From NCBI RefSeq assembly GCF_035917335.1, contig NZ_CP109067.1, positions 6,447,001 through 6,511,000 of the forward strand: a stretch of 64,000 nucleotides of DNA. Direction: 5' to 3'. Under the pieces are notes generated by a model. The model saw only the letters and a program-made list of their open reading frames with translations. It had not been told where the DNA came from and searched no databases. A program made the translations under genes and the position numbers. Of this stretch, positions 1 through 64,000 are shown piece by piece. The DNA comes from Micromonospora sp. NBC_01813 (lineage in GTDB: Bacteria; Actinomycetota; Actinomycetes; Mycobacteriales; Micromonosporaceae). The number at the start of each line of letters is the position of its first letter. The first letter of the stretch is position 1.

Positions 1-129
1 CCCCCGAGTATGCCCAGGCTGGCAGCGTCAGCGCAAGAATACCGGTTGGGTGTAGGGATACCGGCCACTTGCTGAGACGCCAGCGGGCGCGGCCGGGCGA
101 GGCCGGGTGAGGCTGTCAGGCCTGCGGCA

Positions 130-135
130 TAGAAT
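130..135 (+). promoter_or_regulatory. Possible -10 box for leaderless pcrA transcript
   Basis: A TAGAAT hexamer ends nine bases before the pcrA ATG at 145, and there is no purine-rich ribosome binding site in front of that ATG. This spacing would put transcription initiation at or next to the start codon, giving a leaderless mRNA, which is common in actinobacteria. No convincing -35 box is visible. Inference from spacing only. Confidence 0.35.
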
Positions 136-144
136 CGCCCAGCG

Positions 145-2568
145 ATGCATCCACTCTTCGAAACCCCAGCAGCCCCGACGGCACCTGCCGGCACCGAGGG
201 CCTCGCCAGCGCGGGCGACAGCCTGGCCGGCGGCCCGGCCACCAACCTCGCCGGAGCGGCGTTGCTGACCGGCCTCAACGGCCCGCAGCGGGAGGCCGTC
301 ACCCATGCCGGCGGACCGCTGCTGATCGTCGCCGGTGCCGGCTCGGGCAAGACCAAGGTGCTGACCCACCGGATCGCGTACCTGCTCGCGGCGCGGCAGA
401 CCCATCCCGGTGAGGTGCTGGCGATCACCTTCACCAACAAGGCGGCCGGCGAGCTCAAGGAGCGGGTCGGCAAGCTGGTCGGGCCCCGGGCCCGGATGAT
501 GTGGGTCTCCACGTTCCACTCCGCCTGCGTGCGGATCCTGCGCTCCGAGCACGAGCACGCCGGGCTGAAGTCGACCTTCTCCATCTACGACGCCGACGAC
601 TCGCGCCGGCTGATGCAACTCGTCGCCCGCGAGCTCGACCTGGACCCGAAGCGCTATCCGGCCCGTGGCCTGGCCAACCAGGTGTCGAACCTGAAGAACG
701 AGCTGATCGACCCGGAGGAGTTCGCCGGTCGGGCGGCCGGCCCCAACGAGCGGGCCCTCGCCGAGGCGTACACGCTGTACCAGCGACGGCTGCGCGAGGC
801 ACACGCGCTCGACTTCGACGACCTGATCATGACGACGGTGCACCTGCTTCAGGCCCATCCGCATGTGGCCGGCAATTACCGCCGGCGGTTCCGACACGTG
901 CTTGTCGACGAGTACCAGGACACCAACCACGCCCAGTATCAGCTGATCAAGGAGCTGGTCGGGGACGGCTCGGACGACGTCGCACCGGGCGAGCTGTGCG
1001 TGGTCGGTGACGCCGACCAGTCCATCTACGCGTTCCGGGGCGCGACCATCCGCAACATCCTGGAGTTCGAGCGGGATTTCGCCCAGGCCCGCACCATCCT
1101 GCTGGAGCAGAACTACCGGTCCACCCAGACCATTCTGAGCGCCGCGAACGCGGTGATCACCAACAATGCCGGGCGCAAGCCGAAACGGCTCTGGAGTGAT
1201 CAGGGCGACGGCGATCCGATCGTCGGTTACGTCGCGGACACCGAGCACGCGGAGGCGGACTGGGTCGCCCGGCAGATCGACCGGCTCTGTGACGACGGCG
1301 CGGCCCGCCCCGGCGACGTCGCGGTGTTCTACCGGACCAACGCCCAGTCCCGGGTCTTCGAAGAGGTCTTCATCCGGGTCGGCCTGCCGTACAAGGTCGT
1401 CGGCGGGGTGCGCTTCTACGAGCGCAAGGAGGTCCGCGACGCGCTCGGGTACCTGCGGGCGGTGGTCAACGCCGACGACACGGTGAGCATCCGGCGGGTG
1501 TTGAACACCCCACGCCGGGGGATCGGCGAGCGGGCCGAGGCCTGTATCGAGGCGCTGGCCGCCCGGGAGCGGATCTCGTTCGGTGCCGCGTTGGGCCGTG
1601 CGGCGCAGGCACCGGGGATCTCCACCCGGGCGGTGAAGGCGATCGACGAGTTCGTGGCGCTGCTGGACGGGGTGCGCGAGCAGGCGGCCACCGGCACCCC
1701 GGAGGAGGTCCTGGAGACGGTGCTGCTGCGCTCGGGCTACCTGACCGAGCTGGAGGAGAGCCTGGACCCGCAGGACGCCGGCCGGGTGGAGAACCTGCAG
1801 GAGCTGGTCAGCGTCGCCCGCGAGTACACCGAGCGGGTCGAGGCGCAGGACGAGCCGGCCACCCTCGCCGGGTTCCTGGAACAGGTGGCGTTGGTCGCCG
1901 ACGCCGACCAGGTGCCCGACGACGACCCGGACCACCAGGGGGTGGTGACCCTGATGACCCTGCACACCGCCAAGGGGCTGGAGTTCCCGGTGGTCTTCCT
2001 GACCGGGCTGGAGGACGGCGTGTTCCCGCACCTGCGGGCGCTGGGCGACACCCGGGAGCTGGAGGAGGAGCGGCGGCTGGCGTACGTCGGGATCACCCGG
2101 GCCCGCCAGCGGCTGTTCCTGTCCCGGGCGGTGACCCGCGCGGCGTGGGGGCAGCCCGCCTACAACCCGCCGTCGCGGTTCCTGCCGGAGCTGCCGGCGG
2201 AGCTGGTCCGCTGGGAGCGGACCGAGGCCGCGTACACCTCATGGTCGGGCACCGGTGGCGGCGTCGGCGGTCGGTCGGCCGCCGCGGACCGGTCGCTGGT
2301 CGCGCGGGGCGGCGGCTTCGCCGGCGGTACGCCGAAAGCCGCCCGGCTGGCTCAGCGGCTCGGAGTGGATCCGAGCCGGCTGAGCACGGCCAGCGAGCTG
2401 CCGACCGCGCCCAAGGTCGAGGCCGGTGAGCGGGTCAACCACCAGCGGTACGGGCTGGGCCGGGTGTTGGCGGTCGAGGGGCACGGGCCGGCCGCCAGGG
2501 CTCAGATCGACTTCGGTGATCAGACGATGTGGCTGGTGTTGCGACACGCCCCGATCGAGAAGGTCTGA
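145..2568 (+). CDS. pcrA: ATP-dependent DNA helicase PcrA/UvrD (superfamily 1)
   Basis: 3'-5' DNA helicase of the UvrD/PcrA family, acting in nucleotide excision repair and in clearing recombination or replication intermediates. At 807 residues it has family length. Walker A (GAGSGKT) is at about residues 64-70, the TFTNKAA motif Ia follows, and the DEYQDT Walker B is near residue 255. QSIYAFRGA and the C-terminal motifs TLHTAKGLEF and VGITRAR are present. The last ~50 residues (GERVNHQRYGLGRV...) are the Tudor-like domain known to bind RNA polymerase in PcrA. The first ~40 residues are a low-complexity extension. It is convergent with the M23 peptidase at 2582 with only 13 bases between stops. 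With the M23 gene and sucC it matches the mycobacterial uvrD1 neighbourhood. Confidence 0.96.
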   Translation: MHPLFETPAAPTAPAGTEGLASAGDSLAGGPATNLAGAALLTGLNGPQREAVTHAGGPLLIVAGAGSGKTKVLTHRIAYLLAARQTHPGEVLAITFTNKAAGELKERVGKLVGPRARMMWVSTFHSACVRILRSEHEHAGLKSTFSIYDADDSRRLMQLVARELDLDPKRYPARGLANQVSNLKNELIDPEEFAGRAAGPNERALAEAYTLYQRRLREAHALDFDDLIMTTVHLLQAHPHVAGNYRRRFRHVLVDEYQDTNHAQYQLIKELVGDGSDDVAPGELCVVGDADQSIYAFRGATIRNILEFERDFAQARTILLEQNYRSTQTILSAANAVITNNAGRKPKRLWSDQGDGDPIVGYVADTEHAEADWVARQIDRLCDDGAARPGDVAVFYRTNAQSRVFEEVFIRVGLPYKVVGGVRFYERKEVRDALGYLRAVVNADDTVSIRRVLNTPRRGIGERAEACIEALAARERISFGAALGRAAQAPGISTRAVKAIDEFVALLDGVREQAATGTPEEVLETVLLRSGYLTELEESLDPQDAGRVENLQELVSVAREYTERVEAQDEPATLAGFLEQVALVADADQVPDDDPDHQGVVTLMTLHTAKGLEFPVVFLTGLEDGVFPHLRALGDTRELEEERRLAYVGITRARQRLFLSRAVTRAAWGQPAYNPPSRFLPELPAELVRWERTEAAYTSWSGTGGGVGGRSAAADRSLVARGGGFAGGTPKAARLAQRLGVDPSRLSTASELPTAPKVEAGERVNHQRYGLGRVLAVEGHGPAARAQIDFGDQTMWLVLRHAPIEKV

Positions 2569-2581
2569 GCCCGGCGTCCGG

Positions 2582-3517
2582 TCAGCAGCCCAGTTCGACG
2601 CCGCGTTCACGCATCCACGGTGCCGGGTCGATCTGGCTCCAGAGCCCGCCGAGGTGCACCTCGAAGTGCAGGTGCGGGCCGGTGGAATCGCCGGTGGAGC
2701 CTTCCGCGCCGATGACGTCGCCGGGGCTGACCTGGTCGCCCACCGCGACGGCGGTCGCGGACAGGTGGGCGTAGTGGGTGAGGATGCCGTCGCCGTGGTC
2801 GATCACGACGGAGATGCCGTAGCCGGTGTAGGCCCAGCCGGCGACAGAGACGGTCCCGGCACCGGCGGCCAGCACCGGGGTGCCTGCCGGTAGGGCCAGG
2901 TCGACGCCGGCGTGCAGGACGCCCCAGCGCTGTCCGTAGCAGGACGTGGTCTGGGCGTTGGGCATCGGGCTCACCCAGTCCGGGGTGGCGGTGGGCGTCG
3001 GCTCGACCTGGGCGGCGGTGGCCGTATCGGCTTCGGCGGCCGCCGTTGTCGCGGTGTCGGTGGCGGCGGCCGGGTCAGCGTCTGCCTGGGCGGTCGGCTC
3101 GCCGTCGGTGGGTTCGGCGGCCCGGCTGGTGCCGCTTTGGGCCGGGGTGGCGTCGGCCGCGCCGAAACCTGCCTGCGCGGACGGGTCTGCGTTCGCCGTG
3201 GGCCGGCGGTCGCTGCGGTCCGCCCGGTTCGCGGCTTCGGTCCGGTCGGCGACGGCTGCGGCCGTCGCCGGTTCGACCTGTTCCGGCGTCTCGGGGTACT
3301 TCAGCGCGGCTGCGGCACCACCGAGGCCGAGCGCAGCGATGGCGAGGGTGGTCAGGGCGATGGTCTGGCTCCGTCGCCCGATGTGCCGGGCACGGTCTGC
3401 GGCACGGGTGGAGAGCCGGTGTGCGGCACCGGTTGCCCGGTGCCGGGCCGGGGCGTTGTTCGGCGGTGCTGTGTCGTTCGGCGGTGCGGCGTTCTCCGAG
3501 GGCTCGGTGTGCGACAC
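2582..3517 (-). CDS. M23-family peptidase, membrane-anchored or secreted
   Basis: Cell-wall endopeptidase of the M23 (LytM) family, 311 residues from the chosen GTG. That start has GGAGGT six bases upstream; an upstream in-frame start at 3604 would add 29 residues but has no such site. The N-terminal ~60 residues are Pro/Asn/Ala/Arg-rich and cytoplasmic, a hydrophobic helix (TIALTTLAIAALGLGGAAAA) follows, then a long Ala/Thr/Asp/Glu-rich linker. The C-terminal catalytic domain has HAGVDLALPAGTPV, DHGDGILTHYAHL and HLHFEVHLG, so the zinc ligands H-x3-D and H-x-H are present. It ends with WMRERGVELGC, a match to the end of its neighbour at 3803. Likely regulated by the Crp-type site at 3676. 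Confidence 0.92.
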   Translation of the reverse strand: MSHTEPSENAAPPNDTAPPNNAPARHRATGAAHRLSTRAADRARHIGRRSQTIALTTLAIAALGLGGAAAALKYPETPEQVEPATAAAVADRTEAANRADRSDRRPTANADPSAQAGFGAADATPAQSGTSRAAEPTDGEPTAQADADPAAATDTATTAAAEADTATAAQVEPTPTATPDWVSPMPNAQTTSCYGQRWGVLHAGVDLALPAGTPVLAAGAGTVSVAGWAYTGYGISVVIDHGDGILTHYAHLSATAVAVGDQVSPGDVIGAEGSTGDSTGPHLHFEVHLGGLWSQIDPAPWMRERGVELGC

Positions 3518-3675
3518 GGGGGGACCTCCGTGGTAGGCAGCACGACCTGGAAATGGTGGTGTGCCGACCACGGAGGGTGGGTACTGGGTACCGGGAGAAG
3601 TCACGCAGCGTGCGCGCTACGGGGGAGTTCTGCACCTGACCCGGTAGCTCTGCGTAGTTTGGCTGCAGAGTGTGA

Positions 3676-3691
3676 TGTGACCCCAGTCACA
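3676..3691. promoter_or_regulatory. Perfect Crp/GlxR-type operator TGTGA-N6-TCACA
   Basis: TGTGA, six bases (CCCCAG), TCACA: an exact match to the consensus half-sites of the CRP/GlxR family. It lies 159 bases upstream of the GTG of the M23 peptidase at 3517 and just past the terminator of the second M23 gene, so it most likely acts on the first. In mycobacteria and corynebacteria, Crp/GlxR regulate resuscitation and cell-wall hydrolase genes (established knowledge). Binding here is inference. Confidence 0.6.
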
Positions 3692-3739
3692 ACTTGCTAG
3701 GTGACGCAGAACACTTTCCTGGATCGTCGGACAACAGAA

Positions 3740-3769
3740 AACCGCCCAAACCGTACGGTCTGGGCGGTT
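3740..3769 (-). terminator. Intrinsic terminator after M23 gene at 3803
   Basis: On the minus strand AACCGCCCA and TGGGCGGTT form a 9-bp perfect stem enclosing a second palindrome, ACCGTACGGT. The hairpin is followed on that strand by a T-rich run (TTTTCTGTTGT), a classical layout. It sits 33 bases past the stop of the M23 gene at 3803. Confidence 0.85.
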
Positions 3770-3802
3770 GACGCTGAAAGCTCAGAGGTGCAGCCCGGCT
3801 GG

Positions 3803-4510
3803 TCAGCCGTAAATTGCCTCGTATTGCAGCTTGATGTCCACTCCCTTGTCCCGCAGCCACGGGATCGGGTCCTTGGGCTCGCCGTCGACATGCACTTCGA
3901 GGTGCAGGTGGGCGCCGTAGGAGTGGCCGGTGTTGCCGACGTCGCCGAGCAGGTCGCCGGCCTCCACTCGCTGGCCGACGTTGACGCGTACCCGCGACGC
4001 GTGCCCGTAGACCGACTCGGTGCCGTCGTCGTGCCTGACGATGACGCAGTAGCCGTACCCGCCGTTCCAGCCGGCGAGGGTGACCGTGCCGGAGTGGATC
4101 GCGTGGAACGGGGTGCCTTCGGCCGCGGCGAGGTCGATGCCGGCGTGCAGCTTGCCCCACCGCATCCCGTACGGGGAGGTGTAGGTGTAGCCGCGCAGTG
4201 GCAGCATCCACACGTCCGGCGCTGCCTGGGTCATCGAGGTGGCCGGCACCCGGTCGGTGTCGCGTGATGCCCGATCCGCGTCGTTGGCGCGTTCGAGCGC
4301 CTGGTCGCTGAGGGCGACCGTGTTCTCCAGATCGGCCAGCGCCGCTGGGCTGAGGGTCTTGGCGTCCGGCATCGCACCGGCCCCGAGGGCCACGACACCG
4401 GCGCCGACGACGGCGGTGGTCATGACGGCCGCGTAGCGGTTGCGCGGTGGGGTTGGTACGCGGCGGCGACCCCGATATCTATCGGGTTCTGCTGACAGGC
4501 GCTGGCGCAC
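3803..4510 (-). CDS. M23-family peptidase, single membrane segment
   Basis: Second LytM-type peptidase, paralogous to the gene at 2582. The GTG at 4510 is chosen because GGAGG lies six bases upstream; an in-frame GTG two codons earlier sits on top of that site. It gives 235 residues. A basic N-terminus precedes a hydrophobic segment (AAVMTTAVVGAGVVALGAGA), then a short helical stretch. The M23 domain has LHAGIDLAAAEGTPF, VYGHASRV and HLHLEVHVDG, so all zinc ligands are present. Only a short linker separates membrane and catalytic domains, unlike its neighbour, suggesting it works closer to the membrane. Its own leader is ~350 bases with two inverted repeats, and its own terminator follows, so it is transcribed alone. 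Confidence 0.92.
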   Translation of the reverse strand: MRQRLSAEPDRYRGRRRVPTPPRNRYAAVMTTAVVGAGVVALGAGAMPDAKTLSPAALADLENTVALSDQALERANDADRASRDTDRVPATSMTQAAPDVWMLPLRGYTYTSPYGMRWGKLHAGIDLAAAEGTPFHAIHSGTVTLAGWNGGYGYCVIVRHDDGTESVYGHASRVRVNVGQRVEAGDLLGDVGNTGHSYGAHLHLEVHVDGEPKDPIPWLRDKGVDIKLQYEAIYG

Positions 4511-4546
4511 GCACACCCTCCGTTGGCGGGTAGTTTGGGCGGCATC

Positions 4547-4580
4547 GCGAGCGTCGTGGAACCTTCAGATTAACGCTCGC
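4547..4580 (-). promoter_or_regulatory. 8-bp stem hairpin in leader of M23 gene
   Basis: GCGAGCGT and ACGCTCGC form a perfect stem around an 18-base loop, ending 37 bases upstream of the GTG at 4510. Transcribed, it would lie just before the ribosome binding site. It may be a regulatory leader hairpin. It does not match a riboswitch class that I can verify by eye. Confidence 0.4.
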
Positions 4581-4673
4581 TGGCCGAGTCGGCTCTGGCC
4601 GAAACCAGAGGACAACCGTGGACACGTTAGCCAACCCCCAGGCATGCCACAACCCGACTCGCGAAAAACTGTT

Positions 4674-4690
4674 GACGATCTGCGATCGTC
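4674..4690. promoter_or_regulatory. 17-bp palindrome in divergent promoter region
   Basis: GACGATC-TGC-GATCGTC, perfect 7-base arms, lies in the AT-richer middle of the region between the M23 gene (minus) and the B12-binding gene (plus). Size and symmetry suit a dimeric repressor operator. No regulator can be named. Confidence 0.4.
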
Positions 4691-4900
4691 CGTTGTGTAT
4701 TGTCCGATTTCGTAACGTTTTATTGGCCCACTCGTTGGTAACTCCTGGTTACATTCAGCGACACTTATCGTACGTTCAGTTTTGGTCGGCGAGGGTCGTG
4801 GTCAGGTTGGACTGGGCTCCCGGCGTGTGCCGAGGTTGGTTAACCTTCGTTAAGTAGGGGCGTGCACGGACACGACCGCACCGGCAGGAGGCACGCAGCG

Positions 4901-5311
4901 ATGGAAACCCGAATCCGGGTGGTGGTGGCCAAGCCCGGGCTGGACGGGCACGACCGTGGGATCAAGGTGGTGGCTAGGGCGTTGCGGGACGCCGGGATCG
5001 AGGTCGTCTACACCGGTCTGCACCAGACGCCGGAGCAGATCGTCGAGACCGCGATCCAGGAGGACGCCGACGCCGTCGGACTGTCGGTCCTGTCCGGCGC
5101 ACACCTCACGTTGTTCCGTCGGGTGCTCGATCTGCTGCGCGAACGCGGCGCCGACGACATCGTCGTGTTCGGCGGTGGCATCATTCCCGACGCCGACATC
5201 GCCGAACTCGCCGCGCTCGGTGTCGCCCGGATCTTCACCCCCGGCGCCAGCACGGCCGACATCGTCGACTGGGTACGCGGCAACGTTCCCGCGCAGCTGG
5301 CCGAGACATAG
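4901..5311 (+). CDS. Cobalamin (B12)-binding domain protein, methylmalonyl-CoA mutase small subunit type
   Basis: Stand-alone B12-binding domain of 136 residues, matching the C-terminal domain of methylmalonyl-CoA mutase or the small subunit of related acyl-CoA mutases. The DxHxxG cobalamin motif is seen as LDGHDRG near residues 14-20, with SVLSGAH and GGGIIP further on, as in the family. ATG at 4901 follows GGAGG at nine bases; the frame stays open upstream to ~4862 but without a better start. No large mutase subunit is in the window, so the partner must be encoded elsewhere. Family assignment is secure; the exact substrate is not. Followed by a strong terminator, so monocistronic. Confidence 0.9.
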
Positions 5312-5352
5312 GGCCGGAGAAACTGGCCGAGGCACCGGGCCGGTGAATAGGT

Positions 5353-5389
5353 GAGAGGCCGGACGCACCCCTCACACGTCCGGCCTCTC
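5353..5389 (+). terminator. Intrinsic terminator after B12-binding gene
   Basis: GAGAGGCCGGACG and CGTCCGGCCTCTC form a perfect 13-bp stem with an 11-base loop, 41 bases past the stop at 5311. There is no U-tract, as is usual in high-GC actinobacteria. Confidence 0.75.
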
Positions 5390-5745
5390 CATGCACGATG
5401 CCCCGCCGCCACCCCTCGACCGACAGGGCATCGGCCGCTTTCGTGTCGGTGCCGCTCGTGCTCCGACATCTGAGTCAACGACGCCTGTCACCCGGGGTTA
5501 CGTGACCCGCCGACCTTTTTCGGTCCGGGTTCCGCCGCCCGCCGGGGTGCCGGTGGCTCGGAGCGAGGGTGGCCGGCTGGACGTGTGCATTTGCGCACAC
5601 CGTCCGCCCGCCTGCTGGCGCGGCCGGACCGGGTGGTTAGGCTGCGCCAATGGCCGGTCACGGCTCGTGACCGGAGCAGTCATCTGGATTGCACGCTGGC
5701 GGCGGCGCGACGGCGCGCCGCGGAGACGGAACGGGACGCGCAAAC
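5390..5745 (+). promoter_or_regulatory. sucC leader region with perfect hairpin and tiny ORF
   Basis: No ordinary gene is present between the terminator and sucC. At 5638 a TAGGCT box lies six bases before an ATG at 5650 that opens a six-codon frame (MAGHGS, stop at 5668-5670). CCGGTCACG-GCT-CGTGACCGG, a perfect 9-bp hairpin at 5654-5674, overlaps that frame and ends 72 bases before the sucC GTG. An imperfect stem-loop is also visible around 5579-5605. The arrangement resembles a leader or attenuator, but function is inference. Confidence 0.4.
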
Positions 5746-6942
5746 GTGGACCTGTACGAGTACCAGGGGCGCGAGCTGTTCGAGCGACACGGGTTGCCCG
5801 TGCTCGCCGGCGGTGTCGCCACCACCCCGGAAGAGGCCCGCGCGATCGCCGAGCGCCTCGGCGGCCGTGTCGTGGTCAAGGCCCAGGTCAAGGTCGGTGG
5901 TCGAGGCAAGGCCGGCGGCGTGAAGCTGGCCGAGGGCGCCGATGAGGCGACCACCCACGCCACCAACATCCTCGGCATGGACATCAAGGGCCACACCGTC
6001 CACAAGGTAATGCTGACGGTGACGGCCGACATCGCCGAGGAGTACTACCTGTCGTACCTGCTTGACCGGGCCAACCGGACCTTCCTCTGCATCGCCAGCG
6101 TCGCTGGCGGGATGGACATCGAACAGGTCGCGGCGGAGACCCCGGAGCGGGTGGCGAAGATCGCCATCGACGCCAACGTCGGGGTGGACCAGGCCAAGGC
6201 CGCCGAGATCGTGGCCGCGGCCGCCTTCCCGGCCGAGCTCGCCGACCAGATCATCGAGATCGCGGTCCGCCTGTGGCAGGCCTTCATCGCCGAGGACGCC
6301 ACCCTGGTCGAGGTCAACCCGCTGGCCCGGACCACCGAGGGCCGGGTGCTCTGCCTGGACGCCAAGGTCACCCTCGACGAGAACGCCGGCTTCCGGCACC
6401 CCGACCACGAAGCGATGGTCGACCAGTCCGCCGTCGACCCGCTGGAGCAGCGGGCCAAGGAGAAGGACCTCAACTACGTCAAGCTCGACGGGTCGGTCGG
6501 CATCATCGGCAACGGTGCGGGGCTGGTCATGTCCACTCTCGACGTGGTGGCCTACGCGGGTGAGGCCCACGGCGGCGTCAAGCCGGCCAACTTCCTCGAC
6601 ATCGGCGGCGGCGCCAGCGCCGCGGTGATGGCCAACGGGCTGGAGATCGTGCTCTCCGACCCGGACGTACGGACCGTGTTCGTCAACGTCTTCGGCGGCA
6701 TCACCGCCTGTGACGAGGTCGCGAACGGGATCATCCAGGCGCTGTCCCTGCTCGAACAGCGCGGCGAGACGGTGACCAAGCCGCTGGTGGTACGCCTCGA
6801 CGGCAACAACGCCGAAGCCGGCCGGGCCATCCTCGACTCGGCCGCCAACCCTCTCGTCGAGCGGGTCGACACCATGGACGGAGCGGCCGAGCGGGCCGCA
6901 CAGCTCGCCGCAGCGGCCCCCGGCCGCCCGGAAGGACAGTGA
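5746..6942 (+). CDS. sucC: Succinyl-CoA synthetase (ADP/GDP-forming), beta subunit
   Basis: Beta subunit of the TCA-cycle enzyme that makes succinate, CoA and NTP from succinyl-CoA; cytoplasmic, heteromeric with SucD just downstream. At 398 residues it has normal length. It begins [16 protein letters not shown] (ATP-grasp). [14 protein letters not shown] and EVNPLA follow, and [12 protein letters not shown] opens the CoA-ligase domain, which includes [17 protein letters not shown] at 5746 is chosen because the protein then starts at the conserved DLYEYQ sequence; an upstream frame from 5689 adds unconserved Arg-rich residues. sucD starts five bases after the stop, so the two are cotranscribed. 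Confidence 0.97.
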
Positions 6943-6947
6943 TCTAG

Positions 6948-7835
6948 ATGGCGATCTGGCTGACCAAGGACTCCAAGGTCATCGTGCAGGGGATGACCGG
7001 CTCGGAGGGCTCCAAGCACACCCGGCGGATGCTCGCCGCCGGCACCAACGTCGTCGGCGGCGTCAACCCGCGCAAGGCGGGCCAGCAGGTCGAGTTCGGC
7101 GACGTCAAACTGCCGGTCTTCGCCAGTGTCGCGGAGGCGATGCGGCAGACCGGGGCGGACGTCACGGTGATCTTCGTCCCGCCGGCGTTCTCCAAGGCCG
7201 CGGTGGTCGAGGCGGTCGACGCCGAGATCCCGCTGGCGGTGGTGATCACCGAGGGCATCCCGGTGCACGACTCGACCGCCTTCTGGGCGCACAACGTGGC
7301 CAACGGCAGCAAGACCCGCATCGTCGGGCCGAACTGCCCCGGCATCGCCTCCCCGGGCGCGTCCAACGCCGGCATCATCCCGGCGGACATCACCCCGGCC
7401 GGCCGGATCGGCCTGGTCAGCAAGAGCGGCACGCTGACCTACCAGTTGATGTACGAACTGCGGGACATCGGCTTCTCCACCTGCGTCGGCATCGGTGGCG
7501 ACCCGGTCATCGGCACCACCCACATCGACGCCCTCGCGGCCTTCCAGGACGACCCGGACACCGACGCGATCGTGATGATCGGTGAGATCGGGGGCGACGC
7601 CGAGGAGCGGGCCGCCGACTTCATCAAGGCGAACGTGACCAAGCCGGTGGTCGGCTACATCGCCGGCTTCACCGCGCCGCCCGGCAAGACCATGGGGCAC
7701 GCGGGCGCGATCATCTCCGGCTCGGCGGGCACCGCCGAGGCCAAGCAGGCCGCCCTGGAGGCGGCCGGCGTGAAGGTCGGTCGTACGCCGAGCGAGACCG
7801 CCCGGCTGATGCGCCAGGTCATCACCGGCGCCTGA
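6948..7835 (+). CDS. sucD: Succinyl-CoA synthetase, alpha subunit
   Basis: Alpha subunit, 295 residues, carrying the CoA-binding Rossmann domain ([20 protein letters not shown]) and the phospho-histidine domain. The catalytic His is in [17 protein letters not shown], with [13 protein letters not shown] and [12 protein letters not shown] as in all family members. It follows sucC by five bases in the same operon and is closed by a very strong terminator at 7842. Confidence 0.97.
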
Positions 7836-7841
7836 GACACC

Positions 7842-7894
7842 GACGGGTACGGGCCGCCGGCCGGGTTCGACCCGGCCGGCGGCCCGTACCCGTC
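7842..7894 (+). terminator. Very strong intrinsic terminator after sucCD
   Basis: A 25-bp perfect stem around the loop TCG, starting seven bases after the sucD stop and followed by TTGTCG. It is one of the longest perfect hairpins in the window. It could also work for transcription from the opposite strand. Confidence 0.88.
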
Positions 7895-7962
7895 TTGTCG
7901 GGTGGAATCGGCCAGCCCCGCCCAGCACGGCCAGCCCGGCAGAGGGCCCGCTGCGCGGCGGG

Positions 7963-8214
7963 TCAGCCGATCGGGTAGTTGCCGGTGCTCCAGAGAATGC
8001 CGTTGCCGATGACGCCGAGCACGCTCAGCACGATGGCCACCCAGCCCAGCACGGGCGACTTACCGAAGCGTTTGGCGTCGCGGATCGACAGGAATCCGAA
8101 CACGACACCGAGGATTCCGCAGCAGAGCAGGCCGATGACGATCCCGAGCACGCCCCACAGGGTGCTCCGATCGCTGCCGGCAGCCGCCGCAGGTGGTGGA
8201 TATTGCGCGGACAC
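7963..8214 (-). CDS. Small DUF4190-like membrane protein
   Basis: An 83-residue protein: short Pro/Ala-rich N-terminus, then two hydrophobic segments (LWGVLGIVIGLLCCGILGVVFG and VLGWVAIVLSVLGVIGNGI) joined by a polar turn with SIRDAKRFG. This is the DUF4190 layout, function unknown. The GTG at 8214 is preferred because GGGGG lies five bases upstream; the frame continues to 8325 without a better start. The divergent neighbour is perM. A second DUF4190 protein lies at 9798. Confidence 0.75.
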   Translation of the reverse strand: MSAQYPPPAAAAGSDRSTLWGVLGIVIGLLCCGILGVVFGFLSIRDAKRFGKSPVLGWVAIVLSVLGVIGNGILWSTGNYPIG

Positions 8215-8373
8215 GAACACCCCCGTCGAATCTGCCCCAGCGGCCGTCGGCCGCACGGTCTGCACCGACACTAAGGCTTTTCGCCCGGATTGGCGGTGGG
8301 TTCGGCGAGTGATCGGCCAGGCCACGGCGATATTGCCGTCAGTTCATGGTGCCGACGTGCCAAAGTAGGCACG

Positions 8374-9639
8374 ATGGCCGCCCACCCCCCGCAACCCCGG
8401 CCGCGATCGGCGGATCGCGGCGTGCCCGACAGTGCCACCCGGCCACCCCGGGGCGGCCAGTCCCGGCGCGGGCGGGCACCGCTGGTCGTCGCCGCAGCCG
8501 TCAACACGTTGTGGGCGGTGCTGGTGTCCTACCTGCCGGTGGCGGCGGTGACGTGGCTCATCCGGCTCGCGGAAGGTGAATCGTCGGTGCCCGGCGCGGC
8601 CCAGGTCGGCCTGGCCGCCTGGTTGCTCGGGCACGGCGTACCGCTGGAGACGCCGACCGGTCCGCTCGGCCTGCCGCCGCTGATGCTCAGCGCGCTCGCC
8701 GCCTGGCGGATCTACCGGGCCGGGGTGCACACCACCCGGGCGATCGGCGGGCGCCGCAGCGGATCGCCGGGCCAGGTCCTGCTCGTCGCGATCGCCGTCG
8801 GGATCGCCTATGGCGGCATCGGCGCCGCGGCGGCGGTCGCCACCGACGCCACGGTGACGGCGGTCGACCCGACCCGCGCCGCGCTCGGGACGGGCGTGTT
8901 CGGCGCCCTGGCCGCGCTGCTCGGCGCGGCGCGGACCACCGGCACACTGGACCGCCTGTCGCTGCGCTGCCCGGCACCGCTACGTAACGGAATCCGGGCC
9001 GGGCTCGTCGCGACGCTGCTGGTTCTCGCGGCCGGTGCCGCGGCGGCCGGACTGTCGGTGGCGATCGGCGGCGGGGATGCCGCCGACACCATCGGCGTGT
9101 ACCGCGCGGGCGTCGCCGGCCAGGCCGGAATCACCGTGCTCAGCGTGGCATACGCCCCCAACGCCACCGTGTGGGCGGCGGCCTATCTGCTCGGGCCGGG
9201 CTTCGCGCTCGGCGCCGACACAGCCGTACGGACCAGCGAGGTGACCCTCGGCAGCCTGCCGGCGGTGCCGTTGTTCGCCGGGCTGCCGAACGGGCCGGCG
9301 GGTGGACTCAGCGCCGCGCTGCTGGCGCTGCCCGTCCTGGCCGCGATGACCACCGGCTGGGTGCTGAACAGGCGTTGGCAGTCCGCTGACGGCACTGGAC
9401 AGGTCGGCTGGATCGCGCTGCTGGGTGCGGCCGCGATCAGCGGGCCGATCGCCGGGCTGCTGCTCGGCCTGGCCGCCGCCGCCTCCGGCGGTCCGCTCGG
9501 TGCCGGCCGGCTCGCCGAGATCGGGCCGGTGCCCTGGCAGGTGGCGGCCGCAGCCGGCGCGGTGGTGACTGTCGCGGCGGTGGTCGGTGCGGCTGCGGCG
9601 CGGTCGGTCGCGGCACCGACAGTGGACCGCACTGGCTGA
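8374..9639 (+). CDS. perM: PerM-like integral membrane protein (DUF6350), cell division associated
   Basis: Polytopic membrane protein of 421 residues with about eight to ten hydrophobic segments from residue ~45 onward, beginning VVAAAVNTLWAVLVSYLPVA. It has the DUF6350 signature region WLLGHGVPLETPTGPLGLPP. It sits between sucD and purN/purH, exactly where M. tuberculosis carries PerM (Rv0955), shown there to be needed for divisome stability and persistence. The ATG at 8374 is chosen as the start nearest the conserved region; its ribosome binding site is weak, and a start up to 28 codons earlier is possible. Function is inferred from family and synteny. Confidence 0.85.
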   Translation: MAAHPPQPRPRSADRGVPDSATRPPRGGQSRRGRAPLVVAAAVNTLWAVLVSYLPVAAVTWLIRLAEGESSVPGAAQVGLAAWLLGHGVPLETPTGPLGLPPLMLSALAAWRIYRAGVHTTRAIGGRRSGSPGQVLLVAIAVGIAYGGIGAAAAVATDATVTAVDPTRAALGTGVFGALAALLGAARTTGTLDRLSLRCPAPLRNGIRAGLVATLLVLAAGAAAAGLSVAIGGGDAADTIGVYRAGVAGQAGITVLSVAYAPNATVWAAAYLLGPGFALGADTAVRTSEVTLGSLPAVPLFAGLPNGPAGGLSAALLALPVLAAMTTGWVLNRRWQSADGTGQVGWIALLGAAAISGPIAGLLLGLAAAASGGPLGAGRLAEIGPVPWQVAAAAGAVVTVAAVVGAAAARSVAAPTVDRTG

Positions 9640-9797
9640 TCCGCCGGCTCCCGGGTGACCCGCAGACCGCAGACGCCGGGCGACCCCGCGGGCGCGCCGG
9701 GCCAACCCGCAGGCTCCGGGCGACCCGGATCAGTCGGGCCGCCCGGAGCACCGGGGTCACAGCGTGCGGGGAGGGTCGCGGCGCTCGGGGCCGTGGC

Positions 9798-10343
9798 TCA
9801 GAAGCCGCTGAATCCGCCGCCGGTGTTCAACACGACGCCGAGAATGGCGTTCGCGATACCGAGCACCACACCGACCGCGCCGCAGATCAGACCGGCCATC
9901 GCCTGGCCACGGTTGTCCGCCAGGCCCTGATCAGCCTTGTTGCGACCGAGGAAACCGAGCACCACACCGGCGATCGCCGCCGGGATGCCCAGCAGCGGGC
10001 AGCACAGCGCGAGCACGATCGAGGTGATACCGACGATCATGCCGACCAGGCCGAGGGTGTTGTTCTTCGGCTGCCCCGGCATGCCGTAACCGGGCGCGGG
10101 GTACGGCTGGCCCGGCACCGGCTGCTGGGCGTACGGGTCGCCATACGGCTGGCCCGGTGCGGGCTGCCCGTACGCGGGCTGGCCGGAGGTCGGCGGCTGC
10201 CCGTAGGCCGGCTGTCCGTACGGGTCGGAAGGCTGGCCGTAGGAGGGCTGCCCGTACGGGTCGGAGGGCGGCGATGATGTGGGATCCTGGGGCTGCTGGG
10301 GCTGCTGGCCGTACGGATCCTGGCCTGGGTAGCCGGGCTGCAC
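9798..10343 (-). CDS. DUF4190 membrane protein with PYGQ-rich N-terminal region
   Basis: A 181-residue protein. About the first 95 residues are a disordered, repetitive Pro/Tyr/Gly/Gln domain ([18 protein letters not shown] and variants). Two hydrophobic segments follow ([19 protein letters not shown] and [20 protein letters not shown]) separated by GRNKADQG, the DUF4190 arrangement. GTG at 10343 is chosen because AAGGAG lies six bases upstream; the long upstream frame to 10826 lies antisense to purN and is a shadow. It diverges from purN. Such PYG tails occur on actinobacterial membrane proteins and may drive self-association; function unknown. Confidence 0.85.
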
Positions 10344-10530
10344 AGGGAACTCCTTCGCGACGACGACGCTCAGGCCGGTCGGAGATCGTGTTTGCCCGAG
10401 CGTCCGGCAGCGTATCTGGTCTGCACAAATCTCGTTGGCGGACGGTCCGCGACGCACCCCGGGCGGAGCCGGTCCGACCTGGCCGGGCCGGCTCGACGGG
10501 CACCGGTGGGGTGCCGGGTAGGGTGCTCGG

Positions 10531-11145
10531 GTGACATCGTCCCCGGCCAGACTCGTCGTGCTGGTCTCCGGCTCCGGCACCAACCTGCAGGCGCTGCTCG
10601 GCGCCGCCACGGATCCGGCGTACGGCGCCGAGGTGGTGGCCGTCGGCGCGGACCGCGACGGCATCGCCGGGCTCGACCGGGCCAAGGCGGCGGGCGTGCC
10701 GACCTTCGTGACGAAGGTGAGCAACCACCAGAGCCGGGCGGACTGGGACGCCGCGCTGACCGCCGAGGTCACCGCGCACCGGCCCGACCTGGTCGTCTCG
10801 GCCGGCTTCCTGAAGCTGGTCGGCACCCAGTTCCTGACCGCCGTCGGCGATCGTTACATCAACACCCACAACTCGCTGCTCCCGGCCTTCCCGGGCATGA
10901 ACGGCCCCCGGGACGCGCTCGCGTACGGGGTGAAACTGGCCGGGGCCACGCTGTTCTTCGTCGACGCCGGAGTGGACACCGGCCCGATCATCGCGCAGGT
11001 GGCGGTGCCGGTCGAGCCGGACGACGACGAGGCGAGCCTCACCGAGCGGATCAAGGAAGCGGAACGGGCGCAGCTCGTCGAGTACGTCGGCCGGCTGGTC
11101 CGGCACGGCTGGAGCATCTCGCACCGAAAGGTCACCATCGGATGA
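10531..11145 (+). CDS. purN: Phosphoribosylglycinamide formyltransferase (GART)
   Basis: Third step of de novo purine synthesis: transfers a formyl group from 10-formyl-THF to GAR. At 204 residues it has family length. The N-terminal [17 protein letters not shown] phosphate loop is present, and [10 protein letters not shown] carries the catalytic His. [13 protein letters not shown] carries the catalytic Asp. Normally an Asn precedes His by two residues; here the motif is INTHNS, so Asn and His are both present. GTG start; the stop overlaps the purH start in ATGA, implying translational coupling. Confidence 0.96.
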
Positions 11146-12785
11146 ACCCGATCACCACTGTCCCCGGCGGCCGTCGCCCGGTCCGTCGTGCGCTGATCAG
11201 CGTCTACGACAAGACCGGCCTCGCCGAGTTGGCCACCCTGCTGCACGCCGCCGGGGTGGAGATCGTCTCCACCGGGTCCACGGCGACCACCATCGCCGCC
11301 GCCGGGGTGCCGGTGGTACGGGTCGAGGACGTCACCGGTTTCCCGGAGTGCCTGGACGGTCGGGTGAAGACCCTGCATCCGCACATTCACGCCGGTCTGC
11401 TCGCCGACCTGCGCTCCGGTGCGCACGTCGCGCAGCTCGCCGACCTCGGTGTCGCCCCGTTCGACCTGCTGGTGTCCAACCTGTACCCGTTCCAGCAGAC
11501 CGTGGCATCCGGCGCCGACCTGGACGGCTGCGTCGAGCAGATCGACATCGGTGGCCCGGCGATGGTCCGGGCGGCGGCGAAGAACCACGCCAGCGTCGCG
11601 GTGGTCACCTCGGTGTCGGCGTACCCGGTGATCGAGCAGGCCCTGGCCGACGGCGGCTTCACCCTGACCCAGCGCCGCGCCCTCGCGGCGCGTGCCTTCG
11701 CCGACATCGCCGAGTACGACGTGGCGGTCGCCGACTGGTGCGCCCGCGAGCTGGTCGGCGCGGCCGCCGACGAGGCGGCGGTCGGCGGTGCGGCCTCCGT
11801 CGGCACCGATCAGGCGGCGACCACCGGCCCGGCCGACTGGCCCGCGTTCGCCGGGACGGCCCTGCGCCGGGGCAGCGTGCTGCGCTACGGCGAGAACCCG
11901 CACCAGCGGGCCGCGCTCTACGTCGACCCGGCGGCACCGGCCGGGCTGGCCCAGGCCGAGCAGTTGCACGGCAAGGAGATGTCGTACAACAACTACGTCG
12001 ACGCCGATGCCGCCTGGCGGGCGGTCAACGACTTCACCGCCCCGGCGGTGGCGATCATCAAGCACGCCAACCCGTGCGGGATCGCGGTCGGCGTCGACGT
12101 CGCGCAGGCGCACCGCAAGGCGCACGCCTGCGACCCGGTCTCCGCCTACGGCGGGGTGATCGCGGTCAACCGGCCGGTCACCGCGGAGTTGGCCGGCCAG
12201 ATCGCGGAGATCTTCACCGAGGTCGTGGTGGCGCCCGGGTTCGACCCCGGCGCGGTGGAGGCCCTCACCGCGAAGAAGAACCTGCGGCTGCTGGTCGCCC
12301 CGGCCTGGCAGCCGGCCGCCGTCGAGTGGCGGCAGGTCACCGGCGGTACGTTGGCGCAGACCGCCGACCGGATCGACGCCGCCGGCGACGATCCGGCGAC
12401 CTGGCGGCTGGCCACCGGCTCGCCGGCCGACGACGACACGCTGGCCGACCTGGCGTTCGCCTGGCGGGCGGTACGCGCGGTGAAGAGCAACGCGATCCTG
12501 CTCGCCGCCGACACCGCGACCGTCGGGGTCGGCATGGGCCAGGTCAACCGGGTCGACGCCGCGCAGCTGGCGGTACGCCGGGCCGGCGCCGATCGGGTCA
12601 GCGGGGCGGTGGCCGCCTCGGACGCCTTCTTCCCGTTCGCCGACGGACTTCAGGTGCTGCTCGACGCCGGGGTGCGGGCGGTGGTGCAGCCCGGTGGATC
12701 ACTGCGGGACGAGGAAGTGATCGCGGCGGCGACCGCCGCCGGGGCCACCATGTATCTGACCGGCACCCGGCACTTTTTCCACTGA
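11142..12785 (+). CDS. purH: Bifunctional AICAR transformylase / IMP cyclohydrolase
   Basis: Last two steps of de novo IMP synthesis, 547 residues. The N-terminal IMP cyclohydrolase domain begins [16 protein letters not shown] and holds [14 protein letters not shown] and [15 protein letters not shown]. The C-terminal AICAR transformylase domain has [13 protein letters not shown] and the catalytic Lys-His of KHANPCG. It uses 10-formyl-THF made through FolD, encoded ~700 bases downstream. The start overlaps the purN stop. A ~25-residue Ala-rich insertion ([15 protein letters not shown]) between the domains is unremarkable for the group. Confidence 0.97.
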
Positions 12786-12806
12786 GCCGGACGGGTTGAG
12801 CCGGAC

Positions 12807-13409
12807 GTGGCGACGGCCGAGCATCGCGTCGAGGAACGGATCGTCGGTGCCGACTGGGCGCTCGACGAGTTCGAACGGATCCATTTCGAGCGCTGCGAGT
12901 TCATCGACGTCGACCTGACCGAGGCGGCGCTGGCCGGCTGCGTGTTCACCAACTGTGTGCTGGCCAACGTGCGGGCGAACGCGGCGACGTTCACCCGTTG
13001 CGCGTTGCTGCACTGCGTGATCCGGCGTTCGTCGTTCTTCGACGCGACCTTCGACGACTGCAAACTGACCGGCACCCAGTTCCTCGACTGCACCTTGCGG
13101 CCACTGCACCTGGTCGGCGGTGACTGGGCGTTCGTGCTGCTGCGCGGGCAGGACCTGACCGGGACGAAGCTGTCCGGGCTGCGGCTGCGGGAAGCCGACC
13201 TGAGCGAGGCGAACCTGAGCCGGGCGGATCTGACCGGGGCGGACCTCGGCTACGCCCGGTTGACCAACGCGAAGCTGCGCGGGGCGGATCTGCGCGGTGC
13301 CGACCTGGCCGGGGTGCAGTTGCGCGGCCTCGACGTCACCGGGGCGCGGATCGATCTGGCGCAGGCGGTGCTGTTCGCGGCCGCGTACGGTGCCGACGTG
13401 CGTCCCTGA
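12807..13409 (+). CDS. Pentapeptide-repeat protein
   Basis: A 200-residue right-handed quadrilateral beta-helix protein. Degenerate five-residue repeats with Phe or Leu at the centre run from residue ~30 ([11 protein letters not shown]) and become canonical A(D/N)LxX from ~120 to 175 ([19 protein letters not shown], then [14 protein letters not shown]). A break near residues 85-110 ([13 protein letters not shown]) resembles the loop interruptions of Qnr/MfpA proteins, which mimic DNA and bind DNA gyrase. That similarity is structural only. GTG start 21 bases after purH, so probably in the purine operon. Confidence 0.85.
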
Positions 13410-13490
13410 CGGTGGCCGCCGGCATTCTGACGGTGACCGCCGGCGAGGTGCCGCCCGGGGCGAATCGAGCGGCGTGAGACGATCGGCGGC

Positions 13491-14363
13491 GTGACCGCGA
13501 GAATACTGGACGGCAAGGCGGCGGCCGCTGCCATCAAGGACCAACTGCGTACCCGGGTCAAGGCCCTCGCCGAGCAGGGCGTGGTGCCCGGGCTGGGGAC
13601 CGTGCTGGTCGGCGACGATCCCGGCTCCCATGCGTACGTCGACGGCAAGCACCGCGACTGCGCCGAGGTCGGCATCGCCTCGCTTCGGCGGGACCTGCCC
13701 GTCGACGCCAGCCAGGAGCAGGTGGAGGCGGTGGTCGCCGAGTTGAACGCCGATCCGGCGTGCCACGGCTACATCGTGCAGTTGCCGATGCCGGCGCAGA
13801 TCGACACCCAGCGGGTGCTGGAGCGGGTCGACCCGAACAAGGACGCCGACGGGCTGCACCCGGTCAACCTCGGCCGGCTGGTGCTCGGCTTCGACGCGCC
13901 GGTCGCCTGTACTCCCCGGGGCATCGTGGAGCTGCTGCGTCGCAACGAGATCCGGCTCCGGGGCGCGGAGGTGGTGGTGATCGGTCGGGGTACGACCGTC
14001 GGTCGGCCGTTGGGTCTGCTGCTGACCCGGCGCAGCGAGAACGCCACGGTGACGCTGTGCCACACCGGCACCCTCGATCTGGGCGACCACACCCGGCGGG
14101 CGGAGATCGTGATCGCCGCGGCCGGCGTGCCCGGTCTGGTCACCGCCGAGATGATCACGCCGGGAACCACTGTCATCGACGTGGGCATCACCCGGGTGAT
14201 CGGCGAGAACGGCAAGGGGCAGTACACCGGTGACGTGTCGCCGGACGTCGCCGAGGTGGCCGGGGCGGTCGCCCCGGTGCCCGGCGGGATCGGCCCGATG
14301 ACCCGGGCGATGCTGCTCACCAACGTGGTCGAGCTGGCTGAACGGGGCATCGCCGGCCGGTGA
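13491..14363 (+). CDS. folD: Methylenetetrahydrofolate dehydrogenase / methenyl-THF cyclohydrolase
   Basis: Makes 10-formyl-THF, the formyl donor of PurN and PurH. 290 residues. [14 protein letters not shown] carries the catalytic Lys, [10 protein letters not shown] and [11 protein letters not shown] the folate site, and [18 protein letters not shown] the NADP-binding Rossmann loop. [13 protein letters not shown] is the C-terminal signature. GTG start at 13491 places the conserved [12 protein letters not shown] at the N-terminus. Its placement behind purN-purH fits a purine/one-carbon cluster, though the 81-base gap may hold a separate promoter. Confidence 0.96.
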
Positions 14364-14489
14364 TCCGGACCGGTTGATGGTCGGCGCCGGGCGTGAACTG
14401 GGTCTCCGGTCGCGCCCCTGGGCCGCCGAGCCGTTACCTGGCTGATACGGTCCCGACAAATTCGCCCGGTAGCAGGGAGTGAGACGACA

Positions 14490-15440
14490 ATGGGCAAGAA
14501 GGTCACCGTCGTCGGGGCCGGCTTCTACGGCTCGACGACCGCGCAGCGCCTGGCCGAGTACGACATCTTCGACACCGTCGTGCTGACCGACATCATCGAA
14601 GGCAAGCCCGAGGGACTGGCCCTCGACCTCAACCAGTCGCGGCCGATCGAGGGCTTCGAGACCAAGGTCGTCGGGGCCACCACCGGGGTGGACGGCTCCG
14701 GCTACGAGGTGATCTCCGGCTCCGACGTCGTCATCATCACCGCCGGTCTGCCCCGTAAGCCGGGGATGAGCCGGATGGACCTGCTCGGGGTCAACGCCAA
14801 GATCGTTCGTGGGGTGGCGGAGAACGTCGCCCGGTACGCCCCGGACGCGGTCGTCATCGTGGTGTCCAACCCGCTCGACGAGATGACCGCGCTGGCCCAG
14901 ATCGCCACCGGCTTCCCGCGCAACCGGGTGCTCGGCCAGGCCGGCATGCTGGACAGCGCACGGTTCTCGCACTTCGTCGCGGAGACGCTCGCCGTACCGG
15001 TGGCGTCGGTACGCACGCTGACCCTGGGGTCGCACGGCGACACCATGGTGCCGGTGCCGTCGCAGTGCACCGTCAACGGCAAGCCGCTGACCGAGCTGCT
15101 GCCGGCGGACAAGGTCGAGGAGCTGGTGGTCCGGACCCGCAACGGCGGCGCCGAGGTGGTCGCGCTGCTCAAGACCGGATCGGCGTACTACGCGCCGTCG
15201 GCGGCCGCGGCCCGGATGGCCAAGGCGGTGGCCGAGGACTCCGGCGCGGTGATGCCGGTCTGCGCCTGGGTCACCGGTGAGTACGGCATCGACGGCGTCT
15301 ACCTGGGCGTCGAGGCCGAGCTGGGCGCGGCGGGGGTGCGTCGGGTGGTCACCACCGACCTGACCGAGTCGGAGCGCGCGGCGCTGGCCGAGGCGGCCGA
15401 GGCGGTCCGGGCCAAGCAGGCGGACGTCGCCGACCTCTGA
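14490..15440 (+). CDS. mdh: Malate dehydrogenase, LDH-like type
   Basis: NAD-dependent malate/oxaloacetate interconversion in the TCA cycle; 316 residues. The N-terminal VTVVGAGFYGSTTAQRLAE is the NAD loop. GLPRKPGMSRMDL is the substrate-Arg loop typical of LDH-like malate dehydrogenases, VVSNPLDEMT follows, and GSHGDTMVPVPSQ carries the catalytic His. ATG at 14490 is preceded by GGGAGTGAG. A terminator follows, so it is separate from icd downstream although both act in the same cycle. Confidence 0.95.
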   Translation: MGKKVTVVGAGFYGSTTAQRLAEYDIFDTVVLTDIIEGKPEGLALDLNQSRPIEGFETKVVGATTGVDGSGYEVISGSDVVIITAGLPRKPGMSRMDLLGVNAKIVRGVAENVARYAPDAVVIVVSNPLDEMTALAQIATGFPRNRVLGQAGMLDSARFSHFVAETLAVPVASVRTLTLGSHGDTMVPVPSQCTVNGKPLTELLPADKVEELVVRTRNGGAEVVALLKTGSAYYAPSAAAARMAKAVAEDSGAVMPVCAWVTGEYGIDGVYLGVEAELGAAGVRRVVTTDLTESERAALAEAAEAVRAKQADVADL

Positions 15441-15457
15441 GCGACGGACCGGATCTG

Positions 15458-15498
15458 ACCGGGGCGGGTACGGCGGACGACGCCGGACCCGCCCCGGT
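15458..15498 (+). terminator. Intrinsic terminator after mdh
   Basis: ACCGGGGCGGGT and ACCCGCCCCGGT form a perfect 12-bp stem with a 17-base loop, which can itself pair in part. It starts 18 bases after the mdh stop. Confidence 0.7.
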
Positions 15499-15659
15499 GT
15501 CGTCGATGGGATCCCGCCCCGGCGTCCCGGCCTCGGGCCTGCCCCGGACTCACCCGCCGGGTGTCGTTCGTCGCTGCCGTGGTCACCGCGTGCACGCGTC
15601 GGCCGGCAATCCAGTACGCTCGTACTGCTAACACGAGTTTCCGAGAGGAGCGCCGGTCG

Positions 15660-16877
15660 ATGGCGAAGATCAAGGTAACGAACCCGGTCGTCGAGCTCGA
15701 CGGCGACGAGATGACCCGGATCATCTGGAAGCAGATCCGGGAGCAGCTGATCCTGCCCTACCTCGACGTCGACCTGCACTACTACGACCTGTCGATCCAG
15801 TACCGCGACGAGACCGACGACCAGGTGACGGTGGACGCCGCGAACGCCATCAAGCAGCACGGCGTCGGCGTGAAGTGCGCCACCATCACCCCGGACGAGG
15901 CCCGGGTCGAGGAATTCGGCCTGAAGAAGATGTGGCGCTCGCCGAACGGCACCATCCGTAACATCCTCGGCGGAGTGGTGTTCCGCGAGCCGATCATCAT
16001 GTCGAACGTGCCGCGGCTGGTGCCCGGCTGGACCAAGCCGATCATCATCGGCCGGCACGCCCACGGCGACCAGTACAAGGCCTCCGACTTCGTGGTGCCC
16101 GGACCGGGCACGGTGACCATCACCTACACCCCGGCCGACGGCAGTGCCCCGGTCGAGATCGAGGTCGCGAACTTCGCCGGTGGCGGCGTCGCGATGGGCA
16201 TGTACAACTTCGACGAGTCGATCCGGGACTTCGCCCGCGCCTCGCTGCGCTACGGCCTGGACCGTGGTTACCCGGTCTACCTGTCGACCAAGAACACCAT
16301 CCTCAAGGCGTACGACGGCCGGTTCAAGGACATCTTCGCCGAGGTGTTCGAGGCCGAGTTCGCCGCCGAGTTCGCCGCGGCCGGGATCACCTACGAGCAC
16401 CGGCTGATCGACGACATGGTCGCCGCCGCGCTCAAGTGGGAGGGCGGCTTCGTCTGGGCCTGCAAGAACTACGACGGTGACGTGCAGTCAGACACGGTCG
16501 CGCAGGGCTTCGGCTCGCTCGGCCTGATGACCTCGGTGCTGATGACCCCGGACGGCCGTACGGTGGAGGCCGAGGCGGCGCACGGCACGGTCACCCGGCA
16601 CTACCGGCAGTGGCAGAAGGGCGAGAAGACGTCGACGAACCCGATCGCGTCGATCTTCGCCTGGACCCGGGGTCTGGCGCACCGGGGCAAGCTGGACGGC
16701 ACCCCGGCGGTCACCGAGTTCGCCAACACGCTGGAGCAGGTCTGCATCGACACCGTCGAGGGCGGCCAGATGACCAAGGACCTGGCGCTGCTGATCGGTC
16801 GGGACGCTCCGTGGCTGACCACTGACGAGTTCATGTCGGCGCTGGACGCGAACCTGGCCAAGCGCCTGAACGTCTGA
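15660..16877 (+). CDS. icd: NADP-dependent isocitrate dehydrogenase (homodimeric type)
   Basis: Oxidative decarboxylation of isocitrate to 2-oxoglutarate with NADPH formation; cytoplasmic. The 405 residues fit the eukaryote-like homodimeric subfamily rather than the monomeric ~740-residue actinobacterial form. [13 protein letters not shown] is the N-terminal signature; [12 protein letters not shown] is the substrate Ser/Asn region, followed by [31 protein letters not shown] carries the metal-binding Asp residues and [11 protein letters not shown] the NADP loop. ATG at 15660 follows GAGAGGAG; an upstream frame from 15561 lacks conservation. Confidence 0.96.
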
Positions 16878-17098
16878 CCACCGGCTGACCAGCTGGCTGA
16901 GCCGCCGGACCGAGCGCGTGCAGCGCGGCGGTTCGCCGGCCGGCCAGGTACCGTCACCGGTCCGTCCGGCGGATCGTTGAACCAGGTGGACGTGGTGCCA
17001 GTCACGTCCGAGGGGATCTACCGCTAGCGGTCGCCCTGAGCAACATGATGCTGGCGGTCGGTCCTCGGCTGTGATCCAGCAGCCTGCCGTCCCTTCCC

Positions 17099-17128
17099 TG
17101 CGGGGGGCCCTGTCCCGGGCCCCCCGCA
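17099..17128. terminator. Bidirectional terminator between icd and galT
   Basis: TGCGGGGGGCCC and GGGCCCCCCGCA form a perfect 12-bp stem with a 6-base loop, 13 bases beyond the galT stop and between convergent genes. Confidence 0.75.
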
Positions 17129-17141
17129 ACCACGTCAGGGG

Positions 17142-18230
17142 TCAGCCGCGCAGCTGGGCGGCGGCCTGCTCCGGACGGACGTCGTTGATGAAAACCCCCA
17201 TCGCCGACTCCGAACCGGCCAGGTACTTCAACTTGTCCACCGCCCGCCGGACGGTGAAGACCTGCAGATGCAGGTAGCCCAACTCGCGGTCGGCGTGCAC
17301 CGGCGCCTGATGCCACGCGGAGATGTACGGAGTGCCCTGCGGTGTGCCGAACAGCCGGTCGAAGCGGGCCAGCACGTCGAGGTACAGCGGGCCGAACGCG
17401 TCCCGCTCGGCGTCGTCGAGCGCGGTGAGGTCCGGCACCTGCCGGTGCGGGGCCAGGTGCACCTCGTACGGCCAGCGGGCCGCCGCCGGCACGTACGCGG
17501 TCCACAGGTCGTTCGCCGCCACCACCCGTTCGCCGTCGGCCCGCTCGGCGGCGAGCACGTCCGCGTACAGGTTGCGTCCGCCGGTCGCCTCGGCGTGCCG
17601 TCGGGCGGCGGCCAGCAACGCCCGGGTACGCGGCGTCACGAACGGGTACGCGTAGATCTGGCCGTGCGGGTGGTGCAGCGTGACACCGATCTCCACCCCC
17701 CGGTTCTCGAAGCAGAACACCTGCTCCACCCCGTCGAGGGTGGACAACTCGGCGGTCCGGTCGGCCAGCGCGTCGAGGACGGTGCGGACCCGGGCCGGTG
17801 GCAGGCCGGCGAACGAGGTGTCGTGCTCGGCGGTGAAGCAGACCACCTCGCAGCGGCCGAGACCGGGCCGGGCCGGGGTGAACGGGGTGATGGCGGGGTA
17901 CCCGCCGACCGGGTCGGCGACCCGGTCGCTCAGCGACGGGAACCGGTTCTCGAAGACCGCCACGTCGTAGTCGTACGCCGGAATCTCACTGGAGCGGCCT
18001 GGCCGCGACGGGCAGAGTGGGCACTGGTCGGTCGGCGGCAGGAACGTCCGGGTCTGCCGGTGTGCCGCGATCGCCACCCACTCGTCGGTCAACGGGTCGT
18101 ACCGCAGCTCGGATGCGGGCGGCGGCGGTGGCAGCTCCCGCAGGTCCGGCCCTTGGCGTACCGCGTCGTCGCGCTCGTCGAAGTAGATCAGCTCCCGCCC
18201 GTCGGCGAGCCGCACCGTGCTGCGTTTCAT
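17142..18230 (-). CDS. galT: Galactose-1-phosphate uridylyltransferase
   Basis: Leloir pathway enzyme exchanging UMP between UDP-glucose and galactose-1-phosphate; 362 residues. CPLCPSRPG is a zinc-site Cys pair, AVFENRFPSL and CENRG-like FENRGVEIG follow, and HHPHGQIYAYPF contains the HxHxQ catalytic motif. AHRQ-like HRQVPDLTALDD is near the C-terminal region. GGAAGG lies just before the ATG. It follows the DeoR-type regulator by 16 bases, so the two form an operon. galK is not adjacent, which is unusual. Confidence 0.95.
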   Translation of the reverse strand: MKRSTVRLADGRELIYFDERDDAVRQGPDLRELPPPPPASELRYDPLTDEWVAIAAHRQTRTFLPPTDQCPLCPSRPGRSSEIPAYDYDVAVFENRFPSLSDRVADPVGGYPAITPFTPARPGLGRCEVVCFTAEHDTSFAGLPPARVRTVLDALADRTAELSTLDGVEQVFCFENRGVEIGVTLHHPHGQIYAYPFVTPRTRALLAAARRHAEATGGRNLYADVLAAERADGERVVAANDLWTAYVPAAARWPYEVHLAPHRQVPDLTALDDAERDAFGPLYLDVLARFDRLFGTPQGTPYISAWHQAPVHADRELGYLHLQVFTVRRAVDKLKYLAGSESAMGVFINDVRPEQAAAQLRG

Positions 18231-18246
18231 GGCCTTCCGTTCTTCA

Positions 18247-19023
18247 TCAAGGTTGGTCGGCGATCAGCAGTTCGACGCCGTGGCCGGCGAGGGTGTCACG
18301 GGCGGTCGCAGGCAGCGCCGCGTCGCAGACCAGCACCTGGGCCTCGGACAGCTCGGCCATCGACGAGATGCCGACGGTGCCCCATTTGGTGTGGTCGGCG
18401 AGGACCACCAGGCGGCCGGCCGCCGAGATCAGCGCCCGGTTGGTGTCCGACTCCATCAGGTTCGGCGTGGTGTAGCCGGTCCGTTCGCTCATCCCGTGTA
18501 CGCCGAGGAAGAGCAGGTCGACGTGCAGGCTGCGGACGGCGGCCACGGCCACCGGCCCGACCAGCGCGTCCGACGGGGTGCGTACCCCGCCGGTCAGGAT
18601 GACGGTCTGGTCACCGCGACCGTCGCGGTAGAAGACGTCGGCGGCCGGGATCGAGTTGGTCACCACGGTCAGCCCGGCGACGTCGACCAGGTGGCGGGCG
18701 AGTTCCACCGTGGTGGTGCCGGCGGACAGGGCCACCGCGCCGCCGGGGGAGACGAGTTCGGCGGCGCGGGCGGCGATCGCCACCTTCTCGGCCCGCTGCA
18801 GCGCGGACTTCGCTGCGAAGCCGGGCTCGTCGGTGGCCCCGGAGTCGACCAGCGTGGCCCCGCCGTGCACCTTGGCGAGCAGTCCGCGGTCGGCCAGGAT
18901 GTCGAGGTCGCGGCGGACCGTCATGTCGGAGACCCCGAACTGTGCGGCCAGTTCGCTGACCCGGACCCCGCCGGTGGCCCGAACCCGGTCCAGGATCGCG
19001 GCCTGGCGCTGCGGTGCCAGCAT
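18247..19023 (-). CDS. DeoR-family transcriptional regulator
   Basis: 258 residues. The N-terminal winged HTH (AAILDRVRATGGVRVSELAAQFGVSDMTVRRDLDIL) is the DeoR signature. A sugar-phosphate-sensing domain of the DeoRC type follows, with GGVRTPSDALVGPVA and LFLGVHGMS. These regulators usually repress the sugar operon they precede, and sense a phosphorylated sugar; here galT is directly downstream, so galactose-1-phosphate or a related metabolite is a plausible but unproved effector. ATG at 19023. Confidence 0.92.
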   Translation of the reverse strand: MLAPQRQAAILDRVRATGGVRVSELAAQFGVSDMTVRRDLDILADRGLLAKVHGGATLVDSGATDEPGFAAKSALQRAEKVAIAARAAELVSPGGAVALSAGTTTVELARHLVDVAGLTVVTNSIPAADVFYRDGRGDQTVILTGGVRTPSDALVGPVAVAAVRSLHVDLLFLGVHGMSERTGYTTPNLMESDTNRALISAAGRLVVLADHTKWGTVGISSMAELSEAQVLVCDAALPATARDTLAGHGVELLIADQP

Positions 19024-19113
19024 CAGCGTCCACCCCCACCTGCTCGCACCTAATCAAACAGATCCGAACACTATCGCGCAGGGTCGGTCCAGTGGAAGCC
19101 CACTAGTCGCAGG

Positions 19114-19302
19114 TCACCAGGTGGTGGCGTCCGGGTGCGGCGGCATCCGCCGGCGGGCGACGGTCGGCGACGCGGCGTCCGCCCGGTTCGCCGACCCGGC
19201 CGGCGGCTGGTCGGTAGCCGGCTGATCGTCAGCCGCGCGGTGGTCGTCGGGTCCGGTCGTCGGCGGTACGGGCTGCTGCGGCGCGGACCGATCGAGGGTC
19301 AC
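19114..19302 (-). CDS. 62-residue hydrophilic ORF coupled to sulfotransferase
   Basis: Small gene not recognised. The GTG start overlaps the sulfotransferase stop in GTGA, and a strong GAAGGAG lies five bases upstream inside the end of that gene, the layout of translational coupling. The product is Pro/Ala/Asp/Gln/Thr-rich with no hydrophobic segment and no Cys or Tyr; it ends RRRMPPHPDATTW. It could be a regulatory or substrate peptide of the sulfation cassette, or a fortuitous open frame in GC-rich DNA. The start geometry is the main support. The 90 bases between its stop and the DeoR gene hold no visible terminator. Confidence 0.45.
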   Translation of the reverse strand: MTLDRSAPQQPVPPTTGPDDHRAADDQPATDQPPAGSANRADAASPTVARRRMPPHPDATTW

Positions 19303-20258
19303 GGGGTCTCCTTCTCGGGGGTGGTGGTGCGCCAGACCGGCGGACGGCCGAGCCAGCGGGCGAGTTGCGCGTCGTGCGGGACGAAATGGTCGGACAACTC
19401 CCGGCGGGTACGGGCACCGAGCGGCTCGACCGGCGCGAACCCGACCGGAACCCCGGCCGGCGCGAACCCGGTCGGCGCGAACCCGCCGGGCAGATCCAGC
19501 GGGGTCGGTGGCGTCGTGTCCAGCAGCGGCAGCCCGAGGAACTCGAGCACCTCGGCGTACACCTCGGTCGGTGTCGCCCACAGCCGCTCCGCCTCCACCA
19601 CATGGATCCGCCCCCGGCCGACCTGACCGGCCAGCCGGTCCAGGTAGTCGGCGTACTCACCCCGCTGCCGGTACGCGTGGTGCTGGTGGGCGAAGCTGCG
19701 GTACCCGGCGTCCACCCCGAGCCGCTCCTCCTGGCCGCGTAGCCGCGCCGACTCCAGCGCCAACGCGCGGGCGAACGACGGCTCCGGTTCGTGCCCGGCG
19801 GCCCGCTCGACCCGAAAGTGCGACCAGGCCCGGGCGGCCGGGTCCCGGACCAGCACCAGCAACCGGACGTCGGGCAGATCCCGGGCGATCCGGACCGCCG
19901 CGTACGGGTGGTACAGGTAGTACGGGCTGGTCTCGAAGGCGCTGGCGGTGCCGCCATGGCGTCGCTGCAGCCGTCGGGCGGTGCGCTGACGCGGGAAATG
20001 CCCCCGGTACCAGTCGATGCCGCGCTCGTACGAGACGTCGAAGAAGCTCACCCCGTCCCGTCGCGCGGCCCGCAACACCAGCGGATGCGCGGCGAGCATC
20101 CGGTGCAGCCCGGCGGTCCCGCACCGGTGGCCGCCGCAGATCAGGAACGACGGCAACACCCGGCCCGGCGCGGTCAGTTGGCTGTACGACCAGGTTCGGG
20201 CGTGCGCGATCCGGCGTAGTTGGCGCAGTGGTTGCGGGATCCGGCTGCGAAGCGGCAT
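19299..20258 (-). CDS. PAPS-dependent sulfotransferase
   Basis: Transfers sulfonate from PAPS to a hydroxyl or amine acceptor; 319 residues. The 5'-phosphosulfate loop reads FLICGGHRCGTAGL near residues 39-52 (the family is GxxKxGTT, so Lys is replaced by Arg and the second Thr by Ala). The 3'-phosphate loop is VRDPAARAWSHF. ATG at 20258 has GGAAGGAG upstream; an upstream start at 20312 lacks one. The C-terminal third contains the repetitive GFAPTGFAPAGVPVGFAP. It lies 120 bases downstream of the PAPS-forming fusion and is followed by an overlapping small ORF. The acceptor is unknown. Confidence 0.85.
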   Translation of the reverse strand: MPLRSRIPQPLRQLRRIAHARTWSYSQLTAPGRVLPSFLICGGHRCGTAGLHRMLAAHPLVLRAARRDGVSFFDVSYERGIDWYRGHFPRQRTARRLQRRHGGTASAFETSPYYLYHPYAAVRIARDLPDVRLLVLVRDPAARAWSHFRVERAAGHEPEPSFARALALESARLRGQEERLGVDAGYRSFAHQHHAYRQRGEYADYLDRLAGQVGRGRIHVVEAERLWATPTEVYAEVLEFLGLPLLDTTPPTPLDLPGGFAPTGFAPAGVPVGFAPVEPLGARTRRELSDHFVPHDAQLARWLGRPPVWRTTTPEKETP

Positions 20259-20378
20259 CCGCTTCTCCTTCCACGCGGTGCGGGAAACACCCTCGTGGAG
20301 GTAAACGGGCAATCGGGTGGTAGCGGACTGGCCGGCCAGCGACTTCCCGTCATCTGGAAATCGCCGGTCAGCTGGTGG

Positions 20379-21908
20379 TCAGGCCGGCTGCAGGCGTGGT
20401 TCCACCCAGCCGGTCTCGGTCAGATGGTGCAGCACCGCCTGCACCCCCGCCTCGATGGTCGTTTCGGTGGTGTCCAGCACCAGATCGGCGTCGGTCGGAT
20501 CCTCGTACGGGTCGTCGATGCCGGTCATCCCGGTCAACTGGCCGGCCCGGGCCTTCGCGTACAACCCCTTGCGGTCGCGGGCCTCGCAGACCTGCAACGG
20601 AGTCGCCACCCACACCAGCAGGAAGCCGGCACCAGCGTCGCGGGCCATCTGCCGGGCCGCCGCCCGGGCCTGCTCGTACGGCGCGATCGGGCAGCAGATC
20701 GCCACCCCCTGGTGACGGCCGATCTCGGACGCCACCCAACCGATCCGGCGTACGTTGCGATCCCGGTCCGCCTTGGAGAACGTCAGACCGGCCGACAACT
20801 CGCGGCGGACCACGTCACCGTCGAGCAGGGTGATGGTCCGGTCGCCGCTCTCCCGCAGCGCGTCCGCCACCCCCCGGGCGATCGTCGACTTGCCGGACCC
20901 GGACAGCCCGGTGAAGAACACCACCAGGCCACGGTGCCGGCGCGGCGGCCGTGCCCGGGCCAACTCGCGGGCCACCGCCGGGGGAGTGTGCCACTCCGGC
21001 AGCGGGAAGCCCCGGTCGAGCAGGTCGTCGATCTCCTCCTGGCTCAACGCCAACCGCCGGTTGCGCGGCGGAATGTCCTCCCGCCAGCGCCACTGACCAT
21101 CCCGATTGTCGTAGGCCAGCTCGCGGGGCACCAGCACCCGGGGTCCGCCGCCGGAGAGCATCTCGCCGGTGGAGAGCAGATGGGTCACGCCGTACGCGGC
21201 CGCCACCTTGGCCCGCAGCAGCGCGTCGCGGATCTCGTCGCCGCGGCGGATCAGCGGCACCGCCACCAACGTCGCCGGAGGCATCCGGTCGCGGGCAGCG
21301 AAGACCGTCCGGACCAGCACCTCCGGTGGCAGCCCGCTGATCCCGCTGTCGGCGATCGGGATCAGGATCAGCAGGTGCGCGGCGAGCGTACGGGCCGCGT
21401 GCGCGATCTGGGCCAACTGCGGGCGGTGCAACGGACGGTCGGCGATCACCCCGAGGACCCGCCCCGGCGGCAGCAGCGCCCGTACCTCCTCGGGGTTGCG
21501 GCGTAGCCGCTGGAACGGCCCCTGCTGGCCGTCGCCGAGCCGGCGCACCCGACCGCCGACGGCGGAGAAACCGTCCCGGCTCGGCCAGGCGTCGACGACG
21601 TCCACCGCGGCCACCGGGGCGCCCTCAAGGTCGGTCAGCACCAGCATCCGCAGCAGCGGGTTCGTCAGGTCCAGCCCGGCGATCAGACTGGCCGGCACCT
21701 CCAGGGTGACCGACACCGGCCAGGCGGTGCCGTCGGCCAGCCGGCCCCGGCTGCGCAGCGAGGTCAGGTCCGCGCGAGTGTGGAATCCGCCCAGCGGCGC
21801 GTAGGCGCCGGACAGGATCAGCTCAAGGTCGGCAAGCTCGAACGGCCGCGGCGTGTACGCCGGCGCGTCCCGCAGCACATCGTCAGGCAGCACCCAGCCG
21901 TCGGTCAT
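20379..21908 (-). CDS. ATP-sulfurylase-like / adenylylsulfate kinase fusion
   Basis: 509 residues, two domains. Residues ~1-310 follow the ATP sulfurylase fold (FELADLELILSGAYAPLGGF). The catalytic QxRNPxHxxH motif, however, reads IADRPLHRPQ, and the GRDHAG motif is replaced by STGEML, so sulfate adenylylation is probably lost. Residues ~330-509 are an intact APS kinase: P-loop GLSGSGKST, DGDVVRREL, FSKADRDRNVRRIGWVA and the ADLVLDT end. It therefore most likely phosphorylates APS to PAPS for the downstream sulfotransferase, with APS made elsewhere (for example by CysDN). ATG at 21908 follows GGGGGTGTG; a longer upstream frame is unsupported. Confidence 0.9.
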   Translation of the reverse strand: MTDGWVLPDDVLRDAPAYTPRPFELADLELILSGAYAPLGGFHTRADLTSLRSRGRLADGTAWPVSVTLEVPASLIAGLDLTNPLLRMLVLTDLEGAPVAAVDVVDAWPSRDGFSAVGGRVRRLGDGQQGPFQRLRRNPEEVRALLPPGRVLGVIADRPLHRPQLAQIAHAARTLAAHLLILIPIADSGISGLPPEVLVRTVFAARDRMPPATLVAVPLIRRGDEIRDALLRAKVAAAYGVTHLLSTGEMLSGGGPRVLVPRELAYDNRDGQWRWREDIPPRNRRLALSQEEIDDLLDRGFPLPEWHTPPAVARELARARPPRRHRGLVVFFTGLSGSGKSTIARGVADALRESGDRTITLLDGDVVRRELSAGLTFSKADRDRNVRRIGWVASEIGRHQGVAICCPIAPYEQARAAARQMARDAGAGFLLVWVATPLQVCEARDRKGLYAKARAGQLTGMTGIDDPYEDPTDADLVLDTTETTIEAGVQAVLHHLTETGWVEPRLQPA

Positions 21909-22158
21909 CACACCCCCAAGGATCGGTTCACAGTTTCGCAGCCGACCGGCCGTGGGTCGAGACTGGCACGGCGAGTCTGTGGCCATAGCGTGATGTCGCG
22001 GCCGCGCTACGCCAGGAGACCAGGATGATCATCCACCGATATCGGGCACCGACGGGGGACGTAGCGAACCCCTAGTGGTGGGGACCTGACCAGGCCTCAG
22101 GGAACGTCCAGGGGGAAACCCCATCCCACGAGGTGCCCGGAGTTCCTACGCTGACACG

Positions 22159-23088
22159 GTGAATCTCATCCGAACCGATGCGCTGACGAAGACGTACGGC
22201 GGGCGGGTGACGGCCCTGGCCGACCTGACCGTCGAGGTCCAGCCCGGCATCGTCGGCCTGGTCGGCGCCAACGGCGCCGGCAAGTCGACCCTGATCAAGA
22301 TCCTGCTCGGGCTGCTCGCGCCGACCAGCGGTCAGGCCCGGGTGCTCGATCTGGACCCCACCACCGACGCCGACGCGGTCCGCGCCCGGGTCGGCTACAT
22401 GCCGGAGAACGACTGCCTGCCACCGGACCTGAGCGCCGCCGAGTTCGTCACCCACCTGGGGCGGATCAGCGGGCTGCCGCGCGCCGCCGCCCGGGAACGG
22501 GCCTCCGAGGCGCTACGCCACGTCGGGCTCTACGAGGAGCGCTACCGGCAGATCGGCGGCTACTCCACCGGCATGAAGCAGCGGGTCAAGCTGGCCCAGG
22601 CACTGGTGCACGACCCGGACCTGCTGCTGCTGGACGAGCCGACCAACGGACTCGACCCGGCCGGCCGCGACGCGATGCTGGCGCTGATCCACCGCATCGG
22701 TGCCGAGTTCGGCATCTCGGTGGTGGTCTGCTCCCACCTGCTCGGTGAGGTGGAGCGGATCTGCGACTCGCTGATCGCCATCGAGGGCGGCCGGCTGCTG
22801 CGCTCGGCGCAGCTCTCCGACATGACCACCGTCAGCGACGTGCTCGCCGTCGAGGTCAGCGAAGGCACCGAGGCGCTCGCCGCCCGACTCGCCGCCGAGG
22901 ACCTGCCGGTCACCAGGGAAGGACAACTGCTGCTGGTGCCGGTGGCCGCCGACGGCGGCACCGACGTGCACGACCGGATCCTCACCGCGGTCGTCGAACT
23001 CGACCTGCCGCTGCACCGGCTCGACCAGCGCCGGCACCGGGTCGCCGAACTCTTCGCCACCACGGAGGACACCCGTGCCAACGTCTGA
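22159..23088 (+). CDS. ABC transporter ATP-binding protein
   Basis: 309 residues. Walker A GANGAGKST at ~39-47, signature STGMKQRVKLAQAL, Walker B LLLLDEPTNGLD and the H-loop SHLL are all present. The C-terminal ~90 residues (VLAVEVSEGTEALAARLAAEDL) form the regulatory extension of DRA/CcmA-type exporters. GTG start. The next gene begins inside its last five codons, and four genes follow in line as two ATPase-permease pairs, so it probably energises an ABC-2 exporter of unknown substrate. Confidence 0.93.
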   Translation: MNLIRTDALTKTYGGRVTALADLTVEVQPGIVGLVGANGAGKSTLIKILLGLLAPTSGQARVLDLDPTTDADAVRARVGYMPENDCLPPDLSAAEFVTHLGRISGLPRAAARERASEALRHVGLYEERYRQIGGYSTGMKQRVKLAQALVHDPDLLLLDEPTNGLDPAGRDAMLALIHRIGAEFGISVVVCSHLLGEVERICDSLIAIEGGRLLRSAQLSDMTTVSDVLAVEVSEGTEALAARLAAEDLPVTREGQLLLVPVAADGGTDVHDRILTAVVELDLPLHRLDQRRHRVAELFATTEDTRANV

Positions 23089-24009
23089 TCAGCTCACCGC
23101 CGCCGCCAGCGCGGCCCCGGCCAGGTCCCAGGCCCCGGCCGGCGTCATCCACGACATCGGCTACCAGCGGTACGCCGGGACCCGGCTCGGCCGCCGGCAC
23201 GTCGTCGGCGCGTTGTACGCGCACAGCCTGCGTGCCGCCTTCGGGCTGGGCCGCAGCGCCAAGGCCAAGATCTTCCCCTGGTTCATCGTCGCCATCGTGG
23301 TGGCGGTCGCCGCCGGTCTGGTCGCCATCCGCGCCCAACTGGGCGAGGTGATCCTGCACTACGCGCAGTTCGCCGACGCGATGAGCTGGCTGGTGATCTT
23401 CTTCGTCGCGGTGGTCGCCCCGGAGTTGGTCTCCCGCGACCTGGGCAGCGGCGTACTGCCGCTGTACTTCTCCCGACCGCTACGGATCGCCGACTACCCG
23501 CTGGCCAAGTTCGCCGCGCTCGCCACCGCCGTGTTCATACTGCTCGGCGTCCCGCAGCTGGTGATGTTCCTCGGCGGCGCGTTCACCACCGAAACTGGCT
23601 GGTCCGGGGTGTGGAACGAAGTCACCGACCTGGCGCCCGGCCTGGTGTACGCCCTGCTGTGGGCCGCCGTGTTCAGCGCCATCGGGCTGACGGTCGCCTC
23701 GGTCACCGGCAAGCGGGCCTTCGCCGCCGGTGGAATCGTCGCCGTTTTCCTGATGACCACCCCGATCGTCGGGGTGCTATCGGTGCTGCCGTCGGTCACC
23801 GCCAACGAGCTCGCCGGCCTGGCCGCCCCGTCCAGCCTGGTGCAGGGCACCGGCCTGTGGCTGTTCCGCGACGCGCTGATCACCGGTCCCGAGGACCTCG
23901 GTGGGATCGGCATCGGCGGCTTCGGCCCGGTGTACGGCCTGGTCACCGTCGCGTTGATCGCCGGCTGTGTCGTAGCCCTGCTCGCCCGCTACCGGAAGGC
24001 GGCCCGTCG

Positions 24010-24013
<4 letters not shown>
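23075..24013 (+). CDS. ABC-2 type permease
   Basis: 312 residues. A soluble N-terminus with GYQRYAGTRLGRRHVVGALYAHSLRAAFGLGRSAK precedes six predicted membrane segments, from FIVAIVVAVAAGLVAI to LVTVALIAGCVVALLARY. Between segments 2 and 3 lie DLGSGVLPLYFSRPL and YPLAKFAAL, the cytoplasmic coupling region typical of ABC-2 permeases. The GTG start at 23075 has GGAGG six bases upstream and overlaps the ATPase gene by 14 bases; its stop overlaps the next start in ATGA. Confidence 0.92.
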
Positions 24014-25002
<989 letters not shown>

Positions 25003-25007
25003 CCGCC

Positions 25008-25721
25008 GTGAACTCGACCATCATGTGGATCACCGCGCGCGGGCTGTTCGGCCGCCGCCGGTTCCTGCTCCTGCTGCCGCTACCGGCGCTGGTGATCGTG
25101 CTCGCGGTGCTGTGCCGGTCCCTCGGGGTCGCCCCGAGCAACTGGGCACAGCCGGTGCTGATCGCGCTGGGCTTGGCCGTCGTGCTACCCGTCGTCGCAC
25201 TGATCGTCGGCACCGGCGTGCTCGGCTCGGAGATCGACGACGGCACCATCGTGCACGTGCTGAGTAAGCCGCTGCCGCGCTGGCAGATCGTGCTACCGAA
25301 GCTGGTCGTCGCCGTCGGCGTCACCGCGCTCACCGTCGCGGTGCCGCTCTACGTGGCCGGAGTGCTCGCCGAGTCGGTCCGGCTCGGCCTGGCCCTGGCC
25401 GCCGCGAGCGCCCTGGGCGCGCTGGCGTACTCGGCGTTCTTCGTGGCGTTGAGCCTGGTCACCCGCAGGCCGGTGCTACTCGGCCTGGTCTACGTACTGG
25501 TCTGGGAAGGGCTGCTGGGCAACTTCGTCTCCGGCACCCGGGTGCTCTCCATCCAGCAGTACGTGATCACCTTCGCCGACCAGATCGCCGCCACCCCGCT
25601 CTTCGACGGCCAGGTGTCGGTCACCGTCTCGGCGATCATGACCGCGGTGATCGCGGTCGCCTTCACCCTGCTCGCCATCGACCGGCTGCGTTCGTTCAGC
25701 GTGGCCGGCGAGACCAGCTGA
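25008..25721 (+). CDS. ABC-2 type permease
   Basis: 237 residues, six predicted membrane segments starting RRFLLLLPLPALVIVLAVL and ending AVIAVAFTLLAI. EIDDGTIVHVLSKPLPRWQIVLPKL is the conserved cytoplasmic loop of ABC-2 permeases (substrate-independent). GTG start six bases after the second ATPase gene. It closes the exporter operon; a bidirectional terminator follows at 25747. Confidence 0.9.
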   Translation: MNSTIMWITARGLFGRRRFLLLLPLPALVIVLAVLCRSLGVAPSNWAQPVLIALGLAVVLPVVALIVGTGVLGSEIDDGTIVHVLSKPLPRWQIVLPKLVVAVGVTALTVAVPLYVAGVLAESVRLGLALAAASALGALAYSAFFVALSLVTRRPVLLGLVYVLVWEGLLGNFVSGTRVLSIQQYVITFADQIAATPLFDGQVSVTVSAIMTAVIAVAFTLLAIDRLRSFSVAGETS

Positions 25722-25746
25722 ACCACACACGGCCCGGGGGGTGCCC

Positions 25747-25784
25747 GCGCCGGCCGACCAGTCTCCCCACTGGTCGGCCGGCGC
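25747..25784. terminator. Bidirectional terminator between ABC operon and ppc
   Basis: GCGCCGGCCGACCAGT and ACTGGTCGGCCGGCGC form a perfect 16-bp stem with the loop CTCCCC between two convergent stop codons. Confidence 0.85.
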
Positions 25785-25810
25785 GGTCGGGCAGTAGCCC
25801 GGCAGCTGGT

Positions 25811-28666
25811 TCAGCCCGTGTTGCGCATGCCAGCGGCGATGCCGTTGACCGTGGTCAGCAACGCCCGCTCCAGCGCGGTGTTGTCACCCGGTGCCCGGCG
25901 CGCCCCCGGCGCGGTGGCCACCGTCCGCGTCGCCGCCCCCGACTCGCGGTACTGCCGCAGCAGCGCCACCTGCAGGTGGTGCAGCGGCTCCAGGTACGTG
26001 TCCCGCACCGCCAGGGTGCGCTGCAGGACGTTGTTGTTCTGCAGCAGGCTCGACGACCCGGTGATCGCCAGCACCTCGCGTACCGTCCGCTCGTACTCCT
26101 CGGTGATCTTGTCGAAGATCGGCTGCAGCGGACCCGGCACCAGCGTCTCGACGTAGCGCCGCGCGATGCCCAGATCGGTCTTGGTCAGCATCATCTCGAC
26201 GTTCGACAGGAACGTACGGAAGAAGTGCCACTGGTCGAACATCTCGCCGAGCACGTCGGACAGGCCGGCCTCGCGCGCGGCCGCCAGCCCGGAGCCGACG
26301 CCGAACCAGCCGGGCACGATCTGCCGCGACTGGGTCCAGCCGAACACCCACGGAATCGCCCGCAGCCCGCCCAGACCGGCGTCGGTGTTCGGCCGCTTCG
26401 CCGGCCGGGAGCCGATGTTGAGCGCGCCCAGCAGCTCCGTCGGAGTCGCCGCCCAGAAGTACGCCGGCAGGTCCGGGTCCTCGACCAGCGAGCGGTAGCA
26501 GCCGAACGCCGAGTCGGAGACGACGTCCATCGCCGCGTCCCAGTCCTCCAGCAGCTCCAGCGGCTGGCGCGGCTCGGTGTGCAGCAGCGTCGCCTGCAGC
26601 ACCGCCGCGACCGTCAGCTCCAGGTTCTCCCGGGCCAGGGCGGGGATCGTGTACTTGTCGGAGATGACCTCACCCTGCTCGGTCACCTTGATCGCGCCGT
26701 CCAGGGTGCCGTACGGCTGGGCCAGGATCGCCTCGTGGGTCGGCCCGCCGCCACGACCGACGGTGCCGCCACGACCGTGGAACAGCCGCAACCGGACGCC
26801 GTGCCGGGCCGCCACGTCCCGCAGCGCCCGCTGCGCCTTGTGGATCCGCCACTGGCTGGTGGTGATGCCGGCCTCCTTGTTGGAGTCGGAGTAGCCCAGC
26901 ATCACCTCCTGGACCTCGCCGCGAGCCCGCACGATCGCCCGGTACGCCGGCAGCGACAGCAGCTCGTCCAGCAGGTCACCACCGGAGTCCAGCTCAGCCG
27001 GAGTCTCCAGCAGCGGCACGAAGCCGACCCGGGCCTGCCCGGTGTGCACGTCCACCAGCCCGGCCTCGCGGGCCAGCACCGCCGCCGCCAGCACGTCGTC
27101 GGTGCCGAGCGTCATCGAGATGATGTACGACTCGACGACCTCCGGGCCGAAGCGCTGCTGCGACTCGCGGATGGTGCTGAACACGTTGAACGTCTTGCGG
27201 GCCGACTCGGTCAACGGAGTGTCGATGCTCGACAGCGGGCGCCGGCCGGTCAACTCGTCGGCCAGCAGCTTCGTCCGCTCGGCCCGGGTCAACGTCTTGT
27301 AATCGGTCGCCTCGCCGACGCTGACGTACATCTGGGCCAGCACCGCGTGGTGCGCCTCGGCGTGCTCGCGTACGTCCAGCGTCGCCAGGTGCAGGCCGAA
27401 CGCCGACACCGTCCGGATCGCCGACGCCAGCTTGCCGACTGCGGTCAGCTGCCCCGAGTTGCGGGCCAGCGACGCCCGCATCAGCTCCAGGTCCGACAAC
27501 AACTCACCGGAGCCCAGGTAGTCCCGGCCCGGTACGTGCGCGGTGCCCTGATTGAGCCGCAGCCGGGTGTTGGCCAGCTTCGCCTTCACACACCGGGCCT
27601 TCAGCCGGTACGGCTCCTCCGCGTTGGTCCGCCGGAACCGCTGCGCCACCTCCGGCAGCGCGTCCAGGTCCTTCGCCAGACTGGCGGAAAGATCCAACGA
27701 CACCCCACGCAGCCGGCGGGACACCGACACCTCGCTGATCAGGGCGTCCATCGCCTCGTCGGTGGCCTGGATGCCATGCTCGTGCTGGATCATCAGCACG
27801 TCGCGGGTCACCGCCGGCGTCACGTACGGGTTGCCGTCGCGGTCCCCGCCGATCCAGGTGCCGAAGGTCAGCGGCCGCGACGTCGGTGCCGTCTCCACCC
27901 CCAGCTTGCGCAGCGTGTCGGCGAGGTCGTTGAGCACCTGCGGGGCGGCGTCGGCGTACAGGTCACGCAGGTAGAAGACGGCGTTGCGGGCCTCGTCGGT
28001 CGGATCCGGGCGGTCCAGCCGCAGCTCGTCGGTCTGCCAGAGCAGGTCGAGTAGCTCCGCCAGCCGCCGGCTGCTCGCCGAGGTGTGCTCGCTGGCGCCG
28101 TACAGCACCGCCTCGGTCATCTCGACGTCCAGCTCGTCGGCGACCGCCCGCAGCTTCGACAGGATCGACCGGCGGGCCGCCTCGGTGGGGTGGGCGGTGA
28201 AGACCGGACGCACCGCCAGCCGCCTGGCTGCGGCGGCGAGCTCCTCGGCGGCCACGCCGCGCTCGGAGATCAGCGTCGCCGCCTTGTCCAGCCAGCCGCC
28301 CTGGGTGGCCCGCTGCCGGCGCAGCTCCCTGGCCCGGTGCACCTGCTCGGTGATGTTCGCCAGGTGGAAGTAGGTGGAGAAGGCCCTGGCCAGCTTGGTG
28401 CCGGTGGTCACGTCCATCGCGCCCAGTCGGGCGGCGGCGGCCTCGGCGTCGCTGCGTACCTGGGCCCGGATCTCCTCGACCAGATCGAGCAGCGGCTGGC
28501 CCTCCTGCCGGGCCAGGGTCTGGCCGAGCAGCGTGCCGAGTCGCCGGATGTCTGCCCGCAGCGCCGCATCCGGCCCGTCATGGTCCTGACTGCCACCAGA
28601 GCCGTCGAGCTGCGGGCTGTCGAGTCGTGGGGCGTCGGGCATCGGGTTCGTGGACAGCTCGGTCAC
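25811..28666 (-). CDS. ppc: Phosphoenolpyruvate carboxylase
   Basis: Anaplerotic fixation of bicarbonate onto PEP to give oxaloacetate; 951 residues from the chosen start. [13 protein letters not shown] carries the catalytic His, [18 protein letters not shown] follows, and [10 protein letters not shown] and [16 protein letters not shown] are the PEP-binding signatures. The protein ends MRNTG, the conserved C-terminal pentapeptide end. GTG at 28666 (VTELSTNP) has GAGGAG eight bases upstream and is preferred over the in-frame start at 28711. Confidence 0.96.
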
Positions 28667-28790
28667 TGGGGCGCTCCTCACGCGAGTACGAGGGACGGCG
28701 CTGTCCGACATCTTTGGATGCTATCGGCGATCGCACCCCGGTCGGGGAAACTGGTGAGTCTTGTCTCAAGACTCGGCGTACCGTGCCGGA

Positions 28791-30020
28791 ATGTCCCCTT
28801 CTACCGACCGCGAACCGTGGAAGTTGCAGCCGGGGGACCGGGTTGCGGTCCTGTCGCCCTCCGCCGGACTTCCGGCTGTTTTCCCCCACGTGTACGAATT
28901 GGGGCTGCGCCGGATCCGGGACGAGCTCGGCCTCGTCCCGGTCGAGTTTCCGAGCACTCGCGCTCCACACGCGTCGCCTGTCGAGCGGGCGGCCGACATC
29001 GTCGCCGCCTACGCCGACCCGGGCATCGCCGCCATCTTCGCCACCGTGGGCGGCGATGACCAGTTGACGGTGATCCGTCACCTGGACGACGAGGTGCTGC
29101 GGGCGAATCCGAAGCCGTTCTTCGGCTACTCGGACAACACCAACCTGCTGCACCATCTTTACGGCCTGCACGCTCCCTGTGGCCTGCACGCTCCCTGTGG
29201 CGTGCACGCTCCGGGGGCGGTCGCCTTCCACGGCGGCTCGGTGCTGGTGCACCTGGGCCGCCCGGGTGCCATGCATCCGCTTACGCTGGCGTCCCTTCGT
29301 GCCGCGCTCTTTACTGACGGCTGGTACGAGCTCGTCGCCTCGCCCGACTACTCCGACGAGCCGCTCGACTGGGCCGATCTCGCTGCCCCCGGTGCGCTCG
29401 ATCTGGCGACAACACCGATGACGTCGGCCACCGGCTGGCACTGGCACATCCCCGCCACATCCACCCATGCCCCGGCGCCCACACCTGCCCCGGCCATCAT
29501 CGAGGGGCCGGTGTGGGGTGGGAACCTGGAGATCATCTCCTGGCTCGCGGCGGCAGACCGACTCGGGGAAAACGCGCGCTATGCGGGGCACATCCTGCTG
29601 CTGGAGACCTCGGAGGAGATGCCGTCGGACGTCGAGGTGTACCGCATCCTGCGCAATCTCGGCGAGCGCGGCCTGCTCGCCGTCTTCTCCGCCGTACTCG
29701 TCGGGCGGGCGAAGGCCTGGGACTTCGGCTGCCGGCGCACGCCTGCGGAGAAGGCTTCCTACGCCGCCGCCCAGCGCGCCGCGATCGTGCGTGCCTTCAC
29801 CGAGTACGGCAGTGCTGCCGTCGTTGCCGGTCACCCCGCAGGTGGTGGTCCTGCCGTCGTTGGTAGTCCCGCCCCCGTTGTTGGTTCTGCTTCGGCTGGC
29901 GGCGGGCCGGTGATCGTGTTCGACCTCGACGTCGGACACACCGACCCCCAGTTGATCGTGCCGATCGGCGGGCTCGCCCGGATCGACGTCGCCGCCCGCC
30001 GCATCCACGTGCACTACTGA
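28791..30020 (+). CDS. S66-family peptidase (LD-carboxypeptidase / MccF-like)
   Basis: Serine peptidase of the S66 family, which trims murein tetrapeptides (LdcA) or cleaves microcin-type nucleotide conjugates (MccF); 409 residues. The nucleophile lies in FFGYSDNTNLLHH, and the family's downstream blocks are seen as IIEGPVWGGNLEII and VGHTDPQLIVPIGG, which carries the His. Three low-complexity insertions interrupt it: GLHAPC repeats at ~residues 125-141, THAPAPTPAPA near ~225, and a Gly/Ala/Val-rich stretch near ~350-375. All avoid the catalytic blocks. The ATG at 28791 has a poor ribosome binding site. Confidence 0.88.
   Translation: MSPSTDREPWKLQPGDRVAVLSPSAGLPAVFPHVYELGLRRIRDELGLVPVEFPSTRAPHASPVERAADIVAAYADPGIAAIFATVGGDDQLTVIRHLDDEVLRANPKPFFGYSDNTNLLHHLYGLHAPCGLHAPCGVHAPGAVAFHGGSVLVHLGRPGAMHPLTLASLRAALFTDGWYELVASPDYSDEPLDWADLAAPGALDLATTPMTSATGWHWHIPATSTHAPAPTPAPAIIEGPVWGGNLEIISWLAAADRLGENARYAGHILLLETSEEMPSDVEVYRILRNLGERGLLAVFSAVLVGRAKAWDFGCRRTPAEKASYAAAQRAAIVRAFTEYGSAAVVAGHPAGGGPAVVGSPAPVVGSASAGGGPVIVFDLDVGHTDPQLIVPIGGLARIDVAARRIHVHY
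29163..29213 (+). repeat. 18-bp tandem repeat inside S66 peptidase gene
   Basis: Two exact 18-base units (29163-29180 and 29181-29198, encoding GLHAPC) followed by a 15-base partial third unit with one change (GVHAP). The unit length keeps the reading frame. It lies between the catalytic GYSD block and the next conserved block. Confidence 0.9.
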
Positions 30021-30044
30021 CGTGACTGCCATGCCGCCTTGGCG

Positions 30045-30101
30045 CGAGGGGAGTCTCATGGCCCCTTCGCGCCGGTTTTAAGGGCCATGAGACTCCCCTC
30101 G
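30045..30101. terminator. 20-bp perfect inverted repeat between convergent genes
   Basis: Perfect 20-base arms with a 17-base loop, 24 bases past the S66 peptidase stop. The stop codon of the convergent DUF559 gene (30078-30080) lies in the loop, and the right arm encodes the last seven residues of that protein. Probably a bidirectional terminator that doubles as coding sequence. Confidence 0.75.
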
Positions 30102-31067
30102 AAGCGCTCGCCCATCTCGTTCGGCGATGGCCTCCCGGACGGTCGCGACAAGTTGTCCGCTTTGTCGGAGGACGTCGTTCGCCGTGAAGCGCAATACCAG
30201 CCAGCCGGCCGCTCGCAGCGCGTTGTACCGGCTGATGTCCCGGCGGAACGTGACGCGTTCCCGGTGGTGGTCGCCTTCGTACTCGATAGCGATCCGCCAC
30301 TGCGGGTACGCGAGATCGACCCGGGCGATGAAGCGCCCCCGCGAAGCACCGCCGGCACCCAGCTGTGGCGTCGTCACCTGCGACGTCGCGGCAGGTCTCG
30401 CACGCACTTCGTACTGAGCTGCCGGACGAGGCAGGCCGGCGTCGTGCAGCAGGAGGCGTAGCCGGGACTCCATCGGAGACTCGGCCAGCGGCTCGGCGAG
30501 CGGGAGGAACTCGCGCAACTGAGCGCAGCCGCGCCTGCCGGCGTTGGCGTCGACGTAGCTCGCGAGGGCTTCGCGACGGAACAGACGTCGGTGCAGCAGG
30601 GCGTCCAGAGCAGCGAGCGCGTCGGCGCGAGGCAGCAGGCGGCCAAGATCGAACGCGGTACGCAATTCAGTGGTCACCGGTAGTTCGCCGAACAACATCA
30701 TGACGTCAGTCGGCAGGAGCGCCCGCCGGGCGATCGTCAGCCGGGGGTGTGGGCCAAGCCGAGCGGGGTGGGCAAGTGTGACCTGGACCGGGCGGGCGCC
30801 TAAGGGGAGCAGGTCGACACCCCAGAGGTACGCGGCGCTCAGCCCACTGATCGCCCCGCCACGGGGCAGCTTCAGCGCGGCCGCCTCGCACCACATCCGA
30901 TGATCGTCGGGGTGGAACGACGACAGGTGGACATAGACGTCGGGGAACAGCCGTCGCCATGCGGGGCCGCGGAGCATCTTCCAGCTCAGCAGGCCTGACG
31001 CGACCGCGCGGCTGCCGGAGAACGGGGCGAATGTCAGCTCACGCGGAATCTTGGCGGCGCGGGGCAT
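30078..31067 (-). CDS. DUF559 endonuclease-like domain protein with AbiEi-like N-terminus
   Basis: 329 residues. The C-terminal ~90 residues (RVDLAYPQWRIAIEYEGDHH, FRRDISRYNALRAAGW, VLRFTANDV) match the DUF559/Vsr-like restriction-endonuclease fold, with the D-x(n)-E-x-E-type acidic site in VDLAYP and IEYEGD. The N-terminal part with SGLSAAYLWGVDLLP resembles the AbiEi-type antitoxin/HTH proteins common in actinobacteria. Codon 89 is TTA (30801-30803), very rare in this DNA. The ATG at 31067 has no clear ribosome binding site. Function unknown; such genes are abundant orphan accessory genes in this phylum. Confidence 0.8.
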   Translation of the reverse strand: MPRAAKIPRELTFAPFSGSRAVASGLLSWKMLRGPAWRRLFPDVYVHLSSFHPDDHRMWCEAAALKLPRGGAISGLSAAYLWGVDLLPLGARPVQVTLAHPARLGPHPRLTIARRALLPTDVMMLFGELPVTTELRTAFDLGRLLPRADALAALDALLHRRLFRREALASYVDANAGRRGCAQLREFLPLAEPLAESPMESRLRLLLHDAGLPRPAAQYEVRARPAATSQVTTPQLGAGGASRGRFIARVDLAYPQWRIAIEYEGDHHRERVTFRRDISRYNALRAAGWLVLRFTANDVLRQSGQLVATVREAIAERDGRALRGESHGP

Positions 31068-31121
31068 CGGCAGAGCCTGCCCGCAGCACCTGACTGCCCG
31101 CTGTCCCCGCAGCCGGTTGCG

Positions 31122-31346
31122 TCACCGATCCGACTGTTCCCGCACGAACACACCTTCGCCTTGGCGTCCTTCGATCAGGCCCTCAGCCTTGAGGATGAGT
31201 AGGGCAGTTCTGACCGACCCGTACGACACGCCGTAGTAATCGATGAGTCCTTGCGTCGTCGGCAGTTGATCACCGGGGCGCAGCTCACCTGACTGGATCT
31301 GATCTCGGATGGCGGAAGCCACTCGCTCGTACTTGGGCATGGACAT
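31122..31346 (-). CDS. Minimal GntR-family regulator (DNA-binding domain only)
   Basis: 74 residues forming a complete GntR winged HTH (YERVASAIRDQIQSGELRPG, LPTTQGLIDYYGVSYGSVRT, LILKAEGLIEGRQGEGVFV) and nothing else, so there is no ligand-binding domain. The ATG at 31346 follows GGGAGA. The frame continues upstream to 31787 but that part is the opposite-strand gene's shadow. It faces the broken small gene at 31558 across 211 bases that hold a symmetrical GTCGAC array, a good candidate for its operator. Confidence 0.82.
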   Translation of the reverse strand: MSMPKYERVASAIRDQIQSGELRPGDQLPTTQGLIDYYGVSYGSVRTALLILKAEGLIEGRQGEGVFVREQSDR

Positions 31347-31404
31347 GTCGACTGGTCTCCCTGGCTCGCGCCGCCAAGTAGACCACCGAAGATCGACAGC
31401 GTCT

Positions 31405-31446
31405 ATTACGTCGACAGTGTCGACAATGTCGACGATCTGTCGTAAT
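31405..31446. promoter_or_regulatory. Triple GTCGAC array, probable operator
   Basis: GTCGAC hexanucleotide palindromes start at 31410, 31419 and 31428, an exact 9-base period, within an outer ATTACG...CGTAAT inverted repeat (31405-31410 and 31441-31446). It is between the divergent mini-GntR gene and the small gene at 31558. Regular spacing and symmetry suggest cooperative repressor binding. Confidence 0.55.
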
Positions 31447-31557
31447 CTCGGTACTGCTCTCCTTGGCTCGCAACCGGGTGGAGCGGGATTTGTAGGCGGC
31501 CCGGGTGGAGTTGGCGCTCCATGATCCCGGGCCTTGACCGGGAAGGACCCCCGGCCC

Positions 31558-31960
31558 ATGAGCAATCTACCGAAGCGTGCCCATCCGCCGTGGTGCCTGC
31601 GCGGCCCCGACTGCGCCACCACGCCCGACAGCGCCGCCTGGCACTCCTCCCGGCTGCTGCGAGTTTCCGCAGCCGAACACTCGTGTGTCGACGTCGCTGT
31701 CGGCCGCTGGCAGCTCGATCCGGCCGAAATTCGACCCGGCCGAAATTCGACCCGCCCAGAAGCAGCCAGCGGCCCAACCGCACGCAACGGCCCTGACCTG
31801 CCCGGCGACGGCGCTGGCTGGCGGCGTACTGCTGGAGTTCCGGCTCGGCGACGACGTCGATCAGTGGCCGGTCGACCGGGCGCAGGCGTTGGCCTTGACC
31901 CGGCTCATCCCACGACTGCTGCGTGACGACGTCGCCCCTCGGCGCCGCCGCGCAGCCTGA
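31558..31960 (+). pseudogene. Small CPWC-type gene (DUF6907-like) broken by 16-bp duplication
   Basis: The frame from ATG 31558 encodes RAHPPWCLRGPDCATTPDSA, AWHSSRLLRVS and CVDVAVGRWQLDPAEIRP, the Cys-rich opening of small actinobacterial proteins of the DUF6907 kind. At 31721-31752 a 16-base unit is present twice. Removing one copy joins the frame exactly to the second half in another frame: LAGGVLLEFRLGDDVDQWPV, DRAQALALTRLIPRLL, stop at 31958-31960. The restored product would be about 128 residues and typical of the family. As it stands the protein is truncated out of frame. Family name is from memory of the motif layout. Confidence 0.72.
31721..31752 (+). repeat. 16-bp tandem duplication causing frameshift
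   Basis: Units at 31721-31736 and 31737-31752 are identical (CGGCCGAAATTCGACC). Sixteen is not a multiple of three, so the extra copy shifts the frame of the host gene by one base. The perfect identity suggests a recent event. Confidence 0.9.
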
Positions 31961-31970
31961 CGCCGGTCCA

Positions 31971-32003
31971 CGGTCGGGGCCGGCGCATCGCCGGCCCCGA
32001 CCG
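31971..32003. terminator. Bidirectional terminator
   Basis: CGGTCGGGGCCGGCG and CGCCGGCCCCGACCG form a perfect 15-bp stem around a 3-base loop, 11 bases past the broken small gene and just after the cyclase remnant on the other strand. Confidence 0.8.
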
Positions 32004-32008
32004 CACTT

Positions 32009-32206
32009 TCAGTCGACGATGGCGTACGCGCGGACCGGCGAAGTGTCCAGCCCGGCGACCCTCCGCCCGGCCACCGCCCCGGCGACCACCGCTTCCCGGC
32101 TGAGCCACTCGGTGATCGCTGGGGCGGGTAGCCCTGGATAGGTGACCATGCCGTCTCGGATGACGTGACTGAGCTCGACGAACCGTTTCCTGGTCGGTGT
32201 GTCCAT
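32009..32206 (-). pseudogene. N-terminal remnant of a cyclase/kynurenine-formamidase family gene
   Basis: A 65-residue frame starting ATG at 32206. FVELSHVIRDGMVTYPGLPAP is the conserved opening of the cyclase (Cyclase_PF04199-type) family, whose members are ~200-260 residues. The HxGTHxD metal motif that should follow is absent: after ~35 residues the sequence changes to AVAGRRVAGLDTSPVRAYAIVD and stops. An internal deletion removing most of the enzyme is the simplest explanation. Almost certainly inactive. Confidence 0.7.
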
Positions 32207-32362
32207 GCGCGGCGAGGTTAGTAGGTGATGGCTGATCGGCGGGCGGATAGGCTGGTAGGCCTGACCCCCCGCCCGGACCGGGCGCGGGGTTGTCGTCGCG
32301 TGCGGGCCGCAAAGCGCGCACCAACGCACCGCAAGGCGTATCCCACCGCGAAGGTTGTGATC

Positions 32363-36121
<3,759 letters not shown>

Positions 36122-36134
36122 GAGAGTGTCGACC

Positions 36135-36821
36135 ATGCAGCGTGTCCGTCGCCTGGCGTCGATCACCGTCATTGCCCTGGTCGGGGTCGCCGCACTGTCC
36201 GCCTGCCGGTCGCAGCCTGGCGTCGCCGCCTATGTCGGTGACCAGCAGTACAGCGAGGAGCAGGTGACCGACCTCGTCGACGAGATCGCCGAGCAGCTCG
36301 GTGATCAGGTCGGCCAGGAAGGCGCCCCGCCACTGCCGACCCGCCAGCAGGTCGTCAGCGCCCTCGTTCTCGCCGACGTCTGCCGCCAACTCGACGTACC
36401 GGCCGATGCACAGCAGATCTCGCCGGACCAGTACTCCCAGCAGACCGGCCTGCCGGCCGACTCCGAGTTCGTCGAGGCGGCCGCGCAGGTCTGGACCTGC
36501 ATCACCGGGCTGCAGACCGGCGAGCTGGTCGAGCCGACCCAGGAGGAGCTGTTCGACCTGGTCGACCGGGGTCGGGCCGCCGGAGTCATCCCGGCCGAGG
36601 TCAGCGATTCCGAAGCGGCCAGCCAGCTCGACGGCGAGCAGCTGCGCACCGCGCTGGCCACCCGCAACACCATCTCCGACGCGGTGGCCGAGCAGGACGT
36701 CACGGTCAACCCGCGCTACCGGCCGCTGGAGTTCCCGGTGCTCAGCTTCCAGAGCAACGTGATCGCCGTCGGTATCCCGCTGGGCGACGGTGACTCGGGC
36801 ACGGTCAACGAGCGGCAGTGA
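36135..36821 (+). CDS. SurA N-terminal-like lipoprotein
   Basis: 228 residues with a lipoprotein signal peptide: basic MQRVRR, hydrophobic core, lipobox LSAC at ~residues 20-23. The mature part has the SurA N-terminal helical pattern (VGDQQYSEEQVTDLVDEIAEQL) and no PPIase domain. It starts 13 bases after mfd and its stop overlaps the mazG start in GTGA, so all three are cotranscribed. Probably an extracytoplasmic chaperone-like protein; the precise role is unknown. Confidence 0.85.
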   Translation: MQRVRRLASITVIALVGVAALSACRSQPGVAAYVGDQQYSEEQVTDLVDEIAEQLGDQVGQEGAPPLPTRQQVVSALVLADVCRQLDVPADAQQISPDQYSQQTGLPADSEFVEAAAQVWTCITGLQTGELVEPTQEELFDLVDRGRAAGVIPAEVSDSEAASQLDGEQLRTALATRNTISDAVAEQDVTVNPRYRPLEFPVLSFQSNVIAVGIPLGDGDSGTVNERQ

Positions 36822-37813
36822 CCGCCCGGGTCGTCCTGCTGGTCACCTCACCCCGGCTGCCGGCCGGGCTGCTCACGGCGCAAGCCTGGGACGCCGTACG
36901 CCGGTTTCCGGTTTTTGCCGGCGCGGACAGTGAGCTGACCACGGCGATCAGCGTCGCCGGCGACACCCGGGTGACCGTGCCGACGCCGGATCCTGCGGAG
37001 GAGACGCTGCTGGCGGCCGCCGCCGAGCACGGCACCGCCGTCTGGCTGGCCGGCCCGACCGGTGACGAGGACCTGGCCCGCCGGCTGGGGCTGCGGCTGG
37101 CCCGCGAGCCCGGCCTGGCCGAGCTGGAGCTGATGTACGGCTCCTGGGACCCGCCAGGGGCCCGGCTGCTCGACGCCGTGGAGGTGCTGGACCGGCTGGC
37201 CTCGCCGGGCGGGGATCCGTGGAAGCGCCAGCAGACCCACGCCTCCCTGGCCCGGTACCTGCTGGAGGAGAGTTACGAGGCGTACGACGCGATCGTCTCG
37301 GGCGACCTGGCGGCGCTGCGCGACGAGCTGGGTGACGTGTTGCTGCAGGTGGTGCTGCACGCCCGGCTCGCCGAGGAGTTGCCCGACGGCGAACGCTGGG
37401 ACGTCGACGACGTGGCCGGCGGCCTGGTAGCGAAGATGATCCGCCGCAACCCGCACGTCTTCGCCGGAGCCGAGGTCAGCGGGGTCGACGAGATCATCGA
37501 CAACTGGGAGCGGATCAAGGCCGAGGAGCGGGCCGCCGCAGGTGGCGGGCTGGACACCCCGTCACCGATGGACGGGATCGTGCTGGCCCAGCCGGCGCTG
37601 TCGCTGGCGGACAAGGTGCTGCAGCGGGCCGGGCGGGCCGGGGTCGACGTACCGCTGCCGGAGCCGGACGCGGCCGACGACCCGTCGGCGCGGCTCGGCG
37701 CGCAACTGCTCACTCTGGTCGCGCAGGCCCGTGCCGACGGTCTGGACGCCGAGGGGGCGTTGCGCCGTGCAGCCCTCGCGTACGCCGACGCCGTCCGCGT
37801 CGCCGCCGGCTGA
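36818..37813 (+). CDS. mazG: Nucleoside triphosphate pyrophosphohydrolase MazG
   Basis: House-cleaning NTP pyrophosphatase, 331 residues. The N-terminal ~110 residues form the Rossmann-like extension seen in actinobacterial MazG. The MazG domain starts LDRLASPGGDPWKRQQTHASL with the metal-binding EExxE/D residues in YLLEESYEAYDAI and LRDELGDVLLQVVLHARLAEE. The C-terminal QPALSLADKVLQRAGRAG is a second, partial MazG-like segment. GTG start overlaps the lipoprotein stop. In M. tuberculosis mfd, mazG and eno are near neighbours; here eno is 7.8 kb away. Confidence 0.93.
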   Translation: MTARVVLLVTSPRLPAGLLTAQAWDAVRRFPVFAGADSELTTAISVAGDTRVTVPTPDPAEETLLAAAAEHGTAVWLAGPTGDEDLARRLGLRLAREPGLAELELMYGSWDPPGARLLDAVEVLDRLASPGGDPWKRQQTHASLARYLLEESYEAYDAIVSGDLAALRDELGDVLLQVVLHARLAEELPDGERWDVDDVAGGLVAKMIRRNPHVFAGAEVSGVDEIIDNWERIKAEERAAAGGGLDTPSPMDGIVLAQPALSLADKVLQRAGRAGVDVPLPEPDAADDPSARLGAQLLTLVAQARADGLDAEGALRRAALAYADAVRVAAG

Positions 37814-37915
37814 CGACTCCGACGACCCGCTGGCCCGACTGCCCACCGGGTTCGAAGATCAATTAACCGAAAACCGGGATCGCGTCGGCGTGTCGTCCGG
37901 TTCTACGACAACTGA

Positions 37916-38497
37916 TCATGGCTCCGACGACTCTGCGGAGTCCGGGCGGAGCCGGATGCCGCGCAACTCCAAGGTCAAGAAGGTCACCACGCCGAAGAAG
38001 AGCGCGATGTCCGCGACGTTGCCGATGAACCAGTCGAAGTACGCGATGAAGTCGACGACGTGGCCCTGCCCGAACGACGGCTCGCGGAACAGCCGGTCCA
38101 GCAGGTGGGTGAACGCCCCACCGAGCACCAGTCCGAGCGACACCGCCCAGGCGCGGGACCGGGCCCGAGCGGCGAACCAGGCGGTGACGCCGACGCCGAT
38201 CGCGGCGGCGATGGTGAAGACCCAGGTGGTGTTCTCGCCCATCGAGAACGCGGCGCCCGGGTTGTAGATCAACTGGATGCCGAGGGCGTCGCCGATCAGC
38301 GGGGTCCGCTCGCCCCGGGTCAGCGTCGCCTCCGCCCACATCTTCGTCAGCTGGTCGACGACGAGCACCGTGGCGGCGATCCCGAAGGCGAGCCAGGGAG
38401 CGCGGCGGGTCCACCGCTGCTGCCGGGACGCAGCCGTCGGCGTGCTGGAGTCGGTCGGTTCGTGGGTGGTCTCGCCGGGGCCGGCCTGCTCGCTCAT
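37916..38497 (-). CDS. lspA: Lipoprotein signal peptidase (signal peptidase II)
   Basis: Membrane aspartyl protease that cleaves prolipoprotein signal peptides; 193 residues. After a ~35-residue hydrophilic N-terminus come four membrane segments (WLAFGIAATVLVVDQLTKMW first). IYNPGAAFSM is the conserved NPGAAF box; the catalytic Asp pair is in GQGHVVDFIAY and FIGNVADIALFFG. ATG at 38497 has GGAAGA upstream; a GTG at 38515 is possible. It processes lipoproteins such as those at 36135 and 44643. Confidence 0.94.
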   Translation of the reverse strand: MSEQAGPGETTHEPTDSSTPTAASRQQRWTRRAPWLAFGIAATVLVVDQLTKMWAEATLTRGERTPLIGDALGIQLIYNPGAAFSMGENTTWVFTIAAAIGVGVTAWFAARARSRAWAVSLGLVLGGAFTHLLDRLFREPSFGQGHVVDFIAYFDWFIGNVADIALFFGVVTFLTLELRGIRLRPDSAESSEP

Positions 38498-38570
38498 GAT
38501 CGGTGATTCTTCCACCGCTTCCTGGCAGCCCTGCGCCGGAGCCGCCCAGGCTGACGCTCATGCTTGCCGG

Positions 38571-39053
38571 GTGACGGTGAGCGGTGACGATCTGTTGACG
38601 ACCAGTGAAGCGGCAGCCGTGCTGCGGATGTCTCGGCGTCAGGTGGTCGACCGGTGCGTGCGCGGCCAGCTCCCGTACGTCTGGGTCGGTCGCCGTCGCC
38701 GGCTGCGGCGGGCCGACGTCGAAGCAGTGCTCCAACCGTCGCTGACCCGCGACCAGTACAAGGCGCTGTGGCTGCACCACGCGGTCGCCGGGAGACTGGT
38801 CGCCGATCCCGACCTGGTGTTGCACAAGGCGGCGAGCAACCTCGAACGGCTCCGGGCCATCCACCCTGACGGCATGACCCGGCACTGGCTGGACCGCTGG
38901 GCCGAGGTGCTGGCCGCCGGCACTGACTTCGTTCTGGAGACGCTCACCTCCCGATCGGCGTTTGCCGTCGAGCTTCGGCAGAACTCGCCGTTTGCCGGCG
39001 TCCTCACCGAAGCGGAGAGACAGTCGGTGCTCAGGTCGTTCGCGGACCGGTAG
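38571..39053 (+). CDS. Excisionase-type helix-turn-helix protein
   Basis: 160 residues. An N-terminal MerR/excisionase-like HTH (LLTTSEAAAVLRMSRRQVVDRCVRGQLPY, VGRRRRLRRADVEAVL) is followed by a helical domain with LWLHHAVAGRLVADPDLVL and LRQNSPFAGVLTEAER. Proteins with this tail are often found as antitoxin-like partners in actinobacteria; that is recollection, not shown here. No toxin is intact next to it: a decayed phd-vapC pair follows. Its stop lies in an 11-bp inverted repeat. GTG at 38571 gives a start just before the HTH. Confidence 0.72.
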   Translation: MTVSGDDLLTTSEAAAVLRMSRRQVVDRCVRGQLPYVWVGRRRRLRRADVEAVLQPSLTRDQYKALWLHHAVAGRLVADPDLVLHKAASNLERLRAIHPDGMTRHWLDRWAEVLAAGTDFVLETLTSRSAFAVELRQNSPFAGVLTEAERQSVLRSFADR

Positions 39054-39072
39054 CGGATAGAGCTACCGGTCC
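39044..39072. promoter_or_regulatory. 11-bp perfect inverted repeat at end of HTH gene
   Basis: GGACCGGTAGC and GCTACCGGTCC with a 7-base loop. It spans the stop codon of the HTH gene and ends 13 bases before the phd start. It may be the HTH gene's terminator or the operator of the toxin-antitoxin pair. Confidence 0.55.
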
Positions 39073-39084
39073 TACGCTCTCCTC

Positions 39085-39381
39085 GTGGAACGCATCGGTC
39101 CCTGGGATCTGAGCCAGGACACGGGTCAGGCGTCTGTCCGAGTGAGTTGCGGTGAGACCATTGAGATCACTTCGCGTGGCCAGTCGATTGTCCCAATTGC
39201 TCCAATGGGTGGCGGCAAGTCGGTGCTGGCCAAGCTGGTTGCTGCGGGTCGGGCCGTTGCCGACGGTTGGTGGCCGGTTTCCGCTGCCGCCGAAGCTCGG
39301 GGGCGAAGATGGCGACGTGGCCACCACGCTAGCCGCGCCGCGCCGCGCCGCGCCGCGAGACGAGACGGAGAGCGTTGGTGA
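39085..39381 (+). pseudogene. Phd/YefM-type antitoxin gene with compensating frameshifts
   Basis: Residues 1-59 (VERIGPWDLSQDTGQASVRV, CGETIEITSRGQSIVPIAP, SVLAKLVAAGRAV) follow the Phd antitoxin DNA-binding domain. After about 39275 the expected C-terminal toxin-binding tail appears in the next frame (RFPLPPKLGGEDGDVATTLA), and the typical ERW end returns in the original frame after a GCCGC x5 tract. So one frameshift is cancelled by a second. A 98-residue product can still be made, with a scrambled middle. The stop overlaps the vapC start (GTGA), as in intact pairs. Start GTG has no good ribosome binding site. Confidence 0.68.
39332..39356 (+). repeat. Pentanucleotide repeat (GCCGC)5 within antitoxin gene
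   Basis: Five perfect GCCGC units inside the reading frame. Loss or gain of a unit shifts the frame, and the second of the two frameshifts in the host gene maps here. Confidence 0.9.
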
Positions 39382-39525
39382 GCCGCCTCGATCCCGTCAT
39401 CATCAAGCTGCACCGCAGGGGTCTGCGCAGCGCCGATCTCGTCCGCCTGGCTCAACAACTACGACGACGTGCCGCTGGCATCCTCCGCTCTTGTCGAGAT
39501 GAAAGTCTCCAAAGCGCTGTGCTGA
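39378..39525 (+). pseudogene. VapC-type PIN toxin gene, frameshifted and truncated
   Basis: GTG at 39378 opens SRLDPVIIKLHRRGLRSADLV, the start of a PIN-domain toxin (the family begins with LDxSxxxKL, the Asp being catalytic). Near 39447 the homology moves to the next frame, WLNNYDDVPLASSALVEMKV, which is the VapC strand and helix carrying the second acidic residue, and then a stop at 39523-39525. The rest of the PIN domain is not recoverable by eye. Inactive. Paired with the phd gene by a GTGA overlap, so a former toxin-antitoxin operon. Confidence 0.66.
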
Positions 39526-39624
39526 TCAGTTCTGCAAGCCGCCGTCAGGCGCCGGTGACGCACTGCCGGCGGCAGATCCGGACGCCGAGATGACGGTGCT
39601 GCGTCGAGGTGAGGCTCAGATACC

Positions 39625-40218
39625 TCACCTCGATGGCGAATCTGGCTGCCGGACCAGCCCGCACGCACTCAGCGGCAGCCCTGAGCCTTGATTGAATGCC
39701 GGATCTGTGAACGGTCGAAATCTCTCAGGGTCGATTCCGGCGGCCCTGTAGCGGGCCCACCGGTCATGTTCGGCTCCCGGAACCATGCGGGTGCCGAACC
39801 CGGCTGCGTTGATCGCTGCATCTTCAGCCTTCGTGATGACGCAGCAGGCGAGGCGAGTGTGAAGCAACTCGCGAAGCTGGTTGAGGTCTACCAGCGGATG
39901 ATCAAGTAGATCACGGATCACCAGGTGAACAGGCTCGCAGTGCTCCATGACGAGCGCGCAGTTGGGGTCTGCGATAATTGCAAGACGTGCCTCCTCGGAC
40001 CAGGGAAAAGGTGCTGGGTATTTGCTCCGAACCAGCGGTTGTGGGCGACGGGGGACTTGCCAGTAGAACCACAGCCATTCACGCAGTGCTTTTATGCTGG
40101 CGCGCGACTTGGTTTCGATCTCCCACTGGCGGTGAGCATCGAGCAACGCGGCCAGGCAGCGTAGATCGGCGCTGTCGCGCTCCAGAATCACGGCGGCAAC
40201 AGGCGAGGAAGAAGTCAC
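39625..40218 (-). CDS. Hypothetical protein
   Basis: 197 residues, not recognised. It has no signal peptide or membrane segment. It contains VILERDSADLRCLAALLDAH, a Trp-rich stretch (LREWLWFYWQVPRRPQ) and HDRWARYRAAGIDPERFRPF, a composition that looks like a genuine soluble protein. It has a lower GC than the core genes. The GTG start at 40218 has a poor ribosome binding site. It diverges from the small gene at 40297 across a region with an 8-bp inverted repeat. Confidence 0.55.
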   Translation of the reverse strand: MTSSSPVAAVILERDSADLRCLAALLDAHRQWEIETKSRASIKALREWLWFYWQVPRRPQPLVRSKYPAPFPWSEEARLAIIADPNCALVMEHCEPVHLVIRDLLDHPLVDLNQLRELLHTRLACCVITKAEDAAINAAGFGTRMVPGAEHDRWARYRAAGIDPERFRPFTDPAFNQGSGLPLSACGLVRQPDSPSR

Positions 40219-40244
40219 GACGAGAGCGTACGCCCGTCAGCGGC

Positions 40245-40279
40245 AGAAGCAATGGCATGAGACGTCACTGTTTGCTTCT
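40245..40279. promoter_or_regulatory. 8-bp inverted repeat between divergent genes
   Basis: AGAAGCAA and TTGCTTCT, 19 bases apart, with a GACGTC palindrome between them, in the 78-base gap between two divergent hypothetical genes. Operator-like, no regulator known. Confidence 0.35.
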
Positions 40280-40296
40280 CAGTGGAGGATGTGGTT

Positions 40297-40683
40297 ATGG
40301 AGTCGGACCAACTGTCCCAGGCTGTGATGGAGGCGGCGACGGCGGACCTGCTCTCCTGTCGGTTCTTCACCGTGTTGCTGTTCGAAGCCCATCCGCCGGG
40401 CGCACTGGCCCGACGTCGCTACGCCAACGTGATCGCCGACATTTGCCACCAGGTACCAACGCTCCGCGCGCCTCGGCGGCACGATCAACTCGCCGATGGG
40501 TTGCGATACCTGTGGCGAAAGACGAGCGCGACCAAGCGCCAGTGGGCGCGGCCCCGTTGGGGCCACCTAGCTGGACTACGACCACCGCTGGCGGGCCGAG
40601 CCCGACTGAGAGGCTCATCCGACGAGAACCATCGCAACGGGTCGGCCGCCATACCCAGGGGAGCCCAACGGCCCCTGACCTGA
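40297..40683 (+). CDS. Hypothetical protein
   Basis: 128 residues from the ATG at 40297, which has GGAGG eight bases upstream. The first ~80 residues look like a folded helical protein (LSQAVMEAATADLLSCRFFT, RRYANVIADICHQVPTL, DGLRYLWRKTSATKRQWARPRW). The last ~40 are Arg/Gly/Pro-rich and may result from a frameshift near 40560. Not recognised. Confidence 0.45.
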   Translation: MESDQLSQAVMEAATADLLSCRFFTVLLFEAHPPGALARRRYANVIADICHQVPTLRAPRRHDQLADGLRYLWRKTSATKRQWARPRWGHLAGLRPPLAGRARLRGSSDENHRNGSAAIPRGAQRPLT

Positions 40684-40756
40684 GTAGCATGGCGGGCCAG
40701 CATCACCTCCGTACCGACAACTGCCGGGCTCGATAAAACTAAGAGGAGGGGTTTCT

Positions 40757-41200
40757 GTGAACTTCGGCATTCGTCTGGCGCAACCGGGCGACGTTGAAAT
40801 ATTACGGGCTCTCATCGCCGCGTTGGGATACGAGGTCGGCTACCAAGAGCTTCATGTGCGTCTGCAGATGCTTTCCGAGGAACATGCCGTATATATTGCG
40901 GAGTCTGGATCATTTGGTGTCGGATGGATTCATGTTCTGATCAGCCAAAACCTGATTACTGGGCCGAGGGCCGAAATCGCCGGCTTGGCTGTCGCGCCAA
41001 GCGTCCAAAGGGTTGGCGTAGGGTCGGCCCTCCTTTTCGCTGCCGAAGAATGGGCGGCGAAACGTGGAGTTCGGACGATTTATCTGCGATCGGGAATGGA
41101 GCGAAGAGAAGCGCATGCCTTCTATCTCTCACGAGGCTACGAAGCGGTGAAGACTCAGCTCGCCTTAACGAAGCGCGTGGTGCCACCTGGCGAGTTTTAA
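40757..41200 (+). CDS. GNAT-family N-acetyltransferase with two TTA codons
   Basis: 147 residues, complete GNAT fold: IRLAQPGDVEILRALIAALGY at the start, then the acetyl-CoA motif A (IAGLAVAPSVQRVGVGSALL), EEWAAKRGVRTIYL and AHAFYLSRGYEAV at the end. Substrate unknown. GTG start with GAGGAGG upstream. GC and codon use are lower than in neighbouring core genes, pointing to transfer. Leu codons 16 (40802-40804) and 137 (41165-41167) are TTA, so translation depends on the tRNA-Leu(UAA) gene found at 59615. Confidence 0.9.
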   Translation: MNFGIRLAQPGDVEILRALIAALGYEVGYQELHVRLQMLSEEHAVYIAESGSFGVGWIHVLISQNLITGPRAEIAGLAVAPSVQRVGVGSALLFAAEEWAAKRGVRTIYLRSGMERREAHAFYLSRGYEAVKTQLALTKRVVPPGEF

Positions 41201-41451
41201 TCTACGCCGGCCGGCGAAATCCCACCGATGAAAACTGCTCTACTCGGCAGATCCGGAAGTCGAGCGTCCGCTGTCTCGCATAACCGATCGTTACACGACG
41301 TGATGGCAACGAGCCTTCGCCGGGTTGATCTTGGTGGACGCCTTGTCGGAGTGAGCCTTGGGTAGCAGGCAGACTCGATCGCGCGCGGTCAGGCAAGACA
41401 CGCCTGATCCTCGACGGGCCGGTCCCAACGCTCGGCTCGGCGGAACCTGTT
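41201..41451. other. No recognisable gene
   Basis: About 250 bases between the acetyltransferase and the HD-domain gene. A short minus-strand frame reads LTARDRVCLLPKAHSDKAST but does not match a family that I can name. It may be debris of a lost gene. Nothing else seen. Confidence 0.4.
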
Positions 41452-42024
41452 CTACTTCGGTGGTTCGAGCCAGGCGAGTGGTTGTCCGGCGAGGGCGGCG
41501 TCGGCGAGGCGGTGACCTGAAGCGGTCTTGAGGGCGGCGCGGGAGCTGTCGATCCAGCGTTGGGTGTTGTCGATGCCCTGGTGGCGGTACTCGACGGCTT
41601 GGACGAGGCATTCGAGTTTGTCCGCGTCGCGGGCGACGATCGCTTCGAGGGTTTCGCCGGCTTCGAACTCGGCGACGGCGGCGGTGATGACGTCGGCGAC
41701 GGCTGGTGGGCAGTCGGCGACCTGGTCGGCGGTGATGGTGGTGTTGGGTGCGGCGGTGAGGTAACGCTTGGCGATGTGCGGTAGGTCGGTGGTGCGGGTT
41801 TCCTGGGTGTCGTGCAGGACGCAGAGCATGGTGACGCGGGCCGGGTCGGCGCCTTCCATGGCGGCGAGCATCAAGCCGATGATCGCCGTGCGGAACGAAT
41901 GGTCGGCGATGGATTCGGGCTGGGTGACGCCGGCGAACCACCAGCCGGTGCGGGCGGCGCGTTTGAGGACGCCGGTCTCGAAGATGAACTTCATTGCGCC
42001 GGCGGTGTCGTGGTCTTCGCTCAT
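41452..42024 (-). CDS. HD-domain phosphohydrolase (YfbR-like)
   Basis: 190 residues from the ATG at 42024. The HD metal site is complete: H in PESIADHSFRTAII, the HD pair in LCVLHDTQETR, and D in VARDADKLECLVQAVEYR. This matches YfbR/YGK1-type 5'-deoxynucleotidases, which clean up dNMPs; substrate is inferred. AGGA lies nine bases before the ATG. The same frame is open to 42216, giving a 64-residue extension, but that stretch overlaps the start of the divergent DUF885 gene and is not needed for the fold. Confidence 0.85.
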   Translation of the reverse strand: MSEDHDTAGAMKFIFETGVLKRAARTGWWFAGVTQPESIADHSFRTAIIGLMLAAMEGADPARVTMLCVLHDTQETRTTDLPHIAKRYLTAAPNTTITADQVADCPPAVADVITAAVAEFEAGETLEAIVARDADKLECLVQAVEYRHQGIDNTQRWIDSSRAALKTASGHRLADAALAGQPLAWLEPPK

Positions 42025-42214
42025 CTGCTCGTTCCTGTGCCGGGGAAACCCGTTGGTACGCAGGCTGTAGCGGATCGAGGTTAGCTCCTGCCGGGACTGG
42101 GCGGAGAGCGTGTCGCTATCCAGGAGAGCGGGGCTGCGGTCGACGAGCGCACGTGCGCTGTCGGGGTCAACGTGGGCGAGTGCGTTCCGGGCGGTATTGG
42201 CTAGGGTCGGTGGC

Positions 42215-43831
42215 ATGACGCCGTTCGTACCTCTGGCTGAACGTATCGTCGACGCGCTGTTGGCCAGCGATCCGTCGCTGGCGTCGTCGGCCGGTGACCA
42301 CCGCTACGACGACCGGTTGCCGGATCTGTCCACCGACGCGGTCGCCGCCACCGCAACGATGCTGCTGGACGCCACCAACGCGCTCGCCGAAGTCGACGCG
42401 GACACCCTGTCCACCCAGGAGCGGGTGGATCACGCGATCCTGTCGGCGATCGTCGACCGGCGGCTGTTCGAGCTGACCGAGGTACGGGCCCGCGAGTGGA
42501 ACCCGCTGGTCTACAACCCGGGTGCGTTGCTGCACAGTCTGATCGCCCGCCCGTTCGCGCCGGCCGCGCAGCGGCTGACCAGCCTGGCCGGCCGGCTCGG
42601 CGCGGTGCCGGACGTGCTGGCCACCGCCCGCGACACGCTGCGCGGGGTGCCGACGATCCACGCCGAGACCGCCGCCGGGCAGTTCGCCGGCACCGCCGCC
42701 CTGGTGCGTGACCGGGTGTCGGTGCTGCTGGCCGAGGAGCCGGGGCTGCGCGGCACGGTCGAGCCGTTGGCGGCCGAGGCGGCGCACGCACTCGACGAGT
42801 TCGCCGGCTGGCTGCGCGAGGGTCTGGACCGGGACACCGACCGGCGGGATCCGAGACTGGGGCGCCGGCTGTGGGAGGCCCAGTTGTGGCACACCCTGGA
42901 CACCGAGCTGACCGCCGCCGACGTACTGGACCGCGCCTGGGCGAACCTGGAGCGGGTCACCGCCGAGATCCGCGCGGCGGCTGCAGAGCTCACCGGTGGG
43001 CCGGCCGACGACGAGACGGTGCGCAAGGCGCTGGACCAGCTCGCCGCCGAGCATCCGGACGACGGGTCGATCGTTTCGCTGGCGGAGCAGGCGATGCGGG
43101 AGACGACGGAGTTCGTCACCTCCCGCAACCTGGTGTCGTTGGTGGACGATCGGTGTGTCGTCCAGGAGATGCCGGAGTTCGCCCGGGGTGTGGCGGTCGC
43201 CTACTGTGACCCGCCCGGGGTGCTGGAGCGCGCCGAGGTGCCGACGTTCTACTGCATCGCGCCGACCCCGGCGGGCTGGCCGGCGGAGCGGGTCGAGTCG
43301 TTCTACCGCGAGTACAACGACCACATGGTGCGCAATCTGACCGTGCACGAGGCGATGCCGGGGCACTTCCTGCAGTTGGCGCATGCCCGCCGGTTCCTCG
43401 GCACCACCCGGGTGCGGGCCATCGGTCGCTCCGGGCCGTTCGTGGAGGGCTGGGCGGTGTACGCCGAGGAGCTGATGGTCGACGCTGGCTTCGGTGGCCT
43501 GCCGGTGCGGCTGCAGCAGTTGAAGATGCAGCTGCGGATGACGATCAACGCGATCCTTGATCAGTTGACGCACTGCGAGCAGTTGCCGCAGGACGAGGCG
43601 ATGGCCTTGATGACGGGTCGCGGCTTCCAGGAGGAGGGCGAGGCGGCTGGCAAGTGGCGCCGGGCGTTGCTCACCTCGACCCAGTTGTCCACGTACTTCG
43701 TGGGGTACACGGAGGTGGCGGCGGTGGGAGCGGCACGCCCGGCGGACGTGCCGGCCCGGCAGTGGCACGACGCGATGTTGGCGCACGGCTCCCCGCCGCC
43801 CCGGCATCTGCCGGCGCTCCTACAAATCTGA
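42215..43831 (+). CDS. DUF885-family metallopeptidase-like protein
   Basis: 538 residues, cytoplasmic by lack of a signal peptide. The family is predicted to be gluzincin-like: the HExxxGH-type motif reads VHEAMPGHFLQLAH near residue 390, and SGPFVEGWAVYAEELM supplies the downstream Glu. The N-terminal half is helical. ATG at 42215 starts at the conserved PFVPLAERIVDALL. It overlaps the 3' end of nudC by 12 bases in a convergent arrangement. Substrate unknown. Confidence 0.88.
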   Translation: MTPFVPLAERIVDALLASDPSLASSAGDHRYDDRLPDLSTDAVAATATMLLDATNALAEVDADTLSTQERVDHAILSAIVDRRLFELTEVRAREWNPLVYNPGALLHSLIARPFAPAAQRLTSLAGRLGAVPDVLATARDTLRGVPTIHAETAAGQFAGTAALVRDRVSVLLAEEPGLRGTVEPLAAEAAHALDEFAGWLREGLDRDTDRRDPRLGRRLWEAQLWHTLDTELTAADVLDRAWANLERVTAEIRAAAAELTGGPADDETVRKALDQLAAEHPDDGSIVSLAEQAMRETTEFVTSRNLVSLVDDRCVVQEMPEFARGVAVAYCDPPGVLERAEVPTFYCIAPTPAGWPAERVESFYREYNDHMVRNLTVHEAMPGHFLQLAHARRFLGTTRVRAIGRSGPFVEGWAVYAEELMVDAGFGGLPVRLQQLKMQLRMTINAILDQLTHCEQLPQDEAMALMTGRGFQEEGEAAGKWRRALLTSTQLSTYFVGYTEVAAVGAARPADVPARQWHDAMLAHGSPPPRHLPALLQI

Positions 43832-44719
43832 GTAACCGGTCCGTTGGTGTTCGATCAGCCAGCGGGAGATCGAGTACGCCGCCGGCAGTTCGGCCGGCAG
43901 GTCGTCGAGGGCGAACCAGCGGGCTTCGGCGATCTCGCGGCCGTCGGCGACCGGCTCGGCGTCGGGTGCCGCGCGGGCGGTGAATCCGGCCAGCAGTACG
44001 CCCGGTCCGGACATCGCCCACGGCTGGCTGCCGAAGTAGGCCAGGTCGTGCACGGCCAGCCCGACTTCCTCGCCGGCCTCCCGGTGCACCGCCTCCTCCA
44101 GGGTTTCGCCGGCTTCGACGAAGCCGGCCACCAGCGCCCAGATCGCGGTCGGACCGTAGGTGTGCCGGACCAGCAGCAGCTCGGTTGTGCTGGCGTCGGT
44201 GGTGCGGGTGATCGCGGCCAGGACGGCGGGGGAGAGCTGCATCGGTACGTACAGGTTGCAGCCGGGGCAGCGGCGGGCATGCTCGCCGGGAACGTCGGCC
44301 AGTTCGGTGGCGCAGCCGCCGCAGAACCGGTGGGTACGCCGCCAGGTGATCACCTGCAGGGCCCGTCCGGCCAGTGCGGCCAGCGGTTCACCGACCTTGC
44401 CGGCCATCGTCGGCCAGCTGTGCCATTCGCCGAGTTGGTCGTCGACGGTCGGCAGGCCGGTGGCCCAGACCCGGGTGCCGTCGAGGCTGCCCAGCGGCAC
44501 CCACTCGGTCCCGGTCGGCAGGTCGGCCACGCAGGGCAGTGGCCCGCTCGTGCCGACCAGAAGGCGGCGGCCGGCGACGACCAGGCACGGGTCGTCGGGG
44601 CTGGCGGTGCCGCCCGTACCGGCGTCTGGCAGGAACCTGCGGCTAGGCCGGCCCAGGCCGCCGATCGACGGATCGGGCACCTTCGGGTAGCTCGAATGCG
44701 GTCTCGTCGGCGGTGTCAC
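43820..44719 (-). CDS. nudC: NAD+ diphosphatase (NADH pyrophosphatase)
   Basis: Hydrolyses NADH/NAD+ to NMN(H) and AMP, and removes NAD caps from RNA; 299 residues. The zinc ribbon has FCGGCATEL and RRCPGCNLY, the Nudix box is GFVEAGETLEEAVHREAGEEVGL (read GFVEAG then E-x4-REAGEE), and the NADH-specific SQPW motif is present, with MS replacing the usual PFP. The GTG start at 44719 overlaps the end of the lipoprotein gene by 77 bases; a GTG at 44680 would reduce this. Confidence 0.9.
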   Translation of the reverse strand: MTPPTRPHSSYPKVPDPSIGGLGRPSRRFLPDAGTGGTASPDDPCLVVAGRRLLVGTSGPLPCVADLPTGTEWVPLGSLDGTRVWATGLPTVDDQLGEWHSWPTMAGKVGEPLAALAGRALQVITWRRTHRFCGGCATELADVPGEHARRCPGCNLYVPMQLSPAVLAAITRTTDASTTELLLVRHTYGPTAIWALVAGFVEAGETLEEAVHREAGEEVGLAVHDLAYFGSQPWAMSGPGVLLAGFTARAAPDAEPVADGREIAEARWFALDDLPAELPAAYSISRWLIEHQRTGYSDL

Positions 44720-45353
44720 TGTACCGGCTTATCGCGATCTCGACGGCTTGTCCATCGACCACCCCGGCGAAGCTGCCCAAAGCGCCCTCGGTGGTCACGC
44801 AGGCGTCGAAGCGGGAGGCGGCCGCCCCCTGCACCTGACTGACCTGTACGCAGGTGGCGTGCCGGCCGGCGATGGTGGTGTCGTTCTGGGCGACCACCGC
44901 TGCGGGATCCAGGGCGGTTGCGGTCAGTAGTGAGATCACCACCGCTGGGGCGATCAGTCCGCCGTCGTTGGCGTCGGTGAACAGCTCGGGTTCCGGCTGG
45001 GTCGACGGTGACGGCCCGGTGGTGAGCGTGCAGACCGGGTGGGCGGTGCCGATGTCGCACTCCGTGGTGGCGTCGGTGCTGACGATCAACTTGCCGCCCG
45101 GGTAGTCGTACGCGGTGCGCTGCGGGTCCTGGGCCTGCACGATCCTGGCACTGGCACCGCCGACGAGTTGGTAGTCGGCCGAGTAGGTCAGCGCGCTGGC
45201 GCCGGTGAGCCGGGATGCCAGCTCGTTGACCAGGTCAGCGGGCTGAATGGTCTGGCCGGCGTCGGCGATGCTCTCGCAACCGGCGGTCAGTAGCAGAGTC
45301 GCGGCGGCGGTGGCCGCCGTCATCCGGCGGGCGAGCTTCCCCGGTGCGCGCAT
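44643..45353 (-). CDS. Secreted lipoprotein, LppX/LprG-like size
   Basis: 236 residues. Signal peptide with RR, hydrophobic core and lipobox LTAGC at ~residues 22-26. The mature domain (ELASRLTGASALTYSADYQL, AVVISLLTATALDPAAVV, GVVDGQAVEIAISRYSDTAD) looks like a beta-rich actinobacterial lipoprotein; the family is not certain. Two Cys pairs in the mature part may form disulfides. It diverges from eno and its 3' end overlaps nudC. Confidence 0.82.
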   Translation of the reverse strand: MRAPGKLARRMTAATAAATLLLTAGCESIADAGQTIQPADLVNELASRLTGASALTYSADYQLVGGASARIVQAQDPQRTAYDYPGGKLIVSTDATTECDIGTAHPVCTLTTGPSPSTQPEPELFTDANDGGLIAPAVVISLLTATALDPAAVVAQNDTTIAGRHATCVQVSQVQGAAASRFDACVTTEGALGSFAGVVDGQAVEIAISRYSDTADETAFELPEGARSVDRRPGPA

Positions 45354-45366
45354 GGGGACAGGGTGA

Positions 45367-46854
<1,488 letters not shown>

Positions 46855-46980
46855 CGTCTCGCCGTTTCGACTGGTCCAGATTCGCGAGTGATGGTGGCGT
46901 TGCCGGCGGTTCGACCAGCCGCCGGCAGCGGCACCACCGCGGGAACAACCACCGATCGCCCGGGGAGGGGTGTGACGACG

Positions 46981-47673
46981 GTGACGCAACGGCGCACACC
47001 GAGTGGGCAGGGCCCGGCCCGCCGGCCGGGGCAGCCTGGCCGGTCCGGTGCCCGCGGCCCGCTGCGGGTCGCCGGCCGGGACGCCGGGCGGCCAGCGGTC
47101 CGTGACCCCGGCCGGACCAATGGCCGCGACGGCGGCCCCCGCGTCGACCAGCGCACCGGCTCGACCCGCTCCGCCGGCGGTACGCGGGCCGGTGATCCAG
47201 GTCGTCCGGCGAGCCGGCCGGCCGCCGGCCGTCGCACTCCGGGGGGGCCGGTCAAGCGGACCACCGCGCCCCAACCCAACCGCTTCACCGGGCGGGCCAC
47301 CGTACTGCTGGTGGTCCTGGTCGCGCTCGCGTTGGCGTACACCTATCCGGTCCGGGTCTACCTGAGTCAGCAGGCCGACATCGCCCGGATCGAGCAGGCC
47401 CAGCAGGAACAGCGGGATCGGATCGCCGACCTGGACGCGCAGGCCGAGCGCTGGCAGGACCCGGACTACATCCGGATCGAGGCCAAGCGCCGGTTCTTCA
47501 TGGTGTACCCGGGCGAGGTGCCGCTGCTGGTGCTCAACGACCCGGACGGCGCCGCTCGCGACGCGGGCACCCCGATCGACCCGCCGACGGACCCGGCGGC
47601 CCCGGCGGACCCGTGGTACGACACGTTGTGGTCCAGCGTCGCGGCCGCCGACACCGAGGACGGTGCCCGGTGA
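46981..47673 (+). CDS. FtsB/DivIC-family septum formation protein
   Basis: 230 residues. An N-terminal ~100 residues rich in Arg/Gly/Pro/Thr is cytoplasmic; one membrane segment (ATVLLVVLVALALAYTYPV) follows, then a coiled coil (LSQQADIARIEQAQQEQRDRIADLDAQAERW) and the conserved DPDYIRIEAKRRFFMVYPGE. These are the FtsB/DivIC features that link FtsQ and FtsL in the divisome. GTG at 46981 follows GGGGAGGGG; a GTG at 46972 is equally possible. Its position after eno matches Rv1024. Coupled to DUF501 by a GTGA overlap. Confidence 0.9.
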   Translation: MTQRRTPSGQGPARRPGQPGRSGARGPLRVAGRDAGRPAVRDPGRTNGRDGGPRVDQRTGSTRSAGGTRAGDPGRPASRPAAGRRTPGGPVKRTTAPQPNRFTGRATVLLVVLVALALAYTYPVRVYLSQQADIARIEQAQQEQRDRIADLDAQAERWQDPDYIRIEAKRRFFMVYPGEVPLLVLNDPDGAARDAGTPIDPPTDPAAPADPWYDTLWSSVAAADTEDGAR

Positions 47674-48314
47674 CCGGCGTGCCGGCGGACCGGCAGGACC
47701 TGACTGCGGTCGCCGGGCCGACGACCCGTCAGCCGGCGGACGAACGGGACCTGGCGGCGGTCGCCGCGCAGCTCGGCCGGACGCCGCGCGGCACCCGGGC
47801 GGTCGCCCACCGCTGCCCGTGCCAACTGCCCGACGTCGTCGAGACGGTTCCCCGGCTGGCCGACGGTACCCCGTTCCCGACGTTGTTCTACCTGACCTGT
47901 CCCCGGGCGACGGCCGCCTGCAGTCGGCTGGAGTCCGCCGGCCTGATGCGGGAGTACGCCGAGCAGCTCGCCGAGGATCCCGAGCTCGCCGCCGACTACC
48001 GGGCGGCGCACGAGGACTACCTGGCCCGGCGGGAGGCGATCGGTCACGTGCCGGAGATCGCCGGGGTGTCGGCCGGCGGCATGCCGGGTCGGGTCAAGTG
48101 CCTGCATGTTCATCTGGGCCATTCACTGGCGGTCGGTCCGGGGGTCAACCCGATCGGTGACCGGGTCCGCGAGTTGATCGAGCCGTGGTGGGCCGCTGGC
48201 CCCTGCGTACCGCCGGCGGAGCTGGACCAGAGTCCGACGCCGCAGCCGACCGCGTCGCCGGTTGCCGACGGGGCTGCGGCTACGGGCCGGGAGGCTGGGC
48301 GTGGCGGATCCTGA
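47670..48314 (+). CDS. DUF501 family protein
   Basis: 214 residues. VAHRCPCQLPDVVETVPRL, PFPTLFYLTCPRATAACSRLES and GGMPGRVKCLHVHLGHSLA are the conserved DUF501 blocks with their Cys/His residues, suggesting a metal site. Function unknown; in actinobacteria it is regularly between divIC and ppx. GTG start overlaps the divIC stop and its own end overlaps argA by 14 bases. The C-terminal tail (TPQPTASPVADGAAATG) is low complexity. Confidence 0.9.
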   Translation: MTGVPADRQDLTAVAGPTTRQPADERDLAAVAAQLGRTPRGTRAVAHRCPCQLPDVVETVPRLADGTPFPTLFYLTCPRATAACSRLESAGLMREYAEQLAEDPELAADYRAAHEDYLARREAIGHVPEIAGVSAGGMPGRVKCLHVHLGHSLAVGPGVNPIGDRVRELIEPWWAAGPCVPPAELDQSPTPQPTASPVADGAAATGREAGRGGS

Positions 48315-48828
48315 CGTCGGTGCCGAGGTTGTCGTCCGGCGGGCACGCACCCGTGACGTGCGGGGCATCCGCCGGCTGATCGACCTGTACAGCCCGGATC
48401 GTCGGCTGCTCAGCAAGGCGACGGTGACGCTCTTCGAGGACGTGCAGGAGTTCTGGGTCGCCGAGTTGCCGGCCGACGGCACCATCGTCGGTTGCGGTGC
48501 GCTGCACGTGATGTGGGAGGACCTGGCGGAGATCCGTACCGTCGCCGTCGACCCGGCGTGCCGGGGCCGCAAGATCGGCCACCGGATCGTCGCGGAGCTG
48601 CTGGCGGTGGCCGGGGAGCTCGGGGTGGGTCGGGTCTTCGTGCTCACCTTCGAGACAGGGTTCTTCGCGACGTTCGGCTTCGTGGAGATCGACGGGGCGC
48701 CGGTGCCGGCTCAGGTGTACGAGCAGCTGCTGCGCTCCTACGACGAGGGTGTCGCCGAGTTTCTCGGCCTGGAGCGGGTGAAGCCGAACACGCTCGGCAA
48801 CACCCGGATGCTCCTGCACCTGCCCTGA
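48301..48828 (+). CDS. argA: N-acetylglutamate synthase, short GNAT type
   Basis: First step of arginine biosynthesis; 175 residues, GNAT fold only. VVVRRARTRDVRGIRRLIDLY and FWVAELPADGTIVGCGALHV, then EDLAEIRTVAVDPACRGRKIGHRIV is the acetyl-CoA site, and VFVLTFETGFFATFGFVEI is typical of the ArgA/ArgO C-terminal half. It matches the short actinobacterial enzyme (Rv2747 type). GTG at 48301 has GGGAGG six to seven bases upstream. Its presence here between DUF501 and ppx is local to this lineage. Confidence 0.85.
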   Translation: MADPDVGAEVVVRRARTRDVRGIRRLIDLYSPDRRLLSKATVTLFEDVQEFWVAELPADGTIVGCGALHVMWEDLAEIRTVAVDPACRGRKIGHRIVAELLAVAGELGVGRVFVLTFETGFFATFGFVEIDGAPVPAQVYEQLLRSYDEGVAEFLGLERVKPNTLGNTRMLLHLP

Positions 48829-48851
48829 GCACCCCCGACCCGCCAAGATCT

Positions 48852-48915
48852 CGACGATCTTGCACTTATCAATAGACAATTTGGACAAAAGCTCTCGATG
48901 GGTGCAAGATCGTCG
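48852..48915. repeat. 14-bp inverted repeat with nested palindrome
   Basis: CGACGATCTTGCAC and GTGCAAGATCGTCG flank a 36-base AT-rich loop. The left arm also pairs locally (CAAGATC-TCGAC-GATCTTG, starting at 48844). It lies between argA and ppx and may act as terminator or be a mobile REP-like element; similar AAGATC palindromes recur in Micromonosporaceae in my recollection. Only one copy is in this window. Confidence 0.6.
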
Positions 48916-48940
48916 GGAGAGGGAAAGGGTAGGTGGCGCG

Positions 48941-49885
48941 ATGCGGGTGGCGGGGATCGACTGCGGCACCAACTCGATCCGGCTGTTGGTGGCCGACCTC
49001 GGCGAGCAAAGTGCCACCGCACCGCTGACCGACGTGGTGCGCCGGATGGAGATCGTCCGGCTCGGTGAAGGCGTCGACGAGACCCGCCGGCTCGCCCCGG
49101 CCGCCATCGAGCGCACCCGCCGGGCGCTGGCCGGGTACGCCGCCGAGATCGCCGCGCACGGTGCCGAACGGGTACGCATGTGCGCCACCTCGGCCAGCCG
49201 GGACGCCGCCAACGCCGACGAGTTCGTCGCGATGGTCGAAGCCACCCTGGGTGTGGCGCCAGAGGTGGTCACCGGCGACGAGGAGGCCCGGCTCACCTTC
49301 GCCGGAGCGGTCGGCGGGCTGGCCGACATCGCCCCGGCGCCGTACCTGGTGGTCGACATCGGCGGCGGCTCCACCGAGTTCGTGGTTGGGGTCGACACCG
49401 TGGCGCGGGCGGTGTCGGTCGACATCGGCTGCGTACGGATGACCGAGCGGCACCTGCGGGCCGACCCGCCGACCGCCGCGCAGATCGCCGCCGCCGAGCA
49501 CGACATTGCCGAGGCGGTCGACCGGGCGTTGGCGGCAGTGGCGGACCAGCCCGGCCCAGCGGGCCAGCCCGGCCCACCGACCCTGGTCGGCCTGGCTGGG
49601 TCGGTGACCACGGTGGCCGGGATCGCCCTGGGGCTGGACGAGTATCTGCCGGAGCGGCTGCACCACGCCCGGATCAGCTACCAGCAGGTCGCCGAGGTGA
49701 CCGCCGACCTGCTGGCCATGCCGGTCGCGCGGCGGCTGCGTATCCCGGTGATGCACCCCGGCCGGGCGGATGTGATCGCCGCCGGAGCCCTGGTGCTGCG
49801 GATCATCATGGAGCGGGCCGGCGTGCCGTCGGTGGTGGCCAGCGAGCACGACATCCTGGACGGAATCTGCCTCAGTCTGCGGTGA
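48941..49885 (+). CDS. ppx: Exopolyphosphatase / pppGpp phosphohydrolase (Ppx/GppA family)
   Basis: 314 residues, the short single-module form of actinobacteria. RVAGIDCGTNSIRLLVADL is the phosphate-1 loop, ATSASRDAAN and VVTGDEEARLTFAGAVGGL follow, and LVVDIGGGSTEFVVG is the phosphate-2 loop of the ASKHA fold. VGLAGSVTTVAGIAL closes the core. It degrades polyphosphate and/or pppGpp. ATG at 48941 follows an AGGG-rich stretch. Matches Rv1026 in the eno-divIC-DUF501-ppx order. Confidence 0.93.
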   Translation: MRVAGIDCGTNSIRLLVADLGEQSATAPLTDVVRRMEIVRLGEGVDETRRLAPAAIERTRRALAGYAAEIAAHGAERVRMCATSASRDAANADEFVAMVEATLGVAPEVVTGDEEARLTFAGAVGGLADIAPAPYLVVDIGGGSTEFVVGVDTVARAVSVDIGCVRMTERHLRADPPTAAQIAAAEHDIAEAVDRALAAVADQPGPAGQPGPPTLVGLAGSVTTVAGIALGLDEYLPERLHHARISYQQVAEVTADLLAMPVARRLRIPVMHPGRADVIAAGALVLRIIMERAGVPSVVASEHDILDGICLSLR

Positions 49886-49946
49886 CGCCGACCCACCGGC
49901 TGCGGTGACACCGACCCGACGACTGCGGTGACACCGACCTGAACGG
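49877..49946 (+). repeat. 23-bp tandem repeat over the ppx stop codon
   Basis: Three imperfect units starting at 49877, 49900 and 49923, each opening CTGCGGTGAC(A/G)CCGACC. The first contains the last codons and TGA of ppx, so the end of the gene has been duplicated twice into the intergenic region. Confidence 0.85.
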
Positions 49947-50072
49947 CAGGTCAGCAAGAGGCGAACGCCACCCTGCGTACGCCTTCCCCGGCTTGGCGGC
50001 GCGTGTCAGGCTACCCGGACACGTGAGCCACTGCGCGCCAGCCAACGATGACTGACCGACAGGAGACCCCCC

Positions 50073-50783
50073 ATGGGTGAGATGGTGAGTTACCGCAGCA
50101 ACGGCGGGACCAGCGAGGGATACCTGGCCCTGCCGCCGACACCCAGCGGGGAGAGCGACCCGGCCGGCCCGGCTCCTGCGGTCATCGTGATCCAGGAGTG
50201 GTGGGGGCTGGTGCCGCACATCACCGCGGTCGCCGACCGGTTCGCCGAGGCCGGCTTCGTCGCGCTCGCCCCGGACCTCTACCACGGGGTGCAGGCGACC
50301 GAGCCGGACCAGGCCCGCCGGCTGTTGATGGGCCTGGCGATGGATCAGGCCGCGAAGGACATCGCGGGCGCCGCGGAGTACCTGGCCGGCCGCGCCGAGA
50401 CGGCCGGTGACGCCATCGGTACGGTCGGTTTCTGCGCCGGTGGCTCGCTGGCCCTCTGGTCGGCCACACTCACCGACCGAATCGTCGCCACCGCCGGGTT
50501 CTATCCGGCGTTGCCGTGGGAACGGATGAGCCCCGACTGGTCCGGTTACGCCGGCAAGTCGGCGATCATCCACTGCTCGCAGGAGGACGGCACCTCCGCC
50601 GCCGACGGCATCCAGCAGGCCAAGGGCTACGTCGAGGCGGCCGGCGGCAACTGCACCGTCTACGACTACCCTGGCACCCGGCACGCGTTCTTCAACGACG
50701 ACCGTCCGGAGTCCTACGACGACGACGCGTCGACGCGGGCCTGGGCGCGGACCCTGGAGCTGTTCCGGACCCGGCTCGGCTGA
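50073..50783 (+). CDS. Dienelactone hydrolase family protein
   Basis: 236 residues, alpha/beta hydrolase with a Cys nucleophile: GTVGFCAGGSLALW holds the Cys, GTRHAFFNDDRP the His, and the acid is likely in HCSQEDGTSAADG. IQEWWGLVPHI and VALAPDLYHG are the family's signature segments. Substrate unknown; the class opens dienelactones in chlorocatechol breakdown but most genomic members are uncharacterised. AGGAGA lies before the ATG. Confidence 0.92.
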   Translation: MGEMVSYRSNGGTSEGYLALPPTPSGESDPAGPAPAVIVIQEWWGLVPHITAVADRFAEAGFVALAPDLYHGVQATEPDQARRLLMGLAMDQAAKDIAGAAEYLAGRAETAGDAIGTVGFCAGGSLALWSATLTDRIVATAGFYPALPWERMSPDWSGYAGKSAIIHCSQEDGTSAADGIQQAKGYVEAAGGNCTVYDYPGTRHAFFNDDRPESYDDDASTRAWARTLELFRTRLG

Positions 50784-50826
50784 CCGGTCGGCCGTCCGGT
50801 CTGCCTGATGCCGGAAGGAGCCGCCG

Positions 50827-51564
50827 GTGACCCGTACCGCCGACGAGGTGACCACGACGGCGGCGGCCGCGCCGGACCTGGCCGCCCTGGATCGGGCGGT
50901 GGCCTGCTGCCGGGCCTGCCCCAACCTGGTCTCCTGGCGGGAAGAGGTCGCGGCGACCAAGCGGGCGGCGTTCCGGGATCAGACGTACTGGGGTCGGCCG
51001 GTGCCCGGCTTCGGCGCGCCGGACGCCCGGATCGCCATCCTCGGCCTGGCGCCGGCGGCCCACGGCGGAAACCGGACCGGCCGGGTGTTCACCGGCGACC
51101 GTTCCGGCGACGTGCTGTTCGCCGCCCTGCACCGGGCCGGGCTGGCAAACCAGCCGACCAGCGTCGCCGCCGACGACGGCCTGCGCCTGCGGGACACCCG
51201 GATCGTCGCCGCGGTGCGCTGCGCCCCACCGGCGAACAAACCCACCCCGGCCGAGCGGGACACCTGCGCGCCCTGGCTGCACCGCGAGTTCGAGCTGCTG
51301 AAACCCACCCTGCGGGTGGTGGTCGCGCTCGGCGCGTTCGCCTGGTCCGCCTGGTGGCCGGTGCTTACCCGGATTTACGGCCGACGCCCGCCCACACCCC
51401 GACCCGCGTTCGGCCATGCGGCACACTGGTCGGGTGGCGGGCAGGTGCCCGACGTGCTGGGCTGTTATCACGTCAGCCAGCAGAACACGTTCACCGGACG
51501 GCTCACCCCCGCCATGCTCGACGAGGTCTTCACCGAGGTGAAGCGCCTCGCGGGGTCGGTCTGA
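50827..51564 (+). CDS. Uracil-DNA glycosylase, family 5 (UdgB)
   Basis: 245 residues. Fe-S cluster Cys residues are seen in CCRACPNL and in [19 protein letters not shown]. The substrate loop [19 protein letters not shown] is the family-5 type, with no acidic residue replacing Ala as in family 4, and [19 protein letters not shown] is the His motif. It excises uracil and some other deaminated bases. GTG start with GGAAGGAG upstream; short gaps to both neighbours suggest cotranscription with the hydrolase. Confidence 0.93.
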
Positions 51565-51571
51565 TCGGGCT

Positions 51572-52348
51572 GTGGCGGCCATGGAGGATTCGAGGGGGCG
51601 CACGTCGGCAATGGATTTCGCGGCTCTCCGTCGGCTGTGGCCACTCGCCGCTGTCGCCGTCCTGCTAGCGCTGACCGCGGTCGCGGCGGCGAACTCGACC
51701 TTGCCGGTCAGTCGGACCGACACCACCACCGAGCGGGAGCTTCCCGCCCTGCCGGACTACCAACAGCCGCAGGCCATCCCCACCGACGAGCCGCCGGAGG
51801 ACTTCGCCGCCGCCGAACAGCAGTCGGTCCCGTCGTGGGTCCCCCTCGCCGCCGGGGTGCTCTGCGGGGTCGCCGTCCTGGTGGTCGTCGGCCTGCTGCT
51901 GTGGACGCTGCTGCGTGACCTGACCAGGCGGCGTTCCCGGGCGGCGTCGGGTCGGATCCGTCGCCGGGCGCAGCCGTCCGGCCCGGCCAGCGCGGCGGAG
52001 GTGGTAGCGGCGGTCGACGCCGGCCTGGTCGAACTCTCCGACGCCGACGCCGACCCCCGCCGTGCGGTGATCGCCTGCTGGGTACGCCTGGAACAGGCCG
52101 CCGCCGCGGCCGGCACCCCCCGGCAGATCGGCGACACCTCCACCGACCTGGTCACCCGGCTGCTCGCCGGGCACGCGATCAGTGCCGAGGTGCTCTCCGC
52201 GTTCGCCGCCGTCTACCGCCAGGCCCGGTACGCCCGGCACGCCGTCGACGAGCGGACCAGGGCCCAGGCCCAGTCGGCGCTGCGCCGGCTGCGCGGCGAG
52301 TTGACCGCCAGCGTCGGCGCCACCGACGGCAGGCCGGGCGATGAGTGA
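51572..52348 (+). CDS. DUF4129 membrane protein
   Basis: 258 residues. Two membrane segments (LWPLAAVAVLLALTAVAA near the N-terminus and WVPLAAGVLCGVAVLVVVGLLL near ~88-110) flank an extracytoplasmic acidic loop. The cytoplasmic C-terminal domain (VIACWVRLEQAAAAAGTPRQ, TDLVTRLLAGHAIS, YRQARYARHAVDERTRAQA) is DUF4129, known as the C-terminal part of transglutaminase-like proteins in MoxR/DUF58 operons. Start uncertain among GTG 51572, ATG 51581 and ATG 51611. First gene of the five-gene operon. Confidence 0.85.
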   Translation: MAAMEDSRGRTSAMDFAALRRLWPLAAVAVLLALTAVAAANSTLPVSRTDTTTERELPALPDYQQPQAIPTDEPPEDFAAAEQQSVPSWVPLAAGVLCGVAVLVVVGLLLWTLLRDLTRRRSRAASGRIRRRAQPSGPASAAEVVAAVDAGLVELSDADADPRRAVIACWVRLEQAAAAAGTPRQIGDTSTDLVTRLLAGHAISAEVLSAFAAVYRQARYARHAVDERTRAQAQSALRRLRGELTASVGATDGRPGDE

Positions 52349-52369
52349 CCAGCGGGGTGGGCCGGGGCG

Positions 52370-52950
52370 ATGACCGACCAGCAGACCAGCATCGACGACC
52401 TGCTCTACCACGAGGAGGAGCCTTCGGCCGCACCGAGCCGGGAGCGTGGCCGGGCCTGGTCCTGGCTGAGCGCGGTGCTGATCGCCGCCGCCGGTGCCGC
52501 CACCGTACTGCTCGGACTGCGGATATTCGGCCTGGCCGTGCCGATCGAAGCGGTGTTCGCCGGTTGCCTGGCGCTGGTGGTGCTGCGCCGCACCGTACGT
52601 TCGGTCGCCCCGGTGTCGCCGCCGAAGCTGCGCCGGGTCGGCACCGACCCGGAGGACGGCAGCTACGTGTTCGGCACCCAGGACGGCCTGCGGGAGGCGG
52701 TACGCCAGTGGGAGGGCCGGCTGAAGTCCGCGCAGCACGACGCCGGCCGGTTCACCGAGTTCATGCTTCCGGTGCTCGGCGAACTGGTCGACGAACGGCT
52801 CCGGCAACGGCACGGACTGACCCGGGCCAGCGATCCGCAGCGCGCCCGGGCGATCTGCGGGGACGAGTTGTGGAACTTCCTGAACACCCCGGCCCGGCGT
52901 AAACCGTCGGCCAAGGACTACGCGGTGTTCGTCAGCCAATTGGAGAAGAT

Positions 52951-52954
<4 letters not shown>
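52370..52954 (+). CDS. Membrane protein of MoxR/DUF58 operon
   Basis: 194 residues. Two close membrane segments (WLSAVLIAAAGAATVLLGL and VPIEAVFAGCLALVVL) follow a short acidic N-terminus; the C-terminal ~110 residues are cytoplasmic and helical with WEGRLKSAQHDAGRF and LWNFLNTPARRKPSAKDY. No named family recognised with certainty, but a protein of this shape regularly precedes moxR in actinobacteria. Its stop overlaps the moxR GTG start. Confidence 0.8.
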
Positions 52955-53984
<1,030 letters not shown>

Positions 53985-53988
<4 letters not shown>

Positions 53989-55448
53989 CCGCCGGCCAGT
54001 GGCTGCCCACCCGGGCGCTCGGGCGGGCGGTGCTGGTCACCGGGCTGCTGCTGATCGCCGGCGTGATCCTCGGCCGGGTCGACCTGGTCGCCCTGGCCAC
54101 ACCGTTCGCCCTCGGCACCGCGTACGCGCTGCGTCGGCGCCCGGCCGCCGCGCCGGTCCTCGACGTCGGCGCGGTCGAAGGTGACCTCGTCGAGGGGGGT
54201 CAGGTCGGTGCCCGGGTGGCCGCCGCCAACCCGGTCGACGTCGGCTACGACCTGGTGGTGGTCCGCGCTCTGGTGTCACCGTGGCTGCGCATCGACGAGT
54301 TGGGGCTGCTGGCGGCCACCCCGATCGGCGATGAGTCGACCGGCGGGTCCGGCGGGGCGGCCGACGGTGGCGGGTCCGCCGGGCCGGGCACCGCGACCCT
54401 GCAGGTGCTGGAGCGGTTCGGGGCACCGGCCCGGCTGTCGCCCAGCGGCGGGGTGCCGGACCGCCCGTTCGGTCTGGTGGTGCCGACCGGCAGCGCGGCC
54501 GGTTTCGAGTTGGGCGGCATCGCCCTGCGGTGGGGCCGGCCGGCGATCGGCCCGGTCGCCGCCCGGGCGGTCGCCTGTGACGGACTGCTGGCCTGCCGGC
54601 CGTTGGTCGCCGAACCGGTCCGGGTGCCGGTGTATCCGGTGACCGAGCCGTTCGACGCCGACGAGGCGATGCCGCGCGCCGCCGGCCTGGTCGGCGGGCA
54701 CCGGTCGCGCCGGCCGGGGGAGGGCGGCGAGTTGGCCGGCGTACGGATCTTCGGCCCCGGTGACCGGCTGCGGCGTATCGACTGGCGGGTGTCGTTGCGG
54801 GCCCGGCAGCTGCACGTGGCGGCGACGCTGTCCGACCGAGACGCCGAGGTGGTGCTGCTGTTGGACGTGCTCACCGAGGTGGGCCGCTCCGGCGGGGTCT
54901 CCGGCGGCGCGTCGGTGCTGGACACCACGGTCCGGGCGGCGGCTGCGGTCGCCGAGCACTACCTGCACCGGGGTGACCGGGTCGCGATGCTGGAGTACGG
55001 GCCGTTGGCCCGACGGCTGCGCCCGGCCACCGGTCGTCGGCAGTACCTGACCGTGCTGGAATGGCTGCTCGACGTCGAGGTGCGGCCGACCCCGTACGAA
55101 CCGTACGACCAGGTGTTCGGCCCGCAGCTGCTCTCCTCGGACGCGCTGGTGGTGGTGTTGACTCCGCTGGTCGACCCGCGGTCGGCGGAGATGCTGGCCC
55201 GGATGGCCCGCTCCGGCCGGATCGTCGTCGCCGTCGACACGCTGCCCAGCACGGTGGCGCCGCCGCCGCGAGGTGGGCCGTGGACCGAGGCGGCGTACGG
55301 GCTGTGGCGGCTGGACCGCGACAACACCATCGGCCAGCTGCGTGAGCACGGGGTACCGGTGGTGACCTGGGCCGGTGCCGGCAGCCTCGACCAGGTGCTG
55401 CGCGACGTCTCCCGGCTGGCGTCGGCACCGAAGGCGGTGCTGCGGTGA
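53985..55448 (+). CDS. DUF58 domain protein (VWA-like)
   Basis: 487 residues. Two N-terminal membrane segments (AVLVTGLLLIAGVILGRV and LVALATPFALGTAYAL), a beta-rich middle, and the DUF58 signature HRSRRPGEGGELAGVRIFGPGDRLRRIDWR near ~240-270 (seen as RRPGEGGELAGVRIFGPGD). A VWA-like domain follows with VVLLLDVLTEVG. Probable client of the adjacent MoxR ATPase. Coupled by overlapping stop/start codons to both neighbours. Confidence 0.92.
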
Positions 55449-56014
55449 TCACCTCGATCCGGGACCGGGCGGCGTCGGCCCGGACAGCGGCCAGCCGGGC
55501 CACCCTGGCGCCGCTGCTGGTGCGCGCCGCCTTGGCGGTCGTCACGCTGCTCGCGTTGCTGCTCGCGTACCCGGGCCCGGGTGAACTGGGCGACGATCGG
55601 CTCTACCTGGCGTTGTTCGCCGTCGCGATGCTGCCGGCGCTCGCCCCGCGTGGCCACGCACCGACGGTGGCGATTCTGATCGGGGTGGTCGGCTGGGTGC
55701 TGGCCACCACCGCGTACGGGGTGCCGGTGCAGCTGTGGCGGCTGCTCGCGGTGGGGTCGTTGCTCTACCTGACACACAGCCTCGCCGCGTTGGCTGCCGC
55801 GTTGCCGTACGACGTGGTGCTCTCGCCCGAGGTGCCGGTGCGGTGGCTGGTCCGGGTGGCGGGCGTGCTGCTCGCGTCGGCGGTGCTGGTGGTGCTGTTG
55901 CTGGCGGTGGCCGGGCAGACCGCCGGGCAGCCGTTCCTGCTTGCGGTGCTGGCCGGGTTGGCGGTCGGGGTCGGTGCGGTCGCGCTGCTCGCCGCCCTGG
56001 TGAAGCGGCGCTGA
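55445..56014 (+). CDS. Membrane protein closing MoxR/DUF58 operon
   Basis: 189 residues, about five to six membrane segments (LAPLLVRAALAVVTLLALLL, LYLALFAVAMLPALAPR, PTVAILIGVVGWVLATTAYG, LLAVGSLLYLTHSLAALAA, VAGVLLASAVLVVLLLAVAG and a final one). The family is not recognised. GTG start overlaps the DUF58 stop. In many such operons a transglutaminase-domain protein would be expected; none is here, only its DUF4129 part at 51572. Confidence 0.82.
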   Translation: MITSIRDRAASARTAASRATLAPLLVRAALAVVTLLALLLAYPGPGELGDDRLYLALFAVAMLPALAPRGHAPTVAILIGVVGWVLATTAYGVPVQLWRLLAVGSLLYLTHSLAALAAALPYDVVLSPEVPVRWLVRVAGVLLASAVLVVLLLAVAGQTAGQPFLLAVLAGLAVGVGAVALLAALVKRR

Positions 56015-56088
56015 CGCCCCAGCTGTGCTGGTGAGGCGGTGCTGACGCCGCCGGGGCCGGGCGCGTCGCCGATGGCGTGGGTGACAGC

Positions 56089-56104
56089 GTGTGAGGGCTC
56101 ACAC
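56089..56104. promoter_or_regulatory. Operator-like palindrome upstream of ndh
   Basis: GTGTGAG-GG-CTCACAC, perfect 7-base arms, 68 bases before the ndh GTG. Half-sites TGTGA/TCACA resemble Crp- or Rex-type sites, but the spacing is four instead of six bases. A looser outer GTGAC...GTCAC pair surrounds it. Confidence 0.45.
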
Positions 56105-56172
56105 CCGCGTGCTGGGTCACATATCTGGCTTTCGAGGCCGCGTCAAGAGGCAACCGGGAGGAAGATGGGGAT

Positions 56173-57588
56173 GTGAATCCGCAACGGATCCTTGTCGTCG
56201 GTGCCGGGCACGTCGGTCTTTACGCGGCCCTGCGCCTGTCCCGCAAGATGCGTCGGGGCGAGGCCGAAGTGATCGTGGTCGACCCGCAGCCCCACATGAC
56301 CTATCAGCCGTTCCTTCCTGAGGCGGCCGCCGGCAACATCTCGCCCCGGCACTCCGTGGTGCCGCTGCGCCGGGAGCTGCGCCGCTGCCAGGTGATCGCC
56401 GGGGCGGTCACCAGGATCGAGCACTCCCGCAAGGTCGCCAGTGTGCAGCCGATCGTCGGCCCGGCCAGGGAGATCGCCTACGACCACGTGATCGTCGCCC
56501 CCGGCTCGGTGTCCCGGACGCTGCCCATCCCCGGCCTGCGGGAACATGGCATCGGCTTCAAGACCATCGGCGAGGCCATCTACCTGCGTAACCACGTCCT
56601 GCAGCGGCTCGACGTGGCGGCCGCGACCGCCGACGCGGAGGTACGCCGTACCGCTTTGACCTTCGTCTTCGTCGGCGGCGGGTACGCGGGCATCGAGGCG
56701 CTCGCCGAGATGGAGGACATGGCGCGCGACGCGCTGCGCTACTACCCGGAGCTGAAGCCGGCCGACATGCGGTGGGTGCTGGTCGAGGCGACCCAGCGGG
56801 TGCTGCCCGAGGTCGACCGGGACATGGGCGCGTACACCGTGGCGCAGCTCGTGAAGCGCGACATGGACATCCGGCTGGACACCCGGCTGGAGTCCTGCGT
56901 CGACGGGATGGTGAAGCTCTCCGACGGCGACAGCTTCCGCGCCGACACGATCGTCTGGACCGCGGGGGTCAAGCCGTCGCCGATGCTCGACGCCACGGAC
57001 CTTCCGCGCGACGAGCGGCGGCGGGTCGCCTGCGCGGCGACGTTGCAGGTCGTCGATGGCGACCGGATCGTCGACGGTGCCTGGAGCGCCGGCGACTGCG
57101 CCGCGGTGCCGGACCTGACCGGGCCACCCGGGGCGTACTGCTCGCCGAGTGCGCAGCACGCCGTCCGGCAGGCGCGGACCATGGCCGACAACATCCTGGC
57201 GGTGATCCGTGGCCAGCAGCCGGTGGAGTACCGGCACAAGCACGCCGGCAGCGTCGCCAGTCTCGGCCTGCACAAGGGCGTTGCCCAGGTGTACGGCATC
57301 AAGATGACCGGCCTGCCTGCCTGGTTCATGCACCGCACGTACCACATGAGCCGGATTCCGTCGGTCAACCGCAAGGTTCGGGTGATCGTCGACTGGACGC
57401 TGGCGCTGATCCTCAAGCGCGAGGTGGTGGCGCTCGGCCAGCTGCACGACCCGCGCGAGGAGTTCCTCGGCGCGACGCCGCCGGTGACCAACGCTCCGGT
57501 GACCAATGCTCCGGCGGTCGTCGACGCCGCGCCGGCTTCCGGCCCGCCTGCGGCACAGGTCGGACCGGAACCAGCGAAGGTCACGTAA
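56173..57588 (+). CDS. ndh: Type II NADH:quinone oxidoreductase (NDH-2)
   Basis: Non-proton-pumping NADH dehydrogenase, peripheral on the inner membrane face; 471 residues. The FAD Rossmann loop is LVVGAGHVGLYAALRLS, the NADH loop FVFVGGGYAGIEALAEM; DTIVWTAGVKPSPM and AGDCAAVPDLTG are the FAD-binding motifs. The C-terminal region with LHKGVAQVYGIKMTGLPAWF is the membrane-associated amphipathic part, ending in an Ala/Pro/Val tail. GTG start with GGGAGGAAG upstream. Convergent with the GT-C-like gene. Confidence 0.95.
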   Translation: MNPQRILVVGAGHVGLYAALRLSRKMRRGEAEVIVVDPQPHMTYQPFLPEAAAGNISPRHSVVPLRRELRRCQVIAGAVTRIEHSRKVASVQPIVGPAREIAYDHVIVAPGSVSRTLPIPGLREHGIGFKTIGEAIYLRNHVLQRLDVAAATADAEVRRTALTFVFVGGGYAGIEALAEMEDMARDALRYYPELKPADMRWVLVEATQRVLPEVDRDMGAYTVAQLVKRDMDIRLDTRLESCVDGMVKLSDGDSFRADTIVWTAGVKPSPMLDATDLPRDERRRVACAATLQVVDGDRIVDGAWSAGDCAAVPDLTGPPGAYCSPSAQHAVRQARTMADNILAVIRGQQPVEYRHKHAGSVASLGLHKGVAQVYGIKMTGLPAWFMHRTYHMSRIPSVNRKVRVIVDWTLALILKREVVALGQLHDPREEFLGATPPVTNAPVTNAPAVVDAAPASGPPAAQVGPEPAKVT

Positions 57589-57611
57589 GTCGACCGGGTG
57601 GACCCGGCGGG

Positions 57612-59477
57612 TCAGCCGACCCGCCAGGTCCACGCGTCGGCGACCCGCTCGCCGGGCCGGCCGAGCAACGCCTCGGTGGTCTGCCGCAACGCCCCGGCGT
57701 TCTCGGTCCCGTCGACCAGCACCACACAGTCGGCACCCCACTGGGCCAGATCGCGCCGGGCCCGGGCCCGTTCGGCATCGGTGACCTCGGGTACGTCGCC
57801 GGTACTGGCCACCTCGGCGAGGATCTTCGAGGTGGGCTGTTTGAAGGTGCCCATCGAGGCGTCCCCGCCCGGTGCGTACGGGCCGATGAAGAACCCTTCC
57901 GGCATGCCGAACGCGACATTCGCGCCGGTCGCCCAGGCCATCGGCCAAGGCTCCCTCGGTGTGGCCAGCGGCACCGGCACCAGCACGCCGCCGGTGGGCA
58001 CGCAGTCGCGCCAGTGGCCGCCGGTGATGAACTCGGGCAGCGGATCGCGGTCGACCGCCGGTAGTGGCGCCGCGACGGTGGGCAGCAGCGCCACGGCGAT
58101 CGCGGCCGGAACGCCGATCCGGGCCGGGCGCCAACCGAGCCGCAGTGCCCGGTCCATCGCCAGCGCCAGGATCGTGGCGATCAGCGGGATGACCGCCAGG
58201 GCGAACCGCATCGGCAACGCGCCGTCCACCACCGGCATCCCGTGGAGTACCGCGTACACGCCGGGGACCTCGGTCCGGGTGCCGTCGACGACGATCCGTG
58301 GGCCCAGCGAGAGCCAGGCCATCAGCAGGGTCCCGGCGGTGCTGGCGATCACCACCGGTCGGCGGATCAACCAGGCGGCGCAGCCGAGTGTGGCGATCAC
58401 CAGTGGCCAGCCGAGGAAGGTGTTGTACTCGGCCGGACCGGTGGTGAGTTCGGCGGCGGCGGCAGAGCCGGCGACCGAAAGCTCGGACACCGCCGGCCAG
58501 CTGGCCAGGTCGGCGGAGAAGTACGACGGGTCGAAGACCCCGTCGGCGACGCCCTGCGGGCCGGCGAACTGGAACCACAGCGGGTACGCGAGCAGCCCGA
58601 CTCCGACGGCCACGGCGACGAGCATCCCGGCGACGAAGTTCGGCAGGATCCGCCACGCGTAGCGGGGGCGGGCGGCGGCGAACGCGACGGTCATGATGAT
58701 CAGCGTGACGGCGGTGAGGAACAGCACCTCTTCGCCGATGAAGACCTGCAGGGCGACGACGACGCCGAGCCAGCTGCCGGAGGTGAGGAGCCGGCGGCGG
58801 TCGGGGTGGCCGGCCGGGCCGAGGATCTGCCCGCCGGGCGTCGAACCGGTCGGATCGGCGGCCCGCATCATCCGGACCAGCAGCCAGATCATGACCGGTA
58901 CGAGCCAGATCGCCGTCATGTGCAGGTGGCTGTTGCTCTGCGACACCATTCCCGGGGCGAAGCCACAGAACGCTCCGCCGGTCGCGGCGGCGAGCCGGTG
59001 TACGCCCGCGATCCGGTTGAACAGGAAGTAGAAGGCGATGGCGCTGGCCGCGAGGTTGCCGGCGACGAGTAGCGCGAAGGTCACCGGGGCGCCGAAGGTC
59101 AGGGTGACCGGGGCCAGCAGGAACCCGAGGGCGATGACCGTGGTGTTGGCCATCAGGTTCACTCCGTCGGGTGCGTTCAGCCGGTCGCTGAGCAGGCTGA
59201 AGTCACCGAGCAGAATTCGCGCGTCAGAGGCCAGGAACCATTCGTACAGGGTCTGGTCCTCCGGGTTGAGCGCCAGCAGCCGGGCGCCGGGTGCCGGCCA
59301 CAGCTGGTGGGTCAACCACGCGGACACCACGATGAAGAACAGACATACCGCTATATCACGGCTGTTTCTCCGCACTGCTGCGGCGAACCATGAGCGTCGG
59401 GAGCTGCCCGGCGCGGACTTGTCCGGGTGCGCCGGAACGGGACCGGTGTCCTGCGCGGCGGTGGCTGAGCGGGTCAC
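57612..59477 (-). CDS. Polytopic GT-C-like membrane protein
   Basis: 621 residues. One N-terminal membrane segment (DIAVCLFFIVVSAWLTHQLW) and ~10 more up to residue ~480, then a ~110-residue soluble C-terminal domain (FITGGHWRDCVPTGGVLVPV, EVTDAERARARRDLAQWGAD). The first periplasmic loop with LNPEDQTLYEWFLASDARI carries an acidic cluster as in GT-C glycosyltransferases that use polyprenyl-phosphate sugars. That assignment is by topology. GTG at 59477 is chosen; the frame continues upstream but runs antisense through the tRNA gene. Confidence 0.8.
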   Translation of the reverse strand: MTRSATAAQDTGPVPAHPDKSAPGSSRRSWFAAAVRRNSRDIAVCLFFIVVSAWLTHQLWPAPGARLLALNPEDQTLYEWFLASDARILLGDFSLLSDRLNAPDGVNLMANTTVIALGFLLAPVTLTFGAPVTFALLVAGNLAASAIAFYFLFNRIAGVHRLAAATGGAFCGFAPGMVSQSNSHLHMTAIWLVPVMIWLLVRMMRAADPTGSTPGGQILGPAGHPDRRRLLTSGSWLGVVVALQVFIGEEVLFLTAVTLIIMTVAFAAARPRYAWRILPNFVAGMLVAVAVGVGLLAYPLWFQFAGPQGVADGVFDPSYFSADLASWPAVSELSVAGSAAAAELTTGPAEYNTFLGWPLVIATLGCAAWLIRRPVVIASTAGTLLMAWLSLGPRIVVDGTRTEVPGVYAVLHGMPVVDGALPMRFALAVIPLIATILALAMDRALRLGWRPARIGVPAAIAVALLPTVAAPLPAVDRDPLPEFITGGHWRDCVPTGGVLVPVPLATPREPWPMAWATGANVAFGMPEGFFIGPYAPGGDASMGTFKQPTSKILAEVASTGDVPEVTDAERARARRDLAQWGADCVVLVDGTENAGALRQTTEALLGRPGERVADAWTWRVG

Positions 59478-59614
59478 GAACCGAACCCTAGTGCCGACGG
59501 GCGGCCGGGTCGCGCCCGGCTGGGTGCGACCCGCTACCGTGACATTCTGCGGTCGCGTACGTGCGCGGTGGTGTGGTTCGCGGTGTGAATCGGACGTACG
59601 CGCCCGGTCGACCG

Positions 59615-59695
59615 GCCCGGGTGGTGGAACGGCAGACACGGCTGCCTTAAAAGCGGCTGCCGAAAGGCGTGCGGGTTCGATTCCCGCCCCGGGCA
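59615..59695 (+). tRNA. tRNA-Leu (UAA anticodon), bldA type
   Basis: Class II tRNA of 81 bases. Acceptor arms GCCCGGG and CCCGGGC pair fully with A as discriminator, and CCA is not encoded. Anticodon stem GCTGC/GCGGC encloses CTTAAAA, anticodon TAA at 59648-59650. A variable arm (TGCC-GAAA-GGCG) and T-arm GCGGG-TTCGATT-CCCGC are normal. It decodes UUA, extremely rare in this DNA; in Streptomyces the equivalent, bldA, controls development and secondary metabolism through TTA codons. Confidence 0.95.
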
Positions 59696-59827
59696 CCTCG
59701 CCGCCGACCGTCACCGGATTCCCGCCGCCGAGACCCCCGCGACCACGCGTTCCGCACAGCGTCGAACACGCCGTCTACTCTTGAAGGCACACCACCGTGT
59801 GACAACCCCCCTGAGGGAGGCTGGACA

Positions 59828-60649
59828 GTGAAGACATCCAACCCGGTTCTGGCCCGGCTAGGCCAGGCGGCCGAGCGGGAGCGGGCGGCCGGGTACGCCC
59901 CTGCCGGTCCGTACGGGCAGCCCGGCCACGGGCAGCCATACCCGACGGCAGCCGGCTACCCGGCCGCGCCGCCTACCGTAGCGCCGATGACGATCGACGA
60001 CGTCGTCGTCAAGACCGTCACGCTGCTCGGCATCACCGGTCTGTCGGCGGCGGCGGCCTGGGTCCTGGTGCCTGACTCGCTGCTCGGTATCACCATGATC
60101 GGCTCGGCGATCGTCGGACTGGTCCTCGGCCTGATCATCTCGTTCTCCCGGATGGCGAACCCCGCCCTGATCGTCGCCTACGCCGTCATCGAGGGTGTCT
60201 TCGTCGGTCTGGTGAGCAAGTTCTTCCAGGTGGTCGCCGGCTACCAGGGCATCGTCCTACAGGCGGTGGTCGCCACCTTCGGCGTGTTCTTCCTGATGGC
60301 GGGGCTGTACAAACTCAAGGTCATCCGGGCCACCCCGAAGTTCACCCGCGGCCTCATCGCCGCGATGGCCGGCGTCTTCGCCGTCATGATGATCAACCTG
60401 GTGCTGGCGCTGTTCGGGGTCGACACCGGCCTGCGCAGTGGCGGTCCGATCGCGATCATCTTCAGCCTGATCTGCATCGTGATCGCTTCGCTGAGCTTCG
60501 TGCTCAGCTTCCACGAGGTCGAGGAAGGCGTCAGGCTCGGGCTGCCGCAGCGGTACTCCTGGGTCGCCGCGTTCGGCATCCTGGTCAGCCTGATCTGGCT
60601 CTACATCGAGATCCTGCGGTTGCTCAGCTTCTTCCAGGGCGACGACTGA
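59828..60649 (+). CDS. Bax inhibitor-1 / YccA family membrane protein
   Basis: 273 residues. A soluble N-terminus rich in Gly/Pro/Tyr/Gln (YAPAGPYGQPGHGQPYP) precedes seven membrane segments, TLLGITGLSAAAAWVLVP first. The C-terminal region has FHEVEEGVRLGLPQRYSWVAAFGIL, the conserved acidic stretch of the family that forms the pH-sensitive Ca2+ leak site in BsYetJ. Probable role in ion or membrane stress homeostasis. GTG with GGGAGG upstream, 132 bases after the tRNA. Confidence 0.9.
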   Translation: MKTSNPVLARLGQAAERERAAGYAPAGPYGQPGHGQPYPTAAGYPAAPPTVAPMTIDDVVVKTVTLLGITGLSAAAAWVLVPDSLLGITMIGSAIVGLVLGLIISFSRMANPALIVAYAVIEGVFVGLVSKFFQVVAGYQGIVLQAVVATFGVFFLMAGLYKLKVIRATPKFTRGLIAAMAGVFAVMMINLVLALFGVDTGLRSGGPIAIIFSLICIVIASLSFVLSFHEVEEGVRLGLPQRYSWVAAFGILVSLIWLYIEILRLLSFFQGDD

Positions 60650-60687
60650 CATAGCGGTACTCCGCAGCACCTCAGCGGGTCTGTTCG

Positions 60688-60734
60688 AGCGCGACGCCCG
60701 GTCCCCGGTCATTCCGGCGGCCGGGCTTCGCGCT
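60688..60734 (+). terminator. Probable terminator after Bax-inhibitor gene
   Basis: AGCGCGACGCCCGG and CCGGGCTTCGCGCT pair with one mismatch over 14 positions around a 19-base loop, 38 bases past the stop. Confidence 0.5.
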
Positions 60735-60749
60735 GTCTAGACTGCGCCG

Positions 60750-61121
60750 GTGCCCACGCGATTGCCCGACGATCAGGCGGACGCCCTGACCCAGCAGGTC
60801 GACCTGCTGGCCCGCCAGGTCGACCTGCTGATTCGGCAGGTGTCCCACTGGGAGGTCGCCCGCTGGGCGGTCGGCGGCGGCCGGCGGGCAGCCGATTTCC
60901 ATCACCTCGTGCAGGACGTCGCGGACCTGGGTGCCGCCGCAGAGGGTCGCCCCGGCCGGCCGGTGCCGCGACTTCGGCTCGACACCGCTTTGCCTGATCA
61001 GTTGCGGGTGGTGACGGCGGACCTGATCAGCGCCGCCACGGACGCGGCGGCCTCGGCGACGGACGTGGCGGTCCTCGAGACGGCCACGGCGGCCGTGCGG
61101 CGGCTGCGCGCCCAGCTCTGA
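60750..61121 (+). CDS. Hypothetical protein with QVDLL repeats
   Basis: 123 residues, not recognised. The N-terminal third carries the repeat QQVDLLARQVDLLIRQV, probably an amphipathic helix or short coiled coil; the rest is Ala/Asp/Val-rich helical. No membrane segment. GTG at 60750 has no ribosome binding site; a TAGACT box seven bases upstream suggests a leaderless transcript. It converges on the SGNH hydrolase gene. Confidence 0.6.
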   Translation: MPTRLPDDQADALTQQVDLLARQVDLLIRQVSHWEVARWAVGGGRRAADFHHLVQDVADLGAAAEGRPGRPVPRLRLDTALPDQLRVVTADLISAATDAAASATDVAVLETATAAVRRLRAQL

Positions 61122-61159
61122 CGGAGCCGGCTGTCGCGGTGCGGCCGGTTGGCGGGCGC

Positions 61160-61969
61160 TCAGTTGCGGGAGGCCGCCGTCGCCGCCCCGAGCACGGCCG
61201 GCAGCAGGGCATGCGCCCAGATGCGGTAGCCGTCGGCAGACGGATGGTAACCGTCGTAACAGTAGGTGCCGGGATCCGCGCGGAACACCGCCCCCGTCTC
61301 GCTGGCCAGATCGATCACCCGGGCACCCGCGTCCCGACCGGCCCGGGCCTGGGCCCGAGCGGTGCGCCGACCGAGCAGCCCGGCGATCTGCCGCAGCGGC
61401 GGCGCGATCGCCCGCGCCGCGCCCAGATCCGGGCAGGTGCCGACCACCACCTCCGTGCCGGCGCTGCGCAGCCGGCGTACCGCCGCCGCCAGGTGGACCG
61501 CCGACTCGCCCGGCCGGCGTAGCGCGGTCGCGTCGTTGGTGCCGATCAGGATGACGGCGACATCCGGACGTTCCCCGAGCAGTGCCCGTGCGACCTGGGT
61601 GGCCAGATCGCTGGACCTGGACCCGGCCACACCGACGCTGGACAGCAGCACCCGTCGCCGTGCGCCGGCCGCGTTGCCGCCGTCATGTTCGGCGAGCAGC
61701 CGGGCCAGTTGCCCGCCGACGGTGTCCGCCACCCGGTCCACCCCGACGCCGAGGGCGATCGAGTCACCGAGCAGCACCAGCCGCACCGGCGCACCGCCGG
61801 CCGGGCCGAGCGCCGCCCGCACCGCCAACCCCAGCTCGGGCTGGGCATAGCGGCGGTTACGAGCCAGCAGCACCTCGCTGACCAGGATCGCCGCGCTGCC
61901 GACGGCACTGGCGACCACCGCGGCGGCGGTGACCTGACCGACCCGTACGGCGACGTTTCTCGGGCTCAC
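61160..61969 (-). CDS. SGNH/GDSL hydrolase
   Basis: 269 residues. An N-terminal membrane segment or signal anchor (VTAAAVVASAVGSAAILV) is followed by the SGNH fold: block I LVLLGDSIALGVG (Ser), block III VILIGTNDATAL (Asn), block V CYDGYHPSADGYRIWA (Asp/His). Probably an extracytoplasmic esterase or lipase. GTG at 61969 has GGAAGG upstream. It begins 40 bases after its paralogue at 62010, and the pair are probably cotranscribed. Confidence 0.92.
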   Translation of the reverse strand: MSPRNVAVRVGQVTAAAVVASAVGSAAILVSEVLLARNRRYAQPELGLAVRAALGPAGGAPVRLVLLGDSIALGVGVDRVADTVGGQLARLLAEHDGGNAAGARRRVLLSSVGVAGSRSSDLATQVARALLGERPDVAVILIGTNDATALRRPGESAVHLAAAVRRLRSAGTEVVVGTCPDLGAARAIAPPLRQIAGLLGRRTARAQARAGRDAGARVIDLASETGAVFRADPGTYCYDGYHPSADGYRIWAHALLPAVLGAATAASRN

Positions 61970-62009
61970 AGGGTCACCTTCCGTCGGGATGGCTGCGGCG
62001 GGCACGGTC

Positions 62010-63137
62010 TCAGCTCTCCGGTGCGGCGGCGGTGAGCCCCGGTTCGTGTTCCTGACCGGAGGATACGGCCGACCCCCGGTCGTCGCTGTCGCGTTCGATG
62101 CCCGGCGGGCCGATGAGCCAGCTGAGCGCCACCGTCCGCCAGGATTGGCCGGACAGGATCGGGCGGCGGCGTAGCCGTGCCCACCGCCCGGCCGGCCCAC
62201 GTTCGTGCCCACCGACCCGGGTGCCGCGCACCTCGGTGCCGGCGTGGCGGACCGCCTCGTGCGCCGCCTGCGGCAGGGTGCGGACCTTTTCCCGCCCGGT
62301 GACCCCGGTACGCGAGGCGGTGCTGGTGCCGAGGGCGCCGAGTGCCGCGGGAAGCAGGACCGCGGCGGCCATCGCGTACCCCTCGGCCGAGGGATGGAAC
62401 CTGTCCCAGGAGTAGAGGCGGGTCGGTTCGGCGGCGAACCGGGGGCCCAACAGGTCGCCGAGGGAAACCGTCCACCCGCCGGCCTCGACCACCGCCACGG
62501 TCTGCGCGGCGGCCAACTGCCGGCTCCAGCGTCGAGCCAACCAGCGCAGCGGGGGTTTGACCGGTTTGATGGCACCCAAATCGGGGCAGGTGCCGACGAC
62601 GACCTCGGCACCGACGGCACGTAGTTGGCGCACCGTGTCGACCAGATGCCCGACCGCGACCTCGACCGGGGTGCGGGCGGTCACGTCGTTCCCACCGATC
62701 AGGATGACGGCCAGGTCCGGCTGTAGTTCCACCGCCGCCTCGACCTGGGGAACCAGGCCGACGGACCGCGCACCCACCACGGCCAGTCGATGCAGCCGGA
62801 CCGGCCGGCGTAGCCGCCGGGAGATCCCGTTGGCCAGTAGCGCGCCCAGCGTCTCCCGGGGCCGATGGACGCCGTACCCGGCGGCGGTCGAGTCGCCCAG
62901 CACCACCAGGGTCAACGGCGGTCCGGGCAGCCGGGCACCGTAGAGCCCGTCGCCGCGCGGCGGCGGAGCCTCCGCGAGTGGAATGATCCGGCGGGCCTGC
63001 CTGGCCTGGCCGTAGAGAGTGCCGGCGGTGGCCACCGCCACCGCCGCGGCGTTGGCGGCACCGAACGCGACCAGCCTGGCCACCCGCGTCGCCACTGTCC
63101 GACCGGCTGGGCGTGTCCCCGCGTCAACCGTGCTCAT
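62010..63137 (-). CDS. SGNH/GDSL hydrolase with long C-terminal tail
   Basis: 375 residues. A membrane segment (RLVAFGAANAAAVAVATAG) lies near the N-terminus, then block I LVVLGDSTAAGYG, block III VILIGGNDVTAR and block V SWDRFHPSAEGYAM. About 110 residues beyond the fold are basic and Gly/Ser/Arg-rich (not in the paralogue). It aligns with the neighbour over the whole catalytic domain, including VVVGTCPDLGA, so tandem duplication is clear. In M. tuberculosis an SGNH gene lies near cbs as here (Rv1075c). Confidence 0.92.
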   Translation of the reverse strand: MSTVDAGTRPAGRTVATRVARLVAFGAANAAAVAVATAGTLYGQARQARRIIPLAEAPPPRGDGLYGARLPGPPLTLVVLGDSTAAGYGVHRPRETLGALLANGISRRLRRPVRLHRLAVVGARSVGLVPQVEAAVELQPDLAVILIGGNDVTARTPVEVAVGHLVDTVRQLRAVGAEVVVGTCPDLGAIKPVKPPLRWLARRWSRQLAAAQTVAVVEAGGWTVSLGDLLGPRFAAEPTRLYSWDRFHPSAEGYAMAAAVLLPAALGALGTSTASRTGVTGREKVRTLPQAAHEAVRHAGTEVRGTRVGGHERGPAGRWARLRRRPILSGQSWRTVALSWLIGPPGIERDSDDRGSAVSSGQEHEPGLTAAAPES

Positions 63138-63308
63138 CGCGCCCCCCGACTGCGCTCCGGTGCTGCCGTCGTGCTGCGTCCTTCGAGATTATCTCGGTTC
63201 GCCGGGCGGGACCCGACCCGATTCGGGCCGGATGCTCGTGCGGCGGTATTTGCCTACGGGGGGCATCATTGGACGCGAGGGTCGTGGCGGGTGACGAGGA
63301 GGTGGCCG

Positions 63309-63665
63309 ATGGCCAGAACACTCAAGCGGGCGGCGGCGTTCGCGGCGCTGGGCCGGGCGTTGACCGCTGGCTCCCGTGGCGGACCGTCGCTGGGTCGGCG
63401 GGTGGCGGCACTGCCCCGGATGATCAGGGCGACGGCACGAGGCCAGTACGACGGTGGCATGCGGCTGGCGTTGATGACGGCCGCCGTGGCGTACGTCGCC
63501 TCCCCGTTCGACCTGGTGCCGGAGGCGCTGCTGATCCTGCTCGGCCTGGTCGACGACGCGCTCGTGGTGACCTGGCTGGCTGGCAGTGTGCTGGCCGAGA
63601 CCGAGCGGTTCCTCGCGTGGGAAGCGAGTCGTGAGTCAGTGGTTCCCGGTCAGGTCATCGGCTGA
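63309..63665 (+). CDS. DUF1232 (YkvA-like) protein
   Basis: 118 residues. The DUF1232 core MTAAVAYVASPFDLVPEALL contains the conserved SPxDLxP turn between two hydrophobic helices, with ILLGLVDDALVVTWL following. Function unknown; members are small membrane-associated proteins. ATG at 63309 has GAGGAGG six bases upstream. An upstream frame to 62865 is antisense to the SGNH gene and is not used. Confidence 0.85.
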   Translation: MARTLKRAAAFAALGRALTAGSRGGPSLGRRVAALPRMIRATARGQYDGGMRLALMTAAVAYVASPFDLVPEALLILLGLVDDALVVTWLAGSVLAETERFLAWEASRESVVPGQVIG

Positions 63666-63838
63666 CCGACGGGGCGGCGAGCCGGGTCGGGCCGTCGGCT
63701 GACAGAGACAGACTGACGACCCCCGGCCGCGTAGGCTGATCGCGACATACTCCACCGCCGGCAGCGGGCTGTTGTCGGCCGACGACCTCGACCCCGACGA
63801 TTGGCGCGTCGCCGGCGCCAGCAGAAGGGCACAACGAG

Positions 63839-64000
63839 GTGCGTTACCACGACAACGTCGTTGATCTCATCGGCAACACCCCGCTGGTACGCCTGCGTAA
63901 CGTCACCGCCGGGATCTCCGCGACGGTGTTGGCCAAAGTCGAGTACTTCAACCCGGGCGGTTCGGTGAAGGACCGGATCGCGCTGCGGATGGTCGAGGCT
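63839..64000 (+). CDS. cbs: Cystathionine beta-synthase, 5' end (partial)
   Basis: The first 54 residues, cut by the window edge. They read [19 protein letters not shown] at the start and [20 protein letters not shown] after; Lys in GSVKDR binds PLP. The sequence is closer to actinobacterial cystathionine beta-synthase (Rv1077 type) than to CysK, but the CBS domains that would prove it lie outside the window. GTG at 63839 has AGAAGGG upstream. Confidence 0.85.

What the first reader, a model, noticed from the sequence alone, without database searches (positions are those of the whole stretch)
19114..21908. Sulfation cassette with a degenerate ATP-sulfurylase half and a coupled 62-residue ORF
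Seen: in the fusion protein, the sulfurylase QxRNPxHxxH motif is IADRPLHRPQ and GRDHAG is STGEML, while all APS-kinase motifs are intact. A sulfotransferase follows on the same strand, and a small ORF overlaps its stop in GTGA with a strong GAAGGAG. Known: both sulfurylase motifs bind ATP and sulfate in active enzymes. Inference: the N-terminal fold is kept for structure or allostery, as in fungal sulfurylase where the kinase half is the dead one. The unit would then be a dedicated PAPS supply plus sulfotransferase for an unknown acceptor, with the small peptide as possible substrate or regulator.
Basis: partly seen in the sequence, partly recalled or inferred. Interest (0 to 1): 0.72.

Follow-up and report, generated by a model that had tools for sequence, protein, structure and literature searches.

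The report
APS kinase carrying a dead domain
This actinobacterium, like nearly all of its bacterial family, makes its sulfation donor with an enzyme that still carries a worn-out second enzyme domain, an arrangement already known from two other organisms, while the tiny gene beside it is probably not a gene at all.

Summary
The motif reading is right. Window 20379-21908 (-) encodes an N-terminal ATP-sulfurylase fold without QxRNxxHxxH and GRDHAG, joined to a complete APS kinase. The motifs are replaced in place, not shifted. This is a known kind: Thiobacillus denitrificans APS kinase (PDB 3CR8, closest by sequence) and Entamoeba APS kinase (23VK); in the latter the dead domain raises kinase turnover. 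New here is the distribution: 149 of 150 family genomes sampled, 44 of 44 genera; the only strong APS-kinase match in 19 of 19 family genomes examined; ADRPLHRPQ in 87 of 87 closer orthologs (12 of 20 more distant ones). APS presumably comes from a separate CysDN. So it looks like the general PAPS source, not one dedicated to the neighbouring sulfotransferase, which sits directly downstream only in this genus (6 of 7 genomes; a remnant in the seventh). In 20 of 80 named relatives the kinase precedes a conserved polysaccharide cluster with a related sulfotransferase, pointing to a glycan acceptor.

The parts
20379..21908 (-). two-domain APS kinase (509 aa): ATP-sulfurylase-like domain without catalytic motifs + linker + APS kinase
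21144..21908 (-). N-terminal sulfurylase-like domain, residues 1-255
21417..21446 (-). IADRPLHRPQ in place of QxRNxxHxxH
21156..21173 (-). STGEML in place of GRDHAG
20943..21143 (-). interdomain linker, residues 256-322, with RDGQWR; the most constrained part
   Evidence: 58% invariant in 87 orthologs; median dN/dS 0.054; RDGQWR in 87 of 87 and 20 of 20
20424..20942 (-). APS kinase domain, residues 323-495
   Evidence: PF01583 E 4.7e-55
19299..20258 (-). sulfotransferase, 319 aa from ATG (TTG at 20312 also possible)
   Evidence: PF00685/PF13469 above cut-off; core median dN/dS 0.136
19114..19302 (-). 62-codon ORF; not supported as a gene
19150..19316 (-). approximate stretch with the net 161 bp present only in this strain at the sulfotransferase 3' end (boundaries depend on the alignment)
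18247..19023 (-). DeoR/GlpR-type regulator, downstream neighbour, probably unrelated
   Evidence: deoR hit in 43 of 80 named loci, some with short flanks
17142..18230 (-). galT-type uridylyltransferase, downstream neighbour, probably unrelated
   Evidence: galT hit in 50 of 80 named loci, some with short flanks

Best explanation
The fusion is the cell's general APS kinase. CysD-CysN, encoded elsewhere, makes APS from ATP and sulfate. The C-terminal domain of the fusion phosphorylates APS to PAPS. Several sulfotransferases, including the one encoded just downstream, use the PAPS, and a CysQ-like protein encoded beside CysDN would remove PAP. The N-terminal sulfurylase fold lost its own chemistry before the family radiated and is kept because it positions or stabilises the kinase, as proposed for Thiobacillus and Entamoeba APS kinase. 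The neighbouring sulfotransferase most likely sulfates a cell-surface or secreted polysaccharide. The 62-codon ORF is a by-product of an insertion/frameshift in the fast-drifting 3' end of the sulfotransferase gene. Shown: motif loss, predicted fold, constraint, gene content, distribution, and lack of conservation of the small ORF. Inferred: enzyme activities, the role of the dead domain, the flow of APS and PAPS, and the glycan acceptor.
For: Motif columns and fold. Closest PDB sequence 3CR8, whose own motif reads QARQPMHRAQ and shares the second His-to-Gln change. Purifying selection: median dN/dS 0.168 and 0.125 in the two parts of the dead domain, 0.054 in the linker, 0.114 in the kinase. 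One strong APS-kinase match per genome in 19 of 19 family genomes. In 19 of 19 the sulfurylase family matches only the fusion above cut-off. CysD, CysN without a fused kinase, and a CysQ-like protein lie together in the own genome; CysH lies elsewhere. Present in 149 of 150 family genomes. Polysaccharide cluster in 20 of 20 linked loci. Small ORF. Entamoeba enzyme: removing the dead domain lowers kcat about 100-fold (PMC13213808 section 10).
Against: No activity was or could be measured. The Entamoeba authors say part of the loss on removing the dead domain may be destabilisation, and they report different proposed roles in Thiobacillus (hexamer stability) and Entamoeba (activation), so the role here is open. 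The Tyr133 that matters in Entamoeba seems to correspond to Gly130 here (read by eye from the alignments, not computed), so that exact contact is probably absent. Four of 19 family genomes have further weak APS_kinase matches (21-25 bits, cut-off 21.1), taken here as other P-loop kinases but not examined. The best NCBIfam hit of CysH is named phosphoadenylyl-sulfate reductase; if it used PAPS, the kinase would also serve cysteine synthesis. The glycan acceptor rests on gene neighbourhood in other genera; in this genus the cluster genes are not at the locus. The small ORF has third-position GC of 0.90, like real genes here, although its second-position GC of 0.68 is above that of all genes called in the window (0.43-0.64).
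Confidence: 0.85

Rival explanations
1. The N-terminal domain still has weak or altered sulfurylase activity (for example in the reverse, APS-degrading direction).
For: Pro159 and His161 of the motif and the whole fold are kept; the domain still passes the Pfam ATP-sulfurylase cut-off.
Against: The residues that contact sulfate, the alpha-phosphate and the ribose in A. vinosum ATP sulfurylase (Gln199, Thr200, Arg201, Asn202, the GRD loop; PMC3779200 passages) are all changed; about 25 residues after the GRD loop are missing; CysDN is present.
Confidence: 0.05
2. A dedicated sulfation cassette: the kinase serves mainly the adjacent sulfotransferase, with the small peptide as substrate or regulator.
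For: Adjacent and same strand in 6 of 7 genus genomes; sulfotransferase core under purifying selection.
Against: Only one strong APS-kinase match in the genome but nine other sulfotransferase-like genes over the cut-off; the kinase persists where the sulfotransferase is reduced to a remnant (L007) and in 44 of 80 named loci with no homolog in the 6.5 kb or more read downstream; small ORF absent in 6 of 6 congeners.
Confidence: 0.07
3. The dead domain docks the CysDN complex and receives APS directly (channelling).
For: Pairing, in 19 of 19 family genomes, of a single strong APS kinase with at least two separately encoded CysD/CysH-family matches; strong constraint on the linker and the dead first loop.
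Against: No direct evidence; the genes are far apart in the own genome.
Confidence: 0.12

Closest known systems
Thiobacillus denitrificans two-domain hexameric APS kinase (PDB 3CR8; Gay et al. 2009)
   Different: 38% identity over the aligned residues; the Thiobacillus motif keeps Q and R (QARQPMHRAQ), here both are gone (IADRPLHRPQ); oligomeric state here unknown.
Entamoeba histolytica APS kinase (PDB 23VK/23VL; PMC13213808, PMC6715247)
   Same: Inactive sulfurylase-like domain fused N-terminally to an active APS kinase.
   Different: Eukaryotic, placed in mitosomes; its Tyr133-Glu90 contact is probably not present here (by eye).
Bifunctional PAPS synthetase with sulfurylase and kinase (Aquifex 2GKS; NCBIfam PRK05537)
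   Same: Domain order and fold.
   Different: The NCBIfam model scores 384.6 against a cut-off of 669; sulfurylase motifs absent here.
Fungal ATP sulfurylase (P. chrysogenum 1I2D)
   Different: There the kinase half is inactive and regulatory (passages of PMC13213808, and recall); here the sulfurylase half has lost its motifs.

Membership tests
Two-domain APS kinase with dead sulfurylase-like domain (3CR8/23VK kind) | Sulfurylase fold N-terminal to APS kinase in one chain | tested here: met
   (fold from a predicted model)
Two-domain APS kinase with dead sulfurylase-like domain (3CR8/23VK kind) | Sulfurylase catalytic motifs lost | tested here: met
   QxRNxxHxxH and GRDHAG in 0 of 87 orthologs and 0 of 20 more divergent family members
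Two-domain APS kinase with dead sulfurylase-like domain (3CR8/23VK kind) | Substrate-binding loop absent and pocket closed by a short linker, as described for the Entamoeba enzyme | tested here: inconclusive
   about 25 residues after the GRD loop are missing in the alignment; pocket geometry not examined
Two-domain APS kinase with dead sulfurylase-like domain (3CR8/23VK kind) | Kinase motifs intact | tested here: met
Two-domain APS kinase with dead sulfurylase-like domain (3CR8/23VK kind) | APS kinase activity present, sulfurylase activity absent | not testable with these tools
   needs purified protein
Bifunctional sulfurylase/APS kinase (NCBIfam NF004040, PRK05537) | Score above the curated cut-off and sulfurylase motifs present | tested here: not met
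   384.6 bits against 669; motifs absent
Fungal-type ATP sulfurylase with dead kinase half | Sulfurylase motifs present, kinase motifs degenerate | tested here: not met
   the reverse pattern
PAPS-dependent sulfotransferase (PF00685/PF13469) | Profile match above gathering score | tested here: met
   39.7 against 22 and 39.1 against 27 bits
PAPS-dependent sulfotransferase (PF00685/PF13469) | Transfers sulfate from PAPS to an acceptor | not testable with these tools
   needs purified protein
Conserved small peptide gene coupled to the sulfotransferase | ORF conserved in relatives | tested here: not met
   0 of 6 congeners

The most novel reading that the evidence does not exclude
The dead sulfurylase site has been rebuilt rather than merely lost. 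Its replaced first loop reads ADRPLHRPQ in 87 of 87 closer orthologs (12 of 20 more divergent ones; HRPQ/HRPD in 20 of 20), and the linker motif RDGQWR holds in 87 of 87 and 20 of 20, while the second dead loop drifts. So the pocket may now bind a nucleotide or CysDN and control or feed the kinase: a mirror image of fungal ATP sulfurylase, where a dead kinase controls a live sulfurylase.
Probability: 0.15. Interest if true: 0.6.

Novelty: new member of a known kind. Interest (0 to 1): 0.35.

Why it matters
A whole actinobacterial family appears to rely on a two-domain APS kinase with a dead sulfurylase half as its main, perhaps only, PAPS source. Other lineages of the phylum have N-terminal halves with intact motifs or even more reduced ones. 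That gives a natural series for asking what the dead domain does, a question the 2026 Entamoeba paper still calls open in its details. It also warns against annotating these genes as bifunctional PAPS synthetases. The kinase's place ahead of a conserved polysaccharide cluster in 20 of 80 named relatives points to a sulfated glycan in these bacteria worth looking for.

Tried and rejected
Shifted motifs: rejected, because the columns align one to one with intact outgroup motifs. A second Sat gene supplying APS: in 19 of 19 family genomes PF01747 matches only the fusion above its cut-off; G015 has one further weak match below it, and the second match in G018 lies in the fusion's own frame. The insert as a repeated or mobile element: the 171-bp query finds only itself strongly among 48 matches listed; the next is 77% identity over about 77 bp at E 7.5e-6, which I take as chance in GC-rich DNA, and the repeat finder showed no repeat that explains it. 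The number of independent losses of the sulfurylase motifs in the phylum is not resolved: the deep order of the kinase-domain tree is open and only the Micromonosporaceae group is firm (100/99). A contact test between the dead pocket and the linker was not done, because model coordinates were not among the files for scripts (one search lists them). One search chose the antisense frame for several of 20 fetched genes; it was redone with frames chosen by alignment, and only one search is used. A gene called on the minus strand in the polysaccharide cluster (X336) is antisense to a plus-strand gene seen. The dN/dS values are medians of pairwise NG86 estimates with no formal test. One congener (L002) has a different 47-codon ORF across the same place; it does not resemble the window's ORF. 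Published work: listings of searches of the held library showed no report of this protein in Micromonosporaceae; the library lacks most subscription journals, and Gay et al. 2009 itself was not held.
Full report
What is there. The fusion ORF (20379-21908, minus strand, 509 aa) matches PUA_2, ATP-sulfurylase and APS_kinase in Pfam above cut-off. The sulfotransferase (19299-20258 from its ATG) matches PF00685 and PF13469 above cut-off. The 62-codon ORF overlaps its stop as GTGA with AAGGAG upstream and matches no Pfam or NCBIfam family.

The motifs are lost, not shifted. In an alignment of 37 proteins, IADRPLHRPQ sits on QTRNPMHRAH and STGEML on GRDHAG of two-domain enzymes from other actinobacterial lineages; about 25 residues after the GRD loop and another segment of about 25 residues are missing. 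Of 28 outgroup loci from the phylum scan (L101-L128), 14 carry both intact motifs in the kinase's frame, five (L114, L116-L119) have an N-terminal part without them, and nine are kinase-sized frames. Residues that hold sulfate, the alpha-phosphate and ribose in A. vinosum ATP sulfurylase (Gln199, Thr200, Arg201, Asn202 and the GRD loop; PMC3779200, passages) are therefore replaced. In 87 of 87 orthologs (the 80 best of 320 named genome hits, plus 7 genomes of the genus) the first loop reads xADRPLHRPQ, while STGEML holds in 51 of 87. In 20 further family members at 56-74% identity, exact ADRPLHRPQ is present in 12 of 20, HRPQ or HRPD in 20 of 20, and the sulfurylase motifs in 0 of 20. The loss thus probably predates the spread of the family.

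The dead domain is under constraint. Median pairwise dN/dS over 21 pairs of seven genus genomes is 0.168 (residues 1-120), 0.125 (121-255), 0.054 (linker 256-322) and 0.114 (kinase).

Known precedents. The Thiobacillus enzyme is an APS kinase without sulfurylase activity (title of Gay et al. 2009, seen in reference lists; the paper itself is not held). Its dead domain is proposed to stabilise a hexamer (PMC13213808, passages and section 11). In Entamoeba APS kinase (PMC13213808, abstract, passages and sections 8, 10 and 11 read; PMC6715247, passages) removing the dead domain lowers kcat about 100-fold, and single changes at its contact lower it 21- to 60-fold, with the caveat that the truncated protein aggregates.

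Role in the cell. At E up to 1e-100, P0001 matches 149 of 150 family genomes sampled and 44 of 44 genera, a few of them in part only. In a sample of 396 genomes of the phylum 221 have some match, but only two listed rows, both of this family, cover the whole protein. In 19 of 19 family genomes searched there is one strong APS_kinase match, at the fusion; four of these genomes (G008, G014, G016, G018) also have weak matches of 21-25 bits, at or over the 21.1-bit cut-off, which I take for other P-loop kinases but did not examine. PF01747 matches only the fusion above cut-off in 19 of 19. At least two PF01507 matches (CysD/CysH type) occur in 19 of 19. In the own genome CysD, CysN (432 aa, no fused kinase) and a CysQ-like protein (79.5 bits, below its 228.8 cut-off) lie together, and CysH lies elsewhere beside a nitrite/sulfite-reductase-type gene. 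CysH carries CC and CxxC, the pattern I recall for APS rather than PAPS reductases; against that, its best NCBIfam hit above cut-off is named phosphoadenylyl-sulfate reductase, and it falls below the cut-off of the APS-reductase model. If CysH uses APS, PAPS is needed for sulfation only (inference). PF13469 matches 14 places in the own genome; eleven count as over the cut-off, two of these are pieces of one frame and one is the gene studied here, which leaves nine other sulfotransferase-like genes. This argues for a general PAPS source.

The sulfotransferase. It lies directly downstream in six genus genomes, the own one included; the seventh keeps only a C-terminal remnant. Of the 80 named loci, 20 have a homolog (49-57% identity) 4.4-6.5 kb downstream, 44 have none in the 6.5 kb or more read, and 16 have too little flank (the 17th short locus there is the congener L007). 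In 20 of 20 linked loci Wzz, Wzy/ligase-like, a kinase-like protein (aminoglycoside-phosphotransferase type by eye), sulfotransferase and MatE homologs follow in this order, about 2 kb further from the kinase in L008 and L017 than in the other 18; two more loci have Wzz without a sulfotransferase hit. The own genome has a related cluster at 3.46 Mb (Wzz 27%, Wzy 31%, MatE 35%, sulfotransferase 42%, kinase-like 33% identity to the L037 proteins) without an APS kinase (Pfam itself finds no domain in the Wzz-like protein). Wzz-like and sulfotransferase matches 4.3-4.7 kb apart, start to start, occur in 7 of 7 genus genomes. Of 14 PDB hits of the sulfotransferase, one is a bacterial sulfotransferase (3rnl) and 13 are heparan-sulfate sulfotransferases. 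A glycan acceptor is therefore the best guess. The core is under constraint (median dN/dS 0.136, 15 pairs) but the C-terminal end is loose (0.555).

The small ORF. Aligning the 3' end of the gene in seven genus genomes shows a stretch only in this strain, 161 bp net, a length that shifts the frame (236 against 75 bases between the same landmarks, from the coordinates). The last 11 residues of the small ORF (RMPPHPDATTW) come from DNA that two congeners (L002, L005) read as the C-terminus of the sulfotransferase itself. Six of six congeners lack the ORF. An ORF of this length is expected: 447 of 847 NTGA sites in the window have at least 62 open codons after them. Its composition is low-complexity (12 Pro, 11 Ala, 8 Asp of 62). 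Its GC by codon position is 0.79/0.68/0.90: the third position looks like a gene's, the second does not (genes called in the window 0.43-0.64).

Verdict. Real and correctly read motif loss in a new, family-wide member of a known kind; the 'dedicated cassette' view is weak and the small gene is not supported.

Noticed in passing
L114, L116, L117, L118, L119 (other actinobacterial lineages): APS kinases whose N-terminal half is even more reduced than in Micromonosporaceae and has no intact sulfurylase motif; possibly further stages of decay.
   Followed up: partly
L007 (same-genus genome G003), downstream of the APS kinase: Only a C-terminal remnant of the sulfotransferase remains, so the gene is dispensable in this genus.
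   Followed up: partly
G446, G471, G503 (one genus): The APS-kinase gene is matched in two pieces in three genomes; a break or assembly indels are possible.
   Followed up: no
L151 (own genome 130000-146000): A second polysaccharide-type region with several sulfotransferase genes, a flippase-like protein and a glycosyltransferase.
   Followed up: partly
window 19427-19490: Threefold 22-nt repeat near the sulfotransferase 3' end (GFAP-type residues), in a segment that the five aligned congeners lack or read differently; part of a fast-drifting C-terminus.
   Followed up: partly
window 22159-25721: Divergently transcribed ABC-transporter-type genes (two ATPases, two membrane-protein-like ORFs) beside the kinase, also near it in many loci (not counted); substrate unknown.
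   Followed up: no
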